DNA from: Kaistia defluvii
GTDB taxonomy: Bacteria > Pseudomonadota > Alphaproteobacteria > Rhizobiales > Kaistiaceae
Reading direction: 5' to 3'
Assembly: GCF_026343955.1 (NCBI RefSeq)
Contig: NZ_JAPKNI010000005.1
Coordinates: forward strand, 62,001 to 126,000
Length of the DNA stretch: 64,000 nt
Positions 1 through 64,000 of the stretch are shown here, piece by piece. The notes beneath the pieces were generated by a model. It was not told where the DNA came from, made no database searches, and saw only the letters and a program-made list of their open reading frames with translations. Each line of letters begins with the position of its first letter. Positions within the stretch are counted from its first letter, which is position 1. The position numbers were made by a program, and so were the translations under genes.

Positions 1-2550
1 GTCGATGACGCCGGCCAACGGCAGGGCGATCGTCGCCTCGCCGAGTACGGTCTGCACTGCGCCCTTCGGCGGCGCATCGGCCGCCGAGATCTCGGACGCC
101 CGCGCCAGGCGCTTGATCAGCGCATCATGCGTCGCCAGCCGCGCCGTCGTCTCCGCCGAAGCGCCGACGATGATCAGCGGCACCATGGCCCCCGGCGGCA
201 CGTTGATCTCGGATCGGACCGAGCGGACCGCCGAAATGAGCTCTACCAGCCAGTTGATCTCGGCCGCGGCCGCCTCGTCCTCGAAGTCGAGCGTCGGCCA
301 CGCGTTGAGCGCGAGAAGGCCCTCGCGGCGGCTGCCCTCGTCGGCCGTGCGCTCCCAAAGCTCTTCGGTGATGAAGGGCATGAAGGGATGCAGCAGCGTG
401 ACGATCCGGTCCAGCGTCCAGCCGATGGTGGCACGGGTTTCAGCCTTGGCGGCCTCGTCCTCGCCGTTCAGCACCGGCTTGACCAGCTCGAGATACCAGT
501 CGCAGAACGCGTTCCAGACGAAGCGATAGAGCGCGTTGGCGGCATCGTTGAAGCGATAGGCTTCCAGCGCCTCCGTCACGGCGCGCGCGGTGCGCGTCGT
601 CTCCGTCGCGATCCAGCGGTTCAACCGCTCCTTGGCCGTCGACGGGTCGAAGCCGGCCACCCGCGTCGCGCCATTCATCTCGGCGAAGCGCGAGGCGTTC
701 CAGAGCTTGGTCGCGAAGTTGCGATAGCCCTCGACACGCGACGTCGCGAGCTTGATGTCGCGGCCCTGCGCGGCCATGGCGGTCAGCGTGAAGCGCAGCG
801 CATCGGCGCCATACTCGTCGATCAGCGTGATCGGATCGATGACGTTGCCCTTCGACTTCGACATCTTGGCGCCCTTCTCGTCGCGGACGAGGGCGTGGAT
901 GTAGACGTCCTTGAAGGGTTCGACCGGGGTGCCGTTCTCGTCCTTCATGAAGTGCAGGCCCATCATCATCATCCGGGCGACCCAGAAGAAGATGATGTCG
1001 AAGCCGGTGATCAGCACGCTGGTCGGATAGTAACGGGCGAGTTCGTTGGTCTCGTCGGGCCAGCCGAGCGTCGAGAACGGCCACAGCGCCGAGGAGAACC
1101 AGGTATCGAGCACGTCCTCATCGCGCGTCAACGCGGCCGGCGCACCATAGTGAGCGGCTGCCAGAGCCGAAGCCTCGGCCGCGTCATAGGCGACGAACAC
1201 CTTGCCGTCCGGGCCATACCAGGCCGGGATCTGGTGTCCCCACCAGAGCTGGCGCGAGATGCACCACGGCTGGATGTTCTCCATCCACTCGAAATACGTC
1301 TTTTCCCAGTTCTTCGGGACGAAGTCCGTGCGGCCCTCGCGCACCGAGGCGATCGCCGGCTGCGCCAGCGTGTGCGCATCGACATACCACTGCTCGGTCA
1401 GGAACGGCTCGATGGGGACGCCGCCGCGATCGCCATGCGGCACGGTGTGCCCATGTTCCTCGATCTCGGCGAGATAACCCTGCTCTTCCATCATCGCGAC
1501 GACGGAATTGCGTACCGTGAAGCGGTCCAGGCCCTCGAAGGCAGAGATCGTGTCGGCAAGTGACGCCGTCTTGTCGAGGCCCGCGAGGAACTCGGCATTC
1601 CCGGCGATCGCCACGTTGGCCTGGCGATCGAGCACCGAGATCATCGGCAGGTTGTGCCGACGGCCGACCTCGAAATCGTTGAAGTCGTGCGCCGGCGTGA
1701 TCTTGACCGCGCCAGACCCCTTCTCGGGATCGGAATATTCGTCGGCGACGATCGGGATACGGCGACCGACCAGCGGCAGGATGGCATGCGCGCCGGCGGC
1801 GACGAAGGCCTGATAGCGCTCGTCATCCGGATGCACGGCAACGGCGGTGTCGCCGAGCATGGTTTCCGGCCGGGTCGTCGCCACGGTGATGAAGGTCGAC
1901 GCATCGTCGGGATCGAAGGTCTTGCCCTCGATCGGATAGCGGAAATGATAGAGCTTGCCCTTGGTCTCGACCTGGATGACCTCGAGATCCGAAATCGCCG
2001 TCTCCAGCTTCGGGTCCCAGTTGACCAGGCGCTTGTCCTTGTAGATCAGCCCGCCGCGATAGAGCTCGACAAACACCTTGAGCACGGCCTTGGACAGGCC
2101 CTCGTCCATGGTGAAACGCTCGCGCGACCAATCAGCGGAGGCGCCGAGGCGCTTCAACTGGCCGATGATCGTGCCGCCGGATTCGGCCTTCCACTTCCAG
2201 ATTTTCTCGACGAACGCCTCGCGGCCGATCTCGCGGCGACCCGGTTCCTGACGCTCAGCCATCTGCCGCTCGACCACCATCTGCGTGGCGATGCCGGCAT
2301 GGTCGAGGCCGACCTGCCAGAGAACGTCCTTGCCGCGCATGCGCTCGAAGCGGACGAGAACATCCTGCAGCGTGTTGTTGAGCGCGTGGCCCATATGCAG
2401 CGAGCCGGTGACGTTCGGCGGCGGGATCACGATAGAGAAAGGCTCGGCGCCGGGCTTCGCGCCAGCGCCTGCCTTGAAGGCGCCTTGGCCTTCCCAAGTT
2501 TCATAGATGCGCGGCTCGACCGCGGCCGCGTCATAATTCTTATCGAGCAT
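1..2550 (-). CDS. valS: Valyl-tRNA synthetase, N-terminal 850 residues (gene runs off the left edge)
   Basis: Class I aminoacyl-tRNA synthetase that charges tRNA-Val in the cytoplasm. About 850 of the usual roughly 940 residues are present; the C-terminal coiled-coil tRNA-binding arm and the stop codon lie beyond base 1. The frame opens with ATG at 2550 ([17 protein letters not shown]). Near residue 45 is [13 protein letters not shown], the class I HIGH signature, and the KMSKSKGN loop is encoded around 850-870. The editing (CP1) domain lies between them, including the segment [17 protein letters not shown]. It is the last gene in the popZ-valS direction, an order typical of Rhizobiales. Identity is very secure. 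Confidence 0.97.
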
Positions 2551-2725
2551 GACCGTTTCCGGATGAGGAATTTGAACTGGTGTAAATCGGATGGTCGCGG
2601 GCGAGTCAACCGCGCAGCCGCAAAGCCGGATCCGCCGCGCGCGCCGAATGCTTGCATAGAGGAAGCCGGGAGGCGCGCCGTGACAAGGAAGACGAAGCGC
2701 CGTCCATCCCGCGGATACCGGAGCC

Positions 2726-3388
2726 TTAGCGACCGCGCGAGACCCGCTCGATCTCGTCGCGCACCAGCCGCTCGACCAGTGGCGGAAGGTTGGTGTCCAG
2801 CCAGGTCTTCAGCATCGGCCGAAGCATGTCCTTGACCAGATCCTCGAGCGTCGGCGACGTGCCGGCCTGGACCGTACTGGCCAGATTGCCGAAGGCCGAG
2901 TGAACGATGGCATCGGCAGCCGGCGACAGCAGCGGCTCGCCGGCGGGGAGTTCGTCCCGGAGAGGCCGGGCCGGAGAAACGGGTGCGGGCGCAGCCACTT
3001 CCGCGCGGACGGGCGCCGGAGCACGGGAGGGTTCCGCGGCTCGAGCCGGCTCGGCGGCGCGCACCGATTCGGGTGCCGGCGCCGGCGCCGCCGGGCGCAG
3101 CATGCGCGGCTCGACCATCGCGGCCGGCGCGATCGGCGCCGGTTCGGGCGTGACTGCTTCGGTACGGGCCGGGGCAGCCGGCGGCGCGGCGAACTCGGCC
3201 ACGCGGGCGCTGAACAGCGCATCGATATCGGCGGCGGATACAGGGACGCCGGGCAGCTTCGGCGGGAGCGCCGTCAGCTCGGAAGCCTTGGGCGCCGCGA
3301 GACCATGTTCGTCCTCGGAGATGATCCGGCGGATCGAGGCGAGGATTTCCTCCATCGAAGGCTCTTGTGCCGCACTGACTTTGGCCAT
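2726..3388 (-). CDS. popZ: Polar organizing protein PopZ (DUF2497)
   Basis: 220 residues. In Alphaproteobacteria PopZ forms a matrix at the cell pole that anchors the chromosome origin and recruits cell-cycle regulators. The N-terminal helix [18 protein letters not shown] is the family hallmark. It is followed by a long Pro/Ala/Glu-rich disordered linker (about residues 35-160) and a C-terminal helical oligomerisation region containing [20 protein letters not shown]. The ATG at 3388 has a GGGG-type ribosome site seven bases upstream. The gene precedes valS in the same direction, 175 bases away. The assignment rests on the two conserved ends; the low-complexity middle is normal for the family. 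Confidence 0.93.
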
Positions 3389-3459
3389 CGCTACCCCTCA
3401 CCCACGGAACTCAGTCGAATCGCTTTGAGAATCCAGCGATTCCAAGGGCCAGAGTAGCG

Positions 3460-3496
3460 AAAAGCACGACCGGCCGGAACACGACCGGTCGCTTTT
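3460..3496 (-). terminator. Probable intrinsic terminator after tolC
   Basis: Bases 3460-3465 (AAAAGC) pair with 3491-3496 and 3468-3473 (GACCGG) pair with 3485-3490, leaving a two-base bulge and an 11-base loop. Read on the minus strand the hairpin lies 19 bases past the tolC stop and ends in GCTTTT. The bulge makes it imperfect. Confidence 0.5.
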
Positions 3497-3514
3497 CCCC
3501 GACTGGAGGCTCGA

Positions 3515-4894
3515 CTACCGGCCGTCCGGCGTGCGCAGGCCGATCCACTTGTCGCGAACCGCCTGGTAGTGCTGCTTCGGCTCGTAGCGCTGAACCTTGA
3601 GACCCAGGTTCTCGGCCGAAAGCGATCCGGCGGTCGACATCAGCGTGTAGGAGGCAACGACCTCGGAGCGCTGCGCCAGAATCAGCGTCTCGCGCGCCTG
3701 CAGCAGCGACTGCTGCTGGTTCAGCACGTCGAGGGTGGTGCGCTGGCCGACCTTCTGCTCTTCGATGACGCCTTCGAGGGCGAGCTGCGAAGCGCGGATC
3801 TGTTCCTGGGCGGAGGTGATCGAAGCCCGGGCGGCCTGAAGCTGACCGAAGGCGGAAACGCCGGCGGCGCGAACCTGGTCACGCGCCGAATCCAGCTGGA
3901 TCCGGTACTGGCCGAGCGTCTCTTTCGCCTGGCGGGTCTGCGAATAGACCACGCCGCCTTCATAGATCGGCACGCTCAGATTGGCCGTTATCGTGGCCGA
4001 ATTGCCCCACGAACCGGTATTCGAGGAATCATCGCTATGGGCAAGCTGGCCCTGAACCGACACGGTCGGCAGCAACTGTCCTTCGATCACCTTCACGTTG
4101 AAGGCGGCCGTGTCGACATTGTAGCTGGCGGCGCGAATGCTCGGATGACGCGACTGACCGGCCGACACCGTGGCGCTTTCCGACTTGGGAAGCAGGCGCG
4201 AATTGACGGACGGCGTCTGCAGGCTCTTCGGCGTCGTGCCGATGATCTGCACATAGGTCGCGATTGCGGAATTCAGATTCGCGATAGCGACATCATATTC
4301 CGTCTGGCCCTGGCTCAGTGCGGCATCGGTCTGCGCCAGATCGGTACGCGTGCCCTCGCCCACCTTCAGGCGGTCGGCGGCGGCGCGCTGCTGCTCGCGC
4401 AGGAAGGCAATATTCTGATCACGAAGGGCGACGATGCCCTTGTAGTAGATGACATTGGTATAGGCGGTCACCGCATCGAGCAGCACGTCCTGCTCGGTCG
4501 AGCGCAGGATCTCGCGTCCGGCGAGAACCGCCGACTCGGCCTGCTTCACGGAATTCTGCGTGCGAAAACCGCGGAAGATCGGCTGTTCGATGGTCAGGCC
4601 ATAGCCACGTGGCCAGGTCGTCGACGACCCGACGGGAAGCTGCGGCGACGTGCGCCCCCGCGTGTAGGACGGCCCGATGAACGCGCTGCCCGTCAGCACG
4701 GGGCGGTAGCCCGACAATGCCTGGGGAACGTTTTCGTCGGTCGCGCGTAGTTGAGCGCGCATCGCATTCAGCGTGGGGTTGGAATTATACGTCTGCGAAA
4801 GGGCGGAAGTCAGCGTTTCGGCATATACCGAGGGGGCAGCTACGATAACCGCAGCCATGGCTACGGTTGCCAGATAGACCCGGGAAAAAAACAC
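3515..4894 (-). CDS. tolC: TolC family outer membrane efflux/secretion channel
   Basis: 459 residues. TolC trimers form the outer-membrane and periplasmic duct for tripartite drug efflux pumps and type I secretion. A signal peptide is visible (about residues 1-25, ending SVYA-ETL). The rest shows the duplicated TolC pattern of long Gln/Ala-rich helices, with the repeat signatures DLAQTDAALSQGQTEYDVA in the first half and GQRTTLDVLNQQQSLLQARE in the second. The start is a GTG at 4894 preceded by GAGGTTTCCAAC, a reasonable ribosome site, and the encoded leader is immediately hydrophobic. Length is normal. No inner-membrane pump partners lie nearby, so it probably serves several systems. Confidence 0.95.
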   Translation of the reverse strand: MFFSRVYLATVAMAAVIVAAPSVYAETLTSALSQTYNSNPTLNAMRAQLRATDENVPQALSGYRPVLTGSAFIGPSYTRGRTSPQLPVGSSTTWPRGYGLTIEQPIFRGFRTQNSVKQAESAVLAGREILRSTEQDVLLDAVTAYTNVIYYKGIVALRDQNIAFLREQQRAAADRLKVGEGTRTDLAQTDAALSQGQTEYDVAIANLNSAIATYVQIIGTTPKSLQTPSVNSRLLPKSESATVSAGQSRHPSIRAASYNVDTAAFNVKVIEGQLLPTVSVQGQLAHSDDSSNTGSWGNSATITANLSVPIYEGGVVYSQTRQAKETLGQYRIQLDSARDQVRAAGVSAFGQLQAARASITSAQEQIRASQLALEGVIEEQKVGQRTTLDVLNQQQSLLQARETLILAQRSEVVASYTLMSTAGSLSAENLGLKVQRYEPKQHYQAVRDKWIGLRTPDGR

Positions 4895-4962
4895 GTTGGA
4901 AACCTCGGCGTTGCGAGGCGACGCCCCCCTACCGGACGTCCACCGTCGGACAATACATCGTT

Positions 4963-4990
4963 AATGTACGCGAGCCCCCGTGACGGTCAA
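4963..4990 (-). promoter_or_regulatory. Candidate sigma-70 type promoter for tolC
   Basis: On the minus strand TTGACC (4985-4990) is followed after 16 bases by TACATT (4963-4968). This would start transcription about 60 bases ahead of the tolC GTG. It is a pattern match only and other -10 choices exist. Confidence 0.45.
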
Positions 4991-5062
4991 ATGGCATGAG
5001 GGGCGAAACGTTGGATAAAGCGCGCCGTGCGACGGGAAAGCCACAGATACCGCTCAACGAAA

Positions 5063-5090
5063 GAGCGGGTGACAGGCCGCCAACCCGCTC
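5063..5090 (-). terminator. Hairpin after the PCMT-like gene
   Basis: A perfect 8-bp stem GAGCGGGT (5063-5070) / ACCCGCTC (5083-5090) with a 12-base loop lies just past the stop at 5104 on the minus strand. It is followed by the moderately T-rich CTTTCGTTG. It probably separates this gene from the tolC promoter region. Confidence 0.5.
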
Positions 5091-5103
5091 ATTTCATGGG
5101 GAA

Positions 5104-5772
5104 TCAGAACACGAACGACTTGGGCCTGGCGAATCCGGGCAAGGCGCGGACGGAGGTGTTGAACGCCGGCAGGCCGCTGACCGACCCGCCCGATCGCGTG
5201 TAGATCATGGCTTTTGCCGCCAGTCCGTTGGTGCCGACCACGGCGATGATTCGGCCGCCCTCGCCGAGCTGCTCGATCAGCGCCGGAGGAATGAGTTCCA
5301 CCGCGCCTTCCAGCAGAATCACGTCATAGGGCGCCTGCGCGGCATGGCCTTCCGGCAGCGGCCCGCCGACGACTTCGACATTCGTGATGCCAAGCTTGGC
5401 CAGATTGTCGCGCGCGGTCGCGGCGAGGGTCTCGTCCGATTCGAGCGCGACCACCGAGGCGGCGAGATGGCTGAGAATGGCGGTGGAATAGCCGGTCGCC
5501 GTGCCGACGTCGAGAACGCGATCGGTCGGCAGGATCGCGGCAAGCTGCACCAGCTTTGCCAGGGGGCCCGGCTCCATGACATAGCGCGGCGCGCTGCCGG
5601 GAGCCGACACGAGCAGATCCTCGTCGATATAGGCGAGCGGCTTCAGATGATCGGGCGCGAAGATCTCGCGCGGTACCGCGGCGAAAGCGTCGAGTACATC
5701 GTACTCGGTCACGTCGACGGTACGAATCTGGCAGTCCACCATCGTGGTTCGCGCCTTGGCGAAATCGACCAT
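5104..5772 (-). CDS. PCMT-family methyltransferase (protein-L-isoaspartate O-methyltransferase-like)
   Basis: 222 residues. A class I SAM methyltransferase of the PCMT family, with motif I RVLDVGTATGYSTAIL and post-I ALESDE. The frame is open further upstream, but the start is placed at the ATG at 5772 (MVDFAKARTTMVDCQIRTVD). Rhizobial homologues begin there and AAAGGG lies 9-14 bases upstream. True isoaspartyl methyltransferases carry a QPY-type substrate motif before motif I; here the equivalent stretch is SAPRYVMEPGPLAKLVQ, so repair of isoaspartate is doubtful. It sits beside tolC, an order seen in relatives. A second, different PCMT-family gene lies at 52690-53382. Confidence 0.85.
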   Translation of the reverse strand: MVDFAKARTTMVDCQIRTVDVTEYDVLDAFAAVPREIFAPDHLKPLAYIDEDLLVSAPGSAPRYVMEPGPLAKLVQLAAILPTDRVLDVGTATGYSTAILSHLAASVVALESDETLAATARDNLAKLGITNVEVVGGPLPEGHAAQAPYDVILLEGAVELIPPALIEQLGEGGRIIAVVGTNGLAAKAMIYTRSGGSVSGLPAFNTSVRALPGFARPKSFVF

Positions 5773-6023
5773 GATCAGGGACCCTTTATCGTCATTGTGG
5801 CAATAGACGTTCCAATACCGGGCGTTCGGCAAGGTGACAAGCCATTCCGGAGGGGCGCGGCGCCGCAGGCGCTCCGCCAATCCCCGACGCCGCAGGGGAT
5901 AGCCAAACCGCATCATCTTCCTGTTACATGGGCTGTCCATACGACCCCGTGAAACGACGCGTCGGGATCCACGGGATTCGCGGTTGTCGTTCGATCAGCC
6001 CAATCTGAAAGAGGATACAGTCG

Positions 6024-6890
6024 ATGGTACGCAAGACACTCTATGGCGCCGCAATTGCCCTTCTGAGCCTTTCCACCATTCAAGCTGCTGTCGCGGAACC
6101 GACGATTGACAACAGTGCACTTGAAGCGACTGCATTCCGCCCGCACGAGCGCACCTTCGGGCTCGTCTATACGATGCCGGCCGAGACCAACGAGACGCTG
6201 CATCGCTCGCTCGGCGGGATGCTGACCGAGCGCCTTCTGACGCTCGGCCTCGAGACCGAGGCCATCCGCACCAACATTCCGCATGTCACGGTGGTGCATA
6301 TCCACAACGCCGACCCGGCCACGCCGGCGAAGATGCTCAAGGCGCTGCCGACACCGCCGAAGCCGCTCACCGTCACGCTGAAGAAGTTCTACACGACCGA
6401 GGCCGCCAAGGGCGCCGGGCAGCCCTGGTGGCTCGACCTCGGCGTGGTCAAGGAAGGCGACGGCTACGAGCGGATGATGGCCTACAACACCGCCGCGACC
6501 GCCGCCCTGACGCCGCTGCGCGACGGCCCCCTGCCGCGCGTCACCGGCCCGGTCTTCGCCAAGATGTCCGATGCCGGCAAGGACCTGGTCAAGACCGTCG
6601 GCGTCAGCGGCGTCAACGTGGTGAAGAACGGCGAGGAGCTGCGCTCGCACAATCCGCACAACACCCTCGTCTACAGCACCAAGACCTTCTCGCCGGAAAT
6701 CCAGCAGTCGATGGGCGAGCTCGCCGACCAGTTCAACCAGATCCTGCCGGAAGGCATTCCGGCGACGTTCAAGACAGTCTCGATCGTGGAACTGGCCTTC
6801 TCGGGCAACGTCACGCGCGAGATCTACCGCGTCGATCTCGAGACCGGCGCCGTCCTCGACGTCGCGACCGGCAAGACCGTCACCCGCTGA
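6024..6890 (+). CDS. Secreted 2H-phosphoesterase-like protein, function unknown
   Basis: 288 residues with a clear Sec signal peptide (about residues 1-24, cut after QAAVA). The mature part carries two HxT motifs: HVT at residues 87-89 inside TNIPHVTVVHIHN, and HNT at 212-214 inside HNPHNTLVYS. They are 125 residues apart, each in a beta-strand-like setting, which is the active-site layout of the 2H phosphoesterase / LigT fold. That family cleaves or forms 2'-5' or cyclic phosphodiesters; most members are cytoplasmic, so export is unusual. ATG at 6024 follows AGAGG by nine bases. The substrate is unknown and the fold assignment is inferred from motifs only. Confidence 0.75.
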   Translation: MVRKTLYGAAIALLSLSTIQAAVAEPTIDNSALEATAFRPHERTFGLVYTMPAETNETLHRSLGGMLTERLLTLGLETEAIRTNIPHVTVVHIHNADPATPAKMLKALPTPPKPLTVTLKKFYTTEAAKGAGQPWWLDLGVVKEGDGYERMMAYNTAATAALTPLRDGPLPRVTGPVFAKMSDAGKDLVKTVGVSGVNVVKNGEELRSHNPHNTLVYSTKTFSPEIQQSMGELADQFNQILPEGIPATFKTVSIVELAFSGNVTREIYRVDLETGAVLDVATGKTVTR

Positions 6891-6905
6891 CGTCTCTTCC
6901 AACGG

Positions 6906-6934
6906 GGCGGGGCGGTCTTCCGGACCGTCCCGCC
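6906..6934 (+). terminator. Probable terminator after the secreted 2H-like gene
   Basis: A 12-bp stem with one G-U pair (6906-6917 with 6923-6934) and a five-base loop begins 16 bases after the stop. The following run is TTCCCTG, so there is only a weak T-tract. Confidence 0.5.
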
Positions 6935-7127
6935 TTCCCTGCCCGGCCGTCGCGCGGCTCGGGCGCCGTCCTCCACAGCCTTGCGCCGGCATTGTTGACG
7001 ATCGGACTAGACGCCGCCGCCGCGAGCTTGTAGAAGCCGCCAGACGGTCGCGGAAGCACAGCTCCCTCGCCCGTTGCGCGGCTCAGGTCCTTCCGATTGC
7101 CCTGAAATGCGCCTGCCGGATATCCCG

Positions 7128-7144
7128 CCGAAATCTGATTTCGG
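7128..7144. promoter_or_regulatory. Palindrome upstream of tRNA-Cys
   Basis: CCGAAATC-T-GATTTCGG, an 8-bp perfect inverted repeat around one base, ends 18 bases before the tRNA gene. It could be a protein-binding site or chance; no recognisable promoter overlaps it clearly. Confidence 0.3.
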
Positions 7145-7162
7145 GCGGCATATCAACGAGAT

Positions 7163-7236
7163 GGCCTCGTGGCGGAATGGTTACGCAGAGGACTGCAAAT
7201 CCTTGCATCCCGGTTCGATTCCGGGCGAGGCCTCCA
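7163..7236 (+). tRNA. tRNA-Cys (anticodon GCA), CCA encoded
   Basis: A full cloverleaf can be drawn. The acceptor arm GGCCTCG (7163-7169) pairs with CGAGGCC (7226-7232), followed by T and an encoded CCA at 7234-7236. The anticodon loop CTGCAAA reads GCA, and the T arm is CCCGG-TTCGATT-CCGGG. There is no variable-arm extension. It is a lone tRNA, not in a cluster. Confidence 0.97.
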
Positions 7237-7299
7237 CCCTTCTTCTTCCAGTGACATTCACCCCTCGGGGGTGCCGGGCCACGGTGGGAACACCGGGGG

Positions 7300-8250
7300 T
7301 CATTCGGCGTTCGCACCCGACAGGGCTGGTTCGGGTCTCCTCCCTGGCGATTGCGGAAGGGTCCGGGTCACCGACTCGATGAAGCGCACCGTGTCGTCCA
7401 GAACCGCCGCCCGAGCGCGAAGCAAGGGTGAGAAGGCGCCGATAAGGGTGCGGTGATCGACGCCAGGATAGAGCACCTCCGTAACCTGCCCGCCACGCGA
7501 CTCGATCTTGCGGGCAAGGCGCGTCGTGTTGCCGGGATCCACCGTCCTATCCTGCGTTCCCGCCGCGACGAAGATCGGCGCCGCCTGGCCGTCGACGAAA
7601 TGGATCGGCTGGGTGCGCGCGCGCCGATCGGCGGGCCCGAAAATATCCTTGAGCTTCGGATCGGTCAGGGGCAGGAAATCATAGGGTCCGGCAAGCCCGA
7701 CCATTCCCCTTATGTCCCGGCGGCTGTCGAGCCCAACAGCGGCCAGCCATTGAGAATCCAGCGCCAGCATGGCGGCGATATGGGCTCCGGCAGAGTGCCC
7801 GATCAGAACGATCTTGGTGGGATCGCCGCCATAGTCGGCGACGTGGTCGCGCGTCCAGCGCACGGCCTCCGCGCCGTCGCGCAAGAAGCCCGGAAAGCGG
7901 ACTTCCGGATAGACCCGGTAGTCGGGAATGACCGTGACGATGCCGCGACGGGCGAGTGCGGCGCCGACGAAGCGATAGGTTGCCCGATCGCCCTCCTCCC
8001 ACGTCCCGCCATAGAACATTACGGCGACCGGCAGGCTCTCGGCCCCACCGCGCGGCCGATAGATATCCAGCTGATTTCGCGGCCCCGGCCCGTAGGGAAC
8101 GTTGGACGCGGCACGATTGTTGGCGAAGGCAGCGAGGCCGTTCAGAAAATCGACCGGAGAGAACCACATGACATTTCCCAGATAGACGATCGCGGCGATG
8201 GCCAGGCCCAGGACGCTCCAGCGCAGCCATGGCCTCGGGCGCGAAGCCAT
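7300..8250 (-). CDS. Membrane-anchored alpha/beta hydrolase (carboxylesterase-like)
   Basis: 316 residues from the ATG at 8250. The frame is open to 8403 and the start is uncertain, but this ATG places a hydrophobic anchor (WSVLGLAIAAIVYLG) near the N terminus. The catalytic core shows YGGTW (oxyanion loop, HGG variant), GHSAGAH with Ser at about residue 153, AGTQDRTV supplying the Asp, and PGVDHRTL supplying the His. The pattern matches the esterase/lipase branch that includes the BD-FAE group and arylformamidase-like enzymes. The substrate is unknown; a periplasm-facing esterase is the simplest reading. It is divergent from cobC. Confidence 0.85.
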   Translation of the reverse strand: MASRPRPWLRWSVLGLAIAAIVYLGNVMWFSPVDFLNGLAAFANNRAASNVPYGPGPRNQLDIYRPRGGAESLPVAVMFYGGTWEEGDRATYRFVGAALARRGIVTVIPDYRVYPEVRFPGFLRDGAEAVRWTRDHVADYGGDPTKIVLIGHSAGAHIAAMLALDSQWLAAVGLDSRRDIRGMVGLAGPYDFLPLTDPKLKDIFGPADRRARTQPIHFVDGQAAPIFVAAGTQDRTVDPGNTTRLARKIESRGGQVTEVLYPGVDHRTLIGAFSPLLRARAAVLDDTVRFIESVTRTLPQSPGRRPEPALSGANAE

Positions 8251-8483
8251 GACGGTCAGCGCGGCGCCCCCGCCGGGATTGCCGGTCGAGACGTGCGAGG
8301 CGGAGAGACGGATCGGCGCGAGAAGGCGCCGGGCGAGGCGGGGGATCGAGACCATGATGGCTATACGGACCGCAGTCCCGAAAAGTTCCGCGCCGAAAAA
8401 CAATCCCTTCGAACCCCTCGGATGATCGGCAGCCCTCGGCCGCCGGATTGCCAGCGGGGGTCGTTCGGGGCGATAAGACCGCC

Positions 8484-9494
8484 ATGCTGGATCATCCCCT
8501 CGCCCCCCGTCACGGCGGCGCCCTTCGCGACGCTTCCGCGCGCTATGGCGTGGCGCTGGAGAACTGGCTCGATCTCTCGACAGGCATCAACCCATACCCG
8601 TACCCGTTGGCGGATCTGCCGGCTTCAGACTTCCACCGCCTGCCCGATCCAGCCGCCCTCGCCGATCTGCTGGCGGTAGCGCGCAAGGCCTATGACGTCC
8701 CGGCCAAGGCAACCATCGCGGCCATGCCCGGCTCGGATCTCGCGCTGCGCCTGTTGCCGCTCGTCGCGCCGGCCGGCGATGTCGCGATTCTCTCGCCAAC
8801 CTATTCCGGCCATGCCGAGGCATGGCGACGCGCGGGGCGCTCCGTTCATGCAGCGGCGTCGCTCGGCGAGGCGGCCGAGCAGGCAGCCATCGTGGCGCTC
8901 GTCAATCCGAACAATCCCGATGGCCGCGCCGTGGCCCCGGCAGAGCTATTGCGGGTCGCCGAGCAACTGGCCCAGCGCGATGGTCTGCTGATTGTCGACG
9001 AAGCGTTTGGCGAGGTCGCAGCCGCGCTTAGCATGATCCCGCATCTGGGCGCGCCGCCGATCGTGGTGCTGCGCTCGTTCGGAAAATTCTATGGCCTGGC
9101 CGGTCTGCGGCTCGGCTTCGTTCTGGGGCAGGACGTTCTCGTCGAGCGCCTGCGCGACCTCGTCGGCGATTGGCCCGTTTCCGGCCCGGCCCTGTCACTG
9201 GGACGCCAGGCACTTGGCGATTCGGCCTGGCAGTCGGCCAACCGGCAGCGGCTTGCCGCGGCTCGGGCGCGGCTCGAGGCCCTGCTCGCCGGCGCCGGAC
9301 TGGCGGTCGAGGGCGGCACGGACCTCTTCGTCCTGATCCGCACCCCGCAAGCCGTCGCGATGCATGAGTCGCTGGCGCGCGCGGGCATCTGGACGCGGGT
9401 CTTCGCCGACCAGCCGGACCGCATCCGGATCGGCCTGCCGCCGGAGGACGGCTTCGACCGATTGGAGAGGCTCCTCCGTTCCGTCGGGCCCTAG
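8484..9494 (+). CDS. cobC: Threonine-phosphate decarboxylase-like aminotransferase (cobalamin side chain)
   Basis: 336 residues from the ATG at 8484 (MLDHPLAPRHGGAL); a longer frame opens at 8448 but lacks the family N terminus. A fold type I PLP enzyme: the lysine that binds PLP is in SFGKFYGLAGLRLGF, with NPNNPDGR and IVDEAFGE upstream, all typical of CobC/CobD. The family makes (R)-1-amino-2-propanol phosphate for the nucleotide loop of cobalamin. Unlike the usual arrangement, no other cob gene is adjacent and no cobalamin riboswitch is apparent in the short divergent gap. A histidinol-phosphate aminotransferase relative cannot be fully excluded, but the short length and LDLSTGINPYPYPL favour CobC. 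Confidence 0.85.
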   Translation: MLDHPLAPRHGGALRDASARYGVALENWLDLSTGINPYPYPLADLPASDFHRLPDPAALADLLAVARKAYDVPAKATIAAMPGSDLALRLLPLVAPAGDVAILSPTYSGHAEAWRRAGRSVHAAASLGEAAEQAAIVALVNPNNPDGRAVAPAELLRVAEQLAQRDGLLIVDEAFGEVAAALSMIPHLGAPPIVVLRSFGKFYGLAGLRLGFVLGQDVLVERLRDLVGDWPVSGPALSLGRQALGDSAWQSANRQRLAAARARLEALLAGAGLAVEGGTDLFVLIRTPQAVAMHESLARAGIWTRVFADQPDRIRIGLPPEDGFDRLERLLRSVGP

Positions 9495-9690
9495 CTGCAA
9501 CCGCCTCCGCGCCTCATCCTGCGCCGGTCGATATTCGCAAGAGGTGGCGCAGTCGGAACGGACCATCGGCGGACTTCCGTGTCGAGCACCCGACAGGATC
9601 CGTGAAAAATCGGCCGTCGCTTGACTATCCCGACGCGATGGCAAGGATGCGACACAACCGATGCCAGTGCGCGCAGGAGACCAGGGGCCG

Positions 9691-10326
9691 ATGGATTTCA
9701 CTTTCGCGATCAAGACCTTCTCAGCCATGTTCGCGATCATGAATCCGATCGCCGCCCTGCCGATCTTTCTCTCGCTGACGACCGGCATGTCCCTGGGCGA
9801 GCAGCGCCGCACCGCGATCCTCGTCACCGTCACGGTGGCCATTGGCTGTCTGATCTCGGCCGTGGCCGGCACGACCATCCTCGCCTTTTTCGGTCTCGAC
9901 GTGAATCATTTCCGCCTCGCGGGCGGCCTGATCGTGCTCTTGATCGCGCTCAACATGCTGAACGGCGATGACAGCCCGAGCCATGCCGGGTCGGACCAGG
10001 AACAGAAGACCTACAAGAGCGCCAGCAACGTCGCCTTCTATCCGCTCAGCATTCCGCTGCTGCTCGGCCCCGGCACGATTTCCGCGCTCGTCGTGTTCGC
10101 GCACGAGGCGCGTTCGGGCGACAAGGTGATCAGCTTCCTGGGCGGCATCGTCGCCATCATCGCGCTGCTCGGCATACTCCTGTTCAGCGGCCCGTTCATC
10201 GCCCGCAAGGTCTCGCCCACGGTCATGAGCGTGACCAAGCGGATGATGGGCATGATCCTGGCGGCGATCGCCATGGAGATGCTGGTTGGCAGCCTGACGG
10301 CCCTGTTCCCGGGCTGGGCCCGCTGA
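9691..10326 (+). CDS. MarC family (UPF0056) integral membrane protein
   Basis: 211 residues from the ATG at 9691 (MDFTFAIKTFSAMFAIMNPI); the frame opens upstream at 9661 but the family begins here. Six predicted membrane segments, with the family signatures MNPIAALPIFLSLT near the N terminus and YPLSIPLLLGPGTISALVV in the fourth segment. MarC proteins are inner membrane proteins of unknown activity; the old link with multiple antibiotic resistance was not upheld. The gene converges with tgt, leaving only 16 bases between stops. A paralogue is at 18179-18835. Confidence 0.9.
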   Translation: MDFTFAIKTFSAMFAIMNPIAALPIFLSLTTGMSLGEQRRTAILVTVTVAIGCLISAVAGTTILAFFGLDVNHFRLAGGLIVLLIALNMLNGDDSPSHAGSDQEQKTYKSASNVAFYPLSIPLLLGPGTISALVVFAHEARSGDKVISFLGGIVAIIALLGILLFSGPFIARKVSPTVMSVTKRMMGMILAAIAMEMLVGSLTALFPGWAR

Positions 10327-10342
10327 CGCAGCGGGCGAGGCC

Positions 10343-11473
10343 CTACAACGGGGCGATATCGCCCCGCGCCCAGCCTTCCTTGGTCGCCAGGCGGAAATCC
10401 TCGAAGCGCCCTTCGTCGATCGCGGCGCGAATACCAGCCATCAGGCTCTGGTAGTAGGCGAGGTTGTTCCAGGTCAGCAGCATCGCCGCCAGCGTCTCGC
10501 CGGACTTGAACAGGTGATGCAGATAGGCGCGCGAATAATCGCGGCTGGCCGGGCAAGCCGATTCCTCGTCCAGCGGACGGTGATCGTCGGCATGGCGCGC
10601 ATTCTTCAGATTGACCTTGCCGAATCGGGTGAAGGCCAGGCCGTGCCGGCCGGCGCGGGTCGGCATCACGCAGTCGAACATGTCGATGCCGCGCGCCACC
10701 GATTCCAGGATGTCGTCCGGCGTGCCGACGCCCATCAGATAGCGCGGCTTGTGCTCGGGCATCACCGGCGTGGTGATCGAGAGCATTTCGAGCATGACGT
10801 CCTGCGGCTCGCCGACGGCGAGGCCGCCAACCGAATAGCCCTTGAAGTCCATGGCGGCCAGCGCCGTGGCGCTCTCGATGCGCAGGCGCGGATTATCGCC
10901 GCCCTGCACGATGCCGAAGATCGCCTTGCCGGGCTGGTCGCCGAACGCCGCCTTGGAGCGCTCGGCCCAGCGCAGCGACAGGTTCATCGCGCGCTCGATT
11001 TCCTTCTCGGTCGTCGGCAGGCCGACGCATTCGTCGAGCTGCATCTGGATGTCGCTGCCGAGCAGGCCCTGAATCTCGACGGAACGCTCCGGGGTCAGTT
11101 CGTAGCGCCGACCGTCGATGTGGCTTTGGAAGGTGACGCCCTTCTCGTTCAGCTTGCGCAGCTTGGAGAGCGACATGACCTGGAAGCCGCCGGAATCGGT
11201 CAGGATCGGGTGCGGCCACTGCGCGAAGGTGTGCAGGCCCCCGAGCTTCGCCACCCGCTCCGCCCCGGGGCGCAGCATCAGGTGGTAGGTGTTGCCGAGG
11301 ATGACGTCGGCGCCGAGGTCGCGCACCTGGCCCGGATACATCGCCTTGACGGTGCCGGCCGTGCCGACCGGCATGAAGGCCGGCGTGCGAATGGTTCCGC
11401 GCGGCATGGAAACCTCGCCACGACGCGCCATGCCGTCCTTGGCGAGCAGTTTGAACTGGAAGGTCTCGGTCAT
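10343..11473 (-). CDS. tgt: Queuine tRNA-ribosyltransferase
   Basis: 376 residues. It exchanges guanine 34 for preQ1 in tRNAs with GUN anticodons (Asp, Asn, His, Tyr), acting before QueA. Visible are the nucleophile and base-recognition segments [20 protein letters not shown] and GGLAVGEP, followed by the zinc-type C-terminal region. Length matches the bacterial family. ATG at 11473 overlaps the queA stop as ATGA, so the two are translationally coupled. The pair forms a queuosine module with the cyclophilin and coaD genes upstream on the same strand. Confidence 0.97.
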
Positions 11474-12552
11474 TCTGTCTCGTTCGGGAAAAGCAGCGAC
11501 GCATCGCCGTAGGAATAGAAGCGATAGCCGCCGGCGACCGCGTGCGCATAGGCCGCCCGCATCGTCTCCAGCCCGGCAAAGGCGGAAACCAGCATGAACA
11601 GCGTCGATCGCGGCAGATGGAAATTGGTCATCAGCAGGTCGATCGCGCGGAAGCGATAGCCCGGCGTGATGAAGATGCTGGTCGGGCCGTTGAACGGCCG
11701 GATGATCTTGTCCTCGCCGGCGGCGCTTTCGAGCAGACGCAGCGACGTCGTGCCCACCGCCACGACGCGGCCGCCCCGCGCGCGAACCGCGTTGAGCGCA
11801 TCCGCCGTCGCCTGCGAGACCTCGCCGCGCTCGGCGTGCATCTTGTGCTCGGCGGTGTCGTCCGCCTTGACCGGCAGGAAGGTGCCGGCGCCGACATGCA
11901 GCGTCACGAAATGCCGCTCGACCCTCAGCGCATCGAGGCGGGCGAACAGGTCGGGCGTGAAATGCAGGCCGGCGGTCGGCGCCGCCACGGCGCCCTCCTC
12001 GCGGGCATAGATCGTCTGGTAGTCGAGCCTGTCCTCGCCGTCCTCGACACGCTTCGAGGCGATATAGGGCGGCAGCGGGATGTGGCCGACCGAGGCGATG
12101 GCCTCATCGAGGGCGGGCCCGGTCAGATCGAACGCCAGCACCACTTCGCCGGCATCGCCCTTTTCGGCAACGGTCGCGGCAAGGCCGGAGACCAGGCAGG
12201 CGCGATCGGCGCCTTCGCCGAACTGGATTCGGTCGCCGAGCTGCAGCTTCTTGGCCGGGCGGACAAAGGCTCGCCAGCGGTCGGCCGACTCGCGCATGTG
12301 CAGCGTCACCGCGATCCGCGCCGAAACGCCGTCGCGGACGCGCTCGCCGAACAATTGGGCCGGGATCACCTTGGTGTCGTTGAAGACGAGCGCATCGCCC
12401 GGGCGCAGCATGTCGGGCAGCTCGCGCACGATGTGGTCTTCCAGGGCCGCGCCCTGTCTGACGACGAGCAGGCGCGCGGAATCGCGCGGCCGTGCCGGCC
12501 GGAGGGCGATATTCTCCTCGGGGAGATCGAAATCGAAAAGGTCGACGCGCAT
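11470..12552 (-). CDS. queA: S-adenosylmethionine:tRNA ribosyltransferase-isomerase
   Basis: 360 residues. It transfers and isomerises the ribosyl part of SAM onto preQ1-tRNA to give epoxyqueuosine. Family landmarks are the N terminus [55 protein letters not shown] and [17 protein letters not shown]. Start ATG at 12552; the stop overlaps the tgt start by four bases. Length is normal. A strong hairpin at 12567-12596 separates it from the upstream cyclophilin gene, so queA-tgt may have its own promoter or depend on read-through. Confidence 0.97.
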
Positions 12553-12566
12553 GGGGGCTCAAACAA

Positions 12567-12596
12567 AGAGGGGCGCCGTTCGCACGGCGCCCCTCT
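12567..12596 (-). terminator. Strong intrinsic terminator after ppiB
   Basis: A perfect 13-bp stem (12567-12579 with 12584-12596) and a four-base loop, followed on the minus strand by TTTGTTTG. It lies 15 bases ahead of the queA start. Confidence 0.75.
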
Positions 12597-12667
12597 CCTA
12601 ATCAGCCAGGCCCGCTATTGCAAATCGGCCGGCGTCATGCCGGCGATCGGCCGCAAGCCAGACGGGA

Positions 12668-13141
12668 TCACGCCACGTCGGCGGCGACCTTCATCGAGAC
12701 GATCTTATCCGGGTTCTGGACCGGCTCGCCGCGCTTGATCTTGTCGATGTTCTCCATGCCTTCCACGACCTGGCCCCAGACGGTGTACTGGCCGTCGAGG
12801 AAGCGCGCGTCGCCGAAGCAGAGGAAGAACTGGCTGTCGCCGGAATTCGGATCCTGCGAGCGGGCCATCGAGGCGGTGCCGCGGACATGCGGCTCGCGCG
12901 AGAATTCGGCCTTCAGCTTCTTGCCCGAACCGCCCATGCCGGTGCCGGTCGGGTCGCCCGTCTGGGCCATGAAGCCGTCGATCACGCGATGGAAGACGAT
13001 GCCGTCATAAAAGCCTTCGCGAGCCAGTTCCTTGATCCGCGCAACGTGCTGCGGCGCGAGGTCCGGGCGCAGGGCGATGGTCGCCGAGCCCTGGGTGGTC
13101 TCGAGGATGAGGGTGTTCTCCGGGTCCTTGATTTCGGCCAC
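12668..13141 (-). CDS. ppiB: Cytoplasmic peptidyl-prolyl cis-trans isomerase (cyclophilin)
   Basis: 157 residues. The start is a GTG at 13141 (Met-Ala-Glu-Ile-Lys), chosen because AGAAGGAGATAACC lies directly upstream; the longer frame reads into the preceding gene's tail with no family similarity. A cyclophilin fold with FHRVIDGFMAQTGDPTGTG, MARSQDPNSGDSQFFLCF and the Trp-containing QYTVWGQVVEGM, all active-site segments of bacterial cyclophilins. There is no signal peptide, so it acts in the cytosol. It follows the exported paralogue by 52 bases, the usual tandem in Rhizobiales. Confidence 0.95.
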   Translation of the reverse strand: MAEIKDPENTLILETTQGSATIALRPDLAPQHVARIKELAREGFYDGIVFHRVIDGFMAQTGDPTGTGMGGSGKKLKAEFSREPHVRGTASMARSQDPNSGDSQFFLCFGDARFLDGQYTVWGQVVEGMENIDKIKRGEPVQNPDKIVSMKVAADVA

Positions 13142-13193
13142 GGTTATCTCCTTCTGAGGGGCCGCGCCGGAAGGCGGCGCAGCGAGAGCCGAC

Positions 13194-13742
13194 TTACTTC
13201 GCGTCGGCGGCGATCTGCATCTTGACGATCTTGTCGGGGTTTGCCGGGGGCTCGCCCTTCGCGATCTTGTCGACGAACTGCATGCCGTCGACGACCTCGC
13301 CCCAGACCGTGTACTGGCCGTCGAGGAAGCCGCCATCGGCGAACATGATGAAGAACTGCGAATTGGCCGAATCGGGATTCTGCGAGCGCGCCATGCCGAG
13401 CGTGCCGCGCGCGAAATGCGCCTTGGAGAATTCGGCCTTGATGTCGGGCTCCTTCGAGCCGCCCATGCCGGTGCCGGTCGGGTCGCCCGTCTGGGCCATG
13501 AAGCCGTCGATCACGCGGTGAAAGACGATGCCGTCATAGAAGCCTTCGCGGGTAAGCTTCTTGATCTGCGCGACATGCTTCGGCGCCAGGTCCGGGCGAA
13601 GCTTGATCACGACGCGACCATCCTTCAGGTCGAGATAGATCGTGTTTTGCGGGTCGAGCTTCTCGCTCGCTGCCTGGGCAGGCGCGGCAATGAAGAGGAA
13701 CGCAGCGGCGATCGCCGCGAACAGGCCAAGGAAACGGGTCAC
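13194..13742 (-). CDS. Exported peptidyl-prolyl cis-trans isomerase (cyclophilin)
   Basis: 182 residues with a signal peptide (about residues 1-24, ending APAQA-AS). It is otherwise a close parallel of the downstream cytoplasmic enzyme: FHRVIDGFMAQTGDPTGTG is identical, and MARSQNPDSANSQFFIMF and QYTVWGEVVDGM correspond. The start is GTG at 13742 behind GGAGGTCTCA. It would catalyse prolyl isomerisation in periplasmic protein folding. The two genes look like an old duplication in which one copy gained, or the other lost, the export signal. Confidence 0.94.
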   Translation of the reverse strand: MTRFLGLFAAIAAAFLFIAAPAQAASEKLDPQNTIYLDLKDGRVVIKLRPDLAPKHVAQIKKLTREGFYDGIVFHRVIDGFMAQTGDPTGTGMGGSKEPDIKAEFSKAHFARGTLGMARSQNPDSANSQFFIMFADGGFLDGQYTVWGEVVDGMQFVDKIAKGEPPANPDKIVKMQIAADAK

Positions 13743-13785
13743 TGAGACCTCCGGTCGGTGGACGGTACCGCCTTTTGCGGCGACG

Positions 13786-14280
13786 TCAGGAACTGAATTT
13801 TTGTGTCAGCTTTCGGGCGACACCCGTCGGAACGAAGGCAGAGGCGTCGCCGCCCATCTTCGCAATCTGGCGCACCAGCGTCGCGGTAATATGACGCGTC
13901 GCGGGCGTAGCCGGCAGAAACACGGTCTGGATCGACGGCGCCATGGCGCCATTCATCCCCGCGAGCTGCATTTCATAATCCAGATCGGTGCCGTCGCGAA
14001 GCCCACGGATCATCACCGAGGCGCCGCAATCGCGCGCGGCGTCGATGGTGAGCCCGTCAAACGACGTCACCTCGATGCGCCCGGCCCCGCCCTCGATCTG
14101 GTCGGCCAGTTCGCGGATCAGCGCCACGCGCTCGTCAAAGGAGAAAAGCGGGGTCTTGCCGGGGTGGATACCAATGGCGACGACCAGCCTATCCACCACC
14201 GCCAGCGCGGCGCGCAGCATCTCGACATGGCCGTTGGTCGGCGGATCGAACGAGCCGGGATAGAGCCCTGTACACACCAT
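13786..14280 (-). CDS. coaD: Phosphopantetheine adenylyltransferase
   Basis: 164 residues from the ATG at 14280; a GTG two codons earlier (14286) is an alternative. It catalyses the penultimate step of coenzyme A synthesis, joining ATP and 4'-phosphopantetheine to dephospho-CoA. The nucleotidyltransferase signature [18 protein letters not shown] contains the T/HxGH motif, and the second conserved region [22 protein letters not shown] is complete. Length is typical. It leads the coaD-ppi-ppi-queA-tgt series downstream of gyrA. Confidence 0.96.
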
Positions 14281-14482
14281 GATCACATCTCGCTCTCGGA
14301 CCGATGCCGGATTCTCACGTAAGGTTTACGAAGGAGAAGAAGACTTCTTAAGGAACCAACTTCCCAAACGCACATTGCTTCCCCAGATGAATAGCAAATG
14401 AACGGCGAGTTGTGATGCGGTTCATAGGCAAAGGAGCAGATTGCGTCCAGGTTCCGGCGCAACAGCACACGGAGGGCAAGCC

Positions 14483-14710
14483 ATGACGTCGTGGTTCCAC
14501 AGCATCATTCTCGCAACGTGCGCCGCAGCGACCATCGCGGTTGGTTTCGCAAGCGCCGCCGCCTACTCCGATCGGGATGTTCCGGCATCGAAGAAAGGGG
14601 ATCGCCTTTCTGCCGCCGTAGAGCTGACCGAAGCCCGGCTGATAACCGTGGTCGATAGCCAGAAGGGTTATTCCGTGATTACCCGCGTCCCCATCTCGGA
14701 CGCGAACTGA
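14483..14710 (+). CDS. Small secreted protein of unknown function
   Basis: 75 residues. ATG at 14483 has GGAGGG seven bases upstream, which decides the start over the longer open frame at 14441. The N terminus TSWFHSIILATCAAATIAVGFASA is a convincing signal peptide, leaving about 50 mature residues rich in charged and Val/Ile positions and no cysteine. It does not match a family I recognise. It is flanked by coaD and gyrA, both on the opposite strand, so it is a single-gene unit. Confidence 0.65.
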   Translation: MTSWFHSIILATCAAATIAVGFASAAAYSDRDVPASKKGDRLSAAVELTEARLITVVDSQKGYSVITRVPISDAN

Positions 14711-14768
14711 GGGTTTCCCCTCGCTCCTGCAAGACCCCCAAAACACCCCAGGACTATATCCTCGTGAC

Positions 14769-14798
14769 GACGCCGGCCTTTCCCCTGAGGCCGGCGTC
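14769..14798 (-). terminator. Hairpin between the small secreted gene and gyrA
   Basis: A perfect 11-bp stem (14769-14779 with 14788-14798) and an 8-base loop lie between the two convergent stops. There is no marked T-tract on either strand, so it may be a bidirectional or Rho-assisted end. Confidence 0.45.
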
Positions 14799-14817
14799 AT
14801 CGTATTGGCGATCGTAC

Positions 14818-17628
14818 TCAGCCTTCGGCCGGCGTATCGGGCGCCGGCGGCGCATCCGGCGACGGCGGAACATCGGAGGCCGGAGCCTCTGCTTCGGGCT
14901 CGTCGTCCTCGACATCCGTCAGGCGATCGACGGAAACGACCTTTTCCTTGTCGCTCGTGTTGAAGACGATAACGCCCTGCGAGCCTCGCCCGACGATCCG
15001 GACAGGCTTGTCGCCGCCAACCGGCATGCGGATCATCTGTCCGGCATCGGTGACCAGCATGATCTGGTCGGAATCTTCCACCGGGAAAGAAGCGATCAGC
15101 TCGCCGTTCCGTTCGTTCACCGCCATGGCGACGATGCCCTTGCCGCCGCGACCCGTGATCCGGTACTCGAAGGACGAGGTCCGCTTGCCGTAGCCGTTCT
15201 CGGAAATCGTCAGCACGAACTGCTCCGCGGCGCTCATCTCGGCATAGCGCGCCTGCGGCAACGTCGCGTTGCCGGGCACCTCGTCGGCATCGTGCTCGAT
15301 GACCGTCGCATCCTCGACCTCGCCGCGCACCGCGCGGCTCATCTTCAGATAGGCCGACCGCTCGTCGCCATTGGCGTCGAAGTGATGCAGGATCGCCATC
15401 GAGATGATGCGGTCGCCCTCGGCCAGCGAAATGCCGCGCACGCCGGTCGAGTCGCGTCCCTTGAAGACACGGACATCGGTGACGGCGAAGCGGATGCACT
15501 GCCCCTTCGCGGTGGTCAACAGCACGTCATCATGCTCGGAACAGAGCTGGACGTCGACGATCGCGTCGCCTTCCTCGTCGAACTTCATGGCAATCTTGCC
15601 ATTGCGGTTCACCTGGACGAAGTCGGAAAGCTTGTTGCGGCGAACCGTGCCGCGCGTCGTCGCGAACATCACGTCGAGCGTCGCCCACTGATCCTCATCC
15701 TCGGGCAGCAGCAGGATCGAAGTGATCCGCTCGCCTTCCTGGAGCGGCAGCAGGTTGTTCAGGAACTTTCCGCGCGCCTGCGGCGCGGCCAGAGGCAGGC
15801 GCCAGACCTTCATCTTGTAGGCGATGCCGCGCGACGAGAAGAACACGACGGGCGTATGCGTGTTGGTGACGAACAGACGGGTGACGAAATCCTCGTCCTT
15901 CGTCGCCATGCCGGAGCGACCCTTGCCGCCGCGATGCTGGGCCCGGTAGGTCACCAGCGGCACGCGCTTGATGTAGCCCTCATGGCTGACGGTGACGACC
16001 ATGTCTTCGCGCTGGATGAGGTCTTCATCCTCGAAGTCGATGCCGCCGTCGAGGATCTCGGTCTTGCGCGGGGTGGCGAATTCATCGCGCACCGCGACCA
16101 GCTCTTCGCGGATGATCGCGACGATGCGGGCCCGTGAACGCAGGATCTCGAGATAGTCGGCGATCTCGGCGCCGAGCTTGTTCAACTCCTCGGCGATTTC
16201 ATCGCGTCCCAGAGCCGTCAGGCGCTGCAGTCGCAGATCGAGGATCGCGCGCGCCTGGGTTTCCGACAGCTGGTAGGTGTTGTCGGCGGCCAGCTTGTGG
16301 CGTGGGTCGTCGATCAGCGCCACGAGCGGCGCGATATCCGCCGCCGGCCAATGCCGTTCCATCAACCGCTCGCGCGCCGTCGACGGATCGGGTGCGGTGC
16401 GGATCAGATGGATGACTTCGTCGATATTGGCGACGGCGATGCCGAGGCCGACCAAGACGTGGGCCCGGTCGCGGGCCTTGTTGAGCAGGAAGCGGGTACG
16501 CCGGGCAACGACTTCCTCGCGGAAGGCGACGAAGGCCTGGATGAGGTCCTTCAGGTTCATCAGCTGCGGCTTGCCGCCGGTCAGCGCCACCATATTGACG
16601 CCAAACGACGTCTGCAGCGGCGAATAGCGATAGACCTGGTTCAGCACCACATCGGCCACGGCGTCGCGCTTCAGCTCGATGACGACGCGCATGCCAAGGC
16701 GATCGGACTCGTCGCGGATGTCGGAGATGCCCTCGATCCGCTTGTCGCGGACGAGTTCGGCGATCTTCTCGATCATCGTCGCCTTGTTCACCTGGTACGG
16801 GATCTCATGGATGATGAGAGCCTCGCGTTCCTTGCGAACCGTCTCGATCGTCACGCGACCGCGCATCAGAACCGAACCGCGGCCTTCGTGATAGGCGGAG
16901 CGGATGCCCGCCCGGCCAATGATCAGGCCGGCCGTGGGGAAGTCCGGCCCCGGAATGATTTCCATCAGCTCTTCGATGCTGATGCCCGGATTTTCCAGAT
17001 AGGCGATGCAGCCGTCGATGACCTCGCCCAGATTGTGCGAGGGAATGTTGGTGGCCATGCCGACGGCGATGCCGCCGGCGCCGTTGACGAGCAGGTTCGG
17101 GAAGCGGGCCGGCAGGACGACGGGCTCGCGCTCCGAGCTATCGTAGTTGTCCTGGTAGTCGACCGTATCCTTGTCGATGTCGTCGAGCAGCGCATGCGCA
17201 GCCTTGGCCAGGCGAACTTCGGTGTAACGCATGGCGGCCGGGCTATCGCCGTCGACCGAGCCGAAATTGCCCTGGCCATCGGCCAGCATCACGCGCATGG
17301 AGAAATCCTGCGCCATGCGGACCAGCGCGAAATAGATCGAAGCGTCGCCGTGCGGATGGTACTTACCGATCACGTCACCGACGACGCGGGCCGACTTGCG
17401 ATACGACTTGTTCCAGTCGTAGCCGTTCTCGTGCATCGAATAGAGAATGCGGCGGTGCACCGGCTTGAGGCCGTCGCGCGCATCGGGAAGCGCACGACTC
17501 ACGATCACGCTCATCGCGTAATCGAGATAGCTCCGCTTCATCTCATCGGTGATGGAGATCGTTTCGTTGTCGGATGGGCGGCCATCGCCCGGCTCATCGG
17601 GGCGTGGCGGCTCGTGGGTATCGGACAA
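14818..17628 (-). CDS. gyrA: DNA gyrase subunit A
   Basis: 936 residues. The breakage-reunion subunit of gyrase, introducing negative supercoils together with GyrB (not in this window). The catalytic Tyr is in [10 protein letters not shown], the GyrA box motif appears as QRGGKG-like [13 protein letters not shown] in the C-terminal beta-pinwheel, and a Pro/Glu/Asp-rich tail follows. The start is TTG at 17628, with GGAAAA upstream and a good promoter 33 bases further back. In the quinolone-determining region the sequence is [15 protein letters not shown]: Ala replaces the E. coli Ser83 equivalent and Phe replaces Asp87. Length is slightly above E. coli GyrA because of the acidic tail. Confidence 0.98.
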
Positions 17629-17660
17629 GTTATTTTCCGGAATCAGTTTCGATTGCGGAC

Positions 17661-17689
17661 ATCATAGAGACCCCGTGTGGCGGCTTCAA
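17661..17689 (-). promoter_or_regulatory. Probable sigma-70 promoter of gyrA
   Basis: On the minus strand TTGAAG (17684-17689) is followed after exactly 17 bases by TATGAT (17661-17666), giving a leader of about 25 bases before the TTG start at 17628. Confidence 0.65.
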
Positions 17690-18178
17690 GGAATCCCGCC
17701 AGAATGCCGGAATTCCCTGCATTTCGGCGCGATCCGGACATGCGATCCGGACACGCGGCGCACGGGCCGGGCGTTCCCACGTCCGGCATCCTTCGGAAGG
17801 TCCGTTCCGGCACCCGGCTGGGGGACGATAACCGGGCCTCCCGGGCGACGTCCCGGTCCGGATCCGCCGCCGGCGCAACCTTGATGGCCCGCCAGGCAAT
17901 TCATCCGCCGCATCGCCGGATGGCCACCCCCTTTGATGCCGCAGCGGGACAAGCGAGGCGGCCGTCGCCACAAACCAGGTGAGGTGCCGCCTGCCCGAGT
18001 TCCTTGGCTTCTGCACCCGATTCCCCCGAACACAAACGACACGAGCCGGGGGAAGCGGCCTCATCAACCGCCCATGCAATCCTGGGCAAGGGTGAACGAC
18101 ACCGGGTGGCTTGCCGGGATGGATGACAGCAGCCGGCATACGCTGCTATGACCGGATCAGCCTGGCGGGTGGAGCAAC
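17690..18178. other. Gene-poor gap between gyrA and the second MarC gene
   Basis: About 490 bases. Open frames exist on both strands but have no ribosome sites, no recognisable domains and an Arg/Pro/Gly composition typical of chance frames in GC-rich DNA. Apart from the gyrA promoter at its left edge and the GGTGGAG ribosome site for the next gene at the right, I see no convincing structure. Confidence 0.5.
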
Positions 18179-18835
18179 GTGTTCGATTATCTTCTCAATG
18201 CGCTGATCACCCTGTTCGTCACCATCGACCCGATCGGTCTGGCGCCGATCTTCGTCGGGCTGACGCGTGGCATGAGCCGAGGCCAGCGCCGCCAGACGGC
18301 GATCCGCGCCACGGTGACCGCAACGATCATCCTCTACGCCTTTGCCCTGATCGGCGAGGGCCTGCTGACCTTCCTCGGCATCTCGCTGGCGGCATTCCGC
18401 ATCGCCGGCGGCCTGCTGCTGTTCTGGATCGCCTTCGAAATGGTGTTCGAGCGCCGCGACCAGCGCAAGCTGGCCAATGCGCAGAAGGCAATCGAGGAGG
18501 AACGCGTGCATGAGCTGGCGGATATCCAACACCTCGCCGTTTTCCCGCTCGCCATCCCCCTGATTGCCGGCCCCGGCGCGATCTCGGCCACCATCCTGAT
18601 CGCTGCCTCGGCCCCGAGCGCCCTCGGCCTGATCGGCCTGCTGGTGATCATCGGCGCCATGATCGGCGCTTGCCTGGTGGTGTTCCTGCTCGCCGGCCCG
18701 CTCGACCGACTGCTCGGAACGACCGGCCGCATCGTGCTGACGCGCCTCCTTGGCGTGCTGCTTTCGGCCCTTGCCGTTCAGTTTGTCGCCGACGGCGTCA
18801 CGGAGATCGCCAGGGCGGCGATGCGCGCCGGCTGA
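18179..18835 (+). CDS. MarC family (UPF0056) integral membrane protein, second copy
   Basis: 218 residues starting with GTG at 18179 behind GGTGGAGCAAC. Six hydrophobic segments with the family signatures FVTIDPIGLAPIFVGLTRGM at the N terminus and FPLAIPLIAGPGAISATIL in the fourth segment. A charged loop of about 25 residues (ERRDQRKLANAQKAIEEER) separates the halves and is longer than in the copy at 9691. Molecular function is unknown for the whole family. The next gene, a CHAD protein, starts 83 bases downstream on the same strand. Confidence 0.9.
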   Translation: MFDYLLNALITLFVTIDPIGLAPIFVGLTRGMSRGQRRQTAIRATVTATIILYAFALIGEGLLTFLGISLAAFRIAGGLLLFWIAFEMVFERRDQRKLANAQKAIEEERVHELADIQHLAVFPLAIPLIAGPGAISATILIAASAPSALGLIGLLVIIGAMIGACLVVFLLAGPLDRLLGTTGRIVLTRLLGVLLSALAVQFVADGVTEIARAAMRAG

Positions 18836-18918
18836 CGCCCCTTTCGGCCAGGCGGGGAACCGTCTAGAGATGCCACGCCCCCGGCAGGCGCGCTCGCCGG
18901 CGGCCGAGAAAGGCGAAC

Positions 18919-19854
18919 ATGTCCGACCGAAAGAAGGCCCGTCCCGCGGCCGCCCTCGCCTCTCCACTGGCTGCGCGCCAGACCGTCGATGAATCGATTC
19001 CGATCCTGCTGGCCCAGAGCCAGGCCGAGATCGTCGCCACCCTGCGTGCCGCGCTCGACCGGCCGATGCCGGAGACGATGCAGCCCTTGCGGGAGGCGCT
19101 GCAGGCCCTGCACAGGACGCTGACGCACTGCGCGCGCCTCTCCGGGGCCGGCACATTCGACGATCTGCTGCGCGACGTGCGCTCCCTCCACGACGCCTTC
19201 GAGGAAGCGCGCCGCTGGGACGCCATCATTGCCGAGACACTGGTTCGCCATGGCAAGACGCTCGCCGGGGTGGCCGATGTCGCGGCGCTCGGAGAAGCGG
19301 CGGAAGCGGCCCGCCGGGACAGTCATCGCCGCGTTGGAGCGCTGCTTGACGGCTCGCTGCCGCAGCGGCTGCTGCTCGGGCTCGCCTTCCTCGTCGCGCA
19401 GCCGCGCTGGCGCGGCGAAGGCGAACGGATATCCAAGCGCCTCGCCACGCGGTTGCGCGTTCGGACCAGGCAGGAGATCGCCCGGCAGGACAGACGGCTT
19501 CAGGACCGGGGCAAGACGCTTCGGCGCCTTCCGGAGGGCCCGGAACAGGGGCTGCGGGACGACGTGCGCGATCTCGCGGCGATCGCGGGCCTTCTCGAGC
19601 CGCTCGCCTCGCGCCCGGCCAGGGTCCGGCGCTACCGGCACCACGTCCTGGCGCTGCAATCGGCGCTGGACGGTCTGCACGAGGCGCGGATGACGCAGCA
19701 ATGCCTGAACCGCATCGCCGAGGAAGACCCGTCCCCGGCGGTGCAGCGCGCCATCGGCGCGATCGGTGGCTGGTCGGTCCGCGACCGGGCAGAGCGACTG
19801 TCGGCGCTCGAAGAATTCTGGCGCGACTTCCGCCGCGCCAAGCGCTTCTGGTAG
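18919..19854 (+). CDS. CHAD-domain protein
   Basis: 311 residues, all helical in character. The halves resemble the two repeats of CHAD (conserved histidine alpha-helical domain): LREALQALHRTLTHCARLSG and LRDVRSLHDAFEEARRWD in the first, VRRYRHHVLALQSALDGLHEARMTQQ and the terminal FWRDFRRAKRFW in the second. CHAD proteins bind inorganic polyphosphate through basic residues. Here the basic faces are rich in Arg, but several canonical His positions are altered. No CYTH (triphosphate tunnel) domain or polyphosphate kinase is adjacent. The CHAD call is from pattern and length, so moderate confidence. Confidence 0.65.
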   Translation: MSDRKKARPAAALASPLAARQTVDESIPILLAQSQAEIVATLRAALDRPMPETMQPLREALQALHRTLTHCARLSGAGTFDDLLRDVRSLHDAFEEARRWDAIIAETLVRHGKTLAGVADVAALGEAAEAARRDSHRRVGALLDGSLPQRLLLGLAFLVAQPRWRGEGERISKRLATRLRVRTRQEIARQDRRLQDRGKTLRRLPEGPEQGLRDDVRDLAAIAGLLEPLASRPARVRRYRHHVLALQSALDGLHEARMTQQCLNRIAEEDPSPAVQRAIGAIGGWSVRDRAERLSALEEFWRDFRRAKRFW

Positions 19855-19959
19855 CGCGCCGCGCCCGGAGACGTGAAGATCGGCCCTGCCGAACGCATGC
19901 TAGTCTTCCGGCCAGGCCGCCGCACAGGGCGGCGCGCCTTGAGCTTCGGAGGACCGATC

Positions 19960-20280
19960 ATGTTCATCGCGCGCTGGCAGATCGACGCCCGCTTCGGACA
20001 CAAGCAGGAAGCCCTGGAGCTGATGCGGGAATGGGATCGCGAGATCGGCGCCAAGGCTGGCGTGGACCCGGCGCGCTCCTCGGTCGTGACCGGCTCCATC
20101 GGCGCGCTGGAAGCGACCATCGAAAACAATCTGATGGTCGAGAACCTGGCCGAGCTGGAACGGATTTTCGAAGCGATCGCCAAGATCCCGGCCCATGTCG
20201 AATGGGGCAAGAAGCTGGAGCCGCATGTCGTCTCCGGCACCTCGCGCTGGAGCATCCTGCGCGTCGTGCCGATGGGGTAG
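19960..20280 (+). CDS. Small hypothetical protein, possible dimeric alpha/beta barrel
   Basis: 106 residues. The start at 19960 is fixed by TTCGGAGGACCGATC immediately upstream. The pattern of a short strand (MFIARWQIDA), a long helix (KQEALELMREWDREIGAKAG), a strand (RSSVVTGSIG) and a second helix resembles ferredoxin-like dimeric barrels such as the ABM/NIPSNAP group, but no residue set identifies an enzyme. It ends three bases from the convergent glycosyltransferase stop. Function unknown. Confidence 0.7.
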   Translation: MFIARWQIDARFGHKQEALELMREWDREIGAKAGVDPARSSVVTGSIGALEATIENNLMVENLAELERIFEAIAKIPAHVEWGKKLEPHVVSGTSRWSILRVVPMG

Positions 20281-20283
20281 CGC

Positions 20284-21054
20284 TCAGCGATCCTGGAACG
20301 GAACCACGAGGCGGCGGGACGGCCGGAGCGCCTGCCACAGCAATCTCGGCCGGGAGATCTGCCGCCACACCCGCCGGACCTCATGCAGCCGTTTGGCGCG
20401 CCCGCGCAGCGCCACCGTCTCGACCACCTCCGAACGTTCGATCAGACCATCATGTTGCGGCAGCTGATCGACGCTCTCGCTCAGAAAGCGCTCCTGGATG
20501 CAGAGCGCCGGCACGGCCTGCAGGATGTGGATACCGCGGCAGGTCGCCTGTTCCGGATCGAAAAGGACGATATCGACCGGCCTGGTGAAATCTTGCGTGC
20601 GGCTCAAAAGCCATTCGGCGGCGCGGCGCGAAACGATGTAGCCGGCCGAGCCGCAATGGGTGGCCTGCAGGCGATGAAGGCACGTACCGGCGACCGGGAT
20701 CCCTGCCGGGGCGATCTTGGTGCGCGCCATGAAGGTCTCGAGCTTGATCAGATCGACGTCCTTGGCGATCCAGTCCGCCTGGCGGAGCAACGGCGCGACG
20801 GCAGGCGCCAGGATGACATCATCCTCGAACACCGCCAGCCACGGCTCGCCGCTTTGCACCAGGGACTTCCAGGCCAGGCGGTGGCTCTCGAAGCAGGCGA
20901 TCTCACCCATCGTCAAACGCCCCCGTCGCGCCTGGATCGTTGCGGCATCGACCGCCGCGAGGCGCTCGAATTCGATGCCGAGCGAGTCGGCCTGCGTTCG
21001 AAATGCGGCGAGGCGCTCCGGCGAGCGGTCCATGTTGATGACGACGGCGCGCAT
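20284..21054 (-). CDS. Glycosyltransferase family 25 protein
   Basis: 256 residues from the ATG at 21054 (MRAVVINMDRSPERLAAF), the usual GT25 beginning; the frame extends upstream without similarity. The family hallmark is the VFEDDVILAP acidic motif (about residue 75), preceded by MGEIACFESHRLAWKSL. These enzymes typically add galactose to lipooligosaccharide in bacteria. There is no other polysaccharide gene nearby, so its acceptor is unknown. The basic C-terminal tail (RRVWRQISRPRLLWQALR) could bind the inner face of the membrane. Confidence 0.88.
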   Translation of the reverse strand: MRAVVINMDRSPERLAAFRTQADSLGIEFERLAAVDAATIQARRGRLTMGEIACFESHRLAWKSLVQSGEPWLAVFEDDVILAPAVAPLLRQADWIAKDVDLIKLETFMARTKIAPAGIPVAGTCLHRLQATHCGSAGYIVSRRAAEWLLSRTQDFTRPVDIVLFDPEQATCRGIHILQAVPALCIQERFLSESVDQLPQHDGLIERSEVVETVALRGRAKRLHEVRRVWRQISRPRLLWQALRPSRRLVVPFQDR

Positions 21055-21376
21055 AGTGACGGAGGCTTTCTTGCGGAGAAGGGGTGTAGATCCCGGAACG
21101 AACACATCGCGGCGGCGAATCCGGTTTCGCCAGGCTATCGCCCGCGTGACGCGCGACCACGCTGGTTAGCCCTTAAGGAACGTCGCGACCAGACAGCGCT
21201 GCGCCACCCTGCCTGAATCCCATGCCAAATCGACGACATGTCGGACCGCGCGCCGCCCTCGCGGCCGATTTTACGCGCCCCATCGGTTTTGGCGATGGGA
21301 CCACCCAGCCCCCCGACGGCTCGATGAAATAGACTACATGGGCCTAACCCGTTCGTGTTCCCACAGGCACACCGGC

Positions 21377-22129
21377 CTAAATCAGCCTGAGTTCGTCGCC
21401 GACGCCGATTTCGCCGCCCTCGATGACATCGGCATAGATGCCGCAATCCATGTGGTCGAGACTTCGCAGCAGGGTGGCGGGGATTTCGAGGTCGCGCGCC
21501 GCCGTGTCGGGATTGACGTTGGTCGCGGCGCAGCGCTGCGTGCGCTTGGCGAACCGCACCCGCGCGCTGCCGATCGTTGCCTCCCGGCCGACCAGTTCCA
21601 GTTCCTGCCAGGGGTCCAGGCCGTCGAGATTGATGTTGGCGCGGAAGCGCAGCGGATCGACGGGCGCGCCGACCAGTTCGGCCACCGCCGCCACCGAGGC
21701 CAGGTTGATGAAAGAAATGTAGGGCTTGCCGACGTCGGTGAAGGCATGGCCCGGCGCCGACAGCACCTTCAGCGGTCCGCGCCGTTCCTCGCCCATGAAT
21801 TCGGTCAGGAACGCCTCGGTTGCCGCCCGGCCCGCCGGATCGGACAGATCGGCGGCGAACGGTGCGCCATGGCCCTCGATCGACCAGACCTGTGTCGCGG
21901 GATCGAAGCGGGTCTCCAACTCGGCCAGCCGCGCATTCTTCATCAGGCAGAGGAATTTCGCCTTCGGTTTGTAGGCGGGCGCCGCCGGATCGAAACCGGA
22001 TGGGCCGTTCTCGATCGCATAGACGCGGTCATGGTCGAACCGATGGCGCGGCCGGAGCTCCGCTTGGTCCAGCGCTTCGGCCGAGAATCCCTTGACCGGA
22101 TAACGATAGAGAGAGGCGATCGTCGTCAT
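21377..22129 (-). CDS. MOSC-domain protein
   Basis: 250 residues. The N terminus LYRYPVKGFSAEALDQAEL is the MOSC N-terminal beta-barrel domain, followed by the MOSC core with FRANINLDGLDPWQE and RTQRCAATNVNPDT. The conserved Cys in the latter is the molybdenum-ligand or sulfur-carrying position known from molybdenum cofactor sulfurases and the amidoxime-reducing proteins. There is no ferredoxin domain, so it is the short form, and its redox partner is not evident. It lies 15 bases downstream of the Mug-like gene on the same strand and is probably co-transcribed. Confidence 0.88.
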   Translation of the reverse strand: MTTIASLYRYPVKGFSAEALDQAELRPRHRFDHDRVYAIENGPSGFDPAAPAYKPKAKFLCLMKNARLAELETRFDPATQVWSIEGHGAPFAADLSDPAGRAATEAFLTEFMGEERRGPLKVLSAPGHAFTDVGKPYISFINLASVAAVAELVGAPVDPLRFRANINLDGLDPWQELELVGREATIGSARVRFAKRTQRCAATNVNPDTAARDLEIPATLLRSLDHMDCGIYADVIEGGEIGVGDELRLI

Positions 22130-22144
22130 GGCTTTCCCTGTGCC

Positions 22145-22708
22145 CTAACCGCCCGTTCCGGCCGGTGTCTTGTCGCCGCATTGGGGGGCGAGTCCGGCTG
22201 CTTGTCCAGACTCCCCCGCAACGGCCTGCGCCAGAGCGCGCCACGGCTCGATCGACCAGTGCGGCCCCGCCTGGCCCGAGGGCGAGGTCAGGACGTGGAC
22301 CCGCGTCGCGCCGATCGGCGTCTCCTGCTCGCCATAGGGGATGACGCCCGTCGGCAGGTCGAGAAACAGGCTCGCCGCCCGCTTGCTGGTGAAGGCCAGG
22401 AAGCGCGGCGCATATCGCTCGATCTTTTCCCGCAACGCTCCGGCCTCGACCAGGGCCAGGTCGATCGCCGTGTCCTGGCCGACATGCTCCTTGGCCACGT
22501 CCGTCAGCCCGAGCCCGAATTGCAGCACCTGCGGAAACTCGCCCGGCGCCAGCCGCCGCGGCGTCAGCCCGATGGCGTGAAGCGTCGGCCAGAACTTGTT
22601 GCCGGGATTGGCGTAATAGGCCCCGACTCGCGCCGACCATGCGCCCGCGCCCGTCCCGCAGAAAACAATATCCAGCCCCGGCGCCAGCACATCCGGCAAT
22701 ATCGGCAT
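22145..22708 (-). CDS. Mug/TDG-type mismatch-specific DNA glycosylase with altered active-site motifs
   Basis: 187 residues from the ATG at 22708 (MPILPDVLAPGLDIVF). It aligns by eye with E. coli Mug: VLAPGLDIVFCG, YYANPGNKFWPTLHAIGLTP and a late PSG motif. In Mug the first motif is GINPG, with Asn as the catalytic residue; here it is GTGAG (residues 18-22). The second motif NPSGLSR is replaced by SPSGQAG. The enzyme may therefore use other residues, have a different substrate, or be inactive. The C-terminal 20 residues are low-complexity. It is followed by the MOSC gene. Confidence 0.82.
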   Translation of the reverse strand: MPILPDVLAPGLDIVFCGTGAGAWSARVGAYYANPGNKFWPTLHAIGLTPRRLAPGEFPQVLQFGLGLTDVAKEHVGQDTAIDLALVEAGALREKIERYAPRFLAFTSKRAASLFLDLPTGVIPYGEQETPIGATRVHVLTSPSGQAGPHWSIEPWRALAQAVAGESGQAAGLAPQCGDKTPAGTGG

Positions 22709-22844
22709 CGAACCACGGCCCTTTCCTTGAAAACGGCCCGCGCCGTCCCGGCGAAGGCAAAAACCATCTGTCACTCGGCGACCATTGCTGCCAATCTCCG
22801 CGCCGGCCGCTTGCCTTGAATATCGTACCGGGAAGAGAACGCGA

Positions 22845-23972
22845 ATGAGCACGATTAACTACCTGACGCAGATTGAGTTCGGAGCCGGCGTCGTGTCGGC
22901 CCTGCCCGATGCCCTCGCCGCGCTTGGCGTGACCCGGCCGCTGGTCGTCAGCGACAAGGGCCTGCAGGCATCCGGGCTGCTGGGCCGCGTTACCGCCCTT
23001 CTGCCGGCCGGCGCCCCGCTCTTCCTCGATATTCCGACCAATCCGACAGAGGCAGCCGTGCTGGCGGCACTCGACGTCTACAAGGCCGAAGGCTGCGATG
23101 GCGTCGTCGCGGTGGGGGGCGGCTCGCCGATCGATCTCGCCAAGGGCGTCGCGCTGCTTGCAACCCATGAAGGCCCGCTGGAGCCCTACGCCGCCACTTT
23201 CGGCGGCGTCGCGCGTATCGGCGCCAAGGTCGCGCCGATCATCGCCGTTCCGACCACGGCCGGAACGGGCGCCGAGGTCGGCCGCGCCGCGCTGCTGACC
23301 CTGAACGATGGCCGCAAGCTTGGCTTCATCAGCCCGCACCTGATCCCGAAGCGCGCCATCTGCGATCCCGAACTGACGCTTGGCCTGCCCAAGGGCCTGA
23401 CGGCCGCGACCGGCCTCGACGGTCTTTCTCACTGCATCGAGACATTCCTGTCGCCGCGAATCAATCCGCCGGCCGACGCCATCGGCCTCGATGGGGCGCG
23501 CCGGATCTGGGATCATATCGAGCGCGCCTGCACCAATGGCGGCGACCTCGAGGCCCGCACCGAGATGATGATGGGGGCGCTGCAGGGCGGCCTCGCATTC
23601 CAGAAGGGCCTCGGCGCCGTTCATGCCCTCAGCCATGCGCTGGGCGGCCTGAAGAGCCCGAGCCTGCATCACGGCACGCTGAACGCCATCCTCATGCCGT
23701 CGATCCTGCGCTTCAATCATGCGACCGTGCCCGACAAGATCGCTCGCCTCACCGCTGCAATGGGCCTGCCCGCCTCGGCCGATCTCGCCGATGAGCTCGA
23801 TGCGCTGAACCGTCGCCTCGGCATCCCGGCCGGGCTGCGCACGCTGGGCGTCACCGAAGACGTGCTGCCCTGGGTGGTCGAGCGGGCGCTGGCGGATCAC
23901 TCCTACGCCACCAACCCCCGCGCCGCGACGGCGGAAGAATTCCGCGCCATTCTCGACGGCGTGATGGTCTGA
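22845..23972 (+). CDS. Iron-containing alcohol dehydrogenase
   Basis: 375 residues from the ATG at 22845 ([15 protein letters not shown]). A group III Fe-dependent dehydrogenase: the N-terminal NAD(P) domain contains [16 protein letters not shown] and [12 protein letters not shown]. The metal-binding domain shows [15 protein letters not shown] and [12 protein letters not shown], followed by [12 protein letters not shown], where the conserved His residues lie. Typical substrates in the family include primary alcohols, lactaldehyde, gamma-hydroxybutyrate and maleylacetate; nothing local decides which. It ends at a strong hairpin shared with ssb. Confidence 0.93.
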
Positions 23973-23978
23973 AAACGA

Positions 23979-24012
23979 AACAGGCCTCGGTTCGTGTGAA
24001 CCGAGGCCTGTT
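23979..24012. terminator. Bidirectional terminator between the alcohol dehydrogenase and ssb
   Basis: A perfect 15-bp stem (23979-23993 with 23998-24012) and the loop GTGT, placed between two convergent stops. A-rich bases lie to the left (GAAAACG, T-rich for the minus strand) and CTCTTGTC to the right, so it can serve both directions. Confidence 0.8.
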
Positions 24013-24035
24013 CTCTTGTCGGGGACCGGAAAATC

Positions 24036-24539
24036 CTAGAACGGGATGTCGTCGTCGAGATCGGCCGCGTAGGACGAGGTGGCTGCCGGCTGGCGAGCCT
24101 GGCCGCCGCCGCGCGGGGCCTCGAGCGGGCTGGAGCGGCCGAAATCGCTGCCGCCGCCCTGATACTCAGACTGCTCGCCGCCGCCGGAGCGGCCGTCAAG
24201 CAGCGTCAGCTCGCCGCGGAAACGCTGCAGCACGATCTCGGTGGTGAACTTTTCGGCGCCGGTCTGGTCCTGCCATTTGCGCGTCTGCAGCTGGCCCTCG
24301 ACGTAAACCTTGGAGCCCTTCTTCAGATACTGCTCGGCGATCTTGGCGAGGTTCTCGTTGAAGATCACCACGCGATGCCACTCGGTCTTTTCCTTGCGCT
24401 CGCCGCTCTGCTTGTCGCGCCAGCTCTCCGACGTCGCGATGTTCAGATTGACGACCGACTCGCCCGAATTCATGCGCCGCACTTCCGGGTCGCGCCCGAG
24501 ATTGCCGACGAGAATGACCTTGTTGACGCTTCCGGCCAT
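24036..24539 (-). CDS. ssb: Single-stranded DNA-binding protein
   Basis: 167 residues from the ATG at 24539 ([19 protein letters not shown]), with AAGAAGGAACAGACC upstream. The OB-fold core with [20 protein letters not shown] and [11 protein letters not shown] is complete. A Gly/Ser-rich linker follows, then the acidic tip LDDDIPF that docks repair and replication enzymes. It binds ssDNA as a tetramer in replication, recombination and repair. It is divergent from uvrA across a shared SOS box, the classic alphaproteobacterial arrangement. Confidence 0.97.
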
Positions 24540-24658
24540 GGTCTGTTCCTTCTTGCCTCTTTGCTGGCCCCAAACTATCCCGAAATGACACGGCCCGCCC
24601 GCGACAATCGGGCCTTGTCCACCAGACAATCGCTGCCCGGAGGCGCGCGGAGCCCTTC

Positions 24659-24673
24659 GTTCCCTTTTTGTTC
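24659..24673. promoter_or_regulatory. LexA (SOS) box between ssb and uvrA
   Basis: GTTC at 24659-24662, seven bases, and GTTC at 24670-24673 form a perfect direct-repeat GTTC-N7-GTTC, the LexA operator described for Alphaproteobacteria. It is 120 bases from the ssb start and 153 from the uvrA start. Confidence 0.85.
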
Positions 24674-24825
24674 TAGACAATTCATGCCGAACTGGCAAGA
24701 TCCCGTCAGGTGAATCACCCGAATGCCGCGACAATGACGGCCTGCTCCTTGTATGGAGAGGCCGATAGCCTAAATCTGGGCCTTGGCGTCTCGACGCCAA
24801 CCCCATCCATTTGGACAGACGACAC

Positions 24826-27753
<2,928 letters not shown>

Positions 27754-27777
27754 GCACCACCCCCGCCTTCCCGGTCT

Positions 27778-27800
27778 CCAGGCGGCGCGCCGCCGCCTGG
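27778..27800. terminator. Hairpin after uvrA
   Basis: A 10-bp stem CCAGGCGGCG (27778-27787) / CGCCGCCTGG (27791-27800) with a three-base loop lies between the convergent stops of uvrA and the 108-residue gene. It lacks a T-run. Confidence 0.45.
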
Positions 27801-27819
27801 CTCATCCTTGCCGGGATGC

Positions 27820-28146
27820 CTAGACGCAGCGCCAGAACACCCGGCCATAGGCATCGACGACGCGCACGCAACCGGGCCGGGGCGCCACGGCATAGGGCGC
27901 CGCCACATAGGCCCCACCGGCATAGGCGCCGCCGACGACCGCCCGGCGCGTGGTCCGGCGCGCGACGCCGGCATAGCTGAGCGGCGTCAGCGGACGGCCG
28001 ATGACGGCCTCGGCGCGGCTGACCAGACCGAAGCCCGGCATGTGCGGTGCCGGCGCCTCGGAGATGAAAAGTGCGGCGAGGCCAAGGGTCAGCGCCGCGA
28101 AGCGGATGGCCGGGCGCGCCGCCCGGGTTTGACGGATCTCTGTCAT
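27820..28146 (-). CDS. Small exported protein of unknown function
   Basis: 108 residues. The N terminus (TRAARPAIRFAALTLGLAALFISEA) looks like a signal sequence. The rest has a Rhizobiales-type pattern: AVIGRPLTPLSYAGVARRTTRR, an Ala/Gly/Tyr-rich stretch, and the C-terminal PGCVRVVDAYGRVFWRCV with two Cys that could form a disulphide. Its ATG overlaps the stop of the upstream DUF2092 gene by four bases (ATGA), indicating coupled translation and a shared process. Similar small proteins occur next to DUF2092 genes as I remember the group, but no function is known. Confidence 0.75.
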   Translation of the reverse strand: MTEIRQTRAARPAIRFAALTLGLAALFISEAPAPHMPGFGLVSRAEAVIGRPLTPLSYAGVARRTTRRAVVGGAYAGGAYVAAPYAVAPRPGCVRVVDAYGRVFWRCV

Positions 28147-29030
28147 TTGCTTTCTCCCGAGGTCGCGGCCCCCTTGGCGGATGTCATGTCGTTCGGCATC
28201 GCGCCGCTGGGCGGAATCTCGTCGATGCCGGCCAGTTGCTGGAACGCCACCTTCCTGGCATCCGCGGGCGGATTGAAGGTGAAGGTGCCGGCCGGGAATT
28301 GCGTGCCGCTGTGCCAGTCGGTGATGCGGATCGTGTATTGCGGCGCGGCGCCAACGGTCTTGCTGGTGATCACCATCTTGCAGGGAACCGGCCGTTCGCC
28401 GACCTCGACCCAGAGCTGCCAGTCGGTGTCGTGGTTTCGGAAAGCGACATGCTCGCAGGCGACGCCATTGATGACGCCCCGGCCGATATGCTTGGCCTCG
28501 ACCACATCGGCCATCAGCGCGTTGAAGGAGTCCGCGATCATCAGGTCCGCCGCCGGCAGGTCCAGCATCAGGTCGCCGCGCAGCTTGTCGATGGCCTCGT
28601 CGATCGACCCTTTCACCGGCTCGGTGGCATAGGCATTGGTGTTCCTGTCGAAGACCGTGACGCTCTTGCCGTCGAACAGGAGTTCGACATCGGCATAGCC
28701 GCCGGTGCGGCTAAGACGGAACGCATCGGGGCGGTGGATCTGCGCCTTGCCGGAGCTGTTGAACTGGAGCTTCTCCATCTGCGGCGTGACGACTTCCAGT
28801 TCGCTGTCGAAGGACAGCGTGATGTCGGTCTCGCCGCCGACATACCGCGCCATGTCCTTGACGATCTCGATCGCCTCCTGCCGGTTCTGGTCGGCGGCAG
28901 CGGCGGCCTCCGTGGCGTCCTGCGCCCAGGCGGGCGTGAAAGAGGCCAGCGTCATCGCGATCCCCGCCACCATCGCCATCCGGCGGCCCCGGCCCCACCC
29001 CTTTGGGGGCGTACATGCATGCTCGAGCAT
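28143..29030 (-). CDS. DUF2092 periplasmic protein
   Basis: 295 residues from the ATG at 29030, chosen for the strong GGAGGAGGAAGCA upstream; the open frame extends 15 codons further. A signal peptide (about residues 18-36, ending PAWA-QD) precedes a domain of LolA/LppX-like beta character: YVGGETDITLSFDSELEVVT, KAQIHRPDAFRLSRTGGYAD, LFDGKSVTVFDRNTNAYA and GVACEHVAFRNHDTDWQLWV. This fits DUF2092, a predicted periplasmic protein family of the lipoprotein-carrier type fold. Ligand unknown. Translationally coupled with the small exported protein downstream. Confidence 0.85.
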   Translation of the reverse strand: MLEHACTPPKGWGRGRRMAMVAGIAMTLASFTPAWAQDATEAAAAADQNRQEAIEIVKDMARYVGGETDITLSFDSELEVVTPQMEKLQFNSSGKAQIHRPDAFRLSRTGGYADVELLFDGKSVTVFDRNTNAYATEPVKGSIDEAIDKLRGDLMLDLPAADLMIADSFNALMADVVEAKHIGRGVINGVACEHVAFRNHDTDWQLWVEVGERPVPCKMVITSKTVGAAPQYTIRITDWHSGTQFPAGTFTFNPPADARKVAFQQLAGIDEIPPSGAMPNDMTSAKGAATSGESK

Positions 29031-29174
29031 TGCTTCCTCCTCCAGGACGCAGGCGGTCCGGCAGGGATCCCTCATCCCGGAGGCCGCCCGGCCGGCCGAA
29101 TGCTACCACAGGTGGCGGCCGGCTTTCGTTCGACTTCCCGTGATCGATCCGGCATCACGCGGCGGGGCAAACGA

Positions 29175-29201
29175 AAATGGCCGCGCAAGGCGCGGCCATT
29201 T
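29175..29201 (-). terminator. Intrinsic terminator of the sugar ABC operon
   Basis: A perfect 12-bp stem (29175-29186 with 29190-29201) and a three-base loop, followed on the minus strand by TTTTCGTTT counting the last stem bases. It sits 30 bases past the permease stop. Confidence 0.8.
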
Positions 29202-29230
29202 CTCCATGTGCGGATCGAAGGCTGGCCGGA

Positions 29231-30250
29231 TCAGGCCTTGCGGCGGCGCGACTTGGCGAAGGTGTCGAATGCCACGGCCAGCACGATGATCACGCCGATG
29301 ATGATCTGCTGGATGTAGGACGAGACGTTCATCAGCACGAGGCCGTTGAGCAGGACGCCGATCAGGATCGAGCCGATCACCGTGCCGAAGATCGTGCCAG
29401 CGCCGCCGAACAGCGAGGTGCCGCCGATGACGACCGAGGCGATGACGGTCAGCTCATAGCCCGTGCCCGCGACGGCCTCGGCCGAGTTCAGGCGCGCCGA
29501 CAGAACGAAGGCGCCGAGGCCGGCGAAGAAGCCCATGATGACGTAGACGCTGCAGATCACCCAGTTGACGTTGAGGCCCGATAGTCGCGCCGCCTCCGGA
29601 TTGCCGCCGACAGCATAGACCTGCCGGCCATAGCGCATGTAGCGCAGCGCGATATGGGCGAGCAGCGCCGCGACCAGGAAGATGATGACCGGAACCGGCA
29701 CCGGGCCGATCTTGCCCTGGCCCCACCAGGTGAAATCAGGCTGGAAGCCCGAGATCGGGCCGCCGGCCGCGAACAGCAGCGCCGCGCCGCGGAACACCGA
29801 CATGCCGCCCAGCGTCACCACGAAGGGCGGCACCTTGAGCTTGGTGATGGCCAGGCCCTGCAGCAGGCCGCCGCAAACGCCCACCGCGATCGCCGCCAGC
29901 GCGGCGAGTTCCCAGCCCCAGCCGATCGCACCCTCGCCGATCGTGAAGCGATCCTGCATGCCGCCCTTGGCGACGGCGGCGGCAACCAGCCCGGCGAAGG
30001 CCAGCAGCGAACCGACCGAAAGGTCGATGCCGGCCGTCAGGATGACGAAGGTCATGCCGATCGCGAGCAAGCCGGTGATCGATACCTGCCGCATCACGTT
30101 GAACAGGTTGATCGACGACATAAAGCGCGGTTCCAGCACCGCGAAGATGATCATCAGCGCGATCAGGAAGATCAGCGGCGCAAAGCGCGCCAGCATACCG
30201 AACCAGTCGACGCGCGCGCTTTCCGCCGTCACTCTCTGTGCGTCCGTCAT
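29231..30250 (-). CDS. Ribose-type sugar ABC transporter permease
   Basis: 339 residues, about nine to ten hydrophobic segments. A BPD_transp_2 family permease (RbsC type) that forms the homodimeric membrane channel. Landmarks are GMTFVILTAGIDLSVGSLLAFAG near residue 70, the EAA-like loop NPEAARLSGLNVNWV that contacts the ATPase, and GTSLFGGAGTIFGTVIGSILIG. It is last of the binding protein-ATPase-permease operon, starting 19 bases after the ATPase stop, and is followed by a strong terminator. Substrate is a sugar or polyol, not resolvable from sequence alone. Confidence 0.93.
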   Translation of the reverse strand: MTDAQRVTAESARVDWFGMLARFAPLIFLIALMIIFAVLEPRFMSSINLFNVMRQVSITGLLAIGMTFVILTAGIDLSVGSLLAFAGLVAAAVAKGGMQDRFTIGEGAIGWGWELAALAAIAVGVCGGLLQGLAITKLKVPPFVVTLGGMSVFRGAALLFAAGGPISGFQPDFTWWGQGKIGPVPVPVIIFLVAALLAHIALRYMRYGRQVYAVGGNPEAARLSGLNVNWVICSVYVIMGFFAGLGAFVLSARLNSAEAVAGTGYELTVIASVVIGGTSLFGGAGTIFGTVIGSILIGVLLNGLVLMNVSSYIQQIIIGVIIVLAVAFDTFAKSRRRKA

Positions 30251-30269
30251 TAGGATGTCCCTTGTCTTG

Positions 30270-31808
30270 TCACGCTGCTCGGCTGGCGGCGCTGAGCGTC
30301 ATCATGGTCATGAGTTTTTCCTGGGTCGCGTCGGCGCGCATCGTCTCGCCGGTGACGCGCCCTTCGCGCATCGTGACGATCCGGTCTGCGACCGCGAGAA
30401 CCTCGGGAAGTTCGGACGAAATGGCGATGACGGCGATGCCGGTTTTCGCCATTTCGAAAAGGAGATTGTGCACCTCGACCTTGGCGCCGATATCGATGCC
30501 GCGTGTCGGCTCGTCGACGATCAGCACCTTGGGCCGCAGGGCCAGCCAGCGGGCGAGAACGACCTTCTGCTGATTGCCGCCCGAGAGGTTGCCGACGGCC
30601 TGGTCGCCACTGGCCATGCGGATGTTCAGCAGTTGGCGATATTCCTCGACCATGTCGCGCTCCTTGCGCTCGTCGACGAACAGGCCGAAGCGGCCGATGC
30701 GGTCGAGGGCGGCAATGGAGAGATTGGTGCGGATCGCCTGCGCCAGGAACAGCGCCTGCTGCTTGCGATCCTCCGGCACAAGGCCGATGCCACGCCGGAT
30801 CGCGTCGCGCGGCGAGTGGATCTCGACCGGCTCTCCGTCGATCAGCACGCGGCCGGAATCGAACGGGTCGGCGCCGAAGATGGCGCGGGCCATCTCGGTG
30901 CGGCCGGCGCCGACGAGACCAGCGATACCGAGGATCTCGCCGCGCCGCACATGTAGCGAAACGTCTTTCAGCTCGGTTGCATGCGGATCATGCGCCGTGC
31001 GCAGCCGGGTCAGCCCCTCGACGGCGAGCGCGACGGGACCCACCTCGCCTGCCTCACGATGCGCATAGAGCGCGTTCACCTCGCGGCCGACCATCAGGCG
31101 GATGATGCCGTCGATCGTCGTCTCGCTGACCTTGCCGGCGCCGACATTGCGGCCATCGCGCAGGACGGTCAGGCGATCGCAGATCTCGATCACCTCCTCC
31201 AGGCGATGGGTGACGAAGATGATCGAGATGCCTTCGGACTTGAGCTGGCGCACGATGCGGAACAGCTTCTCGACCTCGGCGGAGCTGAGCGCGGAGGTCG
31301 GCTCGTCCATGATGATGACGCGCGACTGCATGGAAAGCGCACGGGCGATCTCGACCATCTGCTGCTCGGCGACCGAGAGATCGCGAACCAGCGTCATCGG
31401 GCTGCGCTCGAGGCCGATGCGGCGGATCAGCTTCAGCGTCTCCGCTTCCATCTTCGGCCAGTTGATGAAGAAGCGCGGGCCGGGTTCGCGGCCGATGAAG
31501 ACGTTCTCGGCGATCGTCATGTCGGGCGCGAGCGTGAACTCCTGGTAGATCGTGACGATGCCGAGCTTCTGGGAGTCCTGCGGCGATCCCAGCGTCACGG
31601 TCTGGCCGTCAAACTGGATGGTGCCTCGATCGGGCGACTGGGCGCCGGCGAGGATTTTCAGCAGGGTCGATTTGCCGGCGCCATTTTCGCCGAGCAGAGC
31701 GTGGATCTCGGCGGGCGCGACCTCGAGATCGACGCCATCGAGCGCCTTGACGCCGGGAAAGCTCTTGGCGATGCCGGTCATCTTCAGGAGGGGTTGCGGA
31801 TCGGTCAT
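30270..31808 (-). CDS. Sugar ABC transporter ATP-binding protein (RbsA type, two ABC domains)
   Basis: 512 residues with tandem ATPase modules, as in RbsA/MglA/XylG. The first has Walker A LLGENGAGKSTLLK, signature DLSVAEQQMVEIARAL and IIMDEPTSALSS; the second has GIAGLVGAGRTEMARAIFG (a degenerate Walker A, normal for this family), NLSGGNQQKVVLARWL and LIVDEPTRGIDIGAK. It drives import through the adjacent permease. It is separated from the upstream binding protein gene by about 400 bases that carry a hairpin and a repeat element, suggesting lower expression than the binding protein. Confidence 0.95.
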   Translation of the reverse strand: MTDPQPLLKMTGIAKSFPGVKALDGVDLEVAPAEIHALLGENGAGKSTLLKILAGAQSPDRGTIQFDGQTVTLGSPQDSQKLGIVTIYQEFTLAPDMTIAENVFIGREPGPRFFINWPKMEAETLKLIRRIGLERSPMTLVRDLSVAEQQMVEIARALSMQSRVIIMDEPTSALSSAEVEKLFRIVRQLKSEGISIIFVTHRLEEVIEICDRLTVLRDGRNVGAGKVSETTIDGIIRLMVGREVNALYAHREAGEVGPVALAVEGLTRLRTAHDPHATELKDVSLHVRRGEILGIAGLVGAGRTEMARAIFGADPFDSGRVLIDGEPVEIHSPRDAIRRGIGLVPEDRKQQALFLAQAIRTNLSIAALDRIGRFGLFVDERKERDMVEEYRQLLNIRMASGDQAVGNLSGGNQQKVVLARWLALRPKVLIVDEPTRGIDIGAKVEVHNLLFEMAKTGIAVIAISSELPEVLAVADRIVTMREGRVTGETMRADATQEKLMTMMTLSAASRAA

Positions 31809-31925
31809 CGGTAATCGCTTGCGATGGAGAAAGGGAACGGCGCGCCCTTGGCCGAAGCCGGACGAGACGAAAACGAAAGATCAGTCCGGCCCGACGGGCC
31901 ACCGCTTCGGTAACGCATCAGGATA

Positions 31926-32052
31926 GTCATCCCGGCGAAGGCCGGCACCCATGGTTCCGGCACCCGGGGTCTGGCGGAGCGAGGCTTGGTCTTGGCGGCG
32001 TCTCGGCGGGCGCCGCCGGTATTCACGGGTCCCGGCCTCCGCCGGGCGACGA
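31926..32052. repeat. Dispersed palindromic repeat with inverted ends inside the ABC operon
   Basis: The left end (31927-31953, TCATCCCGGCGAAGGCCGGC and onward) and the right end (32023-32052) are near-inverted copies of each other. Translated on the minus strand the left end reads PWVPAFAGMT, the tell-tale peptide of an interspersed repeat common in proteobacterial genomes. There is no transposase; it is a small non-autonomous element or folded RNA. The surrounding gap 31809-32205 holds nothing else but the hairpin at 32160. Confidence 0.65.
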
Positions 32053-32159
32053 ACCTTGCGTGCTGGCATTCCGCGTGGCGGTACCGGCAATCGCGCGCCT
32101 CTCCGGGGGAGAGGCGAAAAGAGCCGTCCGATGAACCGCAGTCGCCTGCAGAGACGGCG

Positions 32160-32191
32160 AAGGCGCTCCACGCCGAAGCACGGAGCGCCTT
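32160..32191 (-). terminator. Hairpin just after the binding-protein gene (partial terminator or mRNA stabiliser)
   Basis: A perfect 10-bp stem (32160-32169 with 32182-32191) begins 15 bases past the binding-protein stop on the minus strand, with no T-run. Such hairpins commonly raise the level of binding-protein mRNA relative to downstream transporter genes. Confidence 0.55.
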
Positions 32192-32205
32192 GCCAGCGTA
32201 GAAGG

Positions 32206-33165
32206 CTACTTCAGTTCGCCGAGGCGCTCGGCGATGTCGAGGTTGTCCTTGGTGATCGCCACCGGCGTCAGCAGGGTCAGGGGCTCGGCCGGCTTCTTGC
32301 CGTCCTTGATGAAGGCGACGAGCGTGTCCACGCCCATGGCGCTCTGCTTGCCCGGGAACTGCTCGATGGTGGCCGTCAGCCCGCCGTCGCGCACCTGGCC
32401 GAGCGCTTCCGGAAGCGCGTCGAAACCGATGATCGCGATGCCGGACATATTGCGGCCCTTGACGGCCTCCATGGCGCCCAGCGCCATGTCGTCATTGGCG
32501 GCGACGATCACCTGCGGGGCTTCCTTCAGCGCCGAAAGGGCGGCTTCCGTCACCGACAGGCCCTTGGCGCGGTCGAAACCGGCGGTCTGCTCGAACACGA
32601 TCTTGTACTTGTCGGCGGCCTTGTCGAGAATGTTGTGCAGACCCTTGTTGCGGTCGATGGCCGGCGAGGCGCCCGACTGGCCCTGCAGGTTCACGATGTT
32701 CGCGCCATTCGGGTAGAGCTTCATGATCAGCTCGGCCTGGGCCTCGCCGCCCTTGACGTTGTCGGCGCCGATATGGGCGAGGATGCCCTCGACCTGCGCG
32801 ACGCGACGATCCACGGTGACGACCGGGATGCCGGCCTCGACGGCCTGCTGCAGAGCCGGCGCCATGGCGTCGACTTCGTTCGGGCTGATGACGATGCCCT
32901 TCACGCCGCGCGCAATGGCAGCCTCGACGTCGGCGGTCTGCTTGGGCGAGGAAACCTGGCCGTCGCTCTCGATCGCGGTGACGCCCTGCTTCTCGGCTTC
33001 AGCCTTGAAGGCGTTCATCATATGAACGAAGAATGGGAACGTCAGGCCGGGGACCGAGGTCAGGATCTCGATCTTCTCCTGGGCAACGGCGGGTGCCGGT
33101 GCAGTGGACATCGCAGCGAGCGAAATCGCGCCAGCGGCGAGCAAGGACCGTGTGAAATTCGACAT
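32206..33165 (-). CDS. Periplasmic sugar-binding protein of the ribose-type ABC transporter
   Basis: 319 residues with a signal peptide (about 1-28, ending AVAQ). A type I periplasmic binding fold of the RbsB/LacI-like family (Peripla_BP_4): ILTSVPGLTFPFFVHMMNAF, GIVISPNEVDAMAPALQQAV, VVTVDRRV, VIVAANDDMALGAMEAVK and IIGFDALPEAL are the family strand and hinge segments. ATG at 33165 with GGGAGGAACTAA upstream. It is the first gene of the operon, behind the promoter/operator at 33239-33268. The ligand is probably a pentose, hexose or cyclitol; no catabolic gene is adjacent to narrow it. Confidence 0.93.
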   Translation of the reverse strand: MSNFTRSLLAAGAISLAAMSTAPAPAVAQEKIEILTSVPGLTFPFFVHMMNAFKAEAEKQGVTAIESDGQVSSPKQTADVEAAIARGVKGIVISPNEVDAMAPALQQAVEAGIPVVTVDRRVAQVEGILAHIGADNVKGGEAQAELIMKLYPNGANIVNLQGQSGASPAIDRNKGLHNILDKAADKYKIVFEQTAGFDRAKGLSVTEAALSALKEAPQVIVAANDDMALGAMEAVKGRNMSGIAIIGFDALPEALGQVRDGGLTATIEQFPGKQSAMGVDTLVAFIKDGKKPAEPLTLLTPVAITKDNLDIAERLGELK

Positions 33166-33238
33166 TTAGTTCCTCCCATGCCCTCTTCGAAACGGGGCTG
33201 AAGGAGAACATGCCGCAGGTTGGTGCGAGTCACAAATG

Positions 33239-33268
33239 AAATTATGAACTTTGCACGCGTGGTGCAAA
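33239..33268 (-). promoter_or_regulatory. Promoter with overlapping palindromic operator for the sugar ABC operon
   Basis: On the minus strand TTGCAC (33262-33267), 17 bases, then TAATTT (33239-33244) form a good sigma-70 promoter. The -35 box lies within a perfect 7-bp inverted repeat TTTGCAC-GCGTG-GTGCAAA (33250-33268), placed where a repressor would block polymerase. The rest of the 328-base gap to the divergent GGDEF gene shows no gene. Confidence 0.65.
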
Positions 33269-33493
33269 ATTAAGGCAGCCGAACTCCGACGCCGGCCAGC
33301 CGGGCCAATTTCTTCCGTTACGGAGGGCGACTTCATGGGCGATGGAACCTTGCGTCACCCAGTCATGGACACTCTTTCGCGGCGATGCCCGAATGCCGGC
33401 TGGCAATCCGGGACTCGCCAGCCTAGACAATCGAGGCAGGAACCCATCCCTGTTCCCATCCGCATTTGAACGATCGGCGCAGGCTACAGATCC

Positions 33494-34681
33494 ATGACCA
33501 GCCCGCTTCGAGAGATCCAGCTCTTCAGCCTGCTCAGCCCGACGATCGCCCTGATCTTCGCGATGGCGCTGTTCATTGCCTGGCGCCAGTTGCGGCAGCA
33601 TCGCTACATCCTGATCCTCAGCCTGTCATTCACCGCCTTCGCGGCGGGCGCCCTGTCCCAGATCCTGGCCATCCCGCGCGATATCGGCCTCAACACCGTC
33701 TCTTCCGCGCTCCTCTACACCACAGCGGCGCTGGGCATCATCGAGGCGTGCCTGGCACGGCTGAAGCGACGCCCCGGCCTGATATTCACGGTGCCGATCG
33801 CCTGCGTGATCATCGCGCTGATCGCCTATTTCTTCTATGTCGACCGCAACCTGCTGATCCGCGTGTACGTCCTGAACTTCGGCTACGGCGTGCTGTTCTT
33901 CGGCGCGGCGCTGCTGATGGGGATCCCGCGCCGACAGCGGACCACGGACGTGATCCTGTTCACGGCAATCCTGGTCTTCGGCATCCAGTTCTTCCTGCGG
34001 ACGCTGATGACCACCGACAGCAGCATCGCCGGCCTCGACGCCAGAAGCTTCTCCGCAACGATGTTCTGGATCGCGCTCAACTTCTCGCTGATCCTGTTCG
34101 GCGTCATCCTGGGTCTGACCTTCCTGACGGCAATCGTCGGCGACGTCATCCGCAGCCTGAACGCGGCCAGCGAGACCGACCCGCTGACCGGCGCCGTCAA
34201 CCGCCGCGGTTTCGACCGTCTTGCCGCAGCGATGCAACGCGATGCGCGGCAACGCCCCATGGGCCTGATCCTGTGCGATATCGATCGCTTCAAGCAGATC
34301 AACGACACCCACGGCCATCCGTTCGGCGATACCGTCCTGACCAGCTTCAGCGAGTTGCTGCGCCAGAATGTGCATGAGGGCGATGTGGTTGCCCGCCTCG
34401 GCGGCGAGGAGTTCGCAATCGCCAGGCCGCATTGCGACCTGCCCGCCGCACACGCCTTCGCCGACCATCTGCGCCGCGCGATCGAAGCGGCGAAGCCCGG
34501 CGGCATCCTCGTCACGGCGAGCTTCGGCGTCGCGCAATCCGAGCCGGACGAAGATCTCGGGACCCTCCTGGAGCGTGCAGACACGTGGCTCTACGCGGCC
34601 AAACGCGGAGGCCGGAACCGGACGGTTTCGGGACACCCCGAGGTCGCACCGGCAGGATTGGAGCCGGTTGACGCCCCATAG
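33494..34681 (+). CDS. Membrane-anchored diguanylate cyclase (GGDEF)
   Basis: 395 residues. About six to seven hydrophobic segments fill residues 8-215, forming an MHYT-unrelated membrane sensor region. They are followed by a GGDEF domain (about 225-380) with the entry motif DPLTGAVNRRGFD, LILCDIDRFKQINDTHGH, and the active-site loop RLGGEEFAI (GGEEF at 303-307). All residues for making cyclic-di-GMP from GTP are present. The inhibitory I-site RxxD is replaced by HEGD (294-297), so product feedback is probably absent. There is no EAL domain. No strong ribosome site precedes the ATG. The trigger is unknown. Confidence 0.93.
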   Translation: MTSPLREIQLFSLLSPTIALIFAMALFIAWRQLRQHRYILILSLSFTAFAAGALSQILAIPRDIGLNTVSSALLYTTAALGIIEACLARLKRRPGLIFTVPIACVIIALIAYFFYVDRNLLIRVYVLNFGYGVLFFGAALLMGIPRRQRTTDVILFTAILVFGIQFFLRTLMTTDSSIAGLDARSFSATMFWIALNFSLILFGVILGLTFLTAIVGDVIRSLNAASETDPLTGAVNRRGFDRLAAAMQRDARQRPMGLILCDIDRFKQINDTHGHPFGDTVLTSFSELLRQNVHEGDVVARLGGEEFAIARPHCDLPAAHAFADHLRRAIEAAKPGGILVTASFGVAQSEPDEDLGTLLERADTWLYAAKRGGRNRTVSGHPEVAPAGLEPVDAP

Positions 34682-34840
34682 GGCGCCAGCCGTTCCTCCC
34701 ACTCGCTCGGATCGGGCGGGCAGACGACATGCGGCATGCGGTCTCTTTCGGGCCTCCCGGGCGGCATCGGCGGCTCCTGTGCTATCTCCCGCCCTGCCGG
34801 CGCGGCATACTCCCCGGACGATTCATGATGCGATGACGAG

Positions 34841-35623
34841 ATGACTGAAAACAAACCCAACACGCCCCAGATGGAATCCCCCTCCTACCGCCTTCCCGCG
34901 CTCGACCAGGATTTCCTGCTCAGCGATTCCATGCGCGGCGTGCGGTTCCTGCTCGAATATGCCAAGGCCGAGCTGGCGCTGCGCCAGTGGGGCGTTCGCT
35001 CCACCATCGTCGTTTTCGGCAGCGCCCGGGTCGGCGAAGGCGGCAACGGCCATCATGCGAACTGGTATGACCAGGCACGCGCCGTCGGCCGCATCGTCTC
35101 CGAACGCGGCGGCGCCCTCGTTAGCAACGGCACGTTCCGCGACAATGTCATCGCGACGGGCGGCGGCCCCGGCATCATGGCGGCGGCCAATCGTGGCGCG
35201 GCCGATGTCGGCGCGCCCTCGGTCGGCTTCAACATCACCTTGCCGCACGAGCAGGAGCCGAACGCCTATTCGACGCCGGAACTGACCTTCCGCTTCCATT
35301 ATTTCGCGATGCGGAAGATGCACCTCGCCATGCGCGCCAACGCGCTGATCGTCTTTCCGGGCGGCTTCGGCACCTTCGACGAGATGTTCGAGCTGTTGAC
35401 GCTGCGCCAGACCGGCAAGTCGCCGCCGATCCCGATCGTACTGTTCGACAGCGCCTACTGGAAGCGGGTGATCAATTTCGAGGCGCTGATCGAAGAAGGC
35501 ATGATCGGGCGCAAGGACCTGGACCTGTTCGTCTATGCCGAGACGGCGGAAGAGGTCTGGCAGAAGCTGACCGACGCCGGCGTCGGCCTGCATGCGGGCG
35601 AACAGGCGAGCGACGGTCCCTAG
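34841..35623 (+). CDS. LOG family protein (TIGR00730), nucleotide 5'-monophosphate phosphoribohydrolase-like
   Basis: 260 residues. A Rossmann-like LOG fold with GGGPGIMAAANRGA (residues 107-120) and the defining PGGFGTFDE (173-181), where the Glu acts in catalysis. Family members split N6-modified AMP (cytokinin nucleotides) or AMP itself into base and ribose 5-phosphate. An N-terminal extension of about 45 residues before the core and the segment RVGEGGNGHHANWYDQARAV mark the longer alphaproteobacterial subgroup. A neighbouring cytokinin synthesis gene is not present, so a housekeeping nucleotide role is as likely as hormone production. Confidence 0.9.
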   Translation: MTENKPNTPQMESPSYRLPALDQDFLLSDSMRGVRFLLEYAKAELALRQWGVRSTIVVFGSARVGEGGNGHHANWYDQARAVGRIVSERGGALVSNGTFRDNVIATGGGPGIMAAANRGAADVGAPSVGFNITLPHEQEPNAYSTPELTFRFHYFAMRKMHLAMRANALIVFPGGFGTFDEMFELLTLRQTGKSPPIPIVLFDSAYWKRVINFEALIEEGMIGRKDLDLFVYAETAEEVWQKLTDAGVGLHAGEQASDGP

Positions 35624-35695
35624 GCGCCCGTCCGTTCGCGGCATAATCTGGCCGGCGAGACGGAGCCCCTGCTTCGTCAGCCGGGGGATTCATCC

Positions 35696-36322
35696 ATGAC
35701 GCCGCTCGCCGCGCTCTTCGCCATTCTCGGCGCCCTTCTGGTCGGAGCGATCAGCCCGGGCCCGAGCTTCGTCTTCGTCGTGCGCACCGCGGTCGCGCAG
35801 TCTCGCGCCGACGGGCTGGCGGCGGCAGTCGGCATGGGCGTCGGCGCGGCGACGTTCGGCGCGCTCGCCCTGCTGGGCCTGCGCACGCTGATGACCGAGG
35901 CAGCCGGGCTCTACATCGTGCTGAAGATCGCCGGCGGCGTCTATCTGCTCTATCTCGCCTACCGGATCTGGCGCGGCGCCAGGGACCCCGTCGAGGTTGC
36001 CCGCAACGGCACCGGGAACGGATCCAATCTCGGCCGGTCCTTCGGCTTGGCGCTGGCGACGCAGATGAGCAATCCGAAAATCATCGCCGTGTTCGGCGCG
36101 GTGTTCGCCGCCCTGCTCCCGGCTGATCGGCCGCTCTGGCTCGACCTCGCTCTGCCGGCGCTGATCTTCTTGCAGGAGACCGGCTGGTACGCGCTCGTCG
36201 CCCTCGCCTTCTCCTCGTCGAGGCCGCGCGCCCTCTATCTCGGCGCCAAGCTCTGGATCGATCGTTTCGCCGGCGCCGTCATCGGCGCGCTCGGCATCCG
36301 CCTGATCCTGGAGGCGCGTTAA
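35696..36322 (+). CDS. LysE/RhtB family amino-acid exporter
   Basis: 208 residues, about six membrane segments. The N-terminal segment contains GAISPGPSFVFVVRTAVAQSR, the LysE/RhtB signature, followed by GMGVGAATFGALALLGL and the second-half motif NPKIIAVFGAVFAALL. Proteins of this kind export lysine, homoserine, threonine or other amino acids and metabolites. The real substrate cannot be read from sequence, and no divergent LysR-type regulator lies next to it. ATG at 35696 behind CCGGGGG. Confidence 0.92.
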   Translation: MTPLAALFAILGALLVGAISPGPSFVFVVRTAVAQSRADGLAAAVGMGVGAATFGALALLGLRTLMTEAAGLYIVLKIAGGVYLLYLAYRIWRGARDPVEVARNGTGNGSNLGRSFGLALATQMSNPKIIAVFGAVFAALLPADRPLWLDLALPALIFLQETGWYALVALAFSSSRPRALYLGAKLWIDRFAGAVIGALGIRLILEAR

Positions 36323-36430
36323 CGGACGGCTGACGGGGTGTTAACAGGAGTGCGCCCGGTCGAGGCTATGCCCGCGCGAGGCAAAGGCCCTCCGGCGTTC
36401 CAGGCGCAGGATGCTCGGGCGCACGAAATC

Positions 36431-36467
36431 GTCTTCGCCGGCGCGCCCGGAGGGCGCCGGCGAAGAC
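36431..36467 (-). terminator. Hairpin after the small lipoprotein gene
   Basis: A perfect 14-bp stem (36431-36444 with 36454-36467) and a 9-base loop start 13 bases past the lipoprotein stop on the minus strand. It is followed by GATTTCG, a poor T-tract. Confidence 0.6.
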
Positions 36468-36480
36468 AAGCTCAGAGAGC

Positions 36481-36816
36481 TTAGTAGCCGGCCATCCGGC
36501 GGTACTGGGCAGCGCGGGCGGCAGCCTGCGAGGCCGGCACCAGGGCGTAACCGCGATTGCCCATGCAGGCCTCGGCTTCACGCAGCGCGGCATTGTCGCC
36601 CGGCGCGCGCACGCAATCGGCACGGTCGGCCGCGAACTGGTCGGCGAGCGCCGGATTGGCGCGGCCGCTCTGGCCATCCTTGCGGACCCAGGTCAGGGGT
36701 TCAGACGAGGGCGCGGACAGGCCGGGAGGCGCGGAAACCTGAACGGGCCGCGATACGCAACCAGCCAGAGCGACAGCGGCCAGCACGGCGACCAGTGCGG
36801 GAAGTCTATGATTCAT
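36481..36816 (-). CDS. Small lipoprotein of unknown function
   Basis: 111 residues. The N terminus ALVAVLAAVALAGC is a classical lipoprotein signal with lipobox LAGC, so Cys19 would be lipidated. The next residues (VSR) do not show an Asp +2 retention signal, which points to the outer membrane. The mature part is short, with Cys in DRADCVRAPG and EACMGNRGYALVPA, a two-Cys pattern seen in other small rhizobial envelope proteins. No family name can be given. Single-gene unit with its own hairpin. Confidence 0.78.
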   Translation of the reverse strand: MNHRLPALVAVLAAVALAGCVSRPVQVSAPPGLSAPSSEPLTWVRKDGQSGRANPALADQFAADRADCVRAPGDNAALREAEACMGNRGYALVPASQAAARAAQYRRMAGY

Positions 36817-36951
36817 GGGGGATTTCTCTGTTCAAAGCGTTTCGTTCGGTTGCCGACGCCGGACGCGACGTTGCATGGACGGTGAAGTTTAGCAGGATTG
36901 TGACGGAGATGCGACCGAGCAACCCACACAGCGTGGAGTGGTGTTCCGACG

Positions 36952-38433
36952 TCAATGGACCGGAGCCGAAACAGTTCCGTCCTTGTCGTGCTGGCCAAAG
37001 CGCTCGACCATGGTTGAGCTTGCCTCGTTGAGGCCGATGACCTCGACGAGCCGGCCCCGTTCCCGGGCCTTGAGCACGACCCTGTCCAGCGCCGAAATGG
37101 CCGAAATGTCCCAGAAATGGGCGGAATGCACGTCAATGACGAGGCGCTCGACGTCTTCCTGCAGATCGATCGATTCCCCGAAGGTGCCGGCGGAAGCGAA
37201 GAAGATCTGTCCTTCGACGCGATAGGTGCGTGTCCGGCCATCCTCGGAAAGCGTCGAGGTGACACGGCTCAGGCGCGCGACCTTGCCTGCGAAGAATACT
37301 CCGGAGAGCAGCACACCAACCAGGACACCCTTTGCGAGATCGTGCGTGGCGAGGACCGTGGCAACCGTTGACAGCATGACGATCGAAGACTGCCAGGGAT
37401 TGCTGCGCAGCTTGACGATCGACTGCCAGGAGAAGGTGTTGACCGACACCATGATCATGACAGCGGTCAGCGCCGCGACGGGCACCATCGCCAGCACGTC
37501 CTGAAGCGCCACCAGCAGAACCAGCAGGAACAGACCCGCCACCAGTGTCGACAGACGGCCCCGCGCGCCCGAAGAGACATTGATGACCGACTGGCCGATC
37601 ATGGCGCAACCGCCCATGCCGCCGAACATCGCCGACGCCATGTTGGCGATGCCCTGCCCCGCGCATTCGCGGTTCTTGTTGCTTCGCGTATCGGTCATGT
37701 CGTCGAGAAGCTGCGCCGTCAGCAGCGATTCAAGCAGGCCAACCGCCGCCAGCGTCAGGGAAACCGGCAGCAGGATGCGCAGCGTTTCAAGCGTCAGCGG
37801 CACTTCCGGCAGTCCGAAGCTCGGCAAGGTCGAAGGCAATTCACCCAGCTGGGCAACGGTCCGGACGTCGATCTTGAAGATAACAGCTACGGCCGTAACA
37901 ACGATGATGGCCACAAGCGGCGACGGCACGGCGCGCGTTACCCGCGGCAGCAGGTAGATGATGCCAAGCCCCAGGGCGATCAGGCCGTAGGTGGCGGTCG
38001 GAACATTGATGAGTTCAGGCAACTGCGCCATGAAGATCAGCACGGCGAGCGCGTTGACGAAGCCCGTCATCACCGACTGCGACACGAAACGCATGAGGCG
38101 GCCAAGCCTGAGCACGGCCGCCAGGATCTGGAAGACGCCCATCAGGATCGTGGCGGCGAACAGGTACTGGATGCCGTGATCCCGAACGAGACTGCCCATC
38201 AGGATGGCGGTGGCCGCCGTCGCGGCGGAGATCATGGCGACACGACCGCCCGTAAAGGCGATGACGCAGGCGATCACCACGGACGCGTAGAGCCCGACCT
38301 TCGGGTCGACGCCGGCGATGACAGAGAAGCCAATCGCTTCGGGGATCAGGGCCAAGGCCACGATAAGGCCCGACAGGATGTCGCCGCGCAGGTTCGAAAA
38401 CCATTCGCGACGGATGGTGGATGTGTTGATCAT
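36952..38433 (-). CDS. SulP family anion transporter with C-terminal STAS domain
   Basis: 493 residues from the ATG at 38433 ([18 protein letters not shown]); the upstream extension has no family similarity. About 10-14 membrane segments with the SulP signature region [23 protein letters not shown], then [21 protein letters not shown] and [22 protein letters not shown] soluble STAS domain (about 400-493) ends with [20 protein letters not shown]. Members move sulfate, bicarbonate or other anions, usually coupled to Na+ or H+. The position-specific loops resemble the bicarbonate/unknown-anion group more than CysP, but the substrate is undecided. Confidence 0.93.
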
Positions 38434-38737
38434 GGGATGAGGTGCTTCGCGGCAGACGCGGAGGAGCGCAACGCATGGGCTGCGGGAGCCGTCCGTATTG
38501 CAATCTGCGTTGTCCGGCGGATCGGCGGCCGGAAGAGCCACCCGGATTTTCACCGGGTCCAGTCGAATACTCTCCTCATATCCCCAGACGGAAAGCGGAT
38601 GCAACAGCATCGACGTCGATCTGTCCCACGAGCCTCCCTCTGTTGCGCTGCAGGCACTATTGCGGCGCGGCGAGCACGCAATTCCGCTACGGCAGCATCT
38701 CGTGTAGGGTGGAATTCCCCAACGGAAGGAGGCGCGA
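38434..38737. other. Divergent intergenic region between the SulP and VOC genes
   Basis: 304 bases between two divergent starts. It must contain both promoters, but I see no convincing -35/-10 pair or operator. The right edge holds the strong GGAAGGAGG ribosome site for the VOC gene. Confidence 0.5.
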
Positions 38738-39520
38738 ATGACCGGTCAGGCTAGCCGTTTCGTCTGGTACGAACTCATGACCACCGACCCCGCAGGTGCC
38801 CGACTGTTCTATGGCTCGGTGGTCGGCTGGGGCACGCGCGACGCCTCGCAGCCCGGCATGGCCTACACGCTCTTCACCGTTGGCGAGAACCCGGTCGCCG
38901 GACTGATGGACCTGCCGGGGCAGGCCCGCAAGGCAGGCGCCCCGCCGAACTGGATCGGCTACGTTTCTGTGGCGGATGTGGACGCCGCCGCCGCCAGGGC
39001 GGCCAGCCTCGGCGGCGCCGTGCATGTGCCGCCAGCCGATATCCCGCAAGTCGGCCGTTTCGCCGTCGTCTCCGATCCGCAGAAAGCCGTCTTCACCCTG
39101 TTCAGCCCCCTGCCGATGCAGGTGCCACCCGAGGATCCGGAGCCCGGCACGCCCGGTCATATCGGCTGGCACGAGCTCTATGCAGAAGACTGGCAAAGGG
39201 CCTTCGAATTCTACGCGGCCATGTTCGGCTGGCAGAAGGGCGAGCCGATCGACATGGGCGATATGGGAACCTACCAGCTGTTCACGACGGCAAACGGCTC
39301 CATGCCGATCGGCGGCATGTTCGACAAGCCCCGGCACATGCCGGCGCCGTTCTGGCTGTTCTACTTCAACGTCGATGACATCGACGCGGCCCTGACGCGG
39401 GTCGATGGCGGGGGCGGCAAGCGGCTCAATGGCCCCATGCAGGTGCCGGACGGGGATTGGGTCGCGCAATACATGGACCCGCAGGGCGCCATATTCGCAC
39501 TGGTGGGCAAGCGCGCCTGA
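38738..39520 (+). CDS. VOC family protein with two glyoxalase-like domains
   Basis: 260 residues made of two vicinal oxygen chelate modules: about 5-125 (FVWYELMTTDPAGARLFYGS, opening the first) and 135-258 (IGWHELYAEDWQRAFEFYA, opening the second). Each has the babbab pattern ending in DPQ(K/G)A. Family members bind a metal and act as glyoxalases, dioxygenases or resistance proteins. His/Glu ligands are plausible (WHELY, and the paired WYELM lacks the His), so one site may be incomplete. Start ATG behind GGAAGGAGGCGCGA. Substrate unknown. Confidence 0.88.
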   Translation: MTGQASRFVWYELMTTDPAGARLFYGSVVGWGTRDASQPGMAYTLFTVGENPVAGLMDLPGQARKAGAPPNWIGYVSVADVDAAAARAASLGGAVHVPPADIPQVGRFAVVSDPQKAVFTLFSPLPMQVPPEDPEPGTPGHIGWHELYAEDWQRAFEFYAAMFGWQKGEPIDMGDMGTYQLFTTANGSMPIGGMFDKPRHMPAPFWLFYFNVDDIDAALTRVDGGGGKRLNGPMQVPDGDWVAQYMDPQGAIFALVGKRA

Positions 39521-39823
39521 CGGAAAGAGGTCGGGCGCCTGTCTGGCCGTCCCCTGGCAGCTCCGATCAACGCGCCATCCGGCGTGCGGATCGAAGCGGC
39601 GAGGCGGGCCCGGACCGCGGCCGCTCGGCGGCAACGCCGACGGTTTCCAGGGGCCGTCGGCAGCGGCCGGCCGGATGCCCCCCGAAATCGTGATCGCCCG
39701 GGCGTCGCTTCTGCGCTATTCTGCCGCAGAGTGCATCGTGGCGCTGCGGGGCCTGCGATCGACCTTGGTCTTTGGCGGCGTTCCGATTGCTCAATCTTGG
39801 GGGCAGAGCAGGAGAACACGCTC

Positions 39824-40642
39824 ATGGCCGCGCAAATGAGTGACTATTCCACCCACTCGCATCTGATCACCGGCTCGACCTCGCCCGAAACGGCGATGCC
39901 GGTTGTCCGCAAGATCACGGTAGCCGACCTTTGGGATGCCTTGCGACTCGGCTGGAACGATTTTTCGGCCATGCCGACGCACGCCATCTTCCTGGTTGTG
40001 ATCTACCCCGTCGTCGGCCTGCTGATCGGCCGGGCCGTGTTCGGCGCCGATATCCTCCCCCTGCTCTTTCCGCTGATGGCCGGCTTCGCCCTGCTCGGTC
40101 CGTTCGCGGCCCTCGGCCTCTATGAACTGTCCCGCCGTCGCGAGCAGGGGCTGGATGTCTCGCTGCCCGAGATCCTGGAGGTGCGTCATTCGCCGTCGAT
40201 CGGCGCGATCCTGATGCTCGGCATCGGGCTGGGCGTTGTGTTCTTCGTTTGGATCGCCGTCGCCAACGCGATCTACATCGCCAATTTCGGCTATACGCCG
40301 GCAGCCTCGATGCCCGACTTCCTGCACCGTGTGCTGACGACCCAGGCCGGCTGGACGCTGATTCTCGTCGGCAACGGCGTCGGCTTCCTGTTCGCGCTGA
40401 TGGTTCTCACCGTCAGCGTCGTCTCGTTCCCCTTGCTGCTCGATCGCGATGTCGGCCTCGCCCCGGCGATCCTGACTTCGATCCGCGCCGTGCTGGCCAA
40501 TCCGGGCGTCATGGCGCTCTGGGGGCTGATCGTCGCCATCTCGCTCGCGATCGGCTCGATCCCGCTGTTCTTCGGACTGGCCGTCGTCATGCCGGTGCTG
40601 GGTCATGCGACCTGGCATCTCTATCGCAAGGTGGTCGTCTAA
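39824..40642 (+). CDS. DUF2189 integral membrane protein
   Basis: 272 residues from the ATG at 39824, placed behind AGCAGGAG; the frame is open 80 codons upstream but that part is Arg-rich noise filling the 303-base gap after the VOC gene, in which I see nothing else. A cytoplasmic N-terminal 55 residues (IRKITVADLWDALRLGWNDF-type start) precede about five to six membrane segments, including HAIFLVVIYPVVGLLIGRA and PLLFPLMAGFALLGPFAALGLYELSRRRE. This matches DUF2189, predicted inner membrane proteins of unknown role that are common in Rhizobiales. Confidence 0.85.
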   Translation: MAAQMSDYSTHSHLITGSTSPETAMPVVRKITVADLWDALRLGWNDFSAMPTHAIFLVVIYPVVGLLIGRAVFGADILPLLFPLMAGFALLGPFAALGLYELSRRREQGLDVSLPEILEVRHSPSIGAILMLGIGLGVVFFVWIAVANAIYIANFGYTPAASMPDFLHRVLTTQAGWTLILVGNGVGFLFALMVLTVSVVSFPLLLDRDVGLAPAILTSIRAVLANPGVMALWGLIVAISLAIGSIPLFFGLAVVMPVLGHATWHLYRKVVV

Positions 40643-40780
40643 AGCGGCCCCTTCAGAGCGAAGCAGCCGATCTCCGGCCCGAGAGGGAGCCAGCCGGGAT
40701 TCAGATTTCGCACGTACAACTGATGCGGGGCTGCGGAACTCCGCATCGGACGCGGCGGATGGGCACCGGCTGACGCTCCC

Positions 40781-41368
40781 TCAGCCGCGCCGCCCGCCCT
40801 CCCGCTTCCAGACGTCGAGCGGCTTGATATCGGGCAGCTCCGCATTGGCCCGCACCCAGCTATCCACCACCCACCGCCGGCCGCTCGCCTTCTCGGTAAT
40901 CGTCGCCGTGTTGTGCGGATAGCGGCCGTCGATCAGGAACCCCCGATTGGCCGGTCGGCCTGCCTTGTGATGCCGAAGCAAGCCATAGCGGTCGAGCATT
41001 TCCAGCAGCGTCGTGGTGTTGACTGTTTCGTCGACACAGTCGATCTCGGACAGCGGCGTGAACAGCTCATACGTATCCTTGGCGCCATCCTTCGACGTGC
41101 CCGTCGCCGCTCCCGCCTTGCGCTCATACCACTGGTCGGCGCGCGAGATCGCGGCCCGCTCCGCGGCGGGACTGGCCTTGCCGCGATCCAGAATGCGCTT
41201 CAGCGTCTGGAGATCGCCGCTCGAGAAGATCACCGGCGAACGCATCTTGCAGCCGTAGCCATGGCAGTATCGGATCTTGACCGGAGCCAGTGACTCCGCC
41301 GCGGCGGGCCCGGCCAAAGTCAGGACCAGCAGGACCGCAAGGGTCCCGGGCACTCGTTTCAGTGGCAT
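40781..41368 (-). CDS. Secreted protein with possible Cys-His-Asp catalytic triad
   Basis: 195 residues with a signal peptide (about 1-24, ending PAAA-ES). An N-terminal motif YCHGYGCKM holds two Cys that may pair. The second half has Cys111 in EIDCVDETVNTTTLLEML, His152 in YPHNTATI and Asp169 in RWVVDSW. This order and spacing recall transglutaminase-like or papain-like cysteine enzymes, which is inference from residue layout only. Homologues appear widespread in Rhizobiales as hypothetical proteins. The gene stands alone, divergent from the DUF1127 transcript. Confidence 0.75.
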   Translation of the reverse strand: MPLKRVPGTLAVLLVLTLAGPAAAESLAPVKIRYCHGYGCKMRSPVIFSSGDLQTLKRILDRGKASPAAERAAISRADQWYERKAGAATGTSKDGAKDTYELFTPLSEIDCVDETVNTTTLLEMLDRYGLLRHHKAGRPANRGFLIDGRYPHNTATITEKASGRRWVVDSWVRANAELPDIKPLDVWKREGGRRG

Positions 41369-41636
41369 GCGATTTCCCCATGCGGCTGTCCTTGCCGCGT
41401 CAGCGATTCCCGAGATCAGGCTCGATCGTGTCGGGCGCTGCCTCTTTAGGCAATATTGCAGCGCAACATTTAGTCACTCTTGCTTGCTGCTCTGCATCAT
41501 CCGCAGCGCAGCCATGCGCATTTTCACAGTGCTCGTTTCGAAAGCCTTCCCCTATATTCGGATCAACAAGAGCGGCGGCGACGCAGACGACATCCTCCGC
41601 TTCTTCAATTGTCCGATCGTCCGAAGGAAAAAGACC

Positions 41637-41789
41637 GTGGCTACGAACATCCTCGCTTCCTACAAGAACTGGCGCAAGTACCGCGAGACCTACAGCGAGT
41701 TGATGCGCCTTACGTCCCGCGAGCTCAATGACCTTGGAATCAATCGCGGCGACATCACGCAGATTGCCAAGCAGTCGGCCGGTTACTAA
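41637..41789 (+). CDS. DUF1127 small protein (CcaF1-like)
   Basis: 50 residues: Met-Ala-Thr-Asn then a DUF1127 core with [20 protein letters not shown] and [15 protein letters not shown]. The start is a GTG at 41637, because GAAGGAAA lies just upstream and family members are 45-50 residues; the longer open frame from 41512 has no similarity. DUF1127 proteins are Arg-rich; one, CcaF1 of Rhodobacter sphaeroides, binds RNA and affects maturation of the small RNAs encoded in its own 3' region. The same layout is found here: hairpin RNA starts 16 bases after the stop. Probably stress-induced, but no promoter could be assigned. Confidence 0.9.
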
Positions 41790-41799
41790 ACCGATACGG

Positions 41800-41922
41800 A
41801 ATTCGCGCGGGAACAAACCTCCTCCCTTGTTCCCTGCGATACGGCGCTAGCGAACCTCCTCCCTCGCGATGCGCCATTCAAAGAAACGCCCGTCGACCTC
41901 CTCCCCGACGGGCGTTTTCTTT
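41800..41922 (+). ncRNA. CcsR / 'cuckoo'-type small RNA with three identical anti-Shine-Dalgarno loops
   Basis: Three consecutive hairpins each present the loop ACCTCCTCCC. Hairpin 1: stem 41809-41816 with 41827-41834 (extended past a one-base bulge), loop 41817-41826. Hairpin 2: 41850-41853 with 41864-41867 plus an outer GGCGC/GCGCC stem (41843-41847 with 41871-41875), loop 41854-41863. Hairpin 3: 41884-41895 with 41906-41917, loop 41896-41905. The stems differ while the loops are identical, which is strong evidence for selected structure. The loop resembles the CCUCCU of 16S rRNA 3' ends and matches the CcsR motif. Likely processed from the DUF1127 mRNA; the 5' end is approximate. Confidence 0.88.
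41884..41920 (+). terminator. Intrinsic terminator, which is also hairpin 3 of the small RNA
   Basis: A perfect 12-bp stem AAACGCCCGTCG / CGACGGGCGTTT followed by TCTTTTG. The terminator loop itself carries the CCTCCTCCC motif. Confidence 0.88.
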
Positions 41923-41986
41923 TGTCCGGACCGAACTGCGAACTGCGCAGTTGTCCGAAACGTTCCGGCGCAATAATCTCCGCGCC

Positions 41987-43396
41987 ATGAAAACAGATCC
42001 CATTCACATCATCGGCGGCGGTTTGGCCGGCTCCGAAGCCGCCTGGCAGATCGTCAATCGCGGCATTCCCGTCGTCCTGCACGAAATGCGCCCCGTGCGC
42101 GCCACGGATGCGCACAAGACGGACGGCCTGGCCGAACTCGTCTGCTCCAATTCGTTCCGCTCCGACGACGCCAACACCAACGCGGTCGGCCTGCTGCATG
42201 CGGAAATGCGGATGGCCAACTCGCTCATCATGCGCATGGGCGATGCCAACCAGGTCCCCGCCGGCGGCGCGCTTGCCGTGGACCGCGAAGGTTTCTCCCA
42301 GGCCGTCACCAAGGCGCTCGAAGACCATCCGCTCGTCACCATCGACCGCAGCGAGATCGCCGGCCTGCCGCCGGCCGAGTGGGACAGCGTCATCGTCGCC
42401 ACCGGCCCCCTCACCTCGCCGGACCTGTCGGACGCGATCCGCGGCCTGACCGGCGCCGATGAACTCGCCTTCTTCGACGCGATCGCGCCGATCGTCTATT
42501 TCGACTCGATCAACATGGACATCGCCTGGTTCCAGTCGCGCTACGACAAGGTCGGCCCGGGCGGCAACGGCGCCGACTACATCAACTGCCCGATGGACGA
42601 GGCGCAGTACAACGCCTTCCTCGACGCGCTGATCGCCGGCGACAAGGCCGACTTCAAGGACTGGGAAGCCTCGACCCCCTATTTCGACGGCTGCCTGCCG
42701 ATCGAGATCATGGCGGAACGCGGCCGCGAGACGCTGCGATTCGGCCCGATGAAGCCCGTCGGCCTGACCAACCCGCGCAACCCGACCGTCAAGGCGCACG
42801 CCATCGTACAGCTGCGCCAGGACAACGCGCTCGGCACGCTCTACAATATGGTCGGCTTCCAGACGAAGCTGAAATATGGCGCCCAGACCGACGTGCTGCG
42901 GATGATCCCCGGGCTCGAGAACGCCCAGTTCGCACGCCTCGGCGGCCTGCATCGCAACACCTTCCTCAACTCGCCGAAGCTGCTCGATCCGCTGCTCCGC
43001 CTCAAGGCACAGCCGCGCCTGCGCTTTGCCGGCCAGATCACCGGCTGCGAGGGCTATGTCGAATCAGCCTCGATCGGCCTGCTCGCCGGCCGTTTCGCCG
43101 CTGCCGAGCGTCTCGGCGAGGTTCCAGTCGCGCCGCCCGCCACGACGGCCTTCGGCGCCCTGCTCGGCCACATCACGGGTGGGCATCTGGTTGACGAGGA
43201 AGCCGGTAGCCGCTCCTTCCAGCCGATGAACGTCAATTTCGGCCTTTTCCCGCCGATCGAGATCCCGAAGGAGCCGGGCGTCAAGCTGCGCGGCACCGAC
43301 AAGGCCGTCGCCAAGAAGAAGGCATTGACGGCCCGCGCCCGCGCCGACGCCTCGGCCTGGCTCGGTGGCCAGGCGTCGGTCATCGCCGCCGAATAG
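41987..43396 (+). CDS. trmFO: Methylenetetrahydrofolate-tRNA-(uracil-5-)-methyltransferase
   Basis: 469 residues from the ATG at 41987 ([20 protein letters not shown]). TrmFO makes ribothymidine at tRNA position 54 using methylene-folate and FADH2. The FAD dinucleotide motif [11 protein letters not shown] is at the N terminus. Further hallmarks are [16 protein letters not shown] with a conserved Cys, [10 protein letters not shown], and the late FAD-closing segment [20 protein letters not shown]. Its relative GidA (MnmG) is ruled out by length and these motifs. It is followed 168 bases later by the radical SAM gene. Confidence 0.97.
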
Positions 43397-43563
43397 CCGG
43401 CGAAACTCCGGCTGGCGCGCACGGCATTGCCGAAAGCGCCAGCCTTCCGTAAAGTCATCGTCGAAGCCTGTTGAAATGCCCGGTCCGAGAATTCGCATGC
43501 GCTAGAACCGCCGCAAGGGGGAAAGCCAGACATGCAGTCCGATGTGCATTGCAGGGCGCGCCC

Positions 43564-45318
43564 ATGAAGCGGCCCTTTCTTCTGCTGTTGATCAAGCCGT
43601 CGCATTATGACGACGATGGCTACGTGATCCGCTGGTACCGGTCCTCGATCCCCTCCAACTCGCTGGCGAGCCTCTACGGCCTCGCCGCCGATTGCGAGGC
43701 CCGCCAGGTGCTGGGGGAGGATGTCACCATCGACATCCGCGCCATCGACGAAACCAATACCCGCGTCCGGCTGGACCGGATCATCGAGGACTTCCGCCGC
43801 AACGGTAATTTCGGGCTGGTCGGCCTGGTCGGCGTCCAGTCGAACCAGTATCCGCGCGCCCTCGATCTCGCCCGGCCCCTGCGCGAGGCGGGCATTTCCG
43901 TCGCGATGGGCGGGTTTCACGTTTCCGGCTGCCTCGCCATGCTACCCGACCTGCATGTCGACCTGCAGCAGGCGCTGGACATCGGCGTCAGCCTGTTCGC
44001 CGGCGAGGCGGAAAACCGGCTCGACCGCGTTCTGCTCGACGCCGCCGCCGGCACCCTGCAGCCTCTCTACAACTACATGAAGGAACTGCCGAGCGTCGAA
44101 GGCACGCCGCCACCCTTCCTGCCGGCCGGCTATGTCGCACGGACCCTGGGCGGCAACACCAGCTTCGATGCCGGGCGCGGCTGTCCGTTCCAGTGTTCGT
44201 TCTGCACCATCATCAACGTGCAGGGGCGCAAGTCCCGCCGCCGATCGCCCGACGATATCGAGAAGCTGATCCGCGAGAACCTGGCGCAGGGCATTCACAA
44301 CTACTTCATCACCGACGACAATTTCGCCCGCAACCGCGACTGGGAGATCATCCTCGACCGGATCATCGCGCTGCGCGAAAAGGAGGGCATGTGGATCGGC
44401 TTGATGATCCAGGTCGACACGCTCTGCCACAAGATCCCGAACTTCATCGCCAAATGCAAAAGGGCCGGCGTCAGCCGCGTCTTCATCGGGCTTGAAAACA
44501 TCAACCCCGACAACCTGATGGCCGCCAAGAAGCGCCAGAACAAGATTACCGAGTACCGCCGCATGCTGCTCGACTGGAAGCACCATGGCATCATCACCTA
44601 TGCTGGCTACATTCTTGGCTTTCCCAATGACACGCCGGAGAGCATCCGCCGCGACATCGGCATCATCCGGCGCGAACTGCCGCTCGATATCCTGGAGTTC
44701 TTCTTCCTGACGCCTCTGCCGGGTTCCGAGGACCACCAGACCCTGCACCGCAAGGGCGTGGCCATGGACAGGGACCTCAACAAGTATGACCTCGAGCATG
44801 CCGTCACTGGTCATGAGCGCATGTCGCAGCAGGAATGGGAGGGCATCTACCGCGACGCGTGGCGGTTGTTCTATTCGCCCGAGCACATGCTGACGATCCT
44901 GCGCCGCGCGGCGGCGACCGGGGTGCGGACCACCAGCATCATGAAGCTGTTGATGTGGTTCTCAACGTCCGTCGACGTGGAGCATGTCCATCCCTTGCAG
45001 GGCGGGGTCGTGCGCTTCAAGGATCGGCTGGACCGCCGGCCCGGCCTGCCGATCGAGCCGATATGGCGCTTCTATCCGCGCCACGCGCTCGAGACGGTCG
45101 CCAAGAGCGCCAAGCTGCTTTGGCTGCTCGGCAAGCTGGAACGGCAACGTCGCCGCATCGAGGCCGACCCGGCGAAGGCCAACTACATGGACGCGGCGCT
45201 GATGCCGGTGGCCGATGACGAGACCGAGACGCTGGAGATCTTCAACCAGAACGACGCCGCCCGCGGCGCGGTCCGCCACGCCCACAACATCGACGTGCTA
45301 ACGCATGGCGCGGCTTGA
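43564..45318 (+). CDS. Radical SAM protein with N-terminal B12-binding-like domain
   Basis: 584 residues from the ATG at 43564 (MKRPFLLLLIKPSHYDDDGY); the frame opens upstream without similarity. Residues 1-160 form a Rossmann-like domain in the cobalamin-binding position but lack the DxHxxG motif that holds B12. The radical SAM core (about 200-430) has the cluster motif CPFQCSFC (C207, C211, C214) and GGFHVSG and IGLENINPD segments. The C-terminal 150 residues are basic with no known domain. Such proteins (hopanoid, bacteriochlorophyll and methylthiolation enzymes are relatives) carry out radical chemistry on varied substrates. The substrate here is unknown. Confidence 0.88.
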   Translation: MKRPFLLLLIKPSHYDDDGYVIRWYRSSIPSNSLASLYGLAADCEARQVLGEDVTIDIRAIDETNTRVRLDRIIEDFRRNGNFGLVGLVGVQSNQYPRALDLARPLREAGISVAMGGFHVSGCLAMLPDLHVDLQQALDIGVSLFAGEAENRLDRVLLDAAAGTLQPLYNYMKELPSVEGTPPPFLPAGYVARTLGGNTSFDAGRGCPFQCSFCTIINVQGRKSRRRSPDDIEKLIRENLAQGIHNYFITDDNFARNRDWEIILDRIIALREKEGMWIGLMIQVDTLCHKIPNFIAKCKRAGVSRVFIGLENINPDNLMAAKKRQNKITEYRRMLLDWKHHGIITYAGYILGFPNDTPESIRRDIGIIRRELPLDILEFFFLTPLPGSEDHQTLHRKGVAMDRDLNKYDLEHAVTGHERMSQQEWEGIYRDAWRLFYSPEHMLTILRRAAATGVRTTSIMKLLMWFSTSVDVEHVHPLQGGVVRFKDRLDRRPGLPIEPIWRFYPRHALETVAKSAKLLWLLGKLERQRRRIEADPAKANYMDAALMPVADDETETLEIFNQNDAARGAVRHAHNIDVLTHGAA

Positions 45319-45360
45319 GGGCAGGACCGGCCACCGCGCCGACGGACCCGAGTTCCTCTC

Positions 45361-46203
45361 CTAAAACCCACCCCGACGCGCGGCACGCCAGAGCCACCAT
45401 TGCCGCTTCCACTGCGGCGGGTCGATCGTCGTCTGGAACGGATCATAGTCGGATCGGTCCATCAGCCGGAGCATCGGCTCGACGAGCGCGACCGGCTGGA
45501 AAGCGGGGAGCGCGACCCGATCGGCATGGGCGAGTGCGGCCCGACCGGCATCGAGGTGCCGCCGCGCCGTCTCGCGCAGATCGGCGAGCAGGGCGAGCAG
45601 CTCCGGCGTCGTGCGTCCGGCGAAGATGTCCTCCGCCTTCACCCCGTGCCGTTCCATCAGATCGGTCGGAAGAAATAGCTGCTGACGCCTGGCGTGGAAC
45701 GGCAGTGCCCGCATCAGCCCCGTGAGCGCCTGCGCCACGCCGGCGTGGCCGGCGGCATCCGCCGTATGCGGATCCTCGCCGCCGGCGAGAATGAGAGCCG
45801 CCAACTGGATCAGCACCGAAACCGTCTCGCCGGCATAGCCTTCGAGATCGCCGAGCGTCGGCATCGGATCATTGTAGAGATCGAAGATGTGCGCCTCGAT
45901 CATATTGTCGAAGGCCGCGCGCGGCAGGTGGTGCAGTCCGATCGTCTCGAGCAGCGCGGCCGCGACAGGGTGGCCGGCAACCTCGCCCCTCGCCTCGCCC
46001 GACAGCACGTCGCGCCACCATTGCAGGCGGATCTCGCCCGGCATCGGATCGCTGACGAGGTCGCGCACCCGCACGATCTCGAGATTGAAGGCATGAAGCG
46101 CGAAGAGGTAGCGCCGTTTCGCCTCGGGCGCGAACAGATCGGCGAGAAACCGATCACGGTCATGCGCGCGCACTTCATCGGCGCAAAGGGCGAAAACATC
46201 CAT
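45361..46203 (-). CDS. Phytoene/squalene synthase-fold protein, NDUFAF6 (complex I assembly) homologue
   Basis: 280 residues with the all-helical synthase fold, but the first Asp-rich metal motif (DxxxD) is missing: the corresponding stretch reads FNLEIVRVRDLVSDPMPGEIRLQWW. In real synthases the Asp residues bind prenyl diphosphate through Mg. The segment LGDLEGYAGETVSVLIQLA matches the NDUFAF6 group of mitochondrial complex I assembly factors, whose bacterial relatives sit next to the Sec genes as here. It begins 14 bases after the stop of the DUF498 gene, forming the tail of the yajC-secD-secF-DUF498 series. A catalytic prenyl transferase role is unlikely. Confidence 0.82.
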   Translation of the reverse strand: MDVFALCADEVRAHDRDRFLADLFAPEAKRRYLFALHAFNLEIVRVRDLVSDPMPGEIRLQWWRDVLSGEARGEVAGHPVAAALLETIGLHHLPRAAFDNMIEAHIFDLYNDPMPTLGDLEGYAGETVSVLIQLAALILAGGEDPHTADAAGHAGVAQALTGLMRALPFHARRQQLFLPTDLMERHGVKAEDIFAGRTTPELLALLADLRETARRHLDAGRAALAHADRVALPAFQPVALVEPMLRLMDRSDYDPFQTTIDPPQWKRQWWLWRAARRGGF

Positions 46204-46216
46204 GAAACGAAACCAA

Positions 46217-46615
46217 TCAGATAACGACGAGCGCCGCCGCGACAGGGCGGCCCTCGGCGAGAAGGATATTGTAGGTGCGGACGGCCGGGCCGGTCGCCAT
46301 CACCTCAACACCGATCCCGCTTTGCTTGAGCTGCTCGCGCAGGCTCTTGGGGACAAGCGCGACATCCCGACCGCATCCGATCACCAGGAGGGCGATATCG
46401 GCCGCTTCGGCGAATACGTCCGACAGCGCCTCGGGCGTGATCTCCGCCGCGCTGCCGACCGGCCAACCATAGATGCCGCTCGGCAGGCAGAGAAGCGAGC
46501 CCGGATGCGACATCTCCGCGAAGCGGAAAACCCCTTCGCCATAAACGTCGATCGGCGCCTGACCAGGAAAGTGCTGGTCGCGGAGCGATACGGATGGTCG
46601 CGTGAACAGCGCCAT
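46217..46615 (-). CDS. DUF498 / Mth938-like protein, NDUFAF3 (complex I assembly) homologue
   Basis: 132 residues. The family fold is recognised by LCLPSGIYGWPV, LLVIGCGRDVALVPKSL (glycine-rich loop) and NILLAEGRPVAAALVVI at the C terminus. Human NDUFAF3 belongs to this family and helps assemble the Q-module of complex I. In Alphaproteobacteria the gene is next to secF, as here (7 bases after secF). Together with the NDUFAF6 homologue 14 bases downstream it makes a conserved pair. The molecular activity is not known. Confidence 0.88.
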   Translation of the reverse strand: MALFTRPSVSLRDQHFPGQAPIDVYGEGVFRFAEMSHPGSLLCLPSGIYGWPVGSAAEITPEALSDVFAEAADIALLVIGCGRDVALVPKSLREQLKQSGIGVEVMATGPAVRTYNILLAEGRPVAAALVVI

Positions 46616-46621
46616 GGCGGC

Positions 46622-47560
46622 TCAGGCCTTGCCAGCCGCCTCCACGTCTTCCTTCTTGGTCATCTGGTCCTGGCGCAGGCCGAAATAGATCAGGATCGGA
46701 GCCGCGACGCAGATCGAGGAGAAGATCGCCGCGATCACGCCGAAGATCATGGCCAGGGTGAACGCCTGGATGACATCGCCGCCGAAGATGTAGAGCGACA
46801 ACAGTGCGATCAGCGTGGTCACCGTGGTGATCACGGTACGACCCAGCATGTCGTTGATCGCGCGATCGATCAGGTCGCCGAGCGGGATCTTCTTGTACTT
46901 GCGCAGCGTCTCCCGGATGCGGTCATAGACGACGACCGTGTCATTGAGCGAATAGCCGATCGTCGTCAGGATCGCCGCGAGCGAGGTCAGATTGAATTCG
47001 TGCTGCGTGACCACGTAGAAGCCGAAGGTCATCACCACGACGTTCGCAGCCGATATGATCGAACCGGCGGCGAACTGCCACTCGAACCGGAACCAGACGT
47101 AGATGGCGATCGCCGCGAAGGTGACCAGCATGGCGAGACCGCCATTATAGGCCAGTTCGCCCGACACGCGCGGACCGACGATCTCGGTGCGGCGGAATTC
47201 CGCCTGATCGGCGAGCGCCGCGCGGATCTTGCCAATGGCGGCCTGCTGGGCCTCCTCCCCGCCATCCTGCTGACCCATGCGGATCAGCACCGAGTTGTCG
47301 GCGCCGATCGTCTGCACCTGGACGTCGCCGAGGCCAAGCCCATTCAACGTCGAACGCAGTTTGCCGAGATCCGGCTTGGCGTCCTTGGTCTGGATCTCGA
47401 TGACGGTGCCGCCGAGGAAATCGATGCCGTAGTTCGGCCCGACGGTGAAGAACAGGATGACCGACATGATCGAGAGGAAGGCGGCAAGCGGAAACGTCCA
47501 CTTCCGCATCCGCATGAAGGGGATCTTGGTGTTGTCGGGAACGATGCGAAGATAAGCCAT
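46622..47560 (-). CDS. secF: Protein translocase subunit SecF
   Basis: 312 residues with the SecF six-segment plan: one N-terminal helix, a periplasmic domain of about 100 residues, then five helices. Landmarks are GIDFLGGTVIEIQTKD, FNLTSLAAILTTIGYSLNDTVVVYDRIRE and the conserved NDMLGRTVITTVTTLIALL. With SecD it uses the proton gradient to pull exported polypeptides through SecYEG. It starts 22 bases after secD ends and is followed closely by DUF498, all one operon. Confidence 0.97.
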   Translation of the reverse strand: MAYLRIVPDNTKIPFMRMRKWTFPLAAFLSIMSVILFFTVGPNYGIDFLGGTVIEIQTKDAKPDLGKLRSTLNGLGLGDVQVQTIGADNSVLIRMGQQDGGEEAQQAAIGKIRAALADQAEFRRTEIVGPRVSGELAYNGGLAMLVTFAAIAIYVWFRFEWQFAAGSIISAANVVVMTFGFYVVTQHEFNLTSLAAILTTIGYSLNDTVVVYDRIRETLRKYKKIPLGDLIDRAINDMLGRTVITTVTTLIALLSLYIFGGDVIQAFTLAMIFGVIAAIFSSICVAAPILIYFGLRQDQMTKKEDVEAAGKA

Positions 47561-47582
47561 GGGTTTCTGTCCTCGCTTCGAT

Positions 47583-49184
47583 TCAGAGCGTGATCTTGGT
47601 CGGACGGCGCCACCGCACCCACATCGCGACCAGAAGGCGAGTGAAGGTGAACGCCGTGAACATCGTCGTCGCGACGCCGATGGCGTGCGTGACGGCGAAG
47701 CCGCGGATCGGGCCCGAACCCAGGTAGAAGAGAACCAGGGCTGCGATCAGCGTCGTGACGTTCGCGTCCAAAATGGTGCCGAGCGCCTTCTGGAAGCCTG
47801 CATCGATCGCGGCGATCGCGGATCGCCCGGCTCGATACTCCTCGCGTATCCGCTCATAGATCAGGACGTTGGCGTCCACCGCCGTTCCGACCGTGATGAT
47901 CACGCCGGCAATACCCGGCAGCGACAGCGTCGCCCCGAGGATCGTCACGATCGAGAAGATCAGGATGACATTGACGATCACGGCGACGTTGGCGATCCAG
48001 CCGAGGAAGCCATAGGTCATGACCATGAACGCACAGACGAGCGCCGTTCCGATGATCGCGGCGATCTTGCCGGCGCGGATCGAGTCGGCACCGAGGCCCG
48101 GACCGATATTGCGCTCCTCGACGATCGTCAGCTTGGCCGGAAGCGAACCGGCGCGAAGCAGGATCGCCAGGTCGTTGGCGGACTGGATCGAGAAGTTGCC
48201 GGAGATCTGGCCGGAACCGCCAAGGATCGGCTGACGGATCACCGGGGCGGTAATGACCTTGTCGTCGAGGACGATCGCGAAGGGGCGGTTGACGTTCTTC
48301 GACGTGACTTCGCCGAACACGCGAGCGCCGGCGCTGGAAAGACGGAAGGAAACGACCGGCTCGTTGTTCTGCGAGTCGAACGTCGCCTGGGCGTCCGTCA
48401 GGTCCTCGCCAGTCAGGAGAGGCGCTTCCTCAAGCACATAGGGTACCGGCGGAGTATCGTTCGAGTCGACGATGATCGTACCGGGCTTGCGCGTGCCAGC
48501 CGTCGGCGAGACGCTGGTGTCGACGAGATGAAAGGTAAGCTGCGCCGTCTGTCCGACCAGGGTCTTCAGACGCTCGGGATCGTCGAGACCGGGGGCCTCG
48601 ACCAGGATGCGGTCCGAGCCCTGGCGCTGGATCGAAGGCTCGACCGTGCCGAGCTGATCGATGCGGCGACCGATGACCTCGATCGACTGATCGACGATCT
48701 GGCGAATGCGCTGGTTCAGACCGGCTTCCGAATAGGCCATCTGGACGAGACCGTCGCTGCCCACGGTCAGGTCGAACTCATTGACGGCGGTCCCGCCAAG
48801 CGCCGAGGTGGCCAACTGGTTGCGGAGCGGCTCGAGGCGCTTCTCGACCTCGCCGAGCTGGGACAGGTCGCGGATGCGGAGCTGCACGCCCTGCCCCTGG
48901 ACGCCCAGGCCGGAATAGCCGATGCGCGGCTCCTGCAGCATTGCCTTGCGGATGTCACCCACGAGGGTGCGCAGGCGCTTCTGCACGTAGTCCTGCTTGT
49001 CCACCTCGTAGAGGAGATAGGCTCCCCCCTGGAGATCCAGGCCGAGAACCATTTGCCGTTTCGGCACCCAGCTCGGCCAGGATTCAACGGTTTCCTTCGA
49101 GAAGAGATTGGGAAGCGCCGCGAGGAGCCCGACCACAACGACAGTCAGGATCGCAATCATCTTCCAGCGTGTGAAGTGCAGCAT
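47583..49184 (-). CDS. secD: Protein translocase subunit SecD
   Basis: 533 residues. An N-terminal membrane helix (WKMIAILTVVVVGLLAALPN), a large periplasmic region opening with LGLDLQGGAYLLYEVD, then a C-terminal five-helix bundle with AGVIITVGTAVDANVLIYERIREE and TTLIAALVLFYLGSGPIRGFA. ATG at 49184 is close to a GC-poor upstream gap. SecD works with SecF and YajC to drive export and assist membrane protein insertion. Normal length, in the conserved yajC-secD-secF order. Confidence 0.97.
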   Translation of the reverse strand: MLHFTRWKMIAILTVVVVGLLAALPNLFSKETVESWPSWVPKRQMVLGLDLQGGAYLLYEVDKQDYVQKRLRTLVGDIRKAMLQEPRIGYSGLGVQGQGVQLRIRDLSQLGEVEKRLEPLRNQLATSALGGTAVNEFDLTVGSDGLVQMAYSEAGLNQRIRQIVDQSIEVIGRRIDQLGTVEPSIQRQGSDRILVEAPGLDDPERLKTLVGQTAQLTFHLVDTSVSPTAGTRKPGTIIVDSNDTPPVPYVLEEAPLLTGEDLTDAQATFDSQNNEPVVSFRLSSAGARVFGEVTSKNVNRPFAIVLDDKVITAPVIRQPILGGSGQISGNFSIQSANDLAILLRAGSLPAKLTIVEERNIGPGLGADSIRAGKIAAIIGTALVCAFMVMTYGFLGWIANVAVIVNVILIFSIVTILGATLSLPGIAGVIITVGTAVDANVLIYERIREEYRAGRSAIAAIDAGFQKALGTILDANVTTLIAALVLFYLGSGPIRGFAVTHAIGVATTMFTAFTFTRLLVAMWVRWRRPTKITL

Positions 49185-49250
49185 GGAAACCGTTCCAGTC
49201 GATCTCGGCCCTTAGACGGGCCGTTTCATCAGGGGGAGCTAGAGGCTGGC

Positions 49251-49589
49251 TTACTCGCCGTCCTTGGCCGGCTCGCCCTTGGCGCGCACATCGGCGATGG
49301 CCGCGCGCGAAACGCGAACCCGGACGCCTTCCGCGATTTCCAGCAGCAGTTCGGAATCGTCCACGACCTTGTTGATCTTGCCGATCAGGCCGCCCGACAG
49401 CACGACCGTGTCACCGCGGCGCGCGCCCTTGATCATCTCCTGGTGCGCCTTCTGCTTCTGCCGCTGCGGCCGAATCATCAGGAACCACATGATCGCGAAG
49501 ACGAAGATGAACGGCACGAACTGGATCAGCAGGTCGGCACCACCGGCGGAAGCGCCGGCGGCCTGTGCGAAGGCGGGGGTAATGAACAT
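49251..49589 (-). CDS. yajC: Preprotein translocase subunit YajC
   Basis: 112 residues from the ATG at 49589 (MFITPAFAQAAG), placed by GGAGCAACC upstream; the open frame extends 47 codons further without similarity. One membrane helix (LLIQFVPFIFVFAIMWFLMI), then the typical RPQRQKQKAHQEMIKGARRGDTVVLSGGLIGK and an acidic tail. A small inner membrane accessory of SecDF with a short cytoplasmic domain. First gene of the sec cluster. Confidence 0.95.
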   Translation of the reverse strand: MFITPAFAQAAGASAGGADLLIQFVPFIFVFAIMWFLMIRPQRQKQKAHQEMIKGARRGDTVVLSGGLIGKINKVVDDSELLLEIAEGVRVRVSRAAIADVRAKGEPAKDGE

Positions 49590-49907
49590 TGAAGGTTGCT
49601 CCCTGTAGCGTTGGCGGGTCCGCTGGTGGCCCGTCCGATCAAGACGCGTGGTTTGCGCCGACCTTCTCATAGGGAGAGACAGCGGTACGCGAAACGGCGC
49701 GGAATATAACCACGCGGCAGGCCTTTGCAAATGGCAGCACCGGCATGATAGTGGCGAATGTCGTCCGGAGCCCTCGCTTGCACGCGGGATGCGATCGTCC
49801 GGATGGCCGGATGGAGGGATCGCCCCTGCCTCCGCACGACTTCACCCCAGCCGCCGGCGCGCCCTCAACCGTCCCGATACGCGGGATGTGGGGATCGGCC
49901 CGAGGAA
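49590..49907. other. Divergent gap between yajC and the DUF815 ATPase
   Basis: 318 bases between divergent starts. It must carry promoters for the sec cluster and the ATPase gene. I found no convincing promoter pair, hairpin or repeat. Confidence 0.5.
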
Positions 49908-50798
49908 ATGACTGTGACAGAAGATACGCTGAAATCCGTCGCCGATCGTCTTGACCGGCTGATCGCCCTGATCGAGCGCGCCGTCCCGCCGGCACGGCCG
50001 GAATTCAACCCTGACGCCGCGGATGCCTTCGTCTGGCAGGCTTCCACCGGCACGCTCCAGCCCGTGCCGAAGGTCAATCGCGTCGAGATGGTGCTGCTCA
50101 AGGGCGTCGACCGGGTACGCGACATCCTGGTCGAGAACACCGATCGTTTCGCCCGCGGCCTGCCGGCCAACAACGTGCTGCTGTGGGGCGCGCGCGGCAT
50201 GGGCAAGAGCTCGCTGGTCAAGGCGGCGCATGCGACGATTAACAGCGCCCCGTCCAAGCTGCCAGGCGGCCATCCGATGAAGCTGATCGAGATCCACCGC
50301 GAGGATATCGACAGCCTGCCGGAACTGATGAGCCTGGTGCGCGGCCTCGACCGACGCTTCATCCTGTTCTGCGACGACCTTTCCTTCGACAATGACGACA
50401 CGTCCTACAAGTCGCTGAAGGCGGCGCTGGATGGCGGCGTCGAGGGGCGTCCGGAGAATGTCGTGTTCTACGCCACGTCGAACCGGCGCCATCTGCTGCC
50501 GCGTGACATGATGGAGAACGAGCGCTCGACGGCGATCAATCCCGGCGAGGCGGTCGAGGAGAAGGTGTCGCTGTCGGACCGCTTCGGCCTCTGGCTCGGC
50601 TTCCACAAATGCAGCCAGGACGACTATCTCGCCATGGTCAACGGCTATGCCGAGCATTTCGGGCTGAACGTGGCGCCGGAGGTTCTGCGCGCCGAGGCGC
50701 TGGAGTGGTCGACGACGCGCGGCGCGCGATCGGGCCGCGTCGCCTGGCAGTACGTGCAGGATCTGGCGGGGCGACTTGGGGTCGCTCTTACGGGCTGA
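49908..50798 (+). CDS. DUF815 AAA-type ATPase
   Basis: 296 residues from the ATG at 49908; a GTG two codons later (49914) has better spacing from GAGGAA and could be the true start. The family is a P-loop ATPase: Walker A GARGMGKS (94-101), Walker B ILFCDDLSFD (about 152-160), sensor-like VVFYATSNRRHLLPRDM and the arginine-finger region LSDRFGLWLGFHKC. DUF815 proteins are uncharacterised relatives of DnaA/DnaC-like clamp-loader ATPases. It lies opposite yajC, a frequent alphaproteobacterial placement. Confidence 0.88.
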   Translation: MTVTEDTLKSVADRLDRLIALIERAVPPARPEFNPDAADAFVWQASTGTLQPVPKVNRVEMVLLKGVDRVRDILVENTDRFARGLPANNVLLWGARGMGKSSLVKAAHATINSAPSKLPGGHPMKLIEIHREDIDSLPELMSLVRGLDRRFILFCDDLSFDNDDTSYKSLKAALDGGVEGRPENVVFYATSNRRHLLPRDMMENERSTAINPGEAVEEKVSLSDRFGLWLGFHKCSQDDYLAMVNGYAEHFGLNVAPEVLRAEALEWSTTRGARSGRVAWQYVQDLAGRLGVALTG

Positions 50799-50865
50799 AG
50801 CCGCCCCGCCAGTATTAGACCGGAAGATCCCTCACGAGATGAGGTTGGGCCGGTCAGAGAGTCGG

Positions 50866-52395
50866 TCAGCTCTGCAGGTAATCCAGCGGGTTGACCGGCT
50901 TCGAACCCCTGCGGAGCTCGAAATGTAGCTGCGGCGCGTTGACGGAACCGGACGCGCCGGCCTGAGAAATGATCTGGCCGCGGCGCACGGCGTCGCCGCG
51001 CTTGACCAGGATCTTGCTGTTGTGGGCGTAAGCCGAGACCCACCCGTCGGCGTGACGGACGAGCACCAGGTTTCCATACCCTTCCAGTTCGTTGCCGGCA
51101 TAGATCACGGTGCCAGCCTCGGCGGCCTTGATCGAGGTGCCTTCGGGAACGGCGAGGTTGATGCCGTCATTCTTCTCGCCCGTTGCCGAGGAACCGAAGC
51201 CTGTGATGATGCGTCCGCGCACCGGCCAGCGGAACGTCGTGCCGTTGGCAGAGCCCGGATCGGCGCTGGCATTCGTCGCGGCGGGCGTGGCCGACTCGGA
51301 CGGCGGCGCATAGGCCACCGGCTGGTTCGGCGTCGCCGGCTTGGCGATCGAGGCCGTCTCGGTCGGCTTTGCCGCGGCGGCCGGCTCGTCGCCGAGCGTC
51401 TTCTGCGGCGCATTGGCGGCGTTCGGCTTGGCGTTGGGATCCTCGCCCTGCGGCTTTTCCTCGCGACGGGTCGGATCGTTGCGCAGGGCAACAGCCTGCG
51501 GGTTGCCGTTATTGCCCGGAATGCGCAGCTTCTGGCCGGACTTCAGCTGATTGGTTGAGGTCAGGCTGTTCGCTGCGGCCAGATCCTTGGCGCTGACGCC
51601 ATAGAGACGGGCGATCGAAGAGAGCGTCTGACCGGGCGAAACAACATGCAGGCCATTGAGCGGCGCGCCTTCGGCCGAAGCCATCGTCTTGCGCTCGCCG
51701 GCCGGTGCCGGAGCGGCAACCAGCTGCGCGTTGTCCCGACGCTGCGGAGACGAAGCGGCGGGGGCCTCGGCGACGGCGGCATTGCCCTGGCCATAGGTCG
51801 GGATCGTCAGGCGGGTGCCTGCGCCGACCTGGGAAGGGTTGCCGATATTGTTGACGCGGGCGAGTTCCTTGATCGGAACGCCATAGCGGCGCGACACTGA
51901 CGACAGTGTCTCGCCCGGCCCCAGCGTCACGACCGTGCCGCCTTCGGTCGACCAGGCTCCACCGCGGCGCGGCGGCTGGGCTGCGGAAGCAACCTGCGTC
52001 GGAGCGGACGACTGGATCGAGCCCACCGTGTCGGAAGGCGGCGTATAGGAGCGCGGCTGCTGGTAGGTCGCGGATGCACCGTAGGAAGGCGCGGCCGCCA
52101 TGGGCTGCGAGCCCTGCTGGACGCCCGGCAGCATCGGCGGCAGGTCGGACCGGCTCACACCACGCGAAGGCGGCGGCGTCGCGACGACATCGCTGTTGTT
52201 GCTGCTGTAATCGACCGGAGCCGGCATCGGCTGCGAACCGCCGATGATCTGCTTTTGGTTTGCCGTACTGCCGGTAAAGATCGAACCGTAGCGCGAACCG
52301 TCAGCGCTGCAGGCCGCGGTCAACCCCGAAAGGAGCGCAATGACCGCAACCTGAGAGAGAGTCCGAGACCGAAAAGAGGAAGCATTTCTGCACAT
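50866..52395 (-). CDS. NlpD-like LysM/LytM lipoprotein (probable amidase activator)
   Basis: 509 residues from the ATG at 52395, which gives a lipoprotein signal (lipobox about 26-29, Cys29); the longer frame from 52644 lacks one. Two LysM peptidoglycan-binding domains (about 155-199 and 249-293) are joined by Pro/Ala/Thr linkers to a C-terminal LytM (M23) domain (about 388-505). The zinc-binding HxxxD is replaced by NDGIN (409-413), while LHFE is kept, as in E. coli NlpD. The domain is therefore probably non-hydrolytic and activates a cell-wall amidase during division. It follows serS-surE-pcm in the same direction, as in relatives. Confidence 0.92.
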   Translation of the reverse strand: MCRNASSFRSRTLSQVAVIALLSGLTAACSADGSRYGSIFTGSTANQKQIIGGSQPMPAPVDYSSNNSDVVATPPPSRGVSRSDLPPMLPGVQQGSQPMAAAPSYGASATYQQPRSYTPPSDTVGSIQSSAPTQVASAAQPPRRGGAWSTEGGTVVTLGPGETLSSVSRRYGVPIKELARVNNIGNPSQVGAGTRLTIPTYGQGNAAVAEAPAASSPQRRDNAQLVAAPAPAGERKTMASAEGAPLNGLHVVSPGQTLSSIARLYGVSAKDLAAANSLTSTNQLKSGQKLRIPGNNGNPQAVALRNDPTRREEKPQGEDPNAKPNAANAPQKTLGDEPAAAAKPTETASIAKPATPNQPVAYAPPSESATPAATNASADPGSANGTTFRWPVRGRIITGFGSSATGEKNDGINLAVPEGTSIKAAEAGTVIYAGNELEGYGNLVLVRHADGWVSAYAHNSKILVKRGDAVRRGQIISQAGASGSVNAPQLHFELRRGSKPVNPLDYLQS

Positions 52396-52689
52396 CGAGC
52401 CTACTCGCAACGCCACACCACACATGAGGCCAATAAACGCTGGTAACGTTGATAAAGGCTTAAGCACGACGGAAAACTTCGCCGACATGTCGTGAAAACG
52501 AAGGCGCCGCCCACAGAATCCCGCGCTTCCGCCGCATTTCGCGCGTCCGCCAGTCCAAGGCGCGGTTAAGACATCCACGTCCCTTGATGCAGACGGAATT
52601 CGAAGCGAGATGCGATTCCGCCCCACGCGGGGCGAGCGGCGCAAAGGTCGGAAGCCAGCATGGGACCAGTCGCGATAGCCGGTGCGTTT

Positions 52690-53382
52690 CTAGAGCCGCG
52701 CGGCCTTGCCCCGGATCAGCGGCACCATGCGGACCGGGCAGATCGGCGTGGCCACCAACTGGCGATCGACCCGAATGAAGCGGGTGATCGTCTGGATGCC
52801 GTCATCCGGACCGATCGGCATCACCAGCGTGCCGCTGGTGCTGAGCGCCTCGACGAAAGCCGGCGGAACCGCCGAGGCCGAGGCCGATGAGATGATTCGA
52901 TCGAAGGGCCCCTTCTCGGGCCAGCCGTCGAGGCCATCGCCGAACACCGAGGTGATGTTGGCGATGCGGAGCATCTCGAAACGCGCCTGCGCCGCCATGG
53001 CGAGGGTGCGGAAGCGATCGACGGTATAGACGCGCCGGGAAAGCCGCGACAGGACTGCGGCGAGATAGCCCGTGCCGGTGCCGACTTCCAGCACCCGGCA
53101 GCGCGTCGTCGGCGCCAGCGCCTCGATCATGCGCGCCGCGAGGATCGGCGGCGTATCGAGCTGACCGCAATCGATCGGCTGCGGCCGCTCGCCGAAGAGC
53201 GGACCACGCTTGGCGTCGGTCGGCTGGAAGAGTGGCCGGGGAATCGATTCAAACGCATCCACCATGCGGCGATCCATGATGCCGAACTGGCGAAGCCGCA
53301 GCAGGAATTGGGCGATCGGAACGAGATTGTCGTCGAACGCCTCGAACTCGGTCGGATGAAACTGGACTGCCTCGAGTGCCAT
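52690..53382 (-). CDS. pcm: Protein-L-isoaspartate O-methyltransferase
   Basis: 230 residues. A SAM-dependent enzyme that methylates isoaspartyl residues to start repair of aged proteins. Motif I is RVLEVGTGTGYLAAVLSRL, the pre-motif QPIDCGQLDTPPILAARM stands where the family has its QT-S-QP substrate loop, and DRIISSASASAVPPAFVEAL is the third motif. It lies between nlpD and surE, the classical surE-pcm-nlpD stress cluster. It is a more canonical member than the gene at 5104. Confidence 0.93.
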   Translation of the reverse strand: MALEAVQFHPTEFEAFDDNLVPIAQFLLRLRQFGIMDRRMVDAFESIPRPLFQPTDAKRGPLFGERPQPIDCGQLDTPPILAARMIEALAPTTRCRVLEVGTGTGYLAAVLSRLSRRVYTVDRFRTLAMAAQARFEMLRIANITSVFGDGLDGWPEKGPFDRIISSASASAVPPAFVEALSTSGTLVMPIGPDDGIQTITRFIRVDRQLVATPICPVRMVPLIRGKAARL

Positions 53383-53537
53383 ACGCTACGCGCCCTCGCC
53401 TTCTGAGCCCTACTCATGCAGCCGAGGTGGTAAACGGCGTCTTATTGCGCGCAGCGCTGGCGACGATTTTGCGTCATTTCGGGGCACATCGAAGGCGAGG
53501 CCGCACGACAGTGCGACCGGGCAGCCAGCACGAGCGG

Positions 53538-54296
53538 CTAGTCGAACAGCGCGTTGAGCTCATGCGCCTGGTCGTAGGCGGTCATGTCGATACGCAGCGG
53601 CGTGACCGAGATGACGCCGCGTCGGATGGCGTTGACGTCGGTTCCCGCCGCATGCTCCTCGGCGACACGCTGGTGCTTGAGCCAGAAGTAGGGATTGCCC
53701 CGACCGTCGTGGCGCTCGTCGACACTCAGGCCGTGCGTGACGACGCCCTGCGAGGTCACCTCGACACCGGCGACGAGGCCAGGCGCGGTGTTCGGGAAAT
53801 TGAGATTGTAGAGCACGCCGCGCGGGCAGCCATGCGCCACCAGCTTCTGCAGGATGCGCGGGGCATGCGCTTCGACAGTCTCCCAGGGAATGACGCGCTT
53901 GCCGTCCACGGCTTCGTACGCCTGGCTCAGGGCGATCGACGGAATGCCGAGCAGCGTCCCCTCGATGGCGCCCGCGACCGTGCCCGAATAGGTCACGTCA
54001 TCGGCGGCGTTCTGGCCCGAATTGACGCCGGACAAGACCAGGTCCGGCGCCCGGTCCAGTACCTTGCGGACGGCCATGATGACGCAATCGGTCGGCGTGC
54101 CGCGCACCGCGAAGGTCTTCTCGGAAACCTCCCGCAGCCGCAGAGGATCGTTCAACGTCAGCGAATGCGCGAGGCCCGACTGGTCGGTTTCCGGCGCGAC
54201 GACCCAGACATCGTCGGAGAGCGTCCGCGCGATGCGCTCCAGCACGGCAAGTCCGGGTGCGTGGATGCCGTCATCATTGGTGATCAGGATACGCAT
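53538..54296 (-). CDS. surE: 5'/3'-nucleotidase SurE
   Basis: 252 residues. A stationary-phase survival phosphatase that removes phosphate from nucleoside 5'- and 3'-monophosphates. The N terminus [16 protein letters not shown] contains the metal-binding NDDG, followed by [24 protein letters not shown] and [22 protein letters not shown], all SurE signatures. It starts 76 bases after serS ends and precedes pcm, the usual operon. Confidence 0.97.
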
Positions 54297-54372
54297 GTCT
54301 GGGTCAGCCTTCGCTGTTCAGGGATCGTTGCTCACACCGGGGATCGGATCGACATGGGGCCCGAAGCGCCCC

Positions 54373-55683
54373 TCAGCCGACCTTTTCGAGGCCGCCCATA
54401 TAGGGCTTCAGCGCCGCCGGCACGGTGATGGTGCCATCCTCGTTCTGATAGTTCTCGATGACCGCGATCAGCGCGCGGCCGACCGCCGTGCCCGAGCCGT
54501 TCAGCGTGTGGACGAAACGGTTGCCCTTCTCGGCACCGCCGAGGCGGTAGCGCGCATTCATGCGCCGGGCCTGGAAATCGTCGCAGACCGAGACGGAGGA
54601 AATCTCGCGATAGGCGTTCTGCCCCGGTAGCCACACCTCGATGTCATAGGTCTTGCGCGAGCCGAAACCCATGTCGCCCGTGCAGAGCGTCATGACGCGG
54701 TAATGCAGGTCGAGCTTCTTCAGCACGGCCTCGGCGCAGGAGAGCATGCGCTCATGCTCGTCGATCGAGGTTTCCGGCGTAGTGATCGAGACCAGCTCGA
54801 CCTTGTTGAACTGGTGCTGGCGCAGCATGCCGCGCGTGTCGCGGCCGGCCGAGCCCGCCTCCGAACGGAAGCAGGGCGTCAGCGCCGTGAAGCGCAGCGG
54901 CAGTTCCTTTTCGTCGAGAATGGATTCGCGCACCAGATTGGTCAGCGGCACCTCGGCGGTCGGGATCAGCCAATGCTGCTCGCCGGCCTTGAACAGGTCC
55001 TCGGCGAATTTCGGCAGCTGCGCCGTTCCGTAGAGCGCGTCGTCCTTGACCAGCAGCGGCGGCTGCACCTCGGTGTAGCCGTGCTCGCCGGTGTGCACGT
55101 CGAGCATGAACTGGCCGATCGCGCGCTCCATCCGGGCGAGCTGCCCCTTGAGCACCACGAAACGGCTGCCGGAAAGCTTGGCAGCGGTTTCGAAATCCAT
55201 CAGCCCAAGCGCTTCGCCGATCTCGAAATGCTCTTTCGCGGCAAAGGGAAGGTCCCGCTTCTTCGGACGCGCCGCGGTAGCCTGCGCTTCCGTCTGGTTG
55301 CGACCGAAATAGGGAACGTTGTCATGTTCGTCGGCACCGACCGGCACGTCCTCGAGCGGCGTGTTCGGGATCACCGCCAGCGCGTCGTCGAGTTCCTTGT
55401 TGAGGCGGCGCTCCGTCTCCTCGGCGTGGGCGAGGAACTCCTTGATGGTGGAGACCTCGGCCATCAGCCGCTGGGCGGTTTCCTCGTCCTTGGCGGCCTT
55501 CGCCTTGCCGATCTCCTTGGAGGCGGCGTTGCGGCGTTCCTGGGCGGCCTGGACCTGGACGATATGGGCGCGGCGCGCCTCGTCCAGCGCGATCAGCTTC
55601 GACGAGATCGGCTCGGCTCCACGACTGGCGAGCGCGCGGTCGAGCGCGTCAGGGTTGTCACGGATCCATTTGATGTCGAGCAT
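54373..55683 (-). CDS. serS: Seryl-tRNA synthetase
   Basis: 436 residues from the ATG at 55683 ([19 protein letters not shown]); the upstream open frame is unrelated. A class II synthetase. The N-terminal coiled-coil arm (about residues 30-100) contacts the long variable arm of tRNA-Ser. Motif 2 is seen in [21 protein letters not shown], and motif 3 in [19 protein letters not shown]. It also charges the selenocysteine tRNA where present. Full length. Located between tatC and surE. Confidence 0.97.
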
Positions 55684-55865
55684 GATCGTGCCTCGAAGAG
55701 AAGGCGGCCGTGATCCCGGCCGCGAAGGAGCAAAGCATTCGCCGCATGACGGATAGTGTGAGACTGGCGAAGGATCAACCCGGCAGCGATACGCACGAGG
55801 GGAGAACGGCCCGAGAGCGGCGGCGCGACCGCCCCGCCTGACGCCGTGGACCGGCCCCAGACAAA

Positions 55866-55898
55866 GAACCACGCCGTCCCGAGGGCGCGGCGTGGTTC
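55866..55898 (-). terminator. Intrinsic terminator after tatC
   Basis: A perfect 11-bp stem (55866-55876 with 55888-55898) and an 11-base loop begin 34 bases past the tatC stop. On the minus strand the stem is followed by TTTGTCTG. It separates the tat genes from serS. Confidence 0.7.
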
Positions 55899-55931
55899 AA
55901 GCTAACTCGACATCGGAAAGAAACCGCTTTG

Positions 55932-56750
55932 CTACGCGGGCGTCTCGTCTTCCGCGTCATCCTCGGCCCGGGCATCGGCACGCTTGCGCTCGACGATACG
56001 GACCGAAAAAATCGAAACCTCATAGAGAAGCATGGCCGGAATCGCGAGCGAGATCTGGCTGATCATGTCCGGTGGCGTCAGCACGGCCGCGATCACGAAC
56101 GCGATCACGATCGCGTAGCGCCGCTTGGCCCGCAGCATCTGGCTGGAGACGATTCCGGCACGGCCGAGCAGCGTCAGGATCACCGGAAGCTGGAAGACGA
56201 TGCCGAAGGCGAGCGTCAGGGTCATGATCAGACCGAGATACTCGTTGACCTTGAACAGCGCCTCTATCTGCGCCTTGCCGTCGCCGCTCGTCTGCTGGAA
56301 CGACAGGAAGAAATGCAGCGCCATCGGCAGGATCAGGAAATAGACGAGCGCCGCGCCTGTCACGAACAGGATCGGGGTAGCGATCAGGTAGGGTACGAAG
56401 GCCCGCTTCTCATGCTTGTAGAGGCCGGGCGCCGCGAACTTGTAGATCTGCATCGCGATCACCGGGAACGCAATGAACACAGCACCATAGAGCGCCAGCT
56501 TCATCTGCGTCAGGAAGAACTCCTGCGGCGCGGTGTAGATCAGCTTGACGTCCTGCGCGGGGCCGACCGCCCACTCATAGGGAATGACCAGGATGTTGTA
56601 GATCGTGCCGGCGAAATAGAAGCACAGCAGGAAGGCGACGAGCACCGCCACCAGCGTCTTGATCAGTCGCGAGCGCAACTCGATCAGGTGCGCCATCAAC
56701 GGCATGCGGCTGGCTTCGATGTCGTCTTCGGCCGAAGGCTTGTCGCTCAT
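55932..56750 (-). CDS. tatC: Sec-independent protein translocase subunit TatC
   Basis: 272 residues, six membrane segments. The TatC signature region is [20 protein letters not shown] near the N terminus (HL-ELR, which contacts twin-arginine signals), with the conserved Glu-containing [15 protein letters not shown]. The C-terminal tail is acidic and lysine-rich. Its ATG overlaps the tatB stop (ATGA), so the two are translationally coupled. It recognises folded twin-arginine substrates at the inner membrane. Confidence 0.97.
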
Positions 56751-57412
56751 GTCTTGGGCTCTTCAGTCACGCTGGCGACGGCCGGCGGCTCGATGGCAGC
56801 GGGAGCGCTGTCACGGGAGTCCGATACCGGGATGGCAGCGGGGCTTTCCACCGCAACCGGCTTCGGCTTGCGAACGCGCGGTGCCGATTGAACAGCATCC
56901 GCGTCCTCCCCATTGACAGCCTTGGGCCTGGCGCGGGTAGCGCGGGGCTTCGGCGCATCGCCCTCGTCAGCCGCCGCGGCGGGCTTCCGGGCGGCGGCTC
57001 GCTTGGGCTTCGGCGCAACCACCGGTTCGGCAGCCTCGACCGAAGCCGACGTCTCGAGCGGTGCGGCCGGCTCGATATCGGTGTCCGCGAGGAGCTGCGG
57101 CGACTCGTCGGCAGCCGGAGGCACCGGCGATGGCGACGGCTTGGCGATAGGCCCTGAAAGCGGGTTCAGGCTGTTCTTGATGTCGTTCATCGGGTTCAGG
57201 CCGCGAAGCTCGTCAAACGACTTCTTGACGTCGTCGAGCTCGGCTTCCTTGAGCGCCTCGTTGAACTGTCCCTGAAATTCACCCGCCATCCTGCGCATCT
57301 TGGAAATGGTACGCCCAAGCGCGCGCAGCATCGGCGGCAGGTCCTTCGGACCCACCACGACGATCGCAATGACTGCGATGACGAGAATTTCGCTCCAACC
57401 GATATCCAGCAT
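56747..57412 (-). CDS. tatB: Sec-independent protein translocase subunit TatB
   Basis: 221 residues. One N-terminal helix ([21 protein letters not shown], with conserved Glu8), then an amphipathic helix ([20 protein letters not shown]), and a long Pro/Ala/Lys-rich cytoplasmic tail that is typical of alphaproteobacterial TatB. The tail's repetitive Ala-Pro-Lys composition is the most variable part. Partner of TatC in substrate binding. Second gene of tatABC. Confidence 0.95.
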
Positions 57413-57494
57413 ACTCTCACACCGATTGGTCTACCCAGCGCCCCGCGCTCAACGAGCGCGGCAGCGGAGCAGCTTCCCGGACCTCGTTCAGGCC

Positions 57495-57722
57495 TTAGCT
57501 GGCGCGGGTCTTCTCGTCGGTATTCGACGAAACGACATCGGAAGGCTTGCTGTCGATCACAGGCTTCGCGGCGGTGGGTTCGTCGTCGTCGGCAAGCCCC
57601 TTCTTGAAGCTCTTGACGCCCTTCGCCATGTCACCCATCACATCCGAAATCTTCCCCTTACCGAAGAGCAGGAGGACGATCACCAGCACGATAAGCCAGT
57701 GCCAGATGCTGAAAGAACCCAT
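57495..57722 (-). CDS. tatA: Sec-independent protein translocase subunit TatA
   Basis: 75 residues from the ATG at 57722 ([20 protein letters not shown]), preceded by GGAGATGAGTTG; a TTG one codon earlier is in frame but less likely. A short membrane helix, the FGKGKI hinge, an amphipathic helix [14 protein letters not shown] and an acidic tail. TatA oligomers form the passage for folded proteins such as cofactor-containing redox enzymes. First gene of tatABC. Confidence 0.96.
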
Positions 57723-57820
57723 CAACTCATCTCCACAAAAATCACGCGCTATGCGTTTGGTGGGCGACTATCGCAGACGGACCTTGCGCCCGCAACCAAC
57801 CATCTTAACCGCATGTAGGG

Positions 57821-58936
57821 TTATTCGGCCGGTTTCGCAAACACGAGGACGTCGCGTCGGTCTATGCTGAGCCACACCGTGCTGCCGACGACATAGGGCG
57901 CGGTGTTGTCGCGGGTACGCATCCGGATCGGCACGTCGATGCCATCGACCGCGACGCTCAGAAGATCCACTTCACCAAGAAACTGATGCCCGACGATCCT
58001 TCCCGGCACGCCGTCGCCGGCGATGGCGAAGCCCACGCCCTGCGGACGAACGCCGATCGACAGGATGGTTCCGTCGGCATGGCCCCGCGCACCGAAACTG
58101 CCGATCGGCGTTTCGACGCGCCCTCCCCTGGCGACGGCCTCGAACTCGTTCAATTCCGAGAAGAAGCGGGCCGCGTAGAGATCCACGGGATGCTCATAGA
58201 GGTGGCGCGCCGTGCCGACCTGCAGCAACTGGCCGCCGCGCATCAGGGCGATGCGATCGCCCATGCGCATCGCCTCTTCCGGGTCATGGGTAACGATGAT
58301 GCAGGTCGCCCGCGTCTCGCGGATGATCGCCATCGTCTCCTCGCGGACGTGATCGCGCAGCCGCTTGTCGAGGCCGGAAAACGGCTCGTCCATCAGCAGC
58401 ATGGACGGCCGCGGTGCGATGGCGCGCGCCAGCGCCACGCGCTGCTGCTCGCCGCCGGAAAGCGCATGGGGATGGGCAGAGGCGTAACCGTCGAGGCCGA
58501 CGCGGGCCAGCGCGTGCCGGCCCTGGCGCTCGGCTTCGGCGCGCGGAAGGTCGTTGAGGCCGTAGATGACGTTCTTCAGGATCGTCATGTGCGGGAACAG
58601 GGCGTAGTCCTGGAACATCAGGCCGACGCCGCGCTTCTCCGGCGGCACGAATACAGACGCGCTGGCCATCTCGCGGCCATTGACCGTAATGCGGCCGCCG
58701 GAGGGGCGCTCGAGCCCGGCCGTGACCCGCAGGAGCGTCGTCTTGCCGCAGCCCGATCGGCCCAGCAGGCAAACGACCTCGGCCGGCTCGACGTTCAGGT
58801 TGATGCCCCGCAGCGACGGCGCGTCGCCATAGTGATGCGTGACCCCTTCGAAACCGAGGCGGGCCGCGATCGTGACACCTGCCGTGCCGCGACGCCCCCA
58901 GGCGGTTCGTTCGATCCATTGCGTGCTTGCATTCAT
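57821..58936 (-). CDS. ABC transporter ATP-binding protein with C-terminal TOBE-like domain (orphan)
   Basis: 371 residues. Walker A LLGRSGCGKTTLLRV, Q-loop FQDYALFPHMT, signature ALSGGEQQRVALARAI, Walker B LLMDEPFSGLD and the switch His in VTHDPEEAM are all intact. The C-terminal 110 residues resemble the TOBE regulatory domain of the ferric iron/spermidine/molybdate (FbpC/PotA) type, including PIRMRTRDNTAPYVVG. The N terminus is about 25 residues longer than usual. No permease or binding protein is adjacent, so the partner subunits must be encoded elsewhere. It sits between scpB and tatA. Confidence 0.9.
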   Translation of the reverse strand: MNASTQWIERTAWGRRGTAGVTIAARLGFEGVTHHYGDAPSLRGINLNVEPAEVVCLLGRSGCGKTTLLRVTAGLERPSGGRITVNGREMASASVFVPPEKRGVGLMFQDYALFPHMTILKNVIYGLNDLPRAEAERQGRHALARVGLDGYASAHPHALSGGEQQRVALARAIAPRPSMLLMDEPFSGLDKRLRDHVREETMAIIRETRATCIIVTHDPEEAMRMGDRIALMRGGQLLQVGTARHLYEHPVDLYAARFFSELNEFEAVARGGRVETPIGSFGARGHADGTILSIGVRPQGVGFAIAGDGVPGRIVGHQFLGEVDLLSVAVDGIDVPIRMRTRDNTAPYVVGSTVWLSIDRRDVLVFAKPAE

Positions 58937-58996
58937 GCGAGCGGTTTAGCCCCTGACGCCGCCGCCGTCGAGGTCGACCTTGAGAAATGGATCGCC

Positions 58997-59671
58997 TCAG
59001 TCGTGCTCGGACAGACCGGCCGCGAGCAGATCGTCCGGATCGAGCGGGTCCTCGTCATCCCGCAGCGCGTCGCCATCGCGCGGCTCCGGGACGGAGAAGC
59101 CCGGCGGGATGCGGCCATCGAGCAGCCCGGCGCCCTTAAGCTCCTCAAGACCAGGCAAATCGCCGATCGCTTCCAGTCCGAAATGCACCAGAAAGGCCTC
59201 TGTCGTCCCATAGGTCACGGGACGGCCCGGCGTCCGGCGACGACCGCGCATCTTGATCCAGCCGGCCTCCATCAGCACGTCGAGCGTGCCCTTGGAGATC
59301 GAGACGCCTCGGATCTCCTCGATCTCGGCGCGCGTCACCGGCTGGTGGTAGGCGATGATCGCCAGCGTCTCGAGCGCGGCACGCGACAGCTTCTTCTGGT
59401 CGCCGGCATCCCGCTGAAGCAGAAAAGCGAGATCGCTCGCGGTGCGGAACATGTATTTGCCCGCCACCTGGACCAGATTGACCCCGCGCCCGGAATAGGC
59501 GTGCTCCAGCTCGCGGATCAGGGCCTCGACGTCGCTGCCCTCCGGCAGGCGGGCGGCGATTTCACGCGCGCCCAGCGGCTGCGCGCTGGCAAACAGCATC
59601 GCCTCTACCATGCGCAGCGCCATCCGGCGCTCTTCCGGGGCGAGCAAGGTGAGATTTCCGAAATCAGGCAT
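58997..59671 (-). CDS. scpB: Segregation and condensation protein B
   Basis: 224 residues from the ATG at 59671 (MPDFGNLTLLAPEERRMALRM), which has GGAGGGG upstream; a longer start at 59692 would overlap scpA more. Winged-helix protein that binds the kleisin ScpA and SMC. Hallmarks are VEAMLFASAQPLG, LETLAIIAYHQPVTRAEIEEIRG (second wing) and GRPVTYGTTEAFLVHFGL. The last 40 residues are acidic. It overlaps scpA by eight bases, so the subunits are made together. Confidence 0.93.
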   Translation of the reverse strand: MPDFGNLTLLAPEERRMALRMVEAMLFASAQPLGAREIAARLPEGSDVEALIRELEHAYSGRGVNLVQVAGKYMFRTASDLAFLLQRDAGDQKKLSRAALETLAIIAYHQPVTRAEIEEIRGVSISKGTLDVLMEAGWIKMRGRRRTPGRPVTYGTTEAFLVHFGLEAIGDLPGLEELKGAGLLDGRIPPGFSVPEPRDGDALRDDEDPLDPDDLLAAGLSEHD

Positions 59672-60494
59672 CGTTCTTCCCCTCCGCGCCATCGCGGTCC
59701 CGGTCGCGCATGTAGAGCGACGAGAAAGGCGCCGTCTGGCGCAATTCCACCCTGCCCTCCCGCACCAGCTCCAGGCTGGCGCTGAAAGAGCTCGCCAGCA
59801 CGGTAGCGCGCATTTCCGGTGTCTGGATCCAGGGCGACAGAAACACGTCGACCGGCGTCCAGTCGGCGATGCTGCCGATCATCCGCGTCAGTACCTCGCG
59901 CGCCTCGGCCAGCGACCAGACCTGGCGCCGCCGCACATGCACCACCGACACCATCTGACGCTGACGCTGCGAGGCATAGGCCGTCAGCAGGTCGTAGAGC
60001 GTGGCGGCGTAGTGACTGTTCTGGATGACTTCGACCGGCTCCGGCATGCCGCGTTGAAAGACCTCGCGGCCCAGCCGGTCGCGATTGACCAGTTTCGCGG
60101 CGGCGTCGCGCATCGCTTCCAGCCGGCGAAGGCGGAAGGCCAGCGCGGCCGCCATCTCTTCGCCGCTCGGCTCCTCGTCCGGCGCAGGCGCCGGGAGCAG
60201 CAACCGCGACTTCAGGTAGGCAAGCCATGCCGCCATCACCAGATAGTCGGCGGCAAGTTCGAGGCGGAGCTGACGCAGTTGCTCGATATAGGCGAGATAC
60301 TGTTCCGCCAGCGCCAGGATCGAGATCTTGGCGAGATCGACCTTCTGGGTCCGGGCTAGCGCGAGAAGGAGGTCGAGCGGCCCTTCAAAACCGTCGACGT
60401 CGACGACGAGGGCGGAATCGCCCTCCTTGCGGTCCGGTGCGTCCGGCATCTGCCAGAGTTCGCTCTGGCCGTCCTTGTCGCGGGTGGCGGCCAT
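59664..60494 (-). CDS. scpA: Segregation and condensation protein A (kleisin)
   Basis: 276 residues. The kleisin that bridges the SMC heads in bacterial condensin. The N-terminal region FEGPLDLLLALARTQKVDLAKISI and YLVMAAWLAYLKSRLLLP are signature stretches; the C-terminal winged domain contains FSASLELVREGRVELRQ. The first 30 residues are charged and variable. Starts 14 bases after nagZ ends and overlaps scpB. Confidence 0.95.
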   Translation of the reverse strand: MAATRDKDGQSELWQMPDAPDRKEGDSALVVDVDGFEGPLDLLLALARTQKVDLAKISILALAEQYLAYIEQLRQLRLELAADYLVMAAWLAYLKSRLLLPAPAPDEEPSGEEMAAALAFRLRRLEAMRDAAAKLVNRDRLGREVFQRGMPEPVEVIQNSHYAATLYDLLTAYASQRQRQMVSVVHVRRRQVWSLAEAREVLTRMIGSIADWTPVDVFLSPWIQTPEMRATVLASSFSASLELVREGRVELRQTAPFSSLYMRDRDRDGAEGKNDA

Positions 60495-60508
60495 GGATCG
60501 ATCCGGAC

Positions 60509-61543
60509 TCAGGCGACGGCCGGCGGCCAGCCGGCTCGCTCGGCGAGCGTCGCATACTCAGCCTCCGCCGCCTCGCGGTCGAGCGGATGCGGCGGCTTGC
60601 GCGCGGCCCGGGCGATGGCGGCGCGCTCCGCCGCCCTGCCCATCAGTTCGGGAACCGAGCGGGCAACGTCCATCATCTCGTCCATGACGCCGTTGCAATG
60701 CAAAACCATGTCGCAGCCGGCGGAAAGGACGGCGGCCGCGCGGCTTGCATAATCACCGCCCAGCGCCTTCATCGAGAGATCGTCGCTCATCAGCAGCCCG
60801 TCGAAGCCGATCCGGCCGCGAATGATCTGCTCGACGACGAGCGGCGACGTGGTCGCCGGCCGATCCGGATCGACGGCGGTGAAGACGATATGGGCCGTCA
60901 TCGCCATCGGCAGGTCGCTGAGCGCCTTGAAGGGCACGAAGTCCGAGCGCTCCAGCGTCGCCAGGCTGGCCTCGACCACCGGCAGGCTCAGATGGCTGTC
61001 GACCGTGGCACGGCCATGGCCGGGCATGTGCTTGACCACCGGCAGCACGCCACCGGCGACGAGCCCGTCGGCGGTCGCGCGACCGAGGATCGAAACGATC
61101 TCGGCCTCTTCGGCATAGGCGCGGTTGCCGATGGCCGCATGCGTGTGCGGCGTGCCGACATCCAGCACGGGAACGCAATCGACGGTAATGCCGAGATCGA
61201 TCAGGTCGGACGCGATCAGCCGGCCATGCAGCCACGCCATCCGGCGTCCGGCAGCCTGGTCGGCGGCGTAGAGGTCGCCGGCGAAACGCGCCGCCGGGCG
61301 ATTGCGCCAATGCGGAGGCGCGATCCGCTGGACCCTGCCGCCCTCCTGGTCGATCAGGACCGGCCGGTCCGGGTCATCCAGAATGTCACGGAAGGTCGCG
61401 ACGAGTTCGCAGACCTCTTCCGGGGTCCCGATGTTGCGCTTGAAGAGGATGAGACCCCATGGCCGCTCGTCGCGGAAGAACGCGATTTCATCGGCCGAAA
61501 GGCTGCGCCCCGCGCAGCCCGAGATAAATGCTTTGGCGGTCAT
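60509..61543 (-). CDS. nagZ: Beta-N-acetylglucosaminidase, family GH3
   Basis: 344 residues. Cytoplasmic peptidoglycan-recycling enzyme that removes GlcNAc from anhydro-muropeptides. The GH3 signature is seen in VVKHMPGHGRATVDSHLSLP, with the catalytic dyad His in that stretch, and the nucleophile Asp in GLLMSDDLSMKALGG. The N-terminal LIDQEGGRVQRI contacts the sugar. No signal peptide. Lies between the SPOR gene and scpA. Confidence 0.95.
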   Translation of the reverse strand: MTAKAFISGCAGRSLSADEIAFFRDERPWGLILFKRNIGTPEEVCELVATFRDILDDPDRPVLIDQEGGRVQRIAPPHWRNRPAARFAGDLYAADQAAGRRMAWLHGRLIASDLIDLGITVDCVPVLDVGTPHTHAAIGNRAYAEEAEIVSILGRATADGLVAGGVLPVVKHMPGHGRATVDSHLSLPVVEASLATLERSDFVPFKALSDLPMAMTAHIVFTAVDPDRPATTSPLVVEQIIRGRIGFDGLLMSDDLSMKALGGDYASRAAAVLSAGCDMVLHCNGVMDEMMDVARSVPELMGRAAERAAIARAARKPPHPLDREAAEAEYATLAERAGWPPAVA

Positions 61544-61608
61544 GCTTCGGCCTTAGCTGCTTGCTGGGCGGACCGCAAGCGGCGGATCGCTCCGCCGCCT
61601 GTCCGGGG

Positions 61609-63342
61609 TCAGTTCTTCTGGACGATGCAATCGCCACCGGCGGCCCGCAGGCTCTCGCAGAACGAGACAGCCTGGTCACGGGTCGCCATCGGACCGACGC
61701 GGGCACGATAGTAGATGCCCTTGGCGCCGAGATCGGCGCGCACGACATTCGGCTCCTGCGAGCCAAACACGCTTGGATATTTGCGCTGCATCGCCTTGAA
61801 CGACGCGATCGCGGCCTCTTCGCTGCGCTGGGATGCGACCTGGACGACGAACCCGCCCGAAGCCGGGGCCCGGGTCGCGGCAGCCGGCGCGGCGGCGGCA
61901 GGAGCCGGCTGGGCCCGAGGCTTGGCCGGCGCGGGAGCGGGAGCTTCCAGCTGCGACACGTCCTTGGGCGGCGCGGTATCGACGGGAGCCTCCGGATCCG
62001 CATCGGCCGTCGCGTTCGAGGTCTCGGCGGGCGCTGCGGGTTCCGGTGAGGTCGCAACCGGCGTTGCCGGCCGTGCCGGCACGGACGAATCCGTCTGCGA
62101 GCCGGCATTGCGCGGCTGCGCCTCGCTCGAGATGATCGTTCCGTCCGGCTTCACCACGACGGTGCGGACCTTGCGCGGCCCGGCGTCCGCATCGCTCGGC
62201 GCGGCGGGCGCAGCGGCTGCGCCGCCAGTCAGGTCGTCGATCGACGAGGGATTTGCGGAATCGCCAGGCGCACCCGGCAGGATGATGCGCGAGATTTCCC
62301 GACTGGCCGCGGATTCATTCGAGGCCGGCGCTTCGTCGATCGGCCCGTCGTCGGGCAGAACGAGTTGCTCGTCGCCCGCCAGTTCCGGGCTAGCCCGATC
62401 GTAGATCAGCTTGTTCTGCGCGACTTCGGTGTCCCCCGGGGTCGCGGCGGGCTGCACCTTGGTCGGGCCCTCATCGGCAGCAATGACGCGCGGCGCACCA
62501 TCGGTCGACGTACCGCCACCCTTCAGCGCGAGCGCGCCGAGACCGCCAGCCAGCACGACACCCAGAACGACGGCGGCGATGACGAGACCCTTGCGAGAAC
62601 GGCGCGGCTCGGCGAAGCGATCGGCGCGCGCATGGCGCTCGTCATAGCTGTCATCCTCATAACCAGCGTTCGGATCGTCGCCATACTCGTTGTCGTAACC
62701 GGCCGAATAGTCGTCAGCGCCATTTTCCTGGCCCTGATGATATTCGTCCGTCGCATAGCCGCCGGCAGGATGGGCCGGCTGCCCGCGTTCGCGGCCGTAA
62801 TCCGTCGCACCGGCATAGGCTGTGCCGGCATAGGGATCTTCTTCCTCGAGGGCGGGCTGGACGTAAGGGTCCTGCGCGTAGCGCGGCTCGGGCTGCGGAT
62901 GACGCGGTTCCGCCTGGCGCGGCGGCTGGGCTGCCTGCCACTGCGGCGGCGCCGCCGGCGCGCCGGGGCGCAGACGCATGTGATCGAAGCCTTCGTCGCG
63001 CGGCTGCGCCGCACGCGGGGGCTGCGGCTCGACCTGGAGCGGACGACCCGACGCCGAGCGAACCGCCGGGTCAAAGGACGTCTGAAGATCGTTCATCAGT
63101 TCGGATTCGAGATCGAAAGACGTGTCCCGCACGTTCGGCTGCTGCGTCGACCGCACCACGGGCGCGGCAACGGGCTGCCGTCCGCCGACGATGTCGTCAA
63201 AGCTGGAATTGCCGGAAACAATGCGAGCCAGTTCAACCAGCGGATCATCTTCAGCCTGCGCGGGCGGCTCGTTGCGCCGCCCGGTGTTCCCGTCGAGCGG
63301 CGCAGGCCGCCGCGAGAACGAATTATCGTAGCGATCTGGCAT
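61609..63342 (-). CDS. SPOR-domain membrane protein
   Basis: 577 residues. A long disordered Pro/Gln/Asp-rich cytoplasmic part (about 1-250), a single membrane helix (GLVIAAVVLGVVLAGGLGALAL, about 255-276), a Pro/Ala-rich periplasmic linker, and a C-terminal SPOR domain (about 495-577) containing FVVQVASQRSEEAAIASF and YYRARVGPMATRDQAVSFC. SPOR domains bind glycan strands stripped of stem peptides at the division septum. The location between argS and nagZ is conserved in Rhizobiales. Two Cys (in SFCESL and DCIVQ) may form a disulphide within the SPOR fold. Confidence 0.9.
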   Translation of the reverse strand: MPDRYDNSFSRRPAPLDGNTGRRNEPPAQAEDDPLVELARIVSGNSSFDDIVGGRQPVAAPVVRSTQQPNVRDTSFDLESELMNDLQTSFDPAVRSASGRPLQVEPQPPRAAQPRDEGFDHMRLRPGAPAAPPQWQAAQPPRQAEPRHPQPEPRYAQDPYVQPALEEEDPYAGTAYAGATDYGRERGQPAHPAGGYATDEYHQGQENGADDYSAGYDNEYGDDPNAGYEDDSYDERHARADRFAEPRRSRKGLVIAAVVLGVVLAGGLGALALKGGGTSTDGAPRVIAADEGPTKVQPAATPGDTEVAQNKLIYDRASPELAGDEQLVLPDDGPIDEAPASNESAASREISRIILPGAPGDSANPSSIDDLTGGAAAAPAAPSDADAGPRKVRTVVVKPDGTIISSEAQPRNAGSQTDSSVPARPATPVATSPEPAAPAETSNATADADPEAPVDTAPPKDVSQLEAPAPAPAKPRAQPAPAAAAPAAATRAPASGGFVVQVASQRSEEAAIASFKAMQRKYPSVFGSQEPNVVRADLGAKGIYYRARVGPMATRDQAVSFCESLRAAGGDCIVQKN

Positions 63343-63410
63343 CGCGCTCCACTTTCCGCCTCATCCGGTGCTGTTCGTCAGAATTCGACGCCAGGCTCCT
63401 GGCAGAGACT

Positions 63411-64000
63411 TCACCGCATCTCTTCGGGCGCATCGACTCCGAGCACCAGCAAACCGGATGACAGCACCAGCTTTGTGGCATGAACAAGGGCGAGCCGGGC
63501 CGCGGTCAACTGTGGTTGTTCAGGGTTAATAAACCGTAATTGCGGCAGATCCTTGCCGCGATTCCACTGTTGATGGAACTCTGCTGCAAGTTCGTAGAGG
63601 TAAAACGCTACGCGGTGCGGCTCATGCGCTTCGGCGGCGGATTCGATGATTCGGGGGAACTCCGCCAGCCGCCTCTGCAGGCTGATTTCGCCGGCATCAT
63701 CGAGCAGCGCGAGGTCGGCGCCGGCCAGCGCCGCGCCGGAGAGGTCGAGTGCCGGCAGGTCCTGCGCCGCATTGCGCAGGATCGACGCCGCGCGGGCATG
63801 GCCATACTGTACGTAGAAGACCGGATTGTCCTTCGACTGCTCCGTCACCTTCTGGAAGTCGAAATCGAGCGGCGCGTCGCTCTTGCGGTAGAGCATCATG
63901 AAGCGCACCGCGTCGCGGCCCACTTCCTCGACCACGTCGCGCAGCGTGACGAAATCGCCCGAACGCTTCGACATGCGGACCGGCTCGCCGGCGCGGTAGA
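63411..64000 (-). CDS. argS: Arginyl-tRNA synthetase, C-terminal 196 residues (cut at the right edge)
   Basis: A class I synthetase for tRNA-Arg; only the C-terminal third lies in the window. At the edge the frame reads [16 protein letters not shown], the alphaproteobacterial form of the KMSKS region. The anticodon-binding helical bundle follows with [15 protein letters not shown] and [19 protein letters not shown], to the end [10 protein letters not shown]. The N-terminal HIGH motif and start are beyond base 64000. It is directly upstream of the SPOR gene (68 bases), same strand. Confidence 0.95.

Follow-up and report, generated by a model that had tools for sequence, protein, structure and literature searches.

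A DUF1127 gene and the αr14 small RNA behind it apparently share one LsrB/VtlR-type promoter in Kaistia defluvii

Organization of the locus

The window analysed here is a stretch of 64,000 nucleotides of Kaistia defluvii, and positions are counted from its first letter. It carries a short DUF1127 gene with three hairpins directly behind it and a putative promoter unit in front. The features are as follows.

41493-41506, + strand: LsrB-type box TGCATCATCCGCAG, with 7 of the 8 fixed bases of TGCA-N6-GCAT (consensus from PMC10746234)
41504-41518, + strand: CAGCGCAGCCATGCG, agreeing at 12 of 15 bases with the VtlR motif CAATGCAGCCATGCA (PMC12595884) and overlapping the box
41552-41557, + strand: -10-like CTATAT, 59 bases past the box start (form in NfeR1: CTTAGAC-N17-CTATAT, PMC10746234)
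41637-41789, + strand: DUF1127 small protein, 50 aa, GTG start, TAA stop included (PF06568 match)
41800-41920, + strand: αr14 small RNA, model positions 1-123 of 123 (Rfam covariance model RF02344)
41803-41839, + strand: hairpin 1, loop ACCUCCUCCC at 41817-41826 (predicted fold, covariation)
41843-41875, + strand: hairpin 2, loop ACCUCCUCCC at 41854-41863 (predicted fold, covariation)
41880-41922, + strand: hairpin 3, loop ACCUCCUCCC at 41896-41905, U-rich tail (predicted fold, covariation)

The open reading frame 41637-41789 matched PF06568 with 52.2 bits (cut-off 23.3), confirming the 50-residue DUF1127 protein of the original prediction, and the next gene after the array is trmFO (672 bits, cut-off 262). 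In the predicted fold, the first stem begins 13 bases after the stop codon, instead of the 16 bases given earlier. The sequence ACCTCCTCCC is located at exactly 41817-41826, 41854-41863 and 41896-41905, and in the minimum-energy RNA fold of 41790-41925 every copy of ACCUCCUCCC forms the ten-base loop of a separate hairpin, in agreement with the proposal of three hairpins closing the same loop. The fold energy was -57.1 kcal/mol compared with -34.1 ± 3.4 for shuffled sequences (z -6.8), and none of 200 shuffles was as good. Hairpin 3 with its U-rich tail looks like an intrinsic terminator, so that the terminator itself probably presents the third loop, as had been suggested. Our terminator scan found none here, because it permits only loops of 3-8 bases. 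A sigma-70 scan also found nothing.

The sequence CCTCCTCCC was found five times in the window, while 0.82 copies were expected and the maximum in 100 shuffles was 3. Three of the five copies lie within 88 bases, and the other two (7992 and 47251) are isolated. In the whole genome there are 12 copies of ACCTCCTCCC, eight of them inside three αr14 loci. Since the reversed pattern occurs 16 times, it is the clustering and not the number of copies that stands out.

The hairpins belong to the αr14 family

The covariance model RF02344 (αr14) matched 41800-41920 over its full length with 73.1 bits (curated threshold 58.8), and the traits of αr14, namely three hairpins, CCUCCUCCC loops and variable covarying stems, are all present. 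Thus, the element is a standard member of a separately named family and already known in kind. A new RNA class is ruled out by this match, and membership in CcsR is ruled out by the score of the CcsR1 model RF02791 (35.6 bits, threshold 65.3). The original prediction regarded the array, whose last hairpin belongs to the terminator, as a compact form of CcsR-like RNA, but such a set of three hairpins is the normal form of αr14 (RF02344 alignment; PMC10746234). RNAs of three or four hairpins, in which the loops read CCUCCUCCC and the stems vary more, were described in 2011 (PMC3927594), and the same description was repeated for αr14, in nearly the words of the original prediction (PMC10746234). 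On the other part of that claim, the kinship with CcsR or 'cuckoo' RNAs and the linkage to DUF1127, the literature agrees: the association of DUF1127 with CcsR-like RNAs has been published as the 'CIN1 locus' (PMC10253847), and the locus here shows this linkage, with its short DUF1127 gene next to an RNA of CcsR-like kind.

The element resembles the founder of the family, NfeR1/Smr14C2 of Sinorhizobium meliloti, in length, in its three hairpins with CCUCCUCCC loops and in the third hairpin residing in the terminator. It also resembles ccaF1-CcsR1-4 of Rhodobacter sphaeroides (RF02791), where CcsR RNAs are co-transcribed with, and downstream of, DUF1127, although CcsR consists of four RNAs under a RpoHI/RpoHII promoter there (PMC10253847).

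The genome has five DUF1127 matches and three RF02344 copies (75.9, 73.1 and 66.5 bits), and a short DUF1127 gene immediately precedes each of the three copies; the 14 control genomes gave no RF02344 match. Several copies per genome are likewise usual in the αr14 family (PMC7143759; PMC10746234), but in S. meliloti Northern blots gave reliable detection for only one of the six (PMC7143759), which counts against expression of every copy. One DUF1127 gene of this genome without αr14 (L015) had no exact loop in the downstream stretch examined.

Loops are more conserved than the covarying stems

We gathered homologues of DUF1127 within the genus and the family and then inspected the DNA downstream, so that the loops played no part in finding the elements. 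The DUF1127 search gave 63 matches in 27 of the 41 genomes (14 had none). Loci were taken for 30, and further loci were added for many, not all, of the remaining matches in 14 genomes of the genus; strong matches left out include one each in G001, G005, G007 and G015. Two profile hits with too little downstream DNA were dropped (L169 and one of L039), leaving 54 after deduplication, of which eight scoring below 72 were removed (three of L039, and L037, L040, L041, L043 and L015) to give 46 elements. This limit was set after the folds had been inspected. Of the eight, L040 carries four exact loops in a span of 260 bases and two of the L039 hits carry CTCCTCC loops; no exact loop is present in L037, L041, L043 or L015. 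From the same genome as the window, three of the 46 (L009-L011) came from the RF02344 search, and the same genes were also found by the DUF1127 search. Because the 46 elements are relatives of one another, some of them paralogues, the counts are not independent.

Three CU-rich loops of anti-Shine-Dalgarno type were predicted in 43 of the 46 DUF1127-anchored elements. Among 135 loops of all 46, preselected by the CU-rich filter, CCTCCTCCC was present in 99 and TCCTCCC in 130. For covariation we aligned a closer set of 28 relatives and paralogues, leaving out seven C1-type elements (wider first loop), four with a short first loop, one near-duplicate and six distant members. In this alignment, the loop columns were 98.6, 92.5 and 92.9% identical, compared with about 80% for the stems and 42% for the rest, pointing to selection on the displayed anti-Shine-Dalgarno loop, and the loops did not vary as freely as the stems. 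With the structure of the window, which is itself one of the aligned sequences, 92.9% of cells could pair (88.1% in shuffles). Compensatory changes, which the original prediction had proposed to look for in relatives, were evident: 17 of 38 pairs had changed on both sides against 9.7 in shuffles, none of 500 shuffles being as high, and the covariation score was 0.229 against 0.141 for shuffles and 0.064-0.132 for slid controls. One of the five measures, the number of further pair types, did not favour the structure: 33 were counted, the shuffles gave 34.2, and 406 of the 500 shuffles reached at least the observed value.

These values of identity and covariation in the 28 sequences indicate that the stems vary yet keep pairing, while the loops mostly stay. 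Of the idea of different stems with invariant loops, the first half holds, but the loops are highly conserved rather than invariant. Loop 3 can carry either C or U at its second position, distant family members have shorter motifs such as UCCUCCC or UUCCUCCC, and C1-type copies have a wider first loop, including the C1 copy in the same genome, whose loop begins with AUCUCCUCCCC.

A promoter unit precedes the DUF1127 gene

The binding site of LsrB in front of NfeR1 is TGCA-N6-GCAT, located at about -72 to -57, CTATAT is the form of the NfeR1 -10, and αr14 promoters have a common conserved upstream stretch (PMC10746234). Both elements of this promoter type, the LsrB-type box (with one mismatch) and the -10, were found before DUF1127 with nearly the same spacing as in NfeR1, and the combination of the two occurs once in the window on both strands, at this site. 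We predict that transcription would start near 41564. The -35 region (AGTGCTC, 41528-41534) matches the NfeR1 consensus poorly, and the VtlR 15-mer is not significant alone, since three matches with three mismatches in the window against 2.05 expected is the level of chance.

Among the 46 elements, 40 have a box with at most one mismatch starting 275-300 bases before the DUF1127 stop, where 8.3 would be expected to have one anywhere in the 170 bases examined, and ten boxes are perfect against 0.57 expected. In 34 of the 40, a -10 agreeing at five or more of its six bases lies 58-59 bases past the box start (33 at exactly 59), compared with an expectation of 7.05 over all 50 spacings together. 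Thus, 34 of 46 elements, the window included, have the full unit before DUF1127. The spacing was first noticed in these same data and the elements are related, so that these are not independent trials; expectations came from first-order Markov shuffles for the box and single-base shuffles for the unit, both here and for the arrays of other genera below. A loosened box, GCTNTGCN7GCA, was rejected as a specific signal: it gave 58 matches in the genome against 92 in the reversed control, showing that the box alone is not specific, only the box with the spacing and the -10. The unit was absent from the 600 bases before the domain in L015 and L016, the two DUF1127 genes of this genome that lack αr14, a weak comparison with only two genes.

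Unlike NfeR1, a 123-nt transcript with its own promoter (PMC10746234), the RNA here is located after a gene that the similar promoter unit precedes, and DUF1127 and αr14 thus seem to be driven by one common regulated promoter. The unit points to an LsrB-type regulator. The published regulators of NfeR1 are LsrB, which activates it, and NtrC (PMC10746234). In this genome a LysR-type gene (L238:2500-3390) starts 42 bases after the end of the trxB reading frame, and the order trxB-vtlR is conserved in the class (PMC7486931). The identification of this protein as LsrB rests on gene order, as no NCBIfam model names it so.

Loop arrays in other genera

A second set comprised at least 133 arrays (on at least 120 stretches), of which 127 were kept and six had too little upstream DNA. 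As the exact loop was required, this set is silent on loop variation. Among the matches listed, 35 arrays have DUF1127 within 70 bases, and the promoter unit precedes 17 of these (0.03 expected); it also precedes 11 of 21 with DUF1127 at 70-400 bases (0.03 expected) and 14 of 71 without detected DUF1127 (0.1 expected), and is missing before 85 of 127. Similarly, among the matches listed a perfect box was present within 450 bases of 25 of 56 arrays with DUF1127 and 14 of 71 without it (0.8 and 0.86 expected). Where DUF1127 is within 70 bases, the unit starts 274-314 (10 of 17), 369-371 (2) or 469-476 bases (5) before the first loop, and for arrays without DUF1127, six of 16 unit sites lie 86-118 bases before it and the others are scattered, again among the matches listed. 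Five of these 71 arrays are in unrelated phyla (L053, L097, L132, L160 and L161) and probably occurred by chance. In Agrobacterium pusense (L074), one box with a single mismatch lies 280 bases ahead of the stop codon of DUF1127, and another lies 85 bases ahead of the array.

We also noted three unusual arrangements. In genome G031 of the same order (L039:1490-3135), an AT-rich relative of the module is repeated four times, with four tandem DUF1127 genes in about 2 kb, 450-480 bases apart, and CTCCTCC in a likely hairpin loop in three of the four downstream stretches. Paired perfect TGCA-N6-GCAT boxes, 39-40 bases apart, lie upstream of the array in L050, L051, L056, L086, L098, L101, L121, L136 and L145, mostly records of Rhodobacterales, whereas LsrB has been described as apparently confined to Rhizobiales (PMC11975290). 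Finally, L093, L103, L123, L139 and L145 have 10-12 CCTCCTCCC loops in one run, compared with three in αr14.

These data bear on a possibility that the hairpins are mainly a cis element, which terminates the DUF1127 mRNA and stabilizes its 3' end, and that the real product is the protein. The short distance from the stop codon to stem 1, too short to hold a promoter that does not overlap the coding sequence, would fit this explanation, as would the functions that DUF1127 proteins have in their own right (PMC12501420). However, a plain stabilizer is not expected to conserve its loops more than its stems, and arrays without DUF1127 in 400 bases exist, up to 71 of 127 among the matches listed (an upper bound because of the narrow profile). 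We therefore regard the cis element as very improbable.

Possible function in trans

It is quite probable that the locus works as one transcription unit, in which an LsrB/VtlR-type promoter would drive DUF1127 and a 3' end, αr14, that silences mRNAs in trans. According to this model, LsrB or VtlR would act at the box (41493-41506) in front of the -10 at 41552, and αr14 would be transcribed as the 3' end of the DUF1127 message. There the three hairpins would form, each showing ACCUCCUCCC, the last one also looking like a terminator. The RNA may be cut from the mRNA or may act as its 3' end, and its loops would pair redundantly with purine-rich Shine-Dalgarno sequences, blocking ribosome binding and silencing the mRNAs. 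The model for this silencing is NfeR1, which pairs with its targets at the start of translation through three redundant loops and so silences ntrB and, in earlier work, two mRNAs for transporters; silencing of ntrB was lost when the three loops were mutated (PMC10746234). Because the loops are identical, the same action may be supposed here, and by this homology the earlier suggestion that the RNA binds the ribosome sites of mRNAs is likely correct.

The same suggestion allowed for sequestration of a protein. In a wider form of this decoy reading, the loops, resembling the tail of 16S rRNA, would capture a protein, a component of the ribosome or other RNAs, and the RNA would titrate a factor instead of silencing mRNAs. 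Several identical presenters per molecule, three genome copies and the arrays of 7-12 loops in some Rhodobacterales loci would suit titration, but the tested member, NfeR1, silences its targets through the loops (PMC10746234), and we consider a decoy unlikely. Returning to silencing in trans, perfect loop complements 3-10 bases before ATG were not enriched in the genome (five against four in the reversed control), which rules them out as a target list. The histidine kinase gene directly before ntrC has NR(II) as its best model (204 bits, under the cut-off of 240), and TGAGGAGAG before its GTG contains a six-base match to the loop complement. We did not accept this putative ntrB as a demonstrated target, because such a match is an ordinary Shine-Dalgarno sequence and proves nothing.

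The DUF1127 protein itself may help maturation of the RNA. In R. sphaeroides, RNase E cuts the ccaF1-CcsR precursor and the DUF1127 protein CcaF1 aids maturation (PMC10253847; PMC8625941), which we take as a lead for the protein here. On the other hand, small DUF1127 proteins of Agrobacterium were reported to act on the sensor kinase PhoR, and no RNA binding was found for YjiS of Salmonella (both according to PMC12501420), which count against such a role.

Relation to VtlR-controlled DUF1127 genes and AbcR-like RNA

As the element is already known, it matters mainly as another case. Within the extracts covered by our literature search, no publication naming both NfeR1 and DUF1127 was found, and to that extent DUF1127 and αr14 as one unit appear unpublished. 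The common promoter joins two lines of study, NfeR1 with its activator LsrB and the DUF1127 small proteins activated by VtlR. In Brucella, three DUF1127 genes are under VtlR control with the reported motif CAATGCAGCCATGCA; the loss of virulence in the vtlR mutant was not accounted for by these genes (PMC12595884). The small gene atu1667 of Agrobacterium, which is orthologous to two genes of Brucella, is a direct target of activation by VtlR, and the report on it leaves undecided whether it encodes a protein or acts as RNA (PMC7486931); from this orthology, atu1667 would itself be a DUF1127 gene.

The promoter unit before DUF1127-αr14 therefore raises a possibility that VtlR-controlled DUF1127 genes of other bacteria are heads of αr14 transcripts. 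Tentatively, and with rather more doubt than belief, we propose that DUF1127-αr14 is an ancestral LsrB/VtlR-driven unit, that loss of the protein gene or copying of the promoter in some lineages gave rise to stand-alone RNAs like NfeR1, and that the VtlR-target DUF1127 genes of Brucella and atu1667 are the mRNA portions of αr14 transcripts. If so, some effects credited to the small proteins or to the regulator would run through RNA, DUF1127 knock-outs would need checking for effects on RNA in the 3' end, and whether DUF1127 binds RNA or protein would become testable in one operon.

AbcR1/2 (αr15, partial homology to RF00519) are also sRNAs with anti-Shine-Dalgarno motifs under LsrB/VtlR control (PMC7143759; PMC7486931; PMC10746234), but they form a different family and lie at a different locus. 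Apart from the locus studied here, a sul1 RNA of Rfam (RF03058, 78.2 bits) lies at 38508-38563 on the minus strand of the window. Elsewhere in this genome, an AbcR-like RNA (RF00519, 71.9 bits; AbcR is linked to this model in PMC7143759) is located at L202:1501-1578 (G000 C1:862718-862795) on the minus strand, and a perfect LsrB-type box, TGCACACAGCGCAT, lies about 200 bases upstream, between the RNA and a divergent reading frame.
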